Source: Oscillospiraceae bacterium
GTDB taxonomy: Bacteria; Bacillota; Clostridia; Oscillospirales; Oscillospiraceae
NCBI GenBank assembly: GCA_009782435.1
Contig: WRJA01000020.1
Coordinates: 1 to 33,067, forward strand
Direction: 5' to 3'
Length of the DNA stretch: 33,067 nucleotides
How positions within the stretch are numbered: position 1 is the first letter of the stretch; each line of letters opens with the position of its first letter. Made by a program: the position numbers and the translations under genes. Under the pieces are notes generated by a model. That model was not told where the DNA came from. It ran no database searches and saw only the letters and a list, made by a program, of their open reading frames with translations. Of the stretch, positions 1-33,067 are shown one piece after another.

Positions 1-868
1 ATAACGAGACCGCCATGCGCCCGTCGCCCAAACGCACGAGCATTTCAGGATAATAGTCCTCTGTGTCCATCTTAAACAGCAAGACGCCGGACGAGTCAAA
101 AACATATACGCTCGTGTTGCCGTCGCATACATAGACATTCCCGTCATTGTCCACGTTTAATCCGCTCATGTAAAAATATCTGTCCCGCATGCCCGCCGAC
201 GGCGCCGTTCTTACGGATGAGGCGGACATAGGTCTCATGATCACGCCGCCCCCGCCGACGCCGTATCCGCCGCCGGAGTCGCCGGTGATGACGCTCAAGT
301 CTATCGTCGCTGTCTCGGCCCCGGTTCTGTCCAATTTACGCAAAGAATTAACGTTGCCGTAATCAACATAGTACTGCCACATCTCGTCTTTGCTCTCGTC
401 AAAGTCCTCCGGCAGATCATAGTACCAGAAGCTGCCGCTTTCGGATATCCAGATATTGCCTTCCGTGTCAAGGGCAATGCGATTGATGTACATATTCCCC
501 TCGACGCCTTCGGGCAGCCAATCCGGGGTTTTCTCGGCTTCATATCCCGCGAGTTCGGCAAAGCCCGTGCCGTCCGTGTTGATCGAACACAGCCTTTGTT
601 CGGTGATGTCATATTCATGTTTCTCGCCCGTGTAAGAATCGGTATATGAATCCTTTCCGGTGACTATATGCGCCGTAAAGTAGAGTTTGCCGTCAAAGTA
701 TTGAGGGTTGTCCATGTGCTGTATGTCTTTGGGCAGATTTATGTATTCGGGGACATAGACATAAACGTCCTCTTCTGTTATCTCGGCTTTTTTACAGGAC
801 GCAAGCGCCGTTACCATCAGCGCGGCGATAAGTGTGACTGCCGTGATTCTCCGGATTCTCTCCATCAT
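1..868 (-). CDS. Propeller-like lipoprotein, 3' end outside window
   Basis: The gene reads leftward and leaves the window before a stop codon, so only about 289 N-terminal residues are visible. The protein starts MMERIRRITAV, followed by a short hydrophobic stretch and a lipobox-like TALASC. This predicts lipid attachment at the Cys and location on the outer face of the membrane. The mature part contains repeated short stretches of the type 'DTEGNIWIS' and 'DNDGNVYVCDG', which are typical of NHL or other beta-propeller blades. A GAGGAG lies 4-7 bases before two consecutive ATG codons (868 and 865), and either could be the start. A well-formed promoter lies about 30 bases upstream. The substrate or partner is unknown. 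It could be an extracellular sensor or binding protein. It is divergent from satP, with no evident functional link. Confidence 0.8.
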   Translation of the reverse strand, partial: MMERIRRITAVTLIAALMVTALASCKKAEITEEDVYVYVPEYINLPKDIQHMDNPQYFDGKLYFTAHIVTGKDSYTDSYTGEKHEYDITEQRLCSINTDGTGFAELAGYEAEKTPDWLPEGVEGNMYINRIALDTEGNIWISESGSFWYYDLPEDFDESKDEMWQYYVDYGNVNSLRKLDRTGAETATIDLSVITGDSGGGYGVGGGGVIMRPMSASSVRTAPSAGMRDRYFYMSGLNVDNDGNVYVCDGNTSVYVFDSSGVLLFKMDTEDYYPEMLVRLGDGRMAVSL

Positions 869-899
869 TTTTCTCCTCATACACAAATCATTCCGATCA

Positions 900-928
900 A
901 TAATATCATTACCGCCGGGTCCCGTCAA
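900..928 (-). promoter_or_regulatory. SigA-type promoter for the lipoprotein gene
   Basis: On the minus strand TTGACG (928-923) and TATTAT (905-900) are separated by exactly 17 bases. The predicted transcript starts near 893, giving a leader of about 25 bases before the start codon. Confidence 0.7.
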
Positions 929-1084
929 TCGCGGGCTTTAACTCACAAGGCGACTTTCCGGACTTTTTACATTCAGTCGAAAATTCTTCCGGTTTGTTCC
1001 GCTGTTGCTGTTATATTTTTTAAATGCATATAAATTGCATACAAAATTCACAAAATCGATCCCGGCTCATTGTCTGAATTGCTG

Positions 1085-1113
1085 TTGCACGCCCCCCGAA
1101 CGCATGCTATAAT
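1085..1113 (+). promoter_or_regulatory. SigA-type promoter for satP
   Basis: TTGCAC (1085-1090) and TATAAT (1108-1113) are separated by 17 bases, about 38 bases before the satP start. Transcription would start near 1120. This excludes longer reading frames that begin at 1070. Confidence 0.75.
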
Positions 1114-1150
1114 TACAAATATTTCACTTTTAAAGGAGGCATTCCTGAAA

Positions 1151-1759
1151 ATGTCATCATCCGAAAAAATCGCAGAACCTTCGACAAGTATTGATATCCG
1201 GGACAAAACCGGCAATCCCGCGCCCCTCGGCTTAATGGGCTTCGGCATGACGACCGTATTGCTGAACGTGCATAACGCGGGGTTTTTCCCGCTGAACGCC
1301 ATGATATTGGGCATGGGCATATTCTACGGCGGCCTGGCTCAGATCATAGTGGGAATCATGGAGTGGAAGAAAAACAACACCTTCGGCGCCACGGCTTTCA
1401 CATCATACGGTCTGTTCTGGCTGTCTCTCGTCGCCTGTTGGGTCATTCCGAAACTCGGTTGGGCGCCGGCCGCCGAGCCCGGGGCGATGGCCGTTTATCT
1501 GCTTTTGTGGGGCATATTCACTCTGCTTATGTTTTTCGGCACCCTCAGGATGAACCGCGCCCTGCAAGTCGTTTTCAGTTCCTTGGCTCTCTTATTCTTC
1601 CTGTTGGCTTTGGGCGACTTCACCGGCAATGAGCATATAACCGTCATCGCGGGTTTTGAAGGCGTCCTCTGCGGCTTTTCCGCGATCTACGCCGCGATCG
1701 CTCAGGTTTTGAACGAAGTTTACGGCCGCACCGTGCTGCCCGTCTGCCCCGTAAAATAA
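1151..1759 (+). CDS. satP: Acetate/succinate transporter, SatP (GPR1/FUN34/YaaH) family
   Basis: The 202-residue protein carries the family signature NPAPLGL near residue 22 and has about six hydrophobic segments, matching the family's usual length of about 190-210 residues. Members are inner-membrane channels or H+ symporters for acetate and related short acids. The segments [11 protein letters not shown] and [11 protein letters not shown] are also typical. The chosen ATG lies after AAAGGAGG (1132-1139), with 11 bases between. In-frame codons further upstream overlap the promoter and are rejected. The phosphotransacetylase gene at 28556 fits a cell that makes or re-imports acetate, though the two genes are far apart. 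The gene appears to be transcribed alone. Confidence 0.92.
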
Positions 1760-1773
1760 AACCGCGCGATATC

Positions 1774-1805
1774 CGGGGAATACCTTGCCGCAAAATCCCC
1801 GTTTT
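1774..1805 (+). terminator. Probable terminator after satP
   Basis: CGGGGA (1774-1779) can pair with TCCCCG (1796-1801) across a 16-base loop, followed by TTTT. The stem is short, so this is a moderate call. Confidence 0.45.
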
Positions 1806-1836
1806 CCCTGAGGTTTATCCCGGAACCAAAAAACTC

Positions 1837-1865
1837 TTGAATTCCCGAACCCCTTTTGATACAAT
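1837..1865 (+). promoter_or_regulatory. Promoter for tRNA-Pro
   Basis: TTGAAT (1837-1842) and TACAAT (1860-1865) are separated by 17 bases. Transcription would start about 8 bases before the mature tRNA 5' end. Confidence 0.7.
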
Positions 1866-1879
1866 GATTTCGGATATAT

Positions 1880-1956
1880 CCGGGTGTGGCGAAGTTTGGT
1901 ATCGCGCCTGAATGGGGTTCAGGAGGCCCTCGGTTCAAGTCCGAGCACTCGGACCA
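1880..1956 (+). tRNA. tRNA-Pro (anticodon GGG)
   Basis: The 77-base sequence folds as a complete cloverleaf. The acceptor CCGGGTG pairs with CACTCGG with one G-T pair. The D stem is GCGA/TCGC. The anticodon stem is CCTGA/TCAGG with loop ATGGGGT, so the anticodon is GGG. The T stem is CTCGG/CCGAG with loop TTCAAGT. The discriminator is A and the CCA end is encoded. The ATGGGGT loop and the general sequence match bacterial tRNA-Pro. It reads the Pro codon CCC and possibly CCU. It has its own promoter and is followed by a hairpin. Confidence 0.95.
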
Positions 1957-1957
1957 A

Positions 1958-1996
1958 CCCCTTGAGGCTCAAAGTTGAGTTTCAAGGGGATTTCTC
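1958..1996 (+). terminator. Hairpin after tRNA-Pro, probable terminator
   Basis: CCCCTTGA (1958-1965) pairs perfectly with TCAAGGGG (1982-1989), with a smaller CTCAA/TTGAG stem inside, then ATTTCTCTT. It begins two bases after the CCA end, so it probably ends transcription and helps 3' maturation. Confidence 0.6.
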
Positions 1997-2097
1997 TTGA
2001 TATTTCAAGAGTTTTATAGAGCAAATCCTATACAAACAGAAATGAGTGATAGGAGTTTTTGCCGGTGTTTCGCCTAACTTCAACATGAAGTTACAGC

Positions 2098-2126
2098 TTG
2101 ACATCATATCAATATTTTGATAACAT
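2098..2126 (+). promoter_or_regulatory. Promoter with internal operator for the toxin-antitoxin operon
   Basis: TTGACA (2098-2103) and TAACAT (2121-2126) are 17 bases apart. Between them lies the inverted repeat TATCAA (2107-2112) and TTGATA (2117-2122). This position would let a bound antitoxin-toxin complex block RNA polymerase, as is usual in type II modules. That the repeat is the operator is inference. Confidence 0.65.
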
Positions 2127-2155
2127 ATGTATATATTATAACCGGAGGAATTGTT

Positions 2156-2425
2156 ATGGCAACCATCAGACCAAGCTCTGACCTGCGCAATAAATACAAC
2201 GAAATATCCGATTTCTGCCACACTTACAACGAGCCTGTTTTTATCACAAAAAATGGAACAGGTGATTTGGTAGTGCTTTCAAATACCGACTATGAGCGCC
2301 TTTCCGGGAAGCATGAACTGTACCGCTTGCTGGAAGAAGGTTTTACTTCCATGAAAGAAGGACGCGGACGCTCTGCCACAGAAGTACTTGATTCCTTAGA
2401 GAAGGAGTTCGGCCTGCGTGGCTAA
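2156..2425 (+). CDS. Antitoxin, Phd/YefM family
   Basis: This 89-residue protein has the plan of a Phd/YefM antitoxin: an N-terminal DNA-binding part (MATIRPSSDLRNKYNEIS, then PVFITKNG and LVVLSNTDYERL) and a C-terminal part (about residues 55-89) that should wrap the toxin. Antitoxins of this type neutralise the partner and repress their own operon. The ATG follows GGAGG (2143-2147) by 8 bases. The predicted transcript start near 2133 excludes an upstream in-frame codon at 2117. The stop overlaps the toxin gene by 8 bases, which indicates translational coupling. The surrounding DNA is more AT-rich than the rest of the window, which suggests a mobile module. Confidence 0.9.
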   Translation: MATIRPSSDLRNKYNEISDFCHTYNEPVFITKNGTGDLVVLSNTDYERLSGKHELYRLLEEGFTSMKEGRGRSATEVLDSLEKEFGLRG

Positions 2426-2732
2426 ATTTGATGTAACAATTGAACCAACAGCGGAATCCGATTTAAGAGGGATATTGCGATATATCACGGAAATATTGAA
2501 AGAACCTTTTGCAGCGGGGCGAATCTTTTATTCCATCAAGGAGCATATCTTAACACTTGACCAAAGCCCTCTGCGCTATCCGCTTGTACGAGATGAGTTA
2601 TTCGCCGCGCGGGGGCTGCGAAGGATGCCTGCTGAAAACTATTCTGTGTTCTATACGGCTGATGAAAACTCGAATGAAGTACATGTTTTAAGAGTCCTTT
2701 ATAACCGCAGGGAGTGGCAAAATCTGATTTAG
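2418..2732 (+). CDS. Toxin, RelE/ParE superfamily
   Basis: The 104-residue protein starts at GTG, inside the end of the antitoxin gene. It shows the RelE/ParE pattern: an early strand 'FDVTIEPTAESDLRGILRYI', a basic central helix-strand part with RYPLVRDE and GLRRMPAENYSVFYTAD, and the end 'VHVLRVLYNRREWQNLI'. Family members are either ribosome-dependent mRNA endonucleases (RelE) or gyrase poisons (ParE). The sequence alone does not decide between them, although the YefM-type partner and the C-terminal YNRREW favour a RelE/YoeB-like activity. No frameshift or truncation is seen, so the pair appears intact. Confidence 0.88.
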   Translation: MAKFDVTIEPTAESDLRGILRYITEILKEPFAAGRIFYSIKEHILTLDQSPLRYPLVRDELFAARGLRRMPAENYSVFYTADENSNEVHVLRVLYNRREWQNLI

Positions 2733-3037
2733 AATAAAGGTTAGCAGGGATTAATCGACTATTGAGCGGCGTCCGCGCTTTTTGTCGATATTATTGCCGG
2801 GCAAAGCACAGAATCCACGATACAAAAATACGGTTTCAAGGTTGTCGCAAGCGCGAAATGATCCGACATCATCTTTACGAAAAAAGATACAGGCGTTAGA
2901 TTTTCTAATCTGACGCCTGTAAAAGTTCTTTATAATCTGTTCCGCATATTTTCGTTTTTCCGATGGGTACGACTCCAACATTAAACAGATCGGACTGCTT
3001 TCTTTATTCGGTGAAATCCTGTACAGGATATGAAAAC
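2733..3037. other. Intergenic stretch, no convincing gene
   Basis: This 305-base interval lies between the convergent toxin and surface-protein genes. It is AT-rich. The only open frame, leftward at 2981-2751, runs through the strong hairpin at 2889-2920 and resembles no family I know. Apart from the terminator I see nothing reliable. It may hold remnants of a transferred segment. Confidence 0.5.
2880..2920 (-). terminator. Rho-independent terminator for the surface-protein gene
   Basis: A 14-bp stem (2889-2902 with 2907-2920, one G-T pair) encloses a 4-base loop. On the minus strand it is followed by ATC and six Ts (2885-2880). It lies about 118 bases past the stop of the leftward gene ending at 3038. 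On the plus strand the tail is not U-rich, so it would end the toxin operon poorly. Confidence 0.75.
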
Positions 3038-5551
3038 TCAGTATACGATCTCTTTTTTATACCTCAATGTCGTCATGAAACCTGTAAAAGAGCCGAACAT
3101 CAGTAAAAACGCAACCGCCGATATGCCCGGGTCTTCGGTCGCCGGCATATCGCCATAGGGCGGCGGGTCTTCGGGTATCCATTCCTCAAGCTCGGGGTCC
3201 CAGCGCCAAGTGGTCGTCGGGACGCCGTTATCGTCGAGTTCGGTCCAAGTGTCCGGATCGTCACCCGGCACGAGATTTTGACCGGGCGGCGGAGGGCGGC
3301 GCGGCGGATCTGTCGGCGGCGGAGGCGACGACTCCGGCGGGGGTGACGTTTCGGGCGGAGGCGACGGGTCCGGCGATGGGGACGGGTCCGGCGACGGCGT
3401 CGGATCGGTTCCGCCTTCTTCTCCGCCGCCGGTCGGCGGCGAATATGTATTGGTGAAGACGACGTCTTTTTCATCAATGACTTGGTTATTTTTGTCCCTG
3501 TATGTGACTTCCGGCACGCCCGCGGGACTGACTCTTACCGTGACCCGGAACACTTCTTTGCTGTAGCTCCAGCCGCTTGCGCCGGCGGCGGTCTCCGTCA
3601 CTCTGAAATAACAGGTCTCTCCGGTCACGAGGTCATCGAAAACAAAGGAAAAATCTTTATCGCCGGTCACTTCGATCGTTTTCGTCCTTCCGAGGGGTTT
3701 CAGCACAGCGCCGTTTTCATCTTCCGTTTCCTCGATCTTAAAAGTAAATGTCGTATTGACAGTTCCGGCGATCCCTTTGACCTCTTTTTTGCCTTTTATG
3801 ACCGCCGCTCCGGCCGGGGGCGTATAGGAGTTTGTGAAGACGACGTCTTCTTCTCCTATATTATTGTTGTCTTCGTCTCTGTATGTGACTTCCGTATTAC
3901 CTGAGCCGTCGACGGTCACCGTGACTCTGAACAATTCCGAGCTGTAAGTCCAGCCCGGCTCGCTGCCCTTATCCTCAGTTACAATAAAGTAATAGGTCTC
4001 GCCGTTGGTAAGTTCTCCGAACAAAAATGTAAAATCATCCGCGCCTGTCACCCTGATCACATCGGACATTCCGCTTGGTACGGGAGTGTCATCGTATTCC
4101 CCCGTCACTTCCTCTATCCGGAAAGTGAATTGGGAATAGGAGGGCGCGTATATACTCTCGAACGCTTTTTTTCCTTTGATTTCCGCTTCGCCGGGAGGAT
4201 GTATATAAGTGTTTGTGAATTTGACGTCTTCTTGTCCGATAAGATCGTTGTCTTCGTCTCTGTATGTGACGCTCACCGCGCCTTCGCTATCGACGGCTAT
4301 CTCGACCCGGAACAGCTTGTCGCTGTAACCCCACTCCGGTTCGCCGCAGTCGACTTCGGTTATAATAAAGTAATAAGTTTCATCGAGCTCTAAGTCATCG
4401 ACCGTAAAATTAAAATTTCTCGCGCCGCCGTGGCCGGCCAACTCGATCTCATCTGTCCTTCCGCCGCTTTTGGGAGTATCATAGTTTTCGTCTGTCATTT
4501 CCCCGATCAGGAAAGTGAATGTCTTGTTGAGCGCTCCGGCAATATCCTCAACAATTTTCGTTCCGCCGACAGTCGCTTTGAAAGACAGATCAGGGAATCT
4601 GAGAGTGATGCTTCTCTTTACGCTGCCGGTCTGGTTTTCCGCAAACAGCGATACCATTCTTTGATATTTTGAGCTTGAGTTCGGCCCTTGATCTGTTCCG
4701 TAAAAAGCAAGCCAGCTCGGATCAAGGGGCGCGCGCGAGCAGATAAATAAGTCGGTCAGAGGAACGTCTGAATTCAAATATGAGAAAGGCGCTTTGATCG
4801 TCAAAACGTCCGTGCCGCTTCCCGTAAAACCTGAGATCGTTACATCGGCAGGTTTTTTTGAAGCGTCAATGGTGTATTCACCGTGTTTGTATGTGAGAGA
4901 AACCGTCGTTGTCCCTTCGAACCCGCTCCCTTTTTGTTCCATTTCCACAGTCACCGGGGAAACACTGAATTCAGGCATTATGCCTGTTCTCGCGGATGCG
5001 ATCAGATAGTCAAAATAAGCTCTGTAAGCCGTGCTCCATGAGCCGGCTTTGATTACAGATCCCCCTATGTAACTTTCGTTCGTATAGCTTCGCCTGAATT
5101 CGTGCCCGTTTTCGTTCATCCAAAACCAAAGCGCCCATTGAGTCAGCGCCTGCGCGTCGTCATTTGAAAGGCCGCCGCTGTAATTCGGATACCCGTTAAA
5201 CAAAATGGCGCATACACCGTTGTATGTATATTCCGGATAAGTCGTTTTATCAAAAATGTCCACAGGATCGGAGATACTATTGTAATTCACACTCTCAATC
5301 GGACCGTTCCGAGACTGATCAATGCAATACACAGGTCTGGTTTCCCCGGAACCTCTGAAGTATAACATCGCGCTGACGCCTCCGTTGGCGTAGCGGCCTT
5401 TTATGCCTGTCAAATCAGCGCCCGACGCGCTGATTCCCCAACCGGGATAAGTATAAAAAGCGTATACGCCCAAAAGCAGCCAGACAAGCAGCCAAGTCTG
5501 CAGTTTCCCTGCCCTGCTGCTGTTTGATGTTCTTTTCGCATCCACCGGCAT
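3038..5551 (-). CDS. Surface adhesin with thioester and isopeptide domains
   Basis: This protein of about 837 residues appears to be a wall-anchored adhesin. A basic start is followed by a hydrophobic segment (about residues 17-36), consistent with a signal peptide. Residues 50-200 resemble a TQXA-type thioester domain: VYCID with Cys76 and TQWALW with Gln138 could form an internal thioester for covalent attachment to host or matrix. Three repeats follow, each with a Lys (332, 462, 589), a Glu in 'TE' (399, 526, 653) and an Asn in FTN-[TS]-Y (447, 574, 701), the FctA-type isopeptide pattern. Then come a Pro-rich stalk (714-758), MPATED (802-807), a membrane segment and RYKKE. The longest frame starts at 5665, but that codon lies in the promoter. 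ATG 5551 follows GGAGG closely, and GTG 5545 has better spacing. No sortase gene is visible. Confidence 0.82.
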   Translation of the reverse strand: MPVDAKRTSNSSRAGKLQTWLLVWLLLGVYAFYTYPGWGISASGADLTGIKGRYANGGVSAMLYFRGSGETRPVYCIDQSRNGPIESVNYNSISDPVDIFDKTTYPEYTYNGVCAILFNGYPNYSGGLSNDDAQALTQWALWFWMNENGHEFRRSYTNESYIGGSVIKAGSWSTAYRAYFDYLIASARTGIMPEFSVSPVTVEMEQKGSGFEGTTTVSLTYKHGEYTIDASKKPADVTISGFTGSGTDVLTIKAPFSYLNSDVPLTDLFICSRAPLDPSWLAFYGTDQGPNSSSKYQRMVSLFAENQTGSVKRSITLRFPDLSFKATVGGTKIVEDIAGALNKTFTFLIGEMTDENYDTPKSGGRTDEIELAGHGGARNFNFTVDDLELDETYYFIITEVDCGEPEWGYSDKLFRVEIAVDSEGAVSVTYRDEDNDLIGQEDVKFTNTYIHPPGEAEIKGKKAFESIYAPSYSQFTFRIEEVTGEYDDTPVPSGMSDVIRVTGADDFTFLFGELTNGETYYFIVTEDKGSEPGWTYSSELFRVTVTVDGSGNTEVTYRDEDNNNIGEEDVVFTNSYTPPAGAAVIKGKKEVKGIAGTVNTTFTFKIEETEDENGAVLKPLGRTKTIEVTGDKDFSFVFDDLVTGETCYFRVTETAAGASGWSYSKEVFRVTVRVSPAGVPEVTYRDKNNQVIDEKDVVFTNTYSPPTGGGEEGGTDPTPSPDPSPSPDPSPPPETSPPPESSPPPPTDPPRRPPPPGQNLVPGDDPDTWTELDDNGVPTTTWRWDPELEEWIPEDPPPYGDMPATEDPGISAVAFLLMFGSFTGFMTTLRYKKEIVY
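3443..4582 (-). repeat. Three tandem isopeptide-domain repeats
   Basis: Three coding repeats of roughly 120 codons lie at 4582-4205, 4186-3824 and 3805-3443. The repeat ends are most alike, sharing the patterns LFRV-x-VxV, VTYRD-(E/K)-(D/N)-N and V-x-FTN-(T/S)-Y; the similarity is also visible in the DNA. Internal duplication of a stalk domain is the simplest explanation. Confidence 0.85.
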
Positions 5552-5636
5552 CCGCCTCCGATCACTTTGTTTTCCCGGAAAATTTCCGTAAAGCCAAAGA
5601 AAGCCGTGCCTTCCCGGCACCGCTCCATCTTCTTTA

Positions 5637-5665
5637 TTTATATCAAATCCCGGCGCGGATGTCAA
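5637..5665 (-). promoter_or_regulatory. SigA-type promoter for the surface protein
   Basis: On the minus strand a perfect TTGACA (5665-5660) and TATAAA (5642-5637) are 17 bases apart. The predicted start near 5630 gives an 80-base leader before 5551. The 20-bp palindrome at 5679-5727 lies directly upstream of the -35 box. Confidence 0.8.
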
Positions 5666-5678
5666 TATGCAGTTGCAG

Positions 5679-5727
5679 TCGAATTCAGATATGCCGGCCG
5701 TTATTAAGCCGGCATATCTGAATTCGA
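5679..5727. repeat. Perfect 20-bp inverted repeat between divergent genes
   Basis: Positions 5679-5698 are the exact reverse complement of 5708-5727, with a 9-base AT-rich loop (5699-5707). The arms contain GAATTC, ATATG and GCCGGC. The repeat lies 13 bases upstream of the -35 box of the surface-protein promoter and 6 bases upstream of the -35-like box of the histidine kinase promoter. A terminator is not expected between divergent genes and no clean T tract follows. It may be a regulator site, an RNA or cruciform element, or a small repeated element. Confidence 0.85.
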
Positions 5728-5733
5728 ATTTAC

Positions 5734-5762
5734 TTGTGTTTCTTTCCTCTGCAGATTATAAT
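5734..5762 (+). promoter_or_regulatory. Promoter for the hybrid histidine kinase operon
   Basis: TTGTGT (5734-5739) and a perfect TATAAT (5757-5762) are separated by 17 bases. Transcription would start near 5769, about 35 bases before the kinase ATG. Confidence 0.65.
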
Positions 5763-5803
5763 GCTTATGTAAATCATACCGGAAAAACATAAGAGAGGCG
5801 CTT

Positions 5804-8800
5804 ATGATTACCGCAATAAGAAAATACATATTCGGAAATTCCTCGAAAAATCAAGTCGCCCCGCAGATATTTTTGGTGCTGTGCGCTCATTCGCTGCTTG
5901 TCCCTCTCTATACCCTTGCTTTCTTCGGTAAAGAGGCCATGCTGATTCGCTTCGTCCTCGGCTTCATTACGGTCGCTTTTTTTGTCGCGGCGGAACGCAG
6001 CCCGCTGAGCGTAAAGGGAACGGCGTTTTTATCGCCCTCTTTTACATTTGCTGTTCTGACTTTCGGCGCGATATACTTTAAAGGAGACGGGCTGTTTTTC
6101 TATTATTTATGCTGCGTCGCCATTATTTCGCTCACATATTTTTCTATCTCCGGCCTTGCCGCTTATATTATCGCCACAAGCGTCGCGTCATGCGTAATAC
6201 TGTTCGTTTTTAAGATCAATCTGCTCGGAGAAGCTTACACTCCGATGTATAATATAATTTCCCTGGTCGTCACAACGGGCCTGAACGTATTGGTATTGAC
6301 TTTTTGCATGTTTTGCGAAAACATGCTCCGGGCTTTAACGGAAGCAAAAAACGAGGCGAACGAGGCCCGTATGCGCACTCAGCTTTTTTTGGACGCGCTG
6401 CCCGCTTGCTGTTATCTGTGGGACAAGGATTTCCGCGCCATCGCGGTCAACGACGCGACGGCCAAGCTGTTTTTGCTGAAAGACAAACAAGAATATGCCG
6501 ATCGCTTCTTTGAATTGTCCCCGGAATATCAGCCGGACGGTCAACTCTCCTCCGAAAAAGCAACGCTGCTGCTGCAAGAAGCTTTCAGCAGCGGCAAATG
6601 TGTTTTTGAATGGCTGCACCGGTTATCGGACGGAACGCTGATGCCGGCGGAGGTCACCCTTGTACGTTTTTATTACGGCAGCGAAGACGTCGTGGCGGGT
6701 TTTACCCGCGACCTGCGCGAGCACAAAAAAATGATGACGGATATCGAACAGAGAGACAATCTGCTGATCACTGTCAACAACGCGACGACCCTTCTGCTTC
6801 AGTCGGAAGTCAGCGAATTCGACGACGCGCTTTGGAACGGCATGGGCATGCTCGGCAAGGCGGCGGACGCCGACCGGGTGTACATATGGAAAAACCACAC
6901 GAAGGACGAAAAGCTGTATTGCACGCAGTTGTACGAATGGTCGGAAGGCGCCGAACCGCAGCAGGGCAAGGAATATACGACGGACGTGCTCTATGATGAG
7001 ATAATACCCGGCTGGGAGAGCAGTCTCTCCCGAAATATGTGCATAAACGGCCTTGTAAAAGATATGCTTCCGGCCGAGCAGGAACAACTGTCGAAGCAGG
7101 GGATCTTATCCATTTTGGTCGTGCCGATATTCTTGAAAGATTACTTCTGGGGCTTTGTAGGCTTTGACGACTGCAGAAAAGAGCGGTTGTTCTCGGAAAG
7201 CGAGATATCGGTCCTGCGGGCCGGCAGTCTGCTCATTGCCAACGCTCTTTTGCACAACAAAATGACGATGGAACTCGAAACGGCTTTGGAGAAGGCGCAG
7301 TCCGCCAGCCGCGCGAAAAGCGAATTCCTTTCCAACATGAGCCATGAGATACGAACGCCCATGAACGCGATCATAGGCATGGTCAATATCGGCGAAAGCG
7401 CCGTAAACATGGAACGCAAGGATTACAGCTTCACAAGGATCAAGGACGCGTCTATACATCTGCTCGGCGTTATCAACGATATCCTGGACGTCTCAAAGAT
7501 CGAATCCGGCAGGTTCGAGCTCTCCCCGGCGGAATTTGATTTTGAAAAAATGCTGAAGCGCGTTGTTAACGTGATCAGTTACCGGGTGGATGAAAAAAAC
7601 CAAAAGCTGACCGTATATGTGGACAGAGACATACCCCAAATAATGACAGGCGACGACCAGCGCTTGGCTCAGGTCATAACAAACCTTTTGGGAAACGCGA
7701 TAAAATTCACGCCCGAAAACGGTTCCGTCAGCTTAAAGACATTTTTTATCAAAGAAGAAGACGGGCTCTGTACGATCCGCATTGTCGTGACGGACACCGG
7801 CATAGGCATCAGCTCCGAGCAGCAGGCAAACCTGTTTCAGTCTTTCCGGCAGGCCGAAAGCAGCATTTCACGCAGATTCGGCGGCACGGGCTTGGGTCTT
7901 TCGATCTCAAAAAGCATCGTAGAAATGATGGGCGGCGAGATAACAATAAATTCCGAGCTCGGAAAAGGCTCTTCATTTGCTTTTACCGTTCAAATGAAAC
8001 GCGGTGAAAAAAGAGCGAAAAATTCAGCCAAAGAAGAAATACACTGGGAGAACATCCGTATTTTAGCCGTGGACGACGACGACTATATATTGGAAGATTT
8101 TAAAGGAATCGTTAAAAGATTCGGCGCTTACTGCGATATCGCCGAAAACGGCACGGACGCCTTGAAGCTGCTCGAGAGAAACACCGACTACAATTTGATA
8201 TTCATCGATTGGAAAATGCCGGACATGGACGGTCTCGAGCTGTCTGCGGAATTCAAAAGAAAGATGTCCGATCAAAAAAATCCGGTGGTAATAATGATCT
8301 CCGCCGCCGACAGCAGTATCATCGCGGGAAAAGCGTCGGAAGCGGGCGTCGATAAACTGCTGCAGAAACCCTTGTTCCCGTCGACCATCGAGGACATTGT
8401 GGGCGAATACTTCAACGTAGCGGACAGGCAGGAAGAAGACGAAGATAAAAGCACGATCGGGCTTTTTAAAGGATATTGTATCTTATTGGCTGAAGACATT
8501 GAAATAAACCGAGAGATCGTTCTGTCTTTGCTTGGCCCCACGGGGCTTGAAATCGACTGCGCGGTCAACGGAATCGAGGCGGTGCAGATGTTCAGCGCCT
8601 CGCCCGAGCGGTATGATATGATCTTTATGGACCTGCAAATGCCGGAAATGGACGGCCTTACGGCGGCAAAAACGATCCGTTCGTCCGGAATAAAAAAATC
8701 ATCGGATATCCCGATCATCGCGATGACGGCAAACGTATTTCGCGAAGACGTTGAAAAATGCCTCGAGGCCGGCATGAACGGACATGTCGGAAAACCGCTG

Positions 8801-8854
8801 AATATCGACGAGGTCATTGAGACCCTGCGCGTTTATTTATCCGTGCAGAGTTAA
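5804..8854 (+). CDS. Membrane-bound hybrid sensor histidine kinase
   Basis: The 1016-residue protein senses an unknown signal and passes phosphate through internal receiver domains. Residues 1-175 hold about six membrane segments. A PAS-like domain lies near 190-305 and a GAF-like domain near 320-485. The dimerisation domain contains SHEIRTP with the phosphorylated His514. The ATPase domain follows, with [15 protein letters not shown] and FGGTGLGLS. Two receiver domains follow, with phospho-acceptor Asp802 in FIDWKMPD and Asp943 in FMDLQMPE. No DNA-binding output domain or histidine phosphotransfer domain is present, so the target must be elsewhere. The ATG follows AGAGAGG by about 5 bases. 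The MFS transporter gene begins 37 bases after its stop, so it may control or sense that transporter's substrate. Confidence 0.95.
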
Positions 8855-8891
8855 AACCCGGATACAAACAGCTCACCGAAAGGGAAAAACA

Positions 8892-10142
8892 ATGAAAGAG
8901 AAAACCGCGATAAACCCGCCGTGCCGAAGACAAAATTATATAATATTCACGATCGCCGTTTTCGCGGCTTACGCATTTTTCGGTTTTTCCGAAAACGCCA
9001 AAGGCCCGGCGATCCCGCGTATCCAGGCGGATTTTAATATAACGGAACTGCAGCTGGGATTGCTTTTTGCCGCGAACGCGGCCGGATATCTCATCGCGTG
9101 CATGTATACGGCTGCGCTGGCTAAAAAAATCGGCATAAAGACCTGTATGCTGATCGCCCTTTGCGTTATTGCCGTCTCAGGCATTTTTATTTGTTTTTCC
9201 GGGGGATATTTGACTCTTTTAGCGGCTTTTTTTGTTCTTAATCTCGGGAACGGGATGCTTGAAATATCTTTAAGCGTTATCGCGGCTGCTACTTTCACCA
9301 AGAATACGGGCGCTATGATGAATCTCGCGCATTTCTTTTACGGCGCCGGCGCCGTGTTTTCTCCGGTCGTCTCCGCCGGGCTCATGGCCGCGAGTTTCGG
9401 TTCAAATGTATTCGGCTGGCGGTATATGTATCTTGCGGTACTGGGCATGGCGCTCATTCCGGCGGTGATCGCTCTGATCGGACGTCTCGAAAAAAAGGAT
9501 TACAACAAAAAGAAGACAGGATATGCGGTCATATTGAGAAATCCGACGCTATGGCTTACGGTGATGATCTTCACGCCGGGCGCGATATGCGAAATGGGCG
9601 TCGGCGCGTGGCTTGTGAATTATCTGGAAAAAGCCTGCGGCTATTCCGCTGAAAGCGCCGCTTTATCGCTCACGCTGTTTTTTGTTTGCTTCACACTCAC
9701 AAGACTTATCATAGGCCCTGTGATCGACAAAGTCGGCTTTATCAACTCCCTTGCGGTCCTGACCGCTTTTGCGGGGATAATGATCGTTATCGGGGTTTTG
9801 CGCGGCGAAGCGGGCGTAACGCTGCTCATTATTGCCGGGATCGGCATAGCCCCGGTCTTCCCGACGGTCATGGCGGTCGTGTCCAAGCTTTTTTCCGAGG
9901 AATTGGATGTTGCCGTCACCTCAATAACTACGGTCACCGGTATCCTCACGATACCCGCCAATTTACTGTTGGGGGGCATCATACAATTAGCCCGCACGGC
10001 TTTCGCGAGTACCGCCGCCGACGCCGGCGTCGGCGCCGCTTACTCAGCCGGATACCTGTTTCTCGGGCTGTGCTGCTTCGTCTCGGCCGCCGCCGCGACG
10101 GTCCTCAGGAGCAGACAGAAAAAAATCGGCCGGCTTGTTTGA
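8892..10142 (+). CDS. Major facilitator superfamily transporter
   Basis: The 416-residue protein has about twelve hydrophobic segments in the usual 6+6 arrangement. Sequence such as FSENAKGPAIPRIQADFNIT near the first loop and GNGMLEISLSVIAA in the fourth segment resembles the sugar/fucose-permease side of the MFS. The substrate cannot be fixed from sequence. The start chosen is the ATG preceded by AAAGGG; the frame opens further upstream but overlaps the kinase gene and lacks membrane character there. It lies 37 bases after the kinase stop with no promoter in between, so co-transcription is likely. Confidence 0.88.
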   Translation: MKEKTAINPPCRRQNYIIFTIAVFAAYAFFGFSENAKGPAIPRIQADFNITELQLGLLFAANAAGYLIACMYTAALAKKIGIKTCMLIALCVIAVSGIFICFSGGYLTLLAAFFVLNLGNGMLEISLSVIAAATFTKNTGAMMNLAHFFYGAGAVFSPVVSAGLMAASFGSNVFGWRYMYLAVLGMALIPAVIALIGRLEKKDYNKKKTGYAVILRNPTLWLTVMIFTPGAICEMGVGAWLVNYLEKACGYSAESAALSLTLFFVCFTLTRLIIGPVIDKVGFINSLAVLTAFAGIMIVIGVLRGEAGVTLLIIAGIGIAPVFPTVMAVVSKLFSEELDVAVTSITTVTGILTIPANLLLGGIIQLARTAFASTAADAGVGAAYSAGYLFLGLCCFVSAAAATVLRSRQKKIGRLV

Positions 10143-10149
10143 AGCCGGC
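10129..10149 (+). other. Hairpin across the MFS stop codon
   Basis: GCCGGCTT (10129-10136) and AAGCCGGC (10142-10149) form a perfect 8-bp stem around a 5-base loop. The TGA stop overlaps the loop and stem. No U tract follows, so it may slow polymerase or protect the upstream mRNA rather than terminate. Confidence 0.4.
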
Positions 10150-10188
10150 TCGGTTTAAGAAAAATGCGCAATACGGAGCGTTTCAGTT

Positions 10189-10413
10189 TTGAATAATACA
10201 TACAGCGATGAGATAAACTGCATGAAATGCAAATACTTTTCCGTGTCTTGGGACCCGAATTTCCCGAGAGCATGCAAATTTTACGGTTTTAAGTCGAGGT
10301 CTTTGCCCTCGGTCGAGGTCTTTAATTCTTCAGGGGCCGATTGTATGGGTTTTATTAAAAAAGACAGCAAAAAACGAGCGGCAGATCATTTGCGGGGAGG
10401 GCATTCTGTATGA
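10189..10413 (+). CDS. Small four-cysteine protein, function unknown
   Basis: This 74-residue protein begins at TTG, 10 bases after GGAG (10175-10178). It has Cys11 and Cys14 in NCMKC, then Cys29 in PRACKFYGF and Cys52 in GADCMGF, a pattern suited to binding one zinc or iron ion. The central 'WDPNFPRACKFYGFKS' and 'LPSVEV-x-NSSG' resemble a small conserved bacterial family that I recognise by pattern but cannot name. An internal ATG at Met12 would lose Cys11, which supports the TTG start. The stop overlaps the next start by four bases, so the two are probably translated together. Confidence 0.7.
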   Translation: MNNTYSDEINCMKCKYFSVSWDPNFPRACKFYGFKSRSLPSVEVFNSSGADCMGFIKKDSKKRAADHLRGGHSV

Positions 10414-10883
10414 AAGACAAAGAAAAAGGCATTTCGAAGGAAAGAAAAGGCTGTTTGGCAGTATTTCTTATAATCGCCGCCGCTATTGCCCTGATAGCAG
10501 CGATAACGATTTTTAACCCCTTTGGTTCTTCCGGCCCCGTAAGGCGCTCCGGTCCTTCAAGACAATCCGGCTCTGTGACACAATCGCTCCCCTCCGATCA
10601 GTCCGACGATCGTTCGGATCTGGCAAATCTGCTCGACCTTTCCGAAGAACAGGAAGCCGCAGTCCGGGAAATTTTCAGTGACTGCGGCATAGATGATGTG
10701 ACTTCGATCAGACTGCAAAGCAAGGATACGGAGCAATCGTCATACAGTGTCTCGACCGGCTCCGGGACCTCCGTGATCGTCAACGTAAACAATGAAAGCA
10801 AAAAAGTGGAGAGGATATTTACCAAAGACCATGATATTTATTCGGATAACAGAGTAAGAGCAAAAATAACCGATTTCAACTGA
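10410..10883 (+). CDS. Single-pass membrane protein, function unknown
   Basis: The 157-residue protein has a basic N-terminus (MKDKEKGISKERKG) and one membrane segment (about residues 15-35). A Ser/Arg/Gln-rich linker (about 40-65) leads to an outside domain of about 90 residues. That domain contains LDLSEEQEAAVREIFSDCGI and a strand-rich end with 'TSVIVNVNNESKKVERIF'. I do not recognise the family; the tail looks like a small periplasmic-type fold. The gene overlaps the upstream Cys protein by ATGA and ends one base before the convergent oxidoreductase gene. Confidence 0.7.
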   Translation: MKDKEKGISKERKGCLAVFLIIAAAIALIAAITIFNPFGSSGPVRRSGPSRQSGSVTQSLPSDQSDDRSDLANLLDLSEEQEAAVREIFSDCGIDDVTSIRLQSKDTEQSSYSVSTGSGTSVIVNVNNESKKVERIFTKDHDIYSDNRVRAKITDFN

Positions 10884-10884
10884 G

Positions 10885-13152
10885 TTACGGCATTACCGGC
10901 GCCTTGTATATTTTACACAGCAGAGCGCGCATCGGCCACCCGCCCGTTACGGGATCGAGCATTTCGACGTCGTCCGACGGCGTGAGAACATTACAGTTGG
11001 ACTCCCAAAGGCCTCCGAGCCACGGCTCCCTGTGCGGCAGTTCCGGATACCACCAGTGGCTTTGGACATTTATCACCCGCGGATCGATCTCATCCGATAC
11101 GCGGGCTTTTTGTCTTATAACGCCCTTAGGAGTTTCGACAAAGACCCAATCGCCGTTTTCTATCCCGTGTTTCGCGGCGGTCTCATGATGTATGTCCATG
11201 AGCGGCCAAGGATATTGCTCGCGCGTACCCACTTTAAGCTGTCTGTTTTCCGAGTGGAACATGGGCCGGAAATTCCCGCCGGTTATTAGGATATACGGGT
11301 ATTCCGTCGCAAGCTCGGGCGTTGAATACGGGCTTATCGGCGGCTCCTCATAATACGGCAGCGGATCGTATCCGAGTTTTTCGAGAACGTTGGAATACAG
11401 CTCGACTTTCCCGGAAACCGTAGCGAAGCCGGTCGGCTTGCCCGTGTTCGGATTGATCTTATCATAAGTCCAAGGCTCTTTGCTTTTGATCACATATACC
11501 TTTGTCGCCGCCTCTTTGAAGGTCAGCCCGATCGGTTTCAGTCTGTAGTCCGCTAAATCCTCCTCGTCCTTCCACGGGAAGTGTTCGCCGAAGCCGAGAC
11601 GTTCGGCCAGACCTTTCCACATGAGATATTCTTCGCGGCGCTCCCCTACAGGGTCGGCCGCGCGTTCGGAAACCTTCATGACAGGGGAAAAATCCTCATG
11701 CGTCTCACACATGGGTTTTTCAAGCTTGCTCGCGGCGGGCAGCACATAGTCTGCAAGCATAGCAGTCGGTGTCATCACAAGCTCACTGACGACGGACAGT
11801 TCGAGATTCGGGCTCTTAAGCGCTTTATAGACTAATTTTGTATCACCGGAGTTCAGCAAAGGATTGCTGCCCCATGTGATATTCGCCGTTATCGGATAGG
11901 GGTCCCTTTCGATGATCGCCTTCCAAATAAGAGGCTGAACGGAAAGGAAACTGTGCGCGCTCTGCGGGAACGGCACATTGTATGTCTTTTCATAAATCGG
12001 CGCCATGATCTCATAAGCCGGCCACGTCATGAGTTTGAACCGGTCTGAGCCTATCTGCTTTTTGCGCATGTCGCGCGGCAGGGCCTCCGCCATTTGAAGC
12101 ATGGAATCGCGGACGGCAAACGCCCCGTCTTTGATCGGTCCGGGCCCTTCAGCCGTTTCTCCGCCGCCGACCTTCAAATTCCCGGTCAGCGCGCGAAGGC
12201 AAACGCGCGCCTGCTCGACTCTTATTGAATTGCGGCCGAGCATATCGGTGGAAGACGCGTCTTTCAGTTCCGCCGGAAAATTCGTCGCGTACATCCGCGC
12301 GGATTCAACGATAAGCTCCTTCGGGACCCAAGTGATCTCGCTGACCTTTTCCGGAGTGTATTCCGCCGCGCGGGCCTTAAGCTCCTCAAAACCGTGCGTG
12401 TGATCCCGGACAAATTCCTTGTCGTAAAGCTCTTCCGCAATTATGACATTTATCCATCCGAGCAAGAGCGCCGTATCCGTTCCGGGCCTTATGCGCAGCC
12501 ACAGGTCAGCGTCGTCGCCCACCGAGGTTTTTCGCGGGTCTATCAGTATTATCTTTACCTTTCCCTCGTCGTGCAGCTTCTTCATTCGGTTCCACGCGAG
12601 CGGCGCCGTCTGTTTTACGTCTGTCCCGTGTATGACGGCGCATTTGGGCATTACAGAGTGCCGCCCGCCCTGTGCCGTGCCTATCAAAGCGAGCGACAGC
12701 GCCGTTGTATTGCAATGGCATATCGTTCCCGCGCAGCCTATGTTGGAAGGGTTCCCGAACAGGTTCAGGAATCTTGTCCGTATGCCGTATATGTCGCTGC
12801 GATAAGTCCCTTCCGTTACGGAGAGCGTCTCCGGGCCGTATTTTCCTTTCAGCTCCGCGAGCTTTGCCGCTATCTCATCGAGCGCTGTGTCCCAAGATAT
12901 CTCCTCCCAGCGCCCTTCTCCGCGCTCACCGACGCGTTTGAGCGGCTTTTTTATCTGTATATCGCTGTAAAGCCATTTGATGTGGTGAGGCATCCGGTCG
13001 GCGCAGCCCTTGTTTAAAGACGGATAATCCGGGTTCGGGCTCAGGCGGACAAGTTTTCCGTTTTCGCGCTCCGCGATCAGCCCGCAGTACATCTTGCACC
13101 CGGGCGAAGCCCAGCAAACTATTTGTCTTTGGTCTTTATCTCCGTTTCCCAT
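10885..13152 (-). CDS. Molybdopterin oxidoreductase, acetylene-hydratase-like group
   Basis: The 755-residue protein belongs to the DMSO reductase superfamily (Mo or W bis-MGD enzymes). An N-terminal iron-sulfur motif has Cys13, Cys19, Cys23 and Cys50. The last three fit C-x3-C-x26-C, but the first is C-x5-C rather than the usual C-x2/3-C. Cys145 in TICHCNT is the likely metal ligand. The C-terminal cofactor domain runs from about 620 to 755. Segments such as EKLGYDPLPYY, NVII-x-E-x-LYDKEF and MTPTA-x-LADYVLP resemble my memory of Pelobacter acetylene hydratase. However, the residue after the second motif Cys is Lys20, where that enzyme has its catalytic Asp. No Tat signal is present, so it is cytoplasmic. 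No electron-transfer or membrane subunit is nearby. GGAGG lies 13 bases before the ATG. The true substrate is unknown. Confidence 0.9.
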   Translation of the reverse strand: MGNGDKDQRQIVCWASPGCKMYCGLIAERENGKLVRLSPNPDYPSLNKGCADRMPHHIKWLYSDIQIKKPLKRVGERGEGRWEEISWDTALDEIAAKLAELKGKYGPETLSVTEGTYRSDIYGIRTRFLNLFGNPSNIGCAGTICHCNTTALSLALIGTAQGGRHSVMPKCAVIHGTDVKQTAPLAWNRMKKLHDEGKVKIILIDPRKTSVGDDADLWLRIRPGTDTALLLGWINVIIAEELYDKEFVRDHTHGFEELKARAAEYTPEKVSEITWVPKELIVESARMYATNFPAELKDASSTDMLGRNSIRVEQARVCLRALTGNLKVGGGETAEGPGPIKDGAFAVRDSMLQMAEALPRDMRKKQIGSDRFKLMTWPAYEIMAPIYEKTYNVPFPQSAHSFLSVQPLIWKAIIERDPYPITANITWGSNPLLNSGDTKLVYKALKSPNLELSVVSELVMTPTAMLADYVLPAASKLEKPMCETHEDFSPVMKVSERAADPVGERREEYLMWKGLAERLGFGEHFPWKDEEDLADYRLKPIGLTFKEAATKVYVIKSKEPWTYDKINPNTGKPTGFATVSGKVELYSNVLEKLGYDPLPYYEEPPISPYSTPELATEYPYILITGGNFRPMFHSENRQLKVGTREQYPWPLMDIHHETAAKHGIENGDWVFVETPKGVIRQKARVSDEIDPRVINVQSHWWYPELPHREPWLGGLWESNCNVLTPSDDVEMLDPVTGGWPMRALLCKIYKAPVMP

Positions 13153-13186
13153 AATTGTCTGCGATCCTCCTTTTTGAATATATTTA

Positions 13187-13234
13187 TTGCGAATCCCGTC
13201 CTTGTATTATATAATTTCCGATATCAGAAGTCAT
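13187..13234. promoter_or_regulatory. Overlapping divergent promoters of pfkA and the oxidoreductase
   Basis: For pfkA, TTGCGA (13187-13192) and TATAAT (13210-13215) are 17 bases apart. For the leftward gene, ATGACT (13234-13229) and TATAAT (13211-13206) are also 17 bases apart. The two -10 boxes share the palindrome ATTATATAAT (13206-13215). The two promoters should therefore compete. The pfkA promoter is the stronger match. Confidence 0.6.
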
Positions 13235-13275
13235 CTGACGGGGAGGCGTCCTCTCCGGGAAAGAAGGTTTAAAGA

Positions 13276-14250
13276 ATGAGCAATATAAAGCGTATTGGCG
13301 TGTTGACCAGCGGCGGCGACGCTCCGGGGATGAACGCGGCGGTCCGCGCGGTCGCACGGACCTGCATCCATCACAACGTGGAATGCCTCGGGATAAAGCG
13401 CGGCTACAACGGCCTTATCTCGGGGGATATTATGCCGCTCGACAACAGCAATGTCAGCGGGATCATGAGACTGGGCGGCACTATTCTTTTCACTGCCCGC
13501 TGCGATGAATTCACCACAAAAGAAGGGCAGGAAAAAGCGAAGGCGACCTGCAAATATTTAGGCTTGGACGCTTTGATCGTCATAGGCGGCGACGGCACGT
13601 TCAGGGGCGCGCAGGCTGTTTCCGAGTTGGGCGTCGGAGCGATCGGCATCCCGGCGACCATCGATAACGATATCGCCTGTTCAAATTACACGATCGGCTT
13701 TGACAGCGCGTGCAATACAGCCGTCGAATGCATCGACAAGCTGCGCGACACCATGCTGTCTCACGAGCGCTGCTCCGTTGTTGAGGTTATGGGACGGCAC
13801 GCGGGACATTTGGCGCTGTATGTGGCTATTGCCTGCGGCGCTACCGCCGTTCTCGTTCCCGAATACGATACCGACATTGACAACAGCATAATCGAGAGGA
13901 TAAGACGCTCGAGGATAGGCGGCAGGACCCATTTTGTTATTATCGTGGCGGAAGGCGCCGCCTGCGGCGCTCACGCATTATCCGAAAAAATAAATGAATC
14001 GCTCGGCATAGAACCGAAAGTTACCATACTCGGACACATACAGCGCGGCGGCGCTCCCACAGCCCGCGACCGCGTAACCGCAAGCCGGCTCGGGCAATAC
14101 GCCGTAAATCTCGCGCTTGAAGGAAAACTCGGCCGCGTCGTCGCCATGAACAGCGGAGAGTTGTTCGACTATGACATTAACGAAGCGCTTTCGATGACCA
14201 AGGGCCTCAGAGAATCCCTGTATGACAATATGAACGTCGTGAGCTGGTGA
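13276..14250 (+). CDS. pfkA: ATP-dependent 6-phosphofructokinase
   Basis: The 324-residue protein phosphorylates fructose 6-phosphate to fructose 1,6-bisphosphate, the committed step of glycolysis. Visible motifs are TSGGDAPGMN (11-20), IGGDGT (103-108), IPATIDND (125-132) with the catalytic Asp130 and Asp132, MGRHAGH (172-178) and GHIQRGG. Gly107 in GGDGT points to ATP rather than pyrophosphate as donor. Length matches the bacterial family of about 320 residues. The ATG follows AGAAGG by 8 bases. The final codons and the bases just after the stop are repeated 306 bp downstream, so the 3' end has been rearranged, though the gene itself looks complete. Confidence 0.96.
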   Translation: MSNIKRIGVLTSGGDAPGMNAAVRAVARTCIHHNVECLGIKRGYNGLISGDIMPLDNSNVSGIMRLGGTILFTARCDEFTTKEGQEKAKATCKYLGLDALIVIGGDGTFRGAQAVSELGVGAIGIPATIDNDIACSNYTIGFDSACNTAVECIDKLRDTMLSHERCSVVEVMGRHAGHLALYVAIACGATAVLVPEYDTDIDNSIIERIRRSRIGGRTHFVIIVAEGAACGAHALSEKINESLGIEPKVTILGHIQRGGAPTARDRVTASRLGQYAVNLALEGKLGRVVAMNSGELFDYDINEALSMTKGLRESLYDNMNVVSW

Positions 14251-14252
14251 CC
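14221..14252 (+). repeat. Direct repeat, copy 1 (end of pfkA)
   Basis: These 32 bases cover the last ten pfkA codons and two bases beyond. They recur at 14527-14558 with a single difference (T14245 versus C14551). Confidence 0.95.
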
Positions 14253-14526
14253 TCCGGCTCCGTTAGACTTGTCTCCCGCACAGCCGGGCGATACGAAGCG
14301 GAGCTCGTAAACATAATTATTGTACCACGTCGATACGCAATATGGTATGCGTTTTTATCCGTTGCAGCACAGTACAGAGATCACCAACAAAACGGCGCAC
14401 AGCAAAACCACGGCCCGCTTATTGATCGGCTTCGGACACCGTATGACGGCGACGATGCTTTGCTCGCGCGCGCAGGGGTCCTGCGCGGGGCAAAGCGATT
14501 TTCGCCGACGCCTCAGGGACGCCCTT
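14253..14526. other. Segment between repeated pfkA ends; no gene seen
   Basis: This 274-base segment has no convincing coding region. A frame at 14320-14556 runs into the second pfkA end but lacks a ribosome binding site and resembles nothing known. A strong hairpin lies at 14457-14496 (GCTTTGC at 14457-14463 with GCAAAGC at 14490-14496, plus an inner CGCGCAGG/CCTGCGCG stem). The last part (about 14490-14526) resembles the DNA just before copy 1, so the duplicated block is longer than 32 bases but diverged. Confidence 0.6.
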
Positions 14527-14558
14527 TATGACAATATGAACGTCGTGAGCCGGTGACC
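14527..14558 (+). repeat. Direct repeat, copy 2 (displaced pfkA end)
   Basis: This is the second copy of the pfkA 3' end, still readable in frame as ALYDNMNVVSR and a stop. A weak stem with a U-rich tail (GACCCC near 14555 and GGGGTT near 14585, then TGTTTTG) follows it, which could be the original pfkA terminator. Confidence 0.95.
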
Positions 14559-14612
14559 CCCTAAAAGCTCCGTCAATGCCCGGGGTTTGTTTTGTTCGCC
14601 AAAAAAGCGGCT

Positions 14613-15959
14613 TTACCCGGATCTTTGCATTTTTTGCAGGATTTTTCGGGTCTCAAACAAAGGCGAGTAATTGGCCAAAACATAAAGGACTTCGCATCCG
14701 TCTCCCGAAAGCGTCTCAATCACAGTTTTGATATTCTTCCCGAACAACTCCGCCTCCGGTCTCAGCCCGGCACTCTCCATGCGCCGCCGCAGATCCTCCG
14801 CCCGGATGCCGCCGACCGCGAAACGCCGGAAAGCCTCTCTGTTCATAAGTTCAAAACCGGCGTCGTCTATCCATGAAATATCCTTCCCGTCCTGCGCGTT
14901 GTCATTGAGTATGATGACAACGTTTTTTGATCTCTTGTCATCGGCCATGGCGTGAAGCGCCCGGTCAAAACCGACCTGATTTTTTGTGAGGGTCAAAACG
15001 ACGGGTCTGCCGCGCACCGTGAATTCTTCCATACGCCCGAGCTGCGGCTTATAAGACGAGAGTATATCATTGATATTTTTGAGATCGATTCCCAAGAAAG
15101 AAGCTGCCGAATAAGCGGCCGCAATGTTGTATATATTGTAAAAGCCCTTAATACTCGCGCTGATTCGAGCGTCGTTTATCATAAACTCCGATCGGCTTGA
15201 AAAATCGAGCCCGAAAACGCGAAAGTCAGGCGCAGGCCTCTTGAAGCCGCAGTTTTCGCAATAATAATCGCCGAGCTGTCCGTAGTGGTAGTAATGATAT
15301 TTCAGTTCATGCCGGCAAGAGACGCATAAGCGTCCTTCTCTTTTTTCACCGGCGCCGGCGTTTGAAGCCTCGTCAATGCCGAAAAAACGGCATTCTCTTT
15401 TGAGTGTTTCCCGAAGCCCCGCGCAAAGCGGATCGTCTCCGTTGAGTATCAAGACCGTGTCGGGCGTTTTTTCCGCGGCCTTTTTTAAAAGCTCCGCCGC
15501 GGTCTCCGGTCCGCCGTATCTGTCAGTTTGGTCGCGAAAGAAATTGGTAACGACCATGCAGTCCGGTTTGACGCTGTCAAAAATTTTCGAAGCGTAAGCC
15601 TCGTCGACCTCAAGGCAGGCCCGATCCGCCTTTAATCTCCCGAAAACATCGCAGCGGCGGATATAAGCCGACGCAACGCCCGAGATCATGTTTGAACCGC
15701 TGTTGTTGCAGACCGTTTTTGAGGATTTGTCATTCAATATTGCATATAACAGGTTGTTGGTCGTGGTTTTACCGTTCGTGCCGCAGACGGCGACGGTTTT
15801 GCCTTTAACGCGGCCGGCCAATTCCTTCAGTATTCCCGGATAAATACGCAGCGCCAGAAGCCCGGGCGCGGATGATCCGTCGCTCCCGGTCAGCTTGCAG
15901 GCGACGCCGCACAGCTTGCATATCCAAATTGTCAATAAAAATCCGATCCGCCGCATCAT
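14613..15959 (-). CDS. murT: Lipid II isoglutaminyl synthase, MurT subunit
   Basis: MurT is a Mur-ligase-like protein. With the glutaminase GatD it amidates the D-Glu of lipid II to D-isoglutamine at the inner membrane face. This 448-residue copy has an N-terminal hydrophobic stretch, the P-loop GTNGKTTT (60-67), a four-Cys zinc ribbon (CVSC and CENC, near 210-235), a central Mur-ligase domain and a C-terminal DUF1727 domain with DGKDISWIDD. The start at ATG 15959 fits the usual MurT N-terminus; a longer in-frame start at 15998 lies 17 bases from the nearest AAAGGAG. The usual neighbour gatD is absent on both sides. Confidence 0.92.
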   Translation of the reverse strand: MMRRIGFLLTIWICKLCGVACKLTGSDGSSAPGLLALRIYPGILKELAGRVKGKTVAVCGTNGKTTTNNLLYAILNDKSSKTVCNNSGSNMISGVASAYIRRCDVFGRLKADRACLEVDEAYASKIFDSVKPDCMVVTNFFRDQTDRYGGPETAAELLKKAAEKTPDTVLILNGDDPLCAGLRETLKRECRFFGIDEASNAGAGEKREGRLCVSCRHELKYHYYHYGQLGDYYCENCGFKRPAPDFRVFGLDFSSRSEFMINDARISASIKGFYNIYNIAAAYSAASFLGIDLKNINDILSSYKPQLGRMEEFTVRGRPVVLTLTKNQVGFDRALHAMADDKRSKNVVIILNDNAQDGKDISWIDDAGFELMNREAFRRFAVGGIRAEDLRRRMESAGLRPEAELFGKNIKTVIETLSGDGCEVLYVLANYSPLFETRKILQKMQRSG

Positions 15960-15960
15960 T

Positions 15961-16008
15961 TCACCGTTTTTGGGGGCGGCGGTAAGAACGCTTGTCATGT
16001 CGTTTCAT
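15961..16008 (-). CDS. Possible 15-residue leader ORF before murT
   Basis: The frame reads MKRHDKRSYRRPQKR and stops one base before the murT ATG. It has the best ribosome binding site of the area, AAAGGAG with a 7-base spacing. Ribosomes that finish it could restart at murT. It may instead simply reflect a different true murT start. Coding status is unproven. Confidence 0.35.
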   Translation of the reverse strand: MKRHDKRSYRRPQKR

Positions 16009-16137
16009 AATTTTGCTCCTTTGCCTAAAGCCTTAATAAAGGCTGCCCAAATCGCGGTCCGGTCTGCCGAAATTTGAGCAATAAAACAAATATGATAATT
16101 CTTTTTCCGGGGAACGCCGCGCCGGGGATATGCGTTA

Positions 16138-17016
16138 TCAGTCCGGTATGTAGTGGGTCCTGACATACTCCAGCCACAGCGCGTAATGGGACAGATTGAA
16201 ATGGACGCCGTCCGGAGTGGCGGCGGACGGTAAAAAGCCGGACTCATCCGAAAGGGCGGCGCAGACGTCAAGATAATAACAGCCCTTCTCCTCGGCCAGC
16301 TCAAGAAGCGCTTTGTTGTACAAACCGACTCTTGACATGTTGAACATATCACTTGAAGCGGATTTTAAAGCGCTTACCGGAGTCAGCGACATTACATAAA
16401 TATCGGCCTCGGGCTGAGAGGCTCTTATCTCATCGAGCATGGCGGCATAAAGCGATTTGAAATACGACACTTCAAAACCTATTTCGTTTATGCCCAATAG
16501 TATATATACTTTCCCGTACGGCTTTTGAGCCACGCCCTGCATGATGGTCCCGGGCATGCCGTTATCAAGCACCACGGAATATACGCTGTTTATGCCCGCA
16601 ACGGTCATGCTTGTCGCCGCGTAATAGTCGCAGGTCTCAAGACCCGAAAACATCCTGAACCCGTCCATAAGAGAATTGCCGATAAAAGCGGCGTCCGCGA
16701 AAAACTCGTCGTCAGCCGGAGGCTGCTCCTGCACGCGAGGCCCTTCGGGTTTCGCGGAAGGAGCGGGCGTTTCGACGATAATCGGAGTTGGCGCAGGCGT
16801 CGGCCTCTCGGTCGGTACCGGCGTCGCCGGGCCCGGCGTCTTGATGCCCGCTGTGTTTGTCTCCGCCGGAGCGTCTGAATAAGGCGGTCCATCAGCGTCT
16901 TTGTCTATGGTTTCCGCGGCGAAAAATCTCAGCACTGAGAAACCGCAAACGACAACGACGATAACGATCGATACAAAAACGGTATTCTTTATATTCAAAT
17001 GCGTTCCCTTTCGCAT
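16138..17016 (-). CDS. Membrane-anchored SGNH/GDSL-type hydrolase
   Basis: This 292-residue protein has a membrane anchor (about 10-33), a Pro/Thr-rich linker (about 45-100) and an SGNH hydrolase domain outside the cell. The catalytic Ser115 lies in IGNSLMDGF, where Asn replaces the usual Asp of GDSL. Block III is GINE (175-178) with the conserved Asn177. Block V is DGVH, with Asp269 and His272. Relatives include acyl-esterases and polysaccharide or peptidoglycan O-acetyl esterases and transferases; the substrate here is unknown. The location next to murT hints at cell-wall work. The ATG follows GGAAG by 6 bases. Confidence 0.85.
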   Translation of the reverse strand: MRKGTHLNIKNTVFVSIVIVVVVCGFSVLRFFAAETIDKDADGPPYSDAPAETNTAGIKTPGPATPVPTERPTPAPTPIIVETPAPSAKPEGPRVQEQPPADDEFFADAAFIGNSLMDGFRMFSGLETCDYYAATSMTVAGINSVYSVVLDNGMPGTIMQGVAQKPYGKVYILLGINEIGFEVSYFKSLYAAMLDEIRASQPEADIYVMSLTPVSALKSASSDMFNMSRVGLYNKALLELAEEKGCYYLDVCAALSDESGFLPSAATPDGVHFNLSHYALWLEYVRTHYIPD

Positions 17017-17058
17017 GGCAATCTTCCGATATGAAAAAGTAATAAAGTCGTGTCGTTT

Positions 17059-17087
17059 ATTATAAGGTCGCCGGCCTGATTATGCAA
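17059..17087 (-). promoter_or_regulatory. SigA-type promoter for the SGNH hydrolase
   Basis: On the minus strand TTGCAT (17087-17082) and a perfect TATAAT (17064-17059) are 17 bases apart, about 43 bases before the start codon. It may also drive murT by read-through. Confidence 0.75.
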
Positions 17088-17158
17088 GATTATTTTCTCG
17101 GACGGCGGAGGCCTTGTGTCTCGGGCGGCGGAAGCCTTTAAAGAAAAACCGATGCTGT

Positions 17159-17187
17159 TTGACCGGATAAGAGTATTATGATATTAT
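17159..17187 (+). promoter_or_regulatory. Promoter for the methyltransferase-ECF-truA operon
   Basis: TTGACC (17159-17164) and TATTAT (17182-17187) are 17 bases apart. The expected start near 17194 lies inside the longest frame that opens at 17178, which supports ATG 17229 as the true start. Confidence 0.7.
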
Positions 17188-17228
17188 TATATGGTTATGA
17201 AAATCAACCGGTCGGAGCTGCTGTTTTA

Positions 17229-18092
17229 ATGTGGGTTTCAGACAAATGGAAAGATTATGAGCTTATCGACTGCTCATACGGCGAAAAACTCGAGCGCTGG
17301 GGCACAAAATTTCTCGTCCGCCCGGATCCCCAAGCCGTTTGGGAAACCCCGAGAACGCATCCGGGCTGGAAAGAGCCCGACGCCCGGTACATCCGGTCGG
17401 ACCGCGGCGGCGGCAGATGGGATATACGCTCTCTTCCCGAAATCAGGAAGATAAGTTATAAAGACCTCAATTTCAACTTCAGGCTCATGAACTTCAAGCA
17501 CACGGGCCTGTTTCCCGAACAGGCCGTCAACTGGGACTATATCGCGGACAAGATCACAGCGGCAAAACGAGACGTCAGCGTTTTGAACCTTTTCGCCTAT
17601 ACAGGCGCCGCGACCGTCGCGGCAGCCGCCGCGGGGGCTTCGGTCTGCCATGTCGACTCCGCTAAAGGCATGGTCGCGTTTGCCGGCGAAAACGCCGCGG
17701 CTTCCGGAGTCTCCGACAGTCCCATACGTTGGATAATCGACGATTGCAATCGTTTTGTCCGGCGCGAGATCAAGCGCGGCAAACGTTATGACGCCGTCAT
17801 TATGGACCCTCCGAGTTACGGGCGGGGCCCTTCGGGAGAGATTTGGAAGCTTGAAACAAACCTTTGGTCTCTCGCTTTATCCGTGTCGGAGCTTTTGTCC
17901 GACAACGCTTTATTTGTGCTTATAAATTCATATACGGCGGGTCTGCCGCCGGGAGTTTTAAAATACATTTCCGAAGCAATTTTCACAAAAAAATTCGGCG
18001 GACGTTCCGAAAGCCGCGAGCTCGGGCTGCCCGTTACCGAAAGCGGGTTGGTACTGCCCTGCGGCGCTTCCTGCAGATGGGAAAGAGAATGA
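17229..18092 (+). CDS. SAM-dependent methyltransferase, RlmI-like
   Basis: The 287-residue protein has a class I methyltransferase core. LNLFAYTGAATVAAAAAG (about 119-136) is motif I for SAM binding, and MDPPSYGRGP (192-201) is the catalytic DPPSY motif. The N-terminal 110 residues contain LFPEQAVNWDYI, typical of the RlmI/PF10672 group, which methylates cytosine C5 in 23S rRNA or related targets. It lacks the PUA domain of full RlmI. The exact target is not known. GGAG (17214-17217) lies 11 bases before the ATG. Its stop overlaps the ecfA1 start (ATGA), so it is the first gene of the operon. Confidence 0.85.
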   Translation: MWVSDKWKDYELIDCSYGEKLERWGTKFLVRPDPQAVWETPRTHPGWKEPDARYIRSDRGGGRWDIRSLPEIRKISYKDLNFNFRLMNFKHTGLFPEQAVNWDYIADKITAAKRDVSVLNLFAYTGAATVAAAAAGASVCHVDSAKGMVAFAGENAAASGVSDSPIRWIIDDCNRFVRREIKRGKRYDAVIMDPPSYGRGPSGEIWKLETNLWSLALSVSELLSDNALFVLINSYTAGLPPGVLKYISEAIFTKKFGGRSESRELGLPVTESGLVLPCGASCRWERE

Positions 18093-18946
18093 CAAAACCT
18101 TTGCTGACAACAGAAAACCTGATATACCGTTACCCGGAAGACATGATCGACACGCTTTGCGGTATCGATCTGGAAATCGAACAGGGATGTTTCGCGGCCG
18201 TCCTGGGGCACAACGGCTCCGGCAAATCAACTTTAGCCAAACATTTGAACTGCATCCTGCTGCCGACGGGAGGCAAGGTATACGTCGCCGGAATGGACAG
18301 TTCGGATGAGGCATTGATGATACAAATCCGCCGTACCGTCGGCATGGTATTCCAAAATCCGGACAACCAGATAGTCGCAAACGTTGTTGAGGACGACGTG
18401 GCGTTCGCCCCGGAAAATCTCGGAGTCGAACCGGAAGAAATAAGAGCCCGCGTAGACGAGGCCCTGAGCGCTGTGGATATGTACGATTACCGTATGCACG
18501 CCCCGCATCTTCTCTCCGGCGGCCAGAAACAAAGAGTGGCCATCGCCGGCGTAATGGCCATGCGTCCGAAATGCATCGTATTGGACGAACCCACGGCAAT
18601 GCTTGACCCGTCGGGACGGCGCGAAGTCATAGGCGCCGTTACGCGGCTGTGCAGGGAAAACGGCATAACCGTCGTTTTGATCACACATCATATGGACGAA
18701 TGCATCAACGCCGACAGGCTCATAGTAATGTCAGACGGTAAAATAATAGCTGACGGAACTCCCGCGGAGGTGTTCTCAAAAGTCGACCTCTTAAAATCCG
18801 AGGGCCTTGCCGTGCCGGAAACGACCGAACTCATCCGCCGATTGAACATGTTCGGCATGGATCTGCCGCTTGACGCGCTCTCCGTTGAAGATTGCGCGCA
18901 GGTCATAGCAAAAGCGCTGCTCGATAAAGAAAGCCGAATAAAATGA
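18089..18946 (+). CDS. ecfA1: ECF transporter ATPase A1
   Basis: This 285-residue ABC ATPase powers energy-coupling-factor uptake of vitamins and metals with EcfA2, EcfT and interchangeable S components. Motifs seen are Walker A GHNGSGKST (40-48), the Q-loop FQNPDNQ (88-94), signature LSGGQ (142-146), Walker B CIVLDEP with Asp166 and Glu167, and the H-loop in ITHHMDE. The FQNPDNQ form is typical of the A1 subunit. The start overlaps the methyltransferase stop and the stop overlaps the ecfA2 start, each by four bases. No S component is nearby, so this is the shared (group II) module. Confidence 0.94.
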   Translation: MTKPLLTTENLIYRYPEDMIDTLCGIDLEIEQGCFAAVLGHNGSGKSTLAKHLNCILLPTGGKVYVAGMDSSDEALMIQIRRTVGMVFQNPDNQIVANVVEDDVAFAPENLGVEPEEIRARVDEALSAVDMYDYRMHAPHLLSGGQKQRVAIAGVMAMRPKCIVLDEPTAMLDPSGRREVIGAVTRLCRENGITVVLITHHMDECINADRLIVMSDGKIIADGTPAEVFSKVDLLKSEGLAVPETTELIRRLNMFGMDLPLDALSVEDCAQVIAKALLDKESRIK

Positions 18947-19809
18947 CTCCGAGAATCAAAGTTGAAAATCTCACTCATATTTACAGCCGGGGAACCCCGT
19001 TTGAGACCTTGGCCATCAGCCGGATAAACCTTGAGATATACGAAGGACAGTTTGTCGGCCTGATAGGGCATACAGGTTCGGGAAAATCCACCTTTATCCG
19101 GCATCTGAACGGGCTCTTAAAGCCCACGGAAGGAAAGGTATATTACGACGGAGAGGATATTTTCGCTTCCAAAGCGGCCACCAGAGACGTGCGTTTTAAA
19201 GTCGGACTCGTGTTTCAGTATCCGGAGCACCAATTATTTGAGGAAACGGTTTACAAAGACATTGCGTTCGGGCCGAAAAACATGAAGCTCTCCGACGACG
19301 AAGTCGACGAGCGCGTCCGCGAAGCGGCCCGGTTCGTCGGCATACCGGAAACCCTGTTCGATCGCTCCCCGTTGGAACTCTCCGGCGGACAAAAGCGGCG
19401 CGCTGCGATTGCCGGCGTTATCGCGATGCGTCCGGGCGTTCTCATTTTAGACGAGCCTACGGCGGGGCTGGACCCCTCGGGCCGCATGGAGATTCTTGAC
19501 AACGTTAAACACTATCACGCGCAACGCGGCGGCACTGTCATTTTTGTCACCCACAGCATGGATGAAGCCGCCGGAATGGCGGACCGGCTCATCGTGTTCA
19601 ATGAAAATCAAATCGAAACGGACGACACGCCGGCGAACGTGTTCATGCACGCGGACAGGCTGCTTGAGATCGGTCTCGCCGTTCCCGAATCCACAGCCGT
19701 TGCCGGAAGGCTGCGCGAGCTCGGTATACCGGTCAAAGACCCCGTATATACCACAAAGCAGCTCGAAGAAGCCATACTCTCCTTATTCTGGAGGGAACGC
19801 GATGCTTAA
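18943..19809 (+). CDS. ecfA2: ECF transporter ATPase A2
   Basis: The 288-residue partner ATPase has Walker A GHTGSGKST (42-50), the Q-loop FQYPEHQLFEETV (91-103) characteristic of A2 subunits, signature LSGGQ (146-150), Walker B VLILDEP (166-172) and the H-loop in VTHSMDE. It pairs with EcfA1 to form the two nucleotide sites. The start overlaps ecfA1 by ATGA and its end overlaps ecfT by eight bases. Full length, with no changed key residue. Confidence 0.95.
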   Translation: MTPRIKVENLTHIYSRGTPFETLAISRINLEIYEGQFVGLIGHTGSGKSTFIRHLNGLLKPTEGKVYYDGEDIFASKAATRDVRFKVGLVFQYPEHQLFEETVYKDIAFGPKNMKLSDDEVDERVREAARFVGIPETLFDRSPLELSGGQKRRAAIAGVIAMRPGVLILDEPTAGLDPSGRMEILDNVKHYHAQRGGTVIFVTHSMDEAAGMADRLIVFNENQIETDDTPANVFMHADRLLEIGLAVPESTAVAGRLRELGIPVKDPVYTTKQLEEAILSLFWRERDA

Positions 19810-20605
19810 AGACATAACCTTGGGCCAGTATTTCCCAGGAAACACCATAGTGCACAAGCTCGACCCCCGCACAAAGCTGATACTGACAATGGTATATATC
19901 ATATCTCTGTTTATTACGGGCGGTTATGTCTCATACATTGTAATGTTTGCCGTCCTGACGGGATGCGTCGCCGCCTCCCGCATAAAACCGCGAAATCTGA
20001 TAAGGGGACTTAAGCCGGTCATATTCATCATAGCGTTTACGGCGATACTGAATTTGTTCTATACCACCGGCGTGCCGATCGTCAGCTTTTGGATATTCAC
20101 GATCACTTACGAAGGGATCGGCACCGCGATTTTTATGATGTCGAGGATAATGATGCTGGTAATGGGCACTTTCCTTTTGACCTACACCACGTCTCCGCTC
20201 GCGCTTACGGACGGAGTGGAAAGCCTCTTGAATCCTCTTAAAAAGATCAAACTCCCGGTGCACGAGCTTGCGATGATGATGAGTATCGCCCTGCGTTTCA
20301 TACCGACTTTAATAGAAGAGACCGATAAGATCATGAGCGCGCAGAAGGCCAGGGGAGCTGATTTTGAGACCGGAAGCCTTTTTGACCGCGCAAAAGCGCT
20401 GCTGCCGGTGCTGATACCGCTGTTTGTCAGCGCTTTCAAACGCGCGGACGAACTTGCCACGGCAATGGAATGCCGTTGTTATCACGGAGGAGAGGGCCGC
20501 ACGCGAATGAAGCAACTGAAATGGCATTTTCGCGACGCTTTGGCGTTGTTCCTCGGCGCGGCTCTTATTTCATGCCGCATACTGCTTGCGGGGCGCGGAC
20601 TGTGA
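19802..20605 (+). CDS. ecfT: ECF transporter transmembrane subunit T
   Basis: The 267-residue membrane protein joins the two ATPases to S components. It begins MLKDITLGQYFPGN and contains the conserved early LDPRTKL, several membrane helices and the two coupling motifs AQKARGADFE and AMECRCYHGG, which contact the ATPases. In the second motif Cys stands where Ala is more common. GGAGGGAA lies just before the ATG, inside ecfA2. The stop overlaps the truA GTG start. Confidence 0.93.
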   Translation: MLKDITLGQYFPGNTIVHKLDPRTKLILTMVYIISLFITGGYVSYIVMFAVLTGCVAASRIKPRNLIRGLKPVIFIIAFTAILNLFYTTGVPIVSFWIFTITYEGIGTAIFMMSRIMMLVMGTFLLTYTTSPLALTDGVESLLNPLKKIKLPVHELAMMMSIALRFIPTLIEETDKIMSAQKARGADFETGSLFDRAKALLPVLIPLFVSAFKRADELATAMECRCYHGGEGRTRMKQLKWHFRDALALFLGAALISCRILLAGRGL

Positions 20606-21366
20606 ATAACATCGCCATACGGCTCTCTTACGACGGCTCGGCTTATCACGGCTGGCAAGTCCAGAAAACAAAACCGACGGTCGCTTTGACGTTGGAAAAC
20701 GCCTTATCGGAGATCTACGGCCGCAAAATAAAAGTGACCGGCTGCGGTCGCACGGACGCCGGCGTCCACGCTTTGTGTTATTGCGCTAATTTCAGCGCGG
20801 AAAATACGATACCGATCGACCGGATCCCCTATGCCGTGAATTCCCTTCTCCCCCCGGACATCGTCGTTTCCGCCGCGACATATGTACCCGATGATTTCTG
20901 TTCGATACGCTCCTGCCGGAAAAAAGAATACATCTACAAAATACTCAACTCCGGAACAAGAGATCCGTTTTTACGAAACAGAGCGTGTTTCTATCCCGCG
21001 CCGCTGGATTTTGACCGTCTCTCCCGCTCGGCCGCGGCATTTGAGGGAACTCACGATTTCGCCGCCGTTCGCAGCGTCGGAACGGATACAAAAACGACTG
21101 TCCGCACCGTTTACCGATGCGAAGCGGAAAAAAAAGAAAATCTGATTACCGTGTATATCTGCGCCGACGGCTTTTTGTATAATATGGCCCGAGCGATAGT
21201 CGGCACAATGGTCTGGGCCGCGCGCGGAAAATTTGACCCTGAGCATATACCCGGGCTGCTTTTAAAAGGCGAAAGGCGTCTCACCGGCCCCACCATGCCC
21301 CCGCAGGGTCTGTACCTTTCAAGGCTCTGGTATGACGGCGCCGCCGGAGAAATGACGGCGTATTGA
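20602..21366 (+). CDS. truA: tRNA pseudouridine(38-40) synthase TruA
   Basis: The 254-residue enzyme converts uridines 38-40 of the tRNA anticodon arm to pseudouridine. The catalytic Asp52 lies in GCGRTDAGVHAL (47-58). The beginning IAIRLSYDGSAYHGWQVQ and the end LSRLWYDGA are also typical. The GTG start overlaps the ecfT stop (GTGA). Longer frames reaching back to 20470 lie wholly inside ecfT and are rejected. ecfA1-ecfA2-ecfT-truA is the standard order in Firmicutes. Confidence 0.95.
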   Translation: MNNIAIRLSYDGSAYHGWQVQKTKPTVALTLENALSEIYGRKIKVTGCGRTDAGVHALCYCANFSAENTIPIDRIPYAVNSLLPPDIVVSAATYVPDDFCSIRSCRKKEYIYKILNSGTRDPFLRNRACFYPAPLDFDRLSRSAAAFEGTHDFAAVRSVGTDTKTTVRTVYRCEAEKKENLITVYICADGFLYNMARAIVGTMVWAARGKFDPEHIPGLLLKGERRLTGPTMPPQGLYLSRLWYDGAAGEMTAY

Positions 21367-21433
21367 ATTTATTTGTATATTTTTTAACAATTATGTGATA
21401 AAATGATGTTTATGCCAATTCGGAGAATGAGGA

Positions 21434-22579
21434 ATGGATCGCAGCGCGGCTGAGGCAGCAAAAAAAAGAAACGGTCGGGCAAAAAGGACCGCCGCTTTGA
21501 TAATGATCGTGATCCTTGTCGCCGGAGCCGTCTCGGCATATGTCTTCCGGGACAGGGCAAATGATGTCTTCCGTTCGGTCTTCGGGCGGCAAAGCGACGA
21601 AATTACGGCTGAAAGTTTCATTTATGAAGCCGGCGCCCGGCAAGTATACGCTCTTGCGGGCAACGGGCTCGCGGTGGCGTCGGCTAACGGAGTAACTCTG
21701 TTTGACGCGAAGGGGAAAACCGCGGCGAAACAGAATCTGTCCGCTGACAATCCGGCTCTCGCCGCATCGGCGACACGCTGCGCTTTTTTCGATATAGGCG
21801 GAAACACGCTTCGAGTGATAGACTTTAACGGTCAAATCACGGTAATGGACACCAAAAACACGATAATCTCCGTTTCGATGAACAACGCGGGCTGGATGGC
21901 CGTGACCTGCGAATGGCCGGGATATAAAGGGCACGTCACGATCTATAACGCGAAATCGGAGCCGGTGTACGAATGGTATTCGGGTTCCGGCTACGTGATA
22001 AAAGCCGTCGTATCACCGGATTGCAAGGAAATGGCGGCGCTTTGCGCGACTGCAAGAGGAGGGCGCATCGCCGTGTACGCCCTTAACGATGAAAGTGAAA
22101 AATCCTCATTTTTATCGCCTGACGAACTGCTTTTGGATCTGTGTTACGTTAAAAACGGACTGCTTTGCTCCGTATCGGAACGCAGAGCCGTGTTTTCGAA
22201 CTCTTCCGACGGCGAAGCGGTCTCATTTGAATTCGACGGCTTATATCTGTCGGGTTATGATTTCGACGGGGACGGTTTCGCGGCTTTTGTCCTGAGCCGA
22301 TACCGCTCAGGCAACGACATGACACTTGTGACCGTGGATTTTAACGGAACGCTGATCGGGAAACTGGAAATGCAGCGAGATCTGCTGTCCCTGTCCGCAA
22401 ACGGGAACCGGCTCGCGGCGCTTTATTCGGACGGACTTGAGCTCTATTCCGACGAGCTGTCGCTCTTGGCCGTTTCGGAAGATATATCGGGGATAAGAAA
22501 AGCTCTGCTCCGATCTAAAAACGAAGCATTGCTCTTATCGGCATATCACGCCGCGCCGTACAGCTTTACGGCGTCTTGA
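21434..22579 (+). CDS. Membrane-anchored beta-propeller, DUF5711-type
   Basis: The 381-residue protein has a basic N-terminus, one membrane segment (about 21-38) and a large outside domain of repeated strand-turn units (for example NTLRVIDFNGQITVMDTK and LVTVDFNGTLIGKL) of the propeller kind. I place it in the DUF5711 family by overall plan. The function is unknown; the gene precedes a CvpA-family gene, an arrangement I associate with Clostridia. GGAG (21422-21425) lies 8 bases before the ATG. AT-rich sequence with TTGTAT near 21373 and TAAAAT near 21399 could be a promoter, but the spacing is poor. Confidence 0.75.
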   Translation: MDRSAAEAAKKRNGRAKRTAALIMIVILVAGAVSAYVFRDRANDVFRSVFGRQSDEITAESFIYEAGARQVYALAGNGLAVASANGVTLFDAKGKTAAKQNLSADNPALAASATRCAFFDIGGNTLRVIDFNGQITVMDTKNTIISVSMNNAGWMAVTCEWPGYKGHVTIYNAKSEPVYEWYSGSGYVIKAVVSPDCKEMAALCATARGGRIAVYALNDESEKSSFLSPDELLLDLCYVKNGLLCSVSERRAVFSNSSDGEAVSFEFDGLYLSGYDFDGDGFAAFVLSRYRSGNDMTLVTVDFNGTLIGKLEMQRDLLSLSANGNRLAALYSDGLELYSDELSLLAVSEDISGIRKALLRSKNEALLLSAYHAAPYSFTAS

Positions 22580-22582
22580 AAG

Positions 22583-22601
22583 AGCCGCGACGCGCGCGGC
22601 T
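22583..22601 (+). other. Intercistronic hairpin before the CvpA gene
   Basis: AGCCGCG (22583-22589) pairs with CGCGGCT (22595-22601) over a 5-base loop, between the DUF5711 stop and the next ribosome binding site. There is no U tract, so it is unlikely to be a full terminator; it may adjust relative expression. Confidence 0.4.
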
Positions 22602-22619
22602 TAAAATGCGAGGTTGCGG

Positions 22620-23336
22620 ATGGATAAAATAATCGATATAATAATTGTTGCGATTTTTCTGATATGCATTTGGTCAGGTTATAAAAAGGGTTTGATCATG
22701 GGCGTCGGGGGCCTCGTCGCGATCGTTGTCTCTCTCATCGGCGCAAACCTCTTGTCAAACACCTTTTCATACGAAATAATCCCCGCTCTGCGTCCCTTCG
22801 CATCCGGATTCACCGAAAAACAAATACATGAAAAAATCATACCTGACATGGGCTTTGAGGATTCGGACCGATCCATTGACGACATTCTCGCCCAAAATCC
22901 GGAAATTATGACGGAGTTTTGCGTCAGATGTTACGAGGACCTCGGCATCCGCTCATTAACAGCCGCCAAAATGGCCGACGAAGCCACGGCTCTTGCAAAG
23001 GAAAAAGATTTGGGCATACAGCACGCCGTCGTCGAGACCCTGTGCAGAAGCGTTGTATATGTCGCGGGATTCATACTTGCTTTTTTACTCCTTCTCATAA
23101 TTTTGGTCGTCATAGGAAATCTGCCGAATCTTTCATACAAGATACCGAATTTGGATTTAGTCAACGACATCGGCGGCGCCTTGTGCGGTTTGATCACCGC
23201 GGTCGCTCTGTGTTCGGTTTTGGTATGGGCGGCAAAGTTTACGGGCATGATTATCGGGCCGGATACCGTCGGCAAGACATTTTTGGCTGAGCGGTTAACG
23301 AACCTTGACCTCTTGGGCAAGGCTCTCGGCATCTGA
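22620..23336 (+). CDS. CvpA family membrane protein
   Basis: The 238-residue protein starts MDKIIDIIIVAIFLICIWSG and continues GYKKGLIMGVGGL, the typical CvpA opening. Membrane segments lie near 3-20, 28-45, 145-168 and 185-205, with a soluble insert of about 90 residues between the second and third. CvpA-type proteins were first linked to colicin V export and more recently to envelope stress; the exact role is open. GAGG (22610-22613) with 6-base spacing selects ATG 22620 over the TTG at 22614. Confidence 0.82.
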   Translation: MDKIIDIIIVAIFLICIWSGYKKGLIMGVGGLVAIVVSLIGANLLSNTFSYEIIPALRPFASGFTEKQIHEKIIPDMGFEDSDRSIDDILAQNPEIMTEFCVRCYEDLGIRSLTAAKMADEATALAKEKDLGIQHAVVETLCRSVVYVAGFILAFLLLLIILVVIGNLPNLSYKIPNLDLVNDIGGALCGLITAVALCSVLVWAAKFTGMIIGPDTVGKTFLAERLTNLDLLGKALGI

Positions 23337-23385
23337 ATAACGAAAAGACCGGCGCGCAGCTTCAAAGGAAAGGAACAGATTTGCC

Positions 23386-25689
23386 ATGCAACCTACACTA
23401 TGCGTCCGATGTAAAAAAAATATCGCGGTGATATTTATTACAAAGATCGAAAACGGACATCAATTCAACGAAGGCATATGTCTGAAATGCGCCCGTGAAT
23501 TGCATATCAAGCCGGTCGACGACATAATCTCAAAAATGGGCATCACGGACGAAGAGCTTGACGGCCTCTCAAGCGAAATGATGGACGCCTTGAACGGCGC
23601 CGAAGGGTTGATGGAAATCGAGGTTTCGGGAAACGACAGCGATGACGACGGAAAAACCGCGACCTTCCCCTTCCTTAACAGGCTTTTCGGCGGACCGGAC
23701 AATCCGGGAACGGGCGCGGAAAATCGCGGCGATCCCCGTTCTCACGGGAACGCCAAAGACAACGGGCAGCGCCAGTCAAAGCATAAATTCTTGGATAATT
23801 ACTGCATAAACCTTTCGATAAGAGCCCACGACGGTAAATTGGACAGGATGGTCGGTCGCGAGGAAGAATTGGAACGCGTGATACAGATCTTGAACCGGCG
23901 GCAGAAAAACAACCCCTGTCTCATAGGCGAGCCCGGCGTCGGTAAAACAGCCATAGCCGAAGGTCTTGCACAGCGGATAGCGGACGGCGAAGTGCCGTAT
24001 AAACTCCGTAATAAAGAAGTTTTTCTCTTGGACTTGACAGCCTTGGTAGCCGGCACGCAGTTCCGAGGTCAATTTGAAAGCCGTATGAAAGGCCTTATCG
24101 AGGAGATAAAAAAGCACGGAAGCGTCATTCTGGTAATAGACGAAGTCCATACCATCGTCGGCGCGGGAGACGCGGAGGGTTCTATGAACGCCGCCAATAT
24201 ACTGAAGCCCGCTCTGTCGAGAGGCGAAATACAGGTCATTGGCGCGACTACTTTTACAGAATACCGTAAAAGAATTGAAAAGGACTCCGCTCTGGAACGC
24301 CGCTTCCAGCCTGTGACCGTATCGGAGCCTTCGATTGAAGACAGCATTGAAATACTGAAAGGCATACGGCATTACTACGAAAAATACCATTGCGTACGCA
24401 TTTCCGACGAAATGTGCAGACAAGCCGTTATAATGTCGGAGAGATACATAACAGACCGCTTCCTTCCCGACAAGGCAATAGACCTGATAGACGAGGCCTG
24501 CTCCGACGTCAACCTGAAAAATAAAAACATGGCGAGAATGGAAGAGATCACAAAGGAGATCGCCGATCTTGACAGAGAGAGCGAACTGTTGCTCTCCGAC
24601 GCCATGAACGAGCATTATGAGCGGATCGCCGAGATACGCAGCCGAAACATCCAGCTTTCCGATGAGCTTTCCGTTCTTAAAAGCAAGGGCATACCGGATC
24701 TCTCGGCCGAAAACCTGGCGAGAATCATTGAGCTATGGACCAAGATACCGGCCACAAACATCAGAGAAGCCGAATATGAACGCCTTGCGAAATTGGGCGA
24801 CCGCCTGAAAGTCCATTTGATCGGGCAAGACGAGGCTGTCGACACGGTATGCGCCGCCATAAAACGCAACCGCGTCGGGCTTTCCTCAAAGAGAAAACCC
24901 TCGGGCTTTATCTTCGTCGGCTCCACCGGCGTCGGAAAAACAGAACTTGTGAAGCGGCTCGCCGCCGATTTGTTCAATTCGCCTGAATCGCTTGTCAGGC
25001 TCGATATGTCCGAGTTCATGGAAAAACACTCCGTGTCGCGTATCATCGGCTCCCCCCCCGGCTACGTCGGTTATGACGAAGCGGGGCAGCTGACAGAGAA
25101 GATACGCCGCAAGCCTTACAGCGTTATCCTGTTTGACGAGATAGAAAAAGCGCATCCCGACGTTTTGAACGTGCTTTTGCAAATACTTGACGATGGGCAT
25201 ATTACCGACGCTCAGGGCCGCACGGTCAATTTTGAAAACACCGTTATCGTTATGACGACTAACGCGGGAAGCGACAAAAAAACAGGCAGCGTGGGCTTTA
25301 ATCAAAGCATAAACGAGCAGAGCAAAGAAAAGGCGCTCAAGGCGCTCAATGAGTTTTTGAGACCCGAATTCATAAACCGGGTCGATGAGATAGTCTGCTT
25401 CAACAAGCTGACGGAAGAAAACTTCAAGTCGATAGCGCGGCTTATGCTTGATGAACTCCGCGAAGTCCTCGCGGAAAAAAGCATCGAGATCACTTTCGAC
25501 GACTCTGTGATAGGCTACCTTACGGAAAAAAGCTATTCCCTGACTTACGGCGCCAGGAACCTGCGGCGGCTTATACAAAAAGAGATCGAAGACCGCATAG
25601 CCACGGAAATGATCGACAACCGCAACACCGGTCTCAGTAAGATCGGCCTGACCGCCAATGACGGGAAAGTGCAAATAGTTGCCGTATAA
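23386..25689 (+). CDS. clpE: AAA+ protease ATPase, ClpE/ClpC type
   Basis: The 767-residue Clp ATPase unfolds proteins for ClpP. It begins with a four-Cys zinc finger (Cys6, Cys9, Cys32, Cys35), the mark of ClpE, in place of the double N-domain of ClpC. AAA domain 1 has Walker A GEPGVGKT (181-188) and Walker B with Asp252. A coiled middle segment follows (about 385-435). AAA domain 2 has GSTGVGKT (512-519) and Walker B with Asp584. VGF at 636-638 matches the ClpP-docking tripeptide of ClpC/ClpE. It follows CvpA by 49 bases and may be in the same operon. No CtsR or heat-shock operator was found. No clpP is in the window. Confidence 0.92.
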   Translation: MQPTLCVRCKKNIAVIFITKIENGHQFNEGICLKCARELHIKPVDDIISKMGITDEELDGLSSEMMDALNGAEGLMEIEVSGNDSDDDGKTATFPFLNRLFGGPDNPGTGAENRGDPRSHGNAKDNGQRQSKHKFLDNYCINLSIRAHDGKLDRMVGREEELERVIQILNRRQKNNPCLIGEPGVGKTAIAEGLAQRIADGEVPYKLRNKEVFLLDLTALVAGTQFRGQFESRMKGLIEEIKKHGSVILVIDEVHTIVGAGDAEGSMNAANILKPALSRGEIQVIGATTFTEYRKRIEKDSALERRFQPVTVSEPSIEDSIEILKGIRHYYEKYHCVRISDEMCRQAVIMSERYITDRFLPDKAIDLIDEACSDVNLKNKNMARMEEITKEIADLDRESELLLSDAMNEHYERIAEIRSRNIQLSDELSVLKSKGIPDLSAENLARIIELWTKIPATNIREAEYERLAKLGDRLKVHLIGQDEAVDTVCAAIKRNRVGLSSKRKPSGFIFVGSTGVGKTELVKRLAADLFNSPESLVRLDMSEFMEKHSVSRIIGSPPGYVGYDEAGQLTEKIRRKPYSVILFDEIEKAHPDVLNVLLQILDDGHITDAQGRTVNFENTVIVMTTNAGSDKKTGSVGFNQSINEQSKEKALKALNEFLRPEFINRVDEIVCFNKLTEENFKSIARLMLDELREVLAEKSIEITFDDSVIGYLTEKSYSLTYGARNLRRLIQKEIEDRIATEMIDNRNTGLSKIGLTANDGKVQIVAV

Positions 25690-25728
25690 ACTGCCGCACA
25701 GTTTCCCGGTCGAAAATTTAATGTAGAA

Positions 25729-25758
25729 TTGTTCATCAAACGGTGATATCATTATACA
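25729..25758 (+). promoter_or_regulatory. Probable promoter of the superoxide reductase gene
   Basis: TTGTTC (25729-25734) is followed 17-18 bases later by TTATAC/TATACA (25752-25758). I saw no convincing PerR box. Confidence 0.45.
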
Positions 25759-25783
25759 AATAACGTATTGGGAGGGTCTCTAT

Positions 25784-26161
25784 ATGGCAAGATTCTTGTT
25801 ATGCAAACGCTGCGGAAACCTTGTAGGTATGATCGAAAGCTCCGGCGCCCCAATGACTTGCTGCGGCGATGAAATGAGCGAACTTGCGGCTAATTCGGCT
25901 GACGCCGCCAAAGAAAAACACGTGCCGGTCGTTTCTGTCTCCGGAGATACCGTAACGGTCAACGTGGGATCCGCCCCTCATCCTATGGACGAGGGCCATC
26001 TCATCAAATGGATCTATCTGCGCACGGACGCGGGCGGCCACCGCAAATCCCTCACTCACGAGAGCAAGCCTGCAGTTGAATTCGCTCTGAAAAAAGAGCA
26101 GCCGATTTCCGTTTACGCCTATTGCAATCTGCACGGGCTCTGGAAAACCGAATTGTTTTAA
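25784..26161 (+). CDS. dfx: Desulfoferrodoxin (superoxide reductase)
   Basis: The 125-residue protein reduces superoxide to hydrogen peroxide without making oxygen, an anaerobe defence. The N-terminal desulforedoxin-type iron site has Cys7, Cys10, Cys26 and Cys27. The active iron site has His46, His66, His72, Cys114 and His117, with Glu44 and Lys45 in EKHVP placed as the conserved catalytic pair. Both sites are complete, so this is the two-iron form. GGGAGG lies about 10 bases before the ATG. A bidirectional terminator starts at its stop codon. Confidence 0.96.
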   Translation: MARFLLCKRCGNLVGMIESSGAPMTCCGDEMSELAANSADAAKEKHVPVVSVSGDTVTVNVGSAPHPMDEGHLIKWIYLRTDAGGHRKSLTHESKPAVEFALKKEQPISVYAYCNLHGLWKTELF

Positions 26162-26222
26162 GACCTGAAATAAAACGCCCCCTTCTTCTTCTTCTGAGAA
26201 GGGGGCGTTTTATTTCAGGTCT
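26161..26222. terminator. Bidirectional terminator between dfx and lepA
   Basis: A perfect 26-bp stem (26161-26186 with 26197-26222) encloses a 10-base loop. The GC core is flanked by matching A and T tracts, so it can end transcription in either direction. It runs from the last base of the dfx stop to the last base of the lepA stop. Confidence 0.9.
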
Positions 26223-28036
26223 CATTCGTCGAGTTTCAAAACCGCCATGAAAGCCTCCTGCGGCACGGCAACGCTTCCGAGTTTCCTCATGCGTTTTTTG
26301 CCTTCTTTCTGCTTTTCGAGCAGCTTTTTTTTGCGCGTTATGTCGCCTCCGTAGCATTTGGCCAAAACGTCTTTTCGCATTGCTCTTATCGTTTCCCTCG
26401 CTATCACCTTCCCGCCGATCGCCGCTTGTACCGGCACTTCGAAGAGCTGCCGCGGGATATTGTCCTTCAGTTTTTCGACTATCTTTCTGCCCCTCGCATA
26501 GGCTTTATCCTTATGGACGATAAAGCTCAAAGCGTCGACCTGCTCGCCGTTGAGCAGTATATCCAGCTTCACAAGCTCCGACGGCCTGTATCCGGAGAAT
26601 TCATAGTCCAAGCTCGCGTAGCCCCGTGACCGGGCTTTCAGGGCGTCGAAAAAATCATATATTATTTCATTCAGCGGAAGATCGTATTTCAGTTCGACGC
26701 GGTTTTCGTCAAGATACTTCATGTTTTTATACTCGCCGCGCCGGTCATTGCACAGCTCCATGATATTGCCGACATATTCGCCGGGGCACATTATCGAAGC
26801 GTCGGTAAAAGGCTCCTCAGCCTGTGCCGCCGCTGAAGGCTGAGGGAAATTCAAAGGATTATCGATCATTTTGACTGCGCCGTCGGCCTGTATGATCTTA
26901 TATATGACCGAGGGCGCCGTTGTGATCAGTTCCAGATTATACTCTCTCTCCAAACGCTCGCGGATGATCTCCATATGCAAAAGGCCCAGAAATCCGCAGC
27001 GGAAGCCGAAGCCCAAAGCCACGGAACTTTCCGGCTCGAATGACAAAGCGGCGTCGTTGAGCTTTAATTTCTCCAAAGCGTCGCGAAGATCCGGATATTT
27101 CGCCCCGTCCGTCGTGTATACTCCCGAAAACACCATAGGCTGCGCAGGACGGTATCCCGGCATGGGCTCAGCCGCGGGATCGGCGGCGCTTGTGACCGTA
27201 TCGCCGACCTGAGTATCCGCCACATTTTTTATTGCGGCGGTCAAGTATCCCACCTCTCCGGCCGAAAGAGCGTCGCAGGGAGAAAACCCAATGGGCAAGA
27301 GACGCCCCACTTCAGTGACCTTGTATTTGGCCCCGGAAGCCATCATGAGTATTTCCGAATCCGATCGGATAACGCCGTCAAAAATCCGCATATACACGAT
27401 AACGCCCCTGTAGCTGTCATATCTGCTGTCGAATATCAAAGCGCGCAGAGGGGCTTCGGGGTCTCCTTTCGGGGCGGGGATCTTATTTATTACTTCTTCG
27501 AGCACCGCGTTTATATTTATGCCGAGCTTGGCGCTTATCTCAGGAGCGTCGAGCGCCGGTATGCCGATAATGTCTTCGATCTCGGTTTTTGCCCGGGCCG
27601 GGTCGGCTCCGGGCAGATCGATTTTGTTTATTACGGGGACGACCTCAAGATCATGCTCCATGGCAAGATATGTGTTGGCAAGCGTCTGAGCCTCTATCCC
27701 CTGCGACGCGTCGACCACAAGCAAAGCGCCCTCGCAAGCGGCAAGCGACCTTGAAACCTCGTAGTTGAAATCGACATGTCCCGGCGTATCGATAAGGTTA
27801 AGACTGTAAGTAAGTCCGTTTTCGGCCCTGTAAGGCAGATTCACCGCACGGGCTTTTATTGTTATGCCTCTTTCGCGCTCAAGCTCCATATCGTCGAGCA
27901 GTTGGTTTTCCATATCTCTTTTATCCACGGCTCCGCACATTTCAAGCAAGCGGTCCGCCAATGTGGATTTTCCGTGGTCAATATGCGCTATTATCGAAAA
28001 ATTGCGTATCCTTTGCATGTCTGTCAATAAAATCAC
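26222..28036 (-). CDS. lepA: Elongation factor 4 (LepA)
   Basis: The 604-residue translational GTPase acts on stalled ribosomes and can back-translocate them. G motifs are AHIDHGKST (17-25), the RGITIKA switch, DTPGHVDF and NKID. The C-terminal part [17 protein letters not shown] is LepA-specific and distinguishes it from EF-G. The length is normal. The GTG start at 28036 is preceded by GGAGCGGAA; an ATG six codons later is possible. It lies 28 bases after the XRE regulator gene in the same direction, so co-transcription is likely. Confidence 0.96.
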
Positions 28037-28064
28037 TTCCGCTCCGGCGGCGGGCCGGCATTAA

Positions 28065-28343
28065 TCATAAAAGAGACTCTTCCGCGCGTTTTGCCAGCTT
28101 TTTCAATTCGTCGACAAAAGAGACAAGAGCGGCGTCTTTTTCGTTTCTTCCGAGCAAATGATCGGCTGTAACCCCGTAGTAATCGCAAGCGCGGCACACA
28201 AACGCCAAGCCGGGTTCGCGCATGCCGTTTTCATAGTGTGACAGCAACGCTTGGCTCACCTGCAGATCCGCGGCCGCCTTTCGTTGGCTGACGCCTTGTT
28301 TTTTCCTTAATTCGGACATTATGCCGGAAAAATTCCGTTCCAT
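28065..28343 (-). CDS. XRE-family helix-turn-helix regulator
   Basis: The 92-residue protein is almost wholly one HTH_3 domain (about residues 6-64): ELRKKQGVSQRKAAADLQVS, then LLSHYENGMREPG. A typical ending around ACDYYGVTADHLLGR is followed by a charged helix. Such proteins are DNA-binding repressors or activators; the target here is unknown. GGGAG with 8 bases before the ATG at 28343 decides the start over GTG and TTG codons just upstream. Repeated motifs overlap its own promoter, which suggests self-control. Confidence 0.9.
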   Translation of the reverse strand: MERNFSGIMSELRKKQGVSQRKAAADLQVSQALLSHYENGMREPGLAFVCRACDYYGVTADHLLGRNEKDAALVSFVDELKKLAKRAEESLL

Positions 28344-28379
28344 CAGCAACACTCCCGACTCTGTGATTACCGATTGTAT

Positions 28380-28408
28380 ATTATATCCGCATGTAAAAAG
28401 ATTGTAAA
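28380..28408 (-). promoter_or_regulatory. Promoter of the XRE regulator-lepA operon
   Basis: On the minus strand TTTACA (28408-28403) and a perfect TATAAT (28385-28380) are 17 bases apart, about 37 bases from the regulator start. Confidence 0.7.
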
Positions 28409-28450
28409 GAGATAAATACGGACATTTGCAAAGAGATTAAATGCGGCATT
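28403..28450. repeat. Two imperfect direct repeats, candidate operator
   Basis: Two 24-base units (28403-28426 and 28427-28450) share TG-Y-AAAGAGAT, then AAAT-R-CGG and CATT, with an indel in the middle. A third, partial unit (TGTAAAAAGAT) begins at 28392. They lie between the divergent XRE and pta promoters and overlap the XRE -35 box. The XRE protein may bind here. Confidence 0.6.
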
Positions 28451-28454
28451 CCAC

Positions 28455-28483
28455 TTGACTTTTCCCGCCAAACCGGTTAAAGT
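28455..28483 (+). promoter_or_regulatory. Promoter of pta
   Basis: TTGACT (28455-28460) and TAAAGT (28478-28483) are 17 bases apart. The -35 box starts 4 bases after the repeats at 28403-28450, so a protein bound there could affect it. The leader is about 65 bases. Confidence 0.55.
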
Positions 28484-28555
28484 TGTTTTCAATAACGCCG
28501 CTTCACTCGTGAACCGGCCTGAACATTTTATTATTTAAAATCGGAGGTATGCGGA

Positions 28556-29527
28556 GTGTTTGACAAGCTTATCGAAAACTTAAGGGCCAATCCAAGAAAA
28601 ATAGTATTCACCGAAGGAACGGACCGCAGGATACTTGAAGCAGCGTCGCGACTGAACGCCGGCAATTTCCTCGGGGTAATACTTTTGGGTAATCCCAAGG
28701 ACGTAAAGGCCGCCGCCGCGGACGGAGGCTTTAATATTGACGGCTCGGAAATAATCGACCCTGACAGCTATTCCGGCATTGAAGCCATGATCGAAAAAAT
28801 GACACAGCTGCGAAAAGGAAAAATGTCCGCCGACGAATGCCGCGACGCGCTCAAAAAAAGCAATTATTTCGGGACCATGCTGGTCAGCATGGGCGTCGCC
28901 GACGCTCTGCTCGGGGGCGCCACATACTCAACGGCCGACACCGTCCGCCCCGCTCTTCAGCTTGTTAAGACAAAACCGGGCAATAAGATAGTATCATCCT
29001 GTTTTATCATGGTGCGCTCGGGTCCTGAAGGCGAAGAGCGTTTGGCCATGGGTGACTGCGCGATAAACCCCGCGCCTTCGGAAGACGAATTGGTCGAAAT
29101 AGCGCTCGAAACCGCAAACTGCGCGAAAATATTCGGAATCGACCCAAAAATCGCTTTTCTCTCATACTCGACAAAAGGCTCGGGAAAAGGCGAAAGCGTG
29201 GATCTTGTCAAGAACGCCTGCGAAAAGGCAAAAGCCGCGGCTCCCAATCTCGCGATAGACGGCGAGATGCAGTTCGACGCGGCCGTATCGCCCGTTGTCG
29301 GGCAGCTGAAATTTCCCGGTTCGCCCGTCGCCGGTTTCGCGAACACTTTTATTTTCCCGAATATCGACTCAGGCAATATAGGTTACAAAATAGCTCAGCG
29401 ACTCGGCGGATTTGAGGCTTACGGCCCCATACTCTTGGGTCTTAACGCCCCGATAAACGACCTTTCACGCGGTTGCAACGCCGACGAAGTATATAAAATG
29501 GCGATAATAACCGCGGCGCTCGTCTGA
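28556..29527 (+). CDS. pta: Phosphate acetyltransferase
   Basis: The 323-residue enzyme exchanges acetyl-CoA and phosphate for acetyl phosphate and CoA, the first step of acetate formation coupled to ATP. Family sequence includes FTEGTDRRILEAA, NYFGTMLVSMGVADALLGGA, MGDCAINPAPS, IDGEMQFDAAVSP and NIGYKIAQRLGG. The length is that of the short Pta form without regulatory domains. The GTG start is preceded by GGAGG (28543-28547) with 8-base spacing; an ATG at 28549 is out of frame. The acetate kinase gene is not next to it. The downstream antiporter gene starts 15 bases after the stop. Confidence 0.95.
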   Translation: MFDKLIENLRANPRKIVFTEGTDRRILEAASRLNAGNFLGVILLGNPKDVKAAAADGGFNIDGSEIIDPDSYSGIEAMIEKMTQLRKGKMSADECRDALKKSNYFGTMLVSMGVADALLGGATYSTADTVRPALQLVKTKPGNKIVSSCFIMVRSGPEGEERLAMGDCAINPAPSEDELVEIALETANCAKIFGIDPKIAFLSYSTKGSGKGESVDLVKNACEKAKAAAPNLAIDGEMQFDAAVSPVVGQLKFPGSPVAGFANTFIFPNIDSGNIGYKIAQRLGGFEAYGPILLGLNAPINDLSRGCNADEVYKMAIITAALV

Positions 29528-29542
29528 AATCGGAGACGGCTT

Positions 29543-31159
29543 ATGTTTACCGGGAAAAAGAAAATACTAACTTGTGTATTGCTTATTATAATCTTGGCCG
29601 CTTTGGTGACCTCTCACGCTTTTGCCGCCGGCGGAGCCGAGCATGTGAGCGGTATGTACGGGACTTTTTGGTCGCTCATCCCCCCCGTTATCGCCATTAC
29701 GCTTGCGCTGATTACCAAAGAAGTATACAGTTCACTTTTTATCGGAATAGTCGCGGGCGCATTGTTTTATTCCGACTTCAACCTTGAGATGACCCTTAAC
29801 ACCATACTGGTCGACGGCTTCACAGCTTCTTTGTCGGACCCTTGGAATGTCGGAATACTCATATTCCTCGTTGTACTCGGAATAACAGTGGTCCTGATGA
29901 ACCGCGCCGGGGGCTCGTCCGCATACGGGAGCTGGGCAAGGAAAAGAATAAAATCCAAACGCGGCGCAGCTTTTGCGACATTCGCGCTCGGGATAATTAT
30001 TTTTGTCGACGACTATTTCAACTGCTTAACGGTAGGAAGCGTTATGCGTCCCGTCACGGATAAGTTCGGCATTTCCCGGGCAAAACTCGCGTATCTGATA
30101 GACGCGACGGCAGCCCCAATATGCATGATCGCGCCTGTTTCCTCTTGGGCCGCCGCCGTCTCAGGCGTCGTGGAGGGCTATAACGGAATAGACCTTTTCA
30201 TAAGAGCCATTCCGTATAACTTCTACTCGCTTTTAACGATAGTGATGATAGTATTCATCTCGGCAAAAAGGTTTGACTACGGACCGATGGCTATACATGA
30301 GCGCAACGCCGAAAAAGGAGACCTCTATACGACGTCCGCGCGCCCCTACGCCGGTATTTCGGAGACCGGCGCTTCGGCAAAAGGCAAGGTCATTGACTTG
30401 GTGTTCCCCATAATAGTCCTCGTCGTATGCTGCATAGGCGGCATGGTCTATACGGGCGGTCTTTTTTCCGGAACCGGTTTTATCGACTCCTTTGCCGATT
30501 GCGACCCCTCCGTCGGTCTTTCGATGGGGTCTGTCATAGCCCTTATAATAATAGTCATATACATGGTCGCGGGAGGCGCGCTCAAATTCAAAGAATGCGC
30601 GGAAGCGATACCCGACGGTTTTAAGGCTATGGTCCCTGCCATTTTGATACTGACCTTTGCCTGGACGCTCTCGGGAATGACAGGACTGCTCGGCGGCGCC
30701 GACTATGTTGCGGGACTTGTTGAAGCCGGGGCTGAGAACCTTAAAAACTTCCTTCCGGCGATAGTCTTCATTATCGCGTGTTTTCTGGCTTTCGCAACAG
30801 GCACTTCGTGGGGCACTTTCGGCATACTCATCCCCATAGTCGTGAAGGTATTTGCGAACATAGACCCGACGCTGCTTATCATCGGCATTTCCGCCTGTCT
30901 GGCGGGAGCCGTCTGCGGCGACCACTGTTCGCCGATTTCCGACACCACCATAATGTCGTCCTCCGGCGCGCAATGCGACCATATGAATCATGTTTTGACA
31001 CAGCTTCCGTACACCTTGACCGTCGCTTTTGTCTCTTTTGCGGCTTATATCATCACGGCGTTTGTAAACACTATATGGATAGTTTTGCCTGTCGCCGTCG
31101 TGCTTATGATCTTGGTGCTTTTCGGGATAAGCATTGTCCGAAAGAAAAAACCCGCGTAA
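29543..31159 (+). CDS. Na+/H+ antiporter, NhaC family
   Basis: The 538-residue membrane protein has about twelve hydrophobic segments. The conserved parts FVDDYFNCLTVGSVMRPV and APICMIAPVSSWAA are typical of the NhaC (PF03553) family, as is CGDHCSPISDTTIMSS near the end. Members exchange Na+ for H+, and some exchange organic acids (for example malate/lactate). The first 30 residues look like an extra signal-type segment ending AFAAGG. CGGAG lies 7 bases before the ATG. Co-transcription with pta may link acid production with pH or sodium balance; this is inference. Confidence 0.9.
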   Translation: MFTGKKKILTCVLLIIILAALVTSHAFAAGGAEHVSGMYGTFWSLIPPVIAITLALITKEVYSSLFIGIVAGALFYSDFNLEMTLNTILVDGFTASLSDPWNVGILIFLVVLGITVVLMNRAGGSSAYGSWARKRIKSKRGAAFATFALGIIIFVDDYFNCLTVGSVMRPVTDKFGISRAKLAYLIDATAAPICMIAPVSSWAAAVSGVVEGYNGIDLFIRAIPYNFYSLLTIVMIVFISAKRFDYGPMAIHERNAEKGDLYTTSARPYAGISETGASAKGKVIDLVFPIIVLVVCCIGGMVYTGGLFSGTGFIDSFADCDPSVGLSMGSVIALIIIVIYMVAGGALKFKECAEAIPDGFKAMVPAILILTFAWTLSGMTGLLGGADYVAGLVEAGAENLKNFLPAIVFIIACFLAFATGTSWGTFGILIPIVVKVFANIDPTLLIIGISACLAGAVCGDHCSPISDTTIMSSSGAQCDHMNHVLTQLPYTLTVAFVSFAAYIITAFVNTIWIVLPVAVVLMILVLFGISIVRKKKPA

Positions 31160-31184
31160 GCGTCACGGCTCATACTTTACCGGT

Positions 31185-31232
31185 AACAAACGCGGCCGCC
31201 GTAACCCGGCAGCCGCGTTTGTTTGTTTTTTT
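31185..31232 (+). terminator. Rho-independent terminator after the antiporter
   Basis: A 12-bp perfect stem (31185-31196 with 31212-31223) with a smaller GCCG/CGGC stem inside the loop is followed by a G-interrupted T run ending in seven Ts (31226-31232). It ends the pta-antiporter unit before the convergent permease genes. Confidence 0.9.
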
Positions 31233-31243
31233 ATCCGTAACCG

Positions 31244-32164
31244 CTATCTGCCGCCTTTGTCATAGGGTATCCCCTCCGCTTTGGGAGCGCGGGATTTTTT
31301 GGATGTGAAAGCGAGGATTATCATCGAAGCCACGAAGGGCATCATATTGTAGATTTCCTTAGGCCAATTCAAAACGGCGAGAAAATCGATCGAATCCGCT
31401 ATGTTGGCGAGCGTCTTGAACAAGGCAAAAAACAACGCCGCCAAGAATATCCTCCCCGGTTTCCATTGGCCGAATATCATGACCGCCAGAGCCAAAAATC
31501 CCATGCCGGCGACGCCCACCTCAAAATTCCAGCTTTGAACGGACGGGACGATATAGGCGAAGCCGCCCAAACCTCCGAGGGCGCCGGAGATCACAACTCC
31601 GGCCCAACGCATCTTATATACGTTTATACCCACTGAATCCGCCGCCTGCGGATGCTCTCCGCAAGAGCGAAGACGCAGGCCGAATCTCGTTTTGTACAAA
31701 ACAACAGCGGATACCGCCAGCACAAAAAGCCCGATGAAAAGAAACACATTTACGGAGAGTTTTCCTATATTGAAAATATATGCCGTATTGTCAAACGCGA
31801 CCTTGGAGCTCTGGTTCCCGTTGAAGCGTTTTACGATGACCATGGCAACCGCTGTCGCCAAGAGGTTCAGCGCCGTGCCGCCTATGGTCTGATCCGCTTT
31901 CAGGTTGACCGAAGCGAAAGCAAGCAGCGAGGAGTACAATGCGCCCGCCGCCGCGGCTCCGAGTACCGAAGCTGTAATAAGCGCAAAGCCGGATGCTCCG
32001 TCGGGCATGATGTTTATCATCATAACGCCGATAAGACCGCCTATGACCATAATGCCCTCAAGCGCGATGTTTATTATGCCGCTGCGCTCCGAGAACATCC
32101 CTCCCAACGCGACGAGCATGAGCACCGTCGCGTACAGCAGCGTGTATTTGATAAGGAGCAGCAT
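31244..32164 (-). CDS. ABC importer permease, nucleoside type (second)
   Basis: The 306-residue membrane protein belongs to the BPD_transp_2 family (PF02653). FSERSGIINIALEGIMVIGG near the start and SCGEHPQAADSVGINVYKMRW mark the nucleoside/BMP-type importer branch (YufQ/NupQ-like). About nine hydrophobic segments are visible. It overlaps the upstream permease by one base (TAATG) and has GAGGGGG before the ATG. The ATPase and substrate-binding lipoprotein would lie beyond the right edge. Substrate by family: purine or pyrimidine nucleosides, not proven here. Confidence 0.9.
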   Translation of the reverse strand: MLLLIKYTLLYATVLMLVALGGMFSERSGIINIALEGIMVIGGLIGVMMINIMPDGASGFALITASVLGAAAAGALYSSLLAFASVNLKADQTIGGTALNLLATAVAMVIVKRFNGNQSSKVAFDNTAYIFNIGKLSVNVFLFIGLFVLAVSAVVLYKTRFGLRLRSCGEHPQAADSVGINVYKMRWAGVVISGALGGLGGFAYIVPSVQSWNFEVGVAGMGFLALAVMIFGQWKPGRIFLAALFFALFKTLANIADSIDFLAVLNWPKEIYNMMPFVASMIILAFTSKKSRAPKAEGIPYDKGGR

Positions 32165-33067
32165 TATGCGTCCACCCCCTCTCCGCCGCCGGCCGAGTCA
32201 TCTTTGCCGGATCCTGCGTCTTTTTTCCTCTCCGGCTTTTTGCCTCTGAATAACCCCGGCATTTTATCTTTAATCAAAAGCTTGAACAACAGTGAAAACG
32301 CGCTCAGGTAAATGATTATGCCTGAAATGACATTGGCTATCTCCGGCGGATACAGATTGGCGTTCATGAAACCTCCGCCCGTTGTTATATGCGAAATAAA
32401 CAGAGCGGAGAATATTATGCCGATGGGATTTGACAGCGCAAGCAGCGCCACGGATATCCCGCTGAAGCCGATACTCGGAAGCGCCGTTGAATCCATTGGG
32501 CTCCATTCGCCGATACCGGACAAATAATACAGCCCCGCGCCGAACCCTGCCAGTCCGCCGGCTATGATCATAGACATGATTATGCTTTTCTTATCGTTTA
32601 TCCCGGCGTATTTGGCGGCGTTTTTGTTGAGCCCGCAGGCCTTGAGTTCATAGCCGAAAGTGGTTTTATCGAGGACGATATACATTGCGACTGCGACGAT
32701 CGCGGCAAAAAACACGGCTATCGTGGTCGACCTGTTACCGAAGAAAGAGCCGATCCCGAGGTCCGGGATCACAGCGTCCGGAAACACGGTGCGAAGGCTC
32801 CATGTCTTGGTCTTGTTCGCGTCGTACATCACGCTCCTGCCGCCGCCGTACATAATCGTATTCACCGCGAAAAGAGCTATCCAGTTGAACATTATCGAAG
32901 TGATCACCTCATTGATATTCAAAAGAGCTTTGAAGATTCCGGGAACGGCGCCCCAAATCGCTCCGAAAACCGCGGCGGCGATCAGGCACGCCCACCATGG
33001 CATTTGAAACACTATTGCAAATACAAGCGCTCCGAAAGCCCCGAAAGTATACTGGCCGGCAACCCCG
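32164..33067 (-). CDS. ABC importer permease, nucleoside type (first), 5' end cut
   Basis: The frame stays open to the right edge, so the N-terminus is missing; the first visible residues are GVAGQYTFGAFGALVFAIVF. The GTG at 33012 is an internal codon, not the start. About 300 residues are visible. GAVPGIFKALLNINEVITSIMFN and CGLNKNAAKYAGINDKKSI are the YufP/NupP-type permease motifs. The C-terminal tail (about 35 residues) is rich in Lys, Asp and Gly and lies in the cytoplasm. It pairs with the next permease to form the membrane channel. Confidence 0.9.
   Translation of the reverse strand, partial: GVAGQYTFGAFGALVFAIVFQMPWWACLIAAAVFGAIWGAVPGIFKALLNINEVITSIMFNWIALFAVNTIMYGGGRSVMYDANKTKTWSLRTVFPDAVIPDLGIGSFFGNRSTTIAVFFAAIVAVAMYIVLDKTTFGYELKACGLNKNAAKYAGINDKKSIIMSMIIAGGLAGFGAGLYYLSGIGEWSPMDSTALPSIGFSGISVALLALSNPIGIIFSALFISHITTGGGFMNANLYPPEIANVISGIIIYLSAFSLLFKLLIKDKMPGLFRGKKPERKKDAGSGKDDSAGGGEGVDA

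Follow-up and report, generated by a model that had tools for sequence, protein, structure and literature searches.

Which protein is encoded by the long minus-strand gene near one end of a clostridial contig, and which of its residues would form a reactive bond? The window analysed is the entire 33,067-nucleotide contig (C20) of a draft genome of 2.15 Mb that is 91% complete. The frame is open for 837 codons and the plus-strand frame across 3038-5551 is interrupted by stops. The initial annotation gave no strand and read the gene as encoding a surface fibre with a thioester head and an FctA-type isopeptide stalk. This family call was right, as Pfam recognizes a thioester domain (TED) at residues 73-188 (43 bits against a cut-off of 22, E 6e-11) and FctA (PF12892) in three stretches (88.4 bits against 22.1, E 8e-25). 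Matches at these E-values lie well outside chance. A phmmer search of the PDB with the full-length protein gave 0 matches, and profiles were required to reach structures. The domains, their residues and class and the genome context were read directly from these data (Table 1), and the gene product is very probably a secreted, surface-anchored TIE adhesin composed of a class II TED with a Cys76-Gln297 thioester, a stalk of three FctA domains and a sortase-type anchor.

Table 1. Coordinates of the adhesin gene and its features in the window.
Feature	Position	Strand	Basis
TIE-type adhesin gene, 837 aa	3038..5551	minus	ATG at 5551; ORF and Pfam
N-terminal secretion signal, residues 1-~42, hydrophobic core LQTWLLVWLLLGVYAFYTY	5426..5551	minus	sequence; cleavage site approximate
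Class II thioester domain, residues ~46-322	4586..5416	minus	Pfam TED; profile match to 6fwv and 6fwy, nearly full length
Cys76 codon, predicted thioester-forming Cys (VYCID)	5324..5326	minus	invariant in 30/30 homologues
Gln138 codon, TQxxPhiW helix motif, not bond partner	5138..5140	minus	Gln in 14/30; PMC4450167, PMC6194298
Class II-typical beta-sandwich insertion, residues ~191-290, approximate	4682..4981	minus	model strands; 6fwv/6fwy alignment
Gln297 codon (YQRMV), predicted thioester-forming Gln	4661..4663	minus	invariant in 27/27 where aligned
FctA-like isopeptide domain 1, triad K332-E399-N447	4199..4579	minus	Pfam, alignment, model
FctA-like isopeptide domain 2, triad K462-E526-N574	3818..4195	minus	Pfam, alignment, model
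FctA-like isopeptide domain 3, triad K589-E653-N701	3437..3814	minus	Pfam, alignment, model
Pro/Ser-rich linker, cell-wall-spanning type	3275..3433	minus	sequence
C-terminal anchor module, 78 residues; hydrophobic helix, basic tail	3041..3274	minus	common to ten other genome proteins, E < 1e-7
MPATE at sortase-signal position	3134..3148	minus	eleven siblings have G in place of E

The class and extent of the TED were determined by searching the PDB with a profile of 28 TEDs (275 positions). The profile matched the TEDs of BaTIE (6fwv, E 3.8e-25, profile positions 7-266) and EfmTIE86 (6fwy, E 7.9e-24, positions 26-266), in both cases including the beta-sandwich, whereas the class I TEDs 4c0z, 5dcq, 5a0l, 5a0g and 2xi9 were matched at positions 4-134 only. 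On this basis the TED, about 275 residues long, belongs to class II. SaTIE (6fx6), also of class II, gave a weak, partial match. A class II insertion, a beta-sandwich placed between helix 3 and the last strand, is seen both in the through-sandwich match, which was obtained solely with 6fwv and 6fwy, and in the distance between the predicted bond residues, which is 221 here compared to 171-204 in SaTIE and EfmTIE86 and 129-153 in two class I TEDs. The range of residues 40-210 proposed initially is thus too short, as the TED extends to about residue 322, and residues 190-320 were rejected as a domain of their own because in the alignment they correspond to the class II insertion and last strand. 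The likening to streptococcal TEDs was off in class, since these belong to class I (PMC6194298); TEDs of both classes are known to form the thioester bond (PMC4450167, PMC6194298). An AlphaFold model of the TED (28-row alignment) reached a pLDDT of 74 and a pTM of 0.68 with a poor N-terminal barrel, and its insertion was modelled as strands with mostly high pLDDT. A Foldseek search with this weak model put the EfmTIE86 TED on top (E 6.6e-8, TM-score about 0.33 to 6fwy), followed by TEDs of Cpa; the TM-scores were about 0.3.

Three motifs are described for TEDs: the bond Cys sits in [YFL]C-Phi-zeta, the bond Gln in PhiQzetaPhiPhi, and the third is the helix motif TQxxPhiW (PMC4450167, PMC6194298). 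The adhesin contains the first as YCID at 75-78, the weak second motif as YQRMV, C-terminal and carrying the predicted bond Gln, and the third as TQWALW at 137-142. The initial annotation had paired Cys76 in VYCID with Gln138 in TQWALW at TQXA-like spacing. Both residues are present at these positions in the ORF translation, and the TQ motif exists, but the NCBIfam TQXA model stays under its cut-off (27.3 against 30.4 bits). An iterative alignment was seeded with the adhesin domain and a paralogue encoded on contig C98 and grew to 30 domains of relatives. The column at Cys76 holds Cys in 30/30 domains, the column at Gln138 holds Gln in 14, Lys in nine, Ala in six and Arg in one, and the column at Gln297 holds Gln in 27/27, with three rows gapped. 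The aligned set was picked by similarity to the adhesin TED, so that conservation of the Cys is partly expected; as judged from these sequences, the informative part of the alignment is the contrast in conservation between Gln138 and Gln297. A thioester between Cys76 and Gln138 of a TQxA motif, with a small domain spanning residues 40-210, is accordingly most improbable in spite of the correct placement of both residues: 16 of the 30 homologues keep Cys76 and have Lys, Ala or Arg at position 138, the class II match extends well beyond residue 210, and mutagenesis of a Cpa TED showed a thioester without need of the TQ Gln (PMC4450167). Gln138 was discarded as bond partner on its conservation across the 30 homologues.

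The Gln of TQxxPhiW is dispensable for the bond (PMC4450167, PMC6194298), and in solved TEDs it packs on the backbone of the Cys without bonding to it (PMC4450167). The test suggested initially, proximity of Cys76 to Gln138 in a predicted structure, would for this reason not be discriminating. In the 6fwy chain, Cys52 and Gln256 lie 204 residues apart, the same spacing as in the published Cys88-Gln292 pair, and among homologues of the adhesin the spacing ranges from 198 to 279. In both structure alignments (6fwv and 6fwy), Gln297 is offset by one column from the bond Gln, known or presumed; in EfmTIE86, the bond Gln in VYQDAVV is one alignment column off KYQRMV of the adhesin by hand count. 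Since the YQ pattern agrees in EfmTIE86, we read this offset as a slip in register. The predicted thioester is accordingly Cys76-Gln297, to which both the conservation and the solved structures of class II point.

The initial description of three repeats, each carrying Lys, Glu and Asn at matching positions, was borne out. In an alignment of the three repeats and 35 related domains, the Lys, Glu and Asn columns are each conserved in 36/38 domains, and the triad is intact in 3/3 repeats. The three stretches are also recognized by NCBIfam TIGR03786 (pilin isopeptide linkage; 42 against a cut-off of 31.85 bits). A PDB profile search with the stalk retrieved the T18.1 pilin (E 4.8e-33) and Spy0128 (E 7e-15), and in these alignments the Glu and Asn of the repeats align with those of both pilins. 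The best Foldseek matches of a model of the three-repeat stalk (pLDDT 84) were pilins of S. pyogenes (E down to 2.5e-15) and of S. oralis, and the target TM-score against single-domain FctB3 was 0.70 (rmsd 3.4); the low whole-query TM-scores of the model probably reflect its multi-domain nature. Like the stalk, the pilin backbone of S. pyogenes (Spy0128/T18.1) is built of isopeptide domains of the FctA type in which Lys, Glu and Asn align, but those proteins are polymerised pilins, whereas the adhesin domains form a stalk inside a single protein whose gene has no pilin sortase close by.

Besides Cys76, the adhesin has four cysteines, two in the TED (114 and 271) and two in the stalk (402 and 647); the class II TED of pLS20 is described with a single Cys (PMC8092201).

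The C terminus has the hydrophobic helix and basic tail of a sortase signal, with the motif MPATE compared to xPxTG in its siblings. Related anchors end eleven other proteins of the genome, ten of them clearly (E < 1e-7) and one, on C73, weakly (E 0.09), and in 11/11 sibling anchors a Gly follows the Thr (MPATG, MPSTG, MPPTG, LPATG, LPPTG or LPQTG). The ten module carriers are on contigs C3, C7, C14, C40, C54, C58, C80, C87, C92 and C98. The conserved module (WxWDxxxxxWI...PPLxxMPATGD, 70-80 residues) exceeds the usual sortase signal in length, and two siblings, L027 (contig C7) and L018 (contig C40), have long Asp runs ahead of it. Three sortases are encoded in the genome, on contigs C7, C41 and C32; two are of class B above cut-off and the third is class F-like, with a score under the cut-off. 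Since some sortase signals have a residue other than Gly at the G position of xPxTG, sortase anchoring of the adhesin, as read from its sequence, is likely but not certain. The departure of MPATE from the xPxTG of all eleven siblings, together with the additional cysteines in TED and stalk, could also mark a decaying or non-reactive copy, in which the domains are present, the protein is not wall-anchored and the thioester may go unused. Decay would be expected to erode the open frame of 837 codons, the invariant bond residues and the three intact triads, and this explanation is improbable.

As noted initially, the gene stands alone. No sortase or pilin gene, and thus no pilin-sortase operon, was found elsewhere on contig C20; the sortases are on other contigs. 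A pilin or operon function was ruled out given the lack of such neighbours on the contig. Between the divergent TED and hybrid histidine kinase genes lies a perfect 20-bp inverted repeat with a 9-nt loop (5679-5727), which is single copy in the genome and folds at -38.6 kcal/mol (z -11); it could be an operator or a leader hairpin. On the other side, a Phd/YefM antitoxin and ParE toxin pair (2117-2732) and the TED gene are arranged tail to tail, with a terminator-like hairpin (2888-2921) in between. Rfam detected one tRNA only in the window. A search with the kinase, run to compare the gene order of close relatives, brought up many kinases, none of them a clear orthologue.

TED matches were found in 31 of the 149 genomes sampled, the window's own genome counted, and in 0/14 control genomes. 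The own genome holds two further matches. The C98 paralogue is a 527-aa protein with a Pro-rich stalk, 34% identical to the adhesin TED, and the match on C54 is partial (23 bits); a scan of the contigs with a two-member TED alignment gave no matches. An order-level relative also combines TED and FctA within a single reading frame, and the architecture is therefore not unique. A neighbouring molybdopterin oxidoreductase is 80-82% identical to its closest named matches, in MAGs titled Clostridiales Family XIII bacterium (Family XIII lies within Anaerovoracaceae at NCBI), and one of those three genomes also has a TED matching the class II profile, at positions 6-266. The bin names may point to termite guts as the sampled habitat. 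A literature search on TEDs in the group of anaerobes to which this clostridium belongs returned nothing specific.

Among characterized proteins, BaTIE of B. anthracis (6fwv) resembles the adhesin in its class II TED, three isopeptide domains, signal peptide and C-terminal anchor. Its isopeptide domains are of CnaB type, whereas the adhesin stalk is of FctA/Spy0128 type with Lys-Asn and Glu triads; the bonds of BaTIE are mixed, as one water forms part of its mass loss (PMC6194298). EfmTIE86 of E. faecium (6fwy), the best Foldseek match, shares the class II TED and has a YQDAV bond-Gln motif resembling YQRMV, but differs in its Cys-Gln spacing (204 compared to 221) and in having five CnaB domains (PMC6194298). 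TIEpLS20 (p34 of the B. subtilis plasmid pLS20) likewise has a YCID class II TED followed by an isopeptide stalk (PMC8092201). The adhesin is an ordinary-looking addition to the known TIE family, from an uncultured clostridium.

By analogy with these relatives, the class II TED at the outer end would bear the reactive Cys76-Gln297 thioester, which a nucleophile of the target surface, most likely a Lys side chain, would attack to give a covalent link. Each FctA-type domain would be held fast by an isopeptide bond between Lys and Asn, formed with the help of Glu, giving a rigid, protease-resistant stalk, and the Pro-rich linker and sortase-type signal would keep the adhesin on the cell wall. Bond formation, anchoring by sortase and the adhesive use of the thioester are all modelled here on relatives; for the adhesion step and its target these are SfbI (PMC4450167) and pLS20 conjugation (PMC8092201). 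The TED of SfbI targets fibrinogen (PMC4450167), and covalent binding of a host protein by the adhesin TED is plausible. The TED might instead bind other bacteria in mating-pair or community contact, as in pLS20, where the Cys of the adhesin is required for conjugation (PMC8092201), and the several TED matches in the genome fit with this. The pLS20 gene, by contrast, lies inside a conjugation operon; the adhesin gene lacks such a context, and a reading by eye of the contig's ORFs over its 33 kb turned up no recognisable conjugation genes, so that contact with bacteria rather than a eukaryotic host seems unlikely. Rather unlikely, too, is that an uncultured Anaerovoracaceae-like anaerobe, possibly of an insect gut, uses the adhesin with its non-standard MPATE anchor to bind a non-vertebrate target (gut lining, protist, plant fibre or bacterium) covalently.

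For any mutational or mass-spectrometry work on the class II TED adhesin, Cys76-Gln297 is the corrected pair. If the prediction is true, covalent adhesion chemistry, which has been studied mainly in pathogens, would extend to commensal or environmental clostridia.

Follow-up and report, generated by a model that had tools for sequence, protein, structure and literature searches.

The window, by which we mean the whole 33,067-nucleotide stretch of DNA analysed here, encodes a 755-residue enzyme whose clade, uncharacterised so far and with members from two phyla, neighbours acetylene hydratase (AH). As judged by alignment, a shifted first cluster cysteine is a trait of the whole clade. Our best reading, held tentatively, is that the protein is a stand-alone, cytosolic, Cys-ligated W/Mo enzyme that would carry out an early step in the use of a polar acid. 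Hydration or dehydration is the more probable chemistry, ahead of reduction with a soluble donor.

The enzyme gene and its product

The gene lies on the minus strand and converges with a transporter gene:

10885..13152, minus strand: gene for the AH-related W/Mo-bisPGD enzyme, 755 aa, an open reading frame with an ATG start
13166..13170, minus strand: ribosome-binding site GGAGG, 13 bases before the enzyme's ATG
13206..13234, minus strand: promoter-like site ATGACT - 17 - TATAAT, a consensus match only
8817..10142, plus strand: MFS transporter gene, convergent to the enzyme gene

Promoter-like sites in 10300-13400 numbered 5, against 2.2 expected. The MFS gene had no match among the fetched loci but itself (E 1e-25, half length) and is unrelated to the MFS gene that adjoins the enzyme gene in Family XIII relatives. 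Directly upstream of it lies a hybrid sensor histidine kinase with PAS, GAF, HisKA and receiver domains (5804-8854, plus strand), and further out a surface protein with a thioester domain and isopeptide (Spy0128-like) domains (3038-5665, minus strand).

The 755-residue protein matches the Pfam families Molybdopterin (PF00384, 7.7e-33) and Molydop_binding (PF01568, 7e-17), and both domains agree with the fold in making it a member of the DMSO-reductase (MopB) superfamily. AlphaFold2 gave a model with mean pLDDT 86.9 and pTM 0.90. The best solved match by sequence is AH (PDB 2e7z, E 7e-124; 37.5% identity by BLASTP), and the same entry is the best fold match (Foldseek rank 1, 35% identity). VIA-align superposed model and 2e7z with Z 46.1 over 720 residues at 2.0 Å, the next entry scoring 32.7. 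AH is therefore the closest solved relative by sequence and fold, consistent with the preliminary description of the enzyme as acetylene-hydratase-like.

Phylogeny and distribution of the clade

The clade has ten members: the window protein, three from Clostridiales Family XIII MAGs (80-82% identity; loci L001-L003), one from another Firmicute (59%) and five from Acidobacteriota (55-57%), three of these in Acidobacteria MAGs (L004-L006). Membership is sparse. Across 398 genomes of the phylum, G406 alone held another clade member, further matches reaching at most 44% over most of their length, and it was the one genome of 22 in its class to have one. Among Acidobacteriota, 5 of 347 genomes had a clade member, two of them beyond L004-L006. 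No further member appeared in 80 relatives of the window's genome, where the best full-length match was 38% and one gene matched in two pieces at 41-42%. A plasmid collection gave four matches at 29-35% identity.

We built a 64-row tree from 67 proteins, less L026 (a duplicate of L027) and the incomplete L093 and L097, and a 32-row tree from a chosen subset that held seven of the ten clade members and left out the first-motif columns. All ten members form one group in the first (SH-aLRT 100), as do the seven in the second (100/100). The clade, AH and the C-x2-C clades together form one group with SH-aLRT 99 in the 64 rows and 93/96, not starred, in the 32. In these trees, which contain no named catechol dehydroxylase sequences, the protein does not fall within a characterised subfamily that shares its Cys pattern.

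A further branch is separate from the C-x5-C clade in both trees. The actinobacterial genome G1189 has 37 matches akin to the W-S-P-G-P-G-C protein found in the window's genome. Most of the copies read (L138-L140, L142) have the motif W-[ST]-x-P-G-C and lack the first cluster Cys; every copy read has a small 4Fe-4S protein as a neighbour, and for some an MFS-like gene is adjacent. Going by the published description, this G1189 branch probably represents the Gordonibacter-type catechol dehydroxylases. In the window's genome the W-S-P-G-P-G-C type enzyme is encoded with a small ferredoxin on contig C17 (L069:6811-13789), next to a divergent pair that by eye resembles the two subunits, large and small, of a transhydroxylase. 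The genome, 2.15 Mb in size, has superfamily members at about 15 other places.

The cluster motif and active site

The motif and the residues discussed below are encoded at the following positions:

13084..13116, minus strand: codons Cys13 to Cys23 (C-W-A-S-P-G-C-K-M-Y-C), first three cluster ligands and inserted loop, by alignment
13093-13095, minus strand: Lys20 codon, from the translation
13003..13005, minus strand: Cys50 codon, fourth cluster ligand, by alignment
12712..12720, minus strand: codons Cys145-His146-Cys147, with Cys145 aligned to the AH W ligand Cys141
11692..11697, minus strand: codons Glu486-Asp487, clade-invariant, where AH has Trp472-Glu473, by alignment

The translation reads C13-x5-C19-x3-C23-x26-C50, with Ser16, Lys20 and Cys145 just as the preliminary description had them. 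All four cluster Cys align with those of AH, but C-x5-C stands for C-x2-C: Cys13 pairs with AH Cys9, and Ser16 sits in a three-residue insertion. The earlier placing of Ser16 at the first ligand's position is thus true only when one counts C-x2-C. Because Cys13 aligns with AH Cys9, the first ligand would be shifted outward by the insertion, not lost; we rejected outright loss of this ligand, as Cys13 is present in 10/10 members. The sequence C-W-[AP]-S-P-G-C is likewise common to all ten, the nine others being 55-82% identical to the window protein, so the odd residues are not there by chance. In the AlphaFold2 model, loop 15-18, at the Cys13 insertion, has pLDDT below 50.

We took a census of the motif in 90 distinct family proteins with a simple rule that mis-scores some rows, such as L106. 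It returned C-x2-C in 43, no upstream Cys within 8 residues in 21, C-x5-C in 10, C-x6-C in 6, C-x1-C and C-x3-C in 1 each, and no motif in 8. The C-x5-C holders are exactly the ten clade members.

At the position of AH Asp13, four clade members have Lys and six His, bearing out the earlier remark that Asp is missing behind the second motif Cys. Across 54 other family rows, His is commonest here (31) and Asp occurs in 5. Cys145 is Cys in 10/10 clade members and 54/54 other rows; being invariant in all 64, it is no specific mark of AH. Cys147, by comparison, is invariant in the clade and occurs in 1 of the 54. Ser16, Glu114, Tyr117, Ser119, Tyr122, Asn148, Arg311, Glu313, His400, Glu486, Asp487 and further residues are also clade-invariant and occur in at most 3 of the 54. 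Arg53, three residues past Cys50, pairs with AH Lys48.

The substrate tunnel of AH is lined by Ile14, Ile113, Ile142, Trp179, Trp293 and Trp472; two of these, Trp179 and Trp472, are named in the available portion of PMC12096430. The clade has Met, Asp or Cys at AH position 14 (seven members compared) and, in all ten members, Tyr at 113, His, Gly or Ala at 142, Pro or Arg at 179, Asp, Arg or Ser at 293 and Glu at 472. Hence every tunnel residue compared differs from that of AH, with a polar or charged side chain in several cases, which may speak for a polar substrate. At AH Arg606, six members keep Arg; the window protein and the three relatives closest to it have Asn.

Redox partners

We scanned for open reading frames with a ferredoxin-type C-x2-C-x2-C-x3-C motif within 10 kb and included ten control genes. 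None lies within 10 kb of the enzyme gene in the window. Beside the nine other clade genes no small 4Fe-4S partner was found in the flanks covered, which span only 2.5 and 0.8 kb in G406, 1.5 kb downstream in G476, and two contigs each in G474 and G475. The motif matches in clade loci were glycyl-radical activases in L001, L104 and L168, each with a radical-SAM-like start by eye. L005 has a 409-residue opposite-strand frame 454 bases away, which by eye resembles an aldo/keto reductase that is exported and carries ferredoxin motifs. All ten control genes (L055, L056 and L057 of the sister clade; L064, L069, L138, two in L139, L140 and L142 of the W-S-x-P-G-C type) have a ferredoxin-type frame overlapping or within 4 bases. 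The preliminary description had seen no electron-transfer subunit beside the gene, and this extends from the window to the clade flanks covered by the motif scan. Lack of an adjacent redox subunit is compatible with free ferredoxin and does not exclude its use.

The main rival reading, possible but doubtful, makes the protein a soluble-donor reductase that would remove a hydroxyl or reduce C=C or C=O with free ferredoxin, like the Gordonibacter-type catechol dehydroxylases. Electron transfer would be in keeping with the retained cluster Cys and with a basic side chain at position 53. According to the accessible sections of PMC7028382, the Gordonibacter enzymes are without a TAT signal, are smaller than those of E. 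lenta, and have a small 4Fe-4S protein and an adjoining MFS gene as neighbours. An MFS gene also adjoins the clade gene in L001-L003; none was seen beside the gene in L054. Two observations count against the reductase. The branch that fits the catechol dehydroxylase description is separate in both trees and typically has W-S-x-P-G-C without the first Cys, and the small 4Fe-4S partner found beside 7/7 W-S-x-P-G-C genes is beside no clade member in the flanks covered.

Gene neighbourhood and the co-occurring route

In L001, from the best assembled relative (G473), the gene order is TRAP DctP-DctQ-DctM, MFS, the AH-like gene, a glycyl-radical enzyme (GRE, 839 residues), its activase, a fused methylaspartate-mutase-like E-S protein, GlmL and MmgE/PrpD. 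The contig also carries, by eye, alcohol dehydrogenase-like and aldehyde dehydrogenase-like genes. In G474 (L104) and G475 (L168) the GRE again follows the AH-like gene, on contigs with its 3' part, making this order common to 3/3 Family XIII relatives. L161 and L167 carry downstream operon genes, and L003 (G475) has a sigma-54-type regulator, TRAP genes and MFS upstream. In G406 the gene is flanked by MmgE/PrpD on one side and a LysR-like regulator on the other, and in L004 and L103 thiolase-like and 3-hydroxyacyl-CoA dehydrogenase-like genes lie within about 6 kb. The glycyl-radical and B12 enzymes encoded beside the gene in its nearest relatives point to an undescribed breakdown pathway. 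The gene had been called an orphan. This stands locally, for the window; it does not stand for the Family XIII relatives, where the gene sits in an operon. Nor is the window's genome devoid of the core genes, for contig C60 carries GRE (75%), activase and MmgE/PrpD (59%), and contig C51 carries TRAP (DctM 55%), fused mutase (62%) and GlmL (55%). Position alone, then, makes the gene an orphan; the gene content of its genome does not.

Matches to PF06368 fall into two score classes, 689-766 and 392-471 bits, apart from G475, where the protein is split. The mutase of clade genomes scores 392-468 bits (two pieces of 215 and 76 in G475), and this divergent, low-class form is present in 10/10 clade genomes. 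Of 347 Acidobacteriota, 8 have it: 5/5 with a clade member and 3/342 without. Fisher's test gives p 1.4e-9 ignoring kinship, a value that overstates independence because the five Acidobacteriota fall into a pair of closely related sets and three of the five served as search seeds. The L001 mutase-like protein falls under the TIGR01503 cut-off (356.6 against 390.1). We rejected true glutamate fermentation on the low PF06368 class and this sub-threshold score. Nicotinate fermentation, which runs via 2-methyleneglutarate mutase, was also weighed as a candidate route.

A GRE of at least 59% identity occurs in 7/10 clade genomes; in G477, G478 and G594 the GRE matches reach no more than 33-34%. Its Cys motif is S-G-C-L-G-Y-H in 9/10 sequences checked and S-G-C-L-A-Y-N in G406, whereas the two best solved matches read G-C-V-E. 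The GRE thus is without the Glu found there in the diol-dehydratase type, in which this residue, two places after the Cys, has a role. Copies of the GRE family (L001:6265-8784, L191:789-3311, L175:10829-13354, L192:3338-5944) are 59-95% identical to the L001 copy, and the family shares genomes with the glutamate-mutase-like protein and GlmL, often with MmgE/PrpD. Open literature on AH, glycyl radical and mutase together matched only on hydrocarbon biodegradation, and none among the matches listed joined a GRE or TRAP transporter with methylaspartate mutase.

An enzyme of the same type could instead be unrelated to the GRE/mutase route, with co-occurrence reflecting a shared anaerobic catabolic lifestyle; we consider this unlikely. 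In its favour, the AH-like gene lies apart from the stretch bearing the mutase in the window's genome, in G406 and in the Acidobacteriota. Furthermore, GRE (77-78%) and a fused low-class mutase occur in G002, G007 and G011, Family relatives of the window's genome that have no clade member, so that the route can do without the enzyme. What argues for a connection is the GRE behind the AH-like gene in all three Family XIII relatives and, in G406, a LysR-like regulator beside the gene that shares 63% identity with the regulator adjoining the mutase.

Proposed function

Returning to the stand-alone hydration or dehydration enzyme, we suggest the following scheme. A small polar or carboxylate substrate would be imported by TRAP or MFS transporters. 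The enzyme would hold W or Mo on two MGD, with its [4Fe-4S] cluster kept reduced as in AH, and would most likely add or remove water at the metal with no net redox change. Lys20 or His20, Tyr117, Glu486-Asp487 and other polar residues of the clade may stand in for Asp13. The reaction would be an early catabolic step, with the route continuing via the GRE, the glutamate-mutase-like B12 enzyme and MmgE/PrpD. Kinship with AH and the missing redox partner favour non-redox water chemistry. One point against this best reading is that neither Lys20 nor His20 can work in the manner of Asp13.

According to the available text of PMC12096430, no Mo- or W-dependent enzyme other than AH is known to work without a redox reaction, and the relatives of AH lack biochemical characterisation. 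A bolder proposal, somewhat unlikely in our estimate, is that the clade contains a second non-redox W/Mo hydro-lyase besides AH. It would start an undescribed fermentation of a small plant acid in which a W/Mo enzyme, a Glu-less GRE, a glutamate-mutase-type B12 enzyme and MmgE/PrpD act in sequence, and which has spread between Firmicutes and Acidobacteriota. The conserved neighbours offer a first handle on the substrate, and the gene set puts forward a candidate pathway in which radical or metal enzymes of three kinds take part.

That the protein is a true AH with an altered active site is very improbable: AH is its best match in both fold and sequence, but Asp13 is Lys or His in 10/10, the compared tunnel residues are replaced, AH branches on its own with two actinobacterial proteins that both keep the Asp, and exchange of Asp13 for Ala abolishes activity completely, as stated in the part of PMC12096430 available. 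By these sequence criteria, the window protein is not an AH.

Comparison with known systems

Pyrogallol-phloroglucinol transhydroxylase belongs to the same superfamily and appears at Foldseek rank 32 (4v4c), but at 18% identity. Its large subunit is not known to hold a cluster and has a Ser ligand.

The sister clade (L055, L056, L057) is closer, with 40-42% identity and a Cys metal ligand; it differs in its C-x2-C motif and adjacent ferredoxin-type subunit. Its clusters L055:5977-16555 and L056:6237-17458 each hold two AH-related paralogues about 3.4-4 kb apart, the second adjoining a ferredoxin-type subunit and a membrane-protein-like gene.

The Gordonibacter-type catechol dehydroxylases (Dodh, Gp Hcdh) resemble the clade in size, in belonging to the bis-MGD family and in the MFS gene nearby in Family XIII relatives. 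Gp Hcdh has 770 aa according to the available part of PMC11585353, and AH is given as the closest relative of catechol dehydroxylases in what is accessible of PMC7028382. They differ in having a small 4Fe-4S subunit and in forming, if matched correctly by the published description, a separate branch mostly without the first Cys.

AH of Pelobacter/Syntrophotalea acetylenica shares with the window protein the fold over 720 residues, the Cys metal ligand, the four cluster Cys and about 35-37% identity. Both appear to be single-subunit enzymes, for the window protein as far as the neighbourhood tells. AH differs in its Asp13, its own tunnel residues and its C-x2-C spacing, the first Cys of the clade being shifted three residues, as well as in its separate branch; TRAP, GRE and B12-mutase neighbours are a feature of the clade relatives. 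By keeping the fold and metal ligand of AH without its catalytic Asp, the clade offers a direct test of how far AH chemistry depends on that residue.
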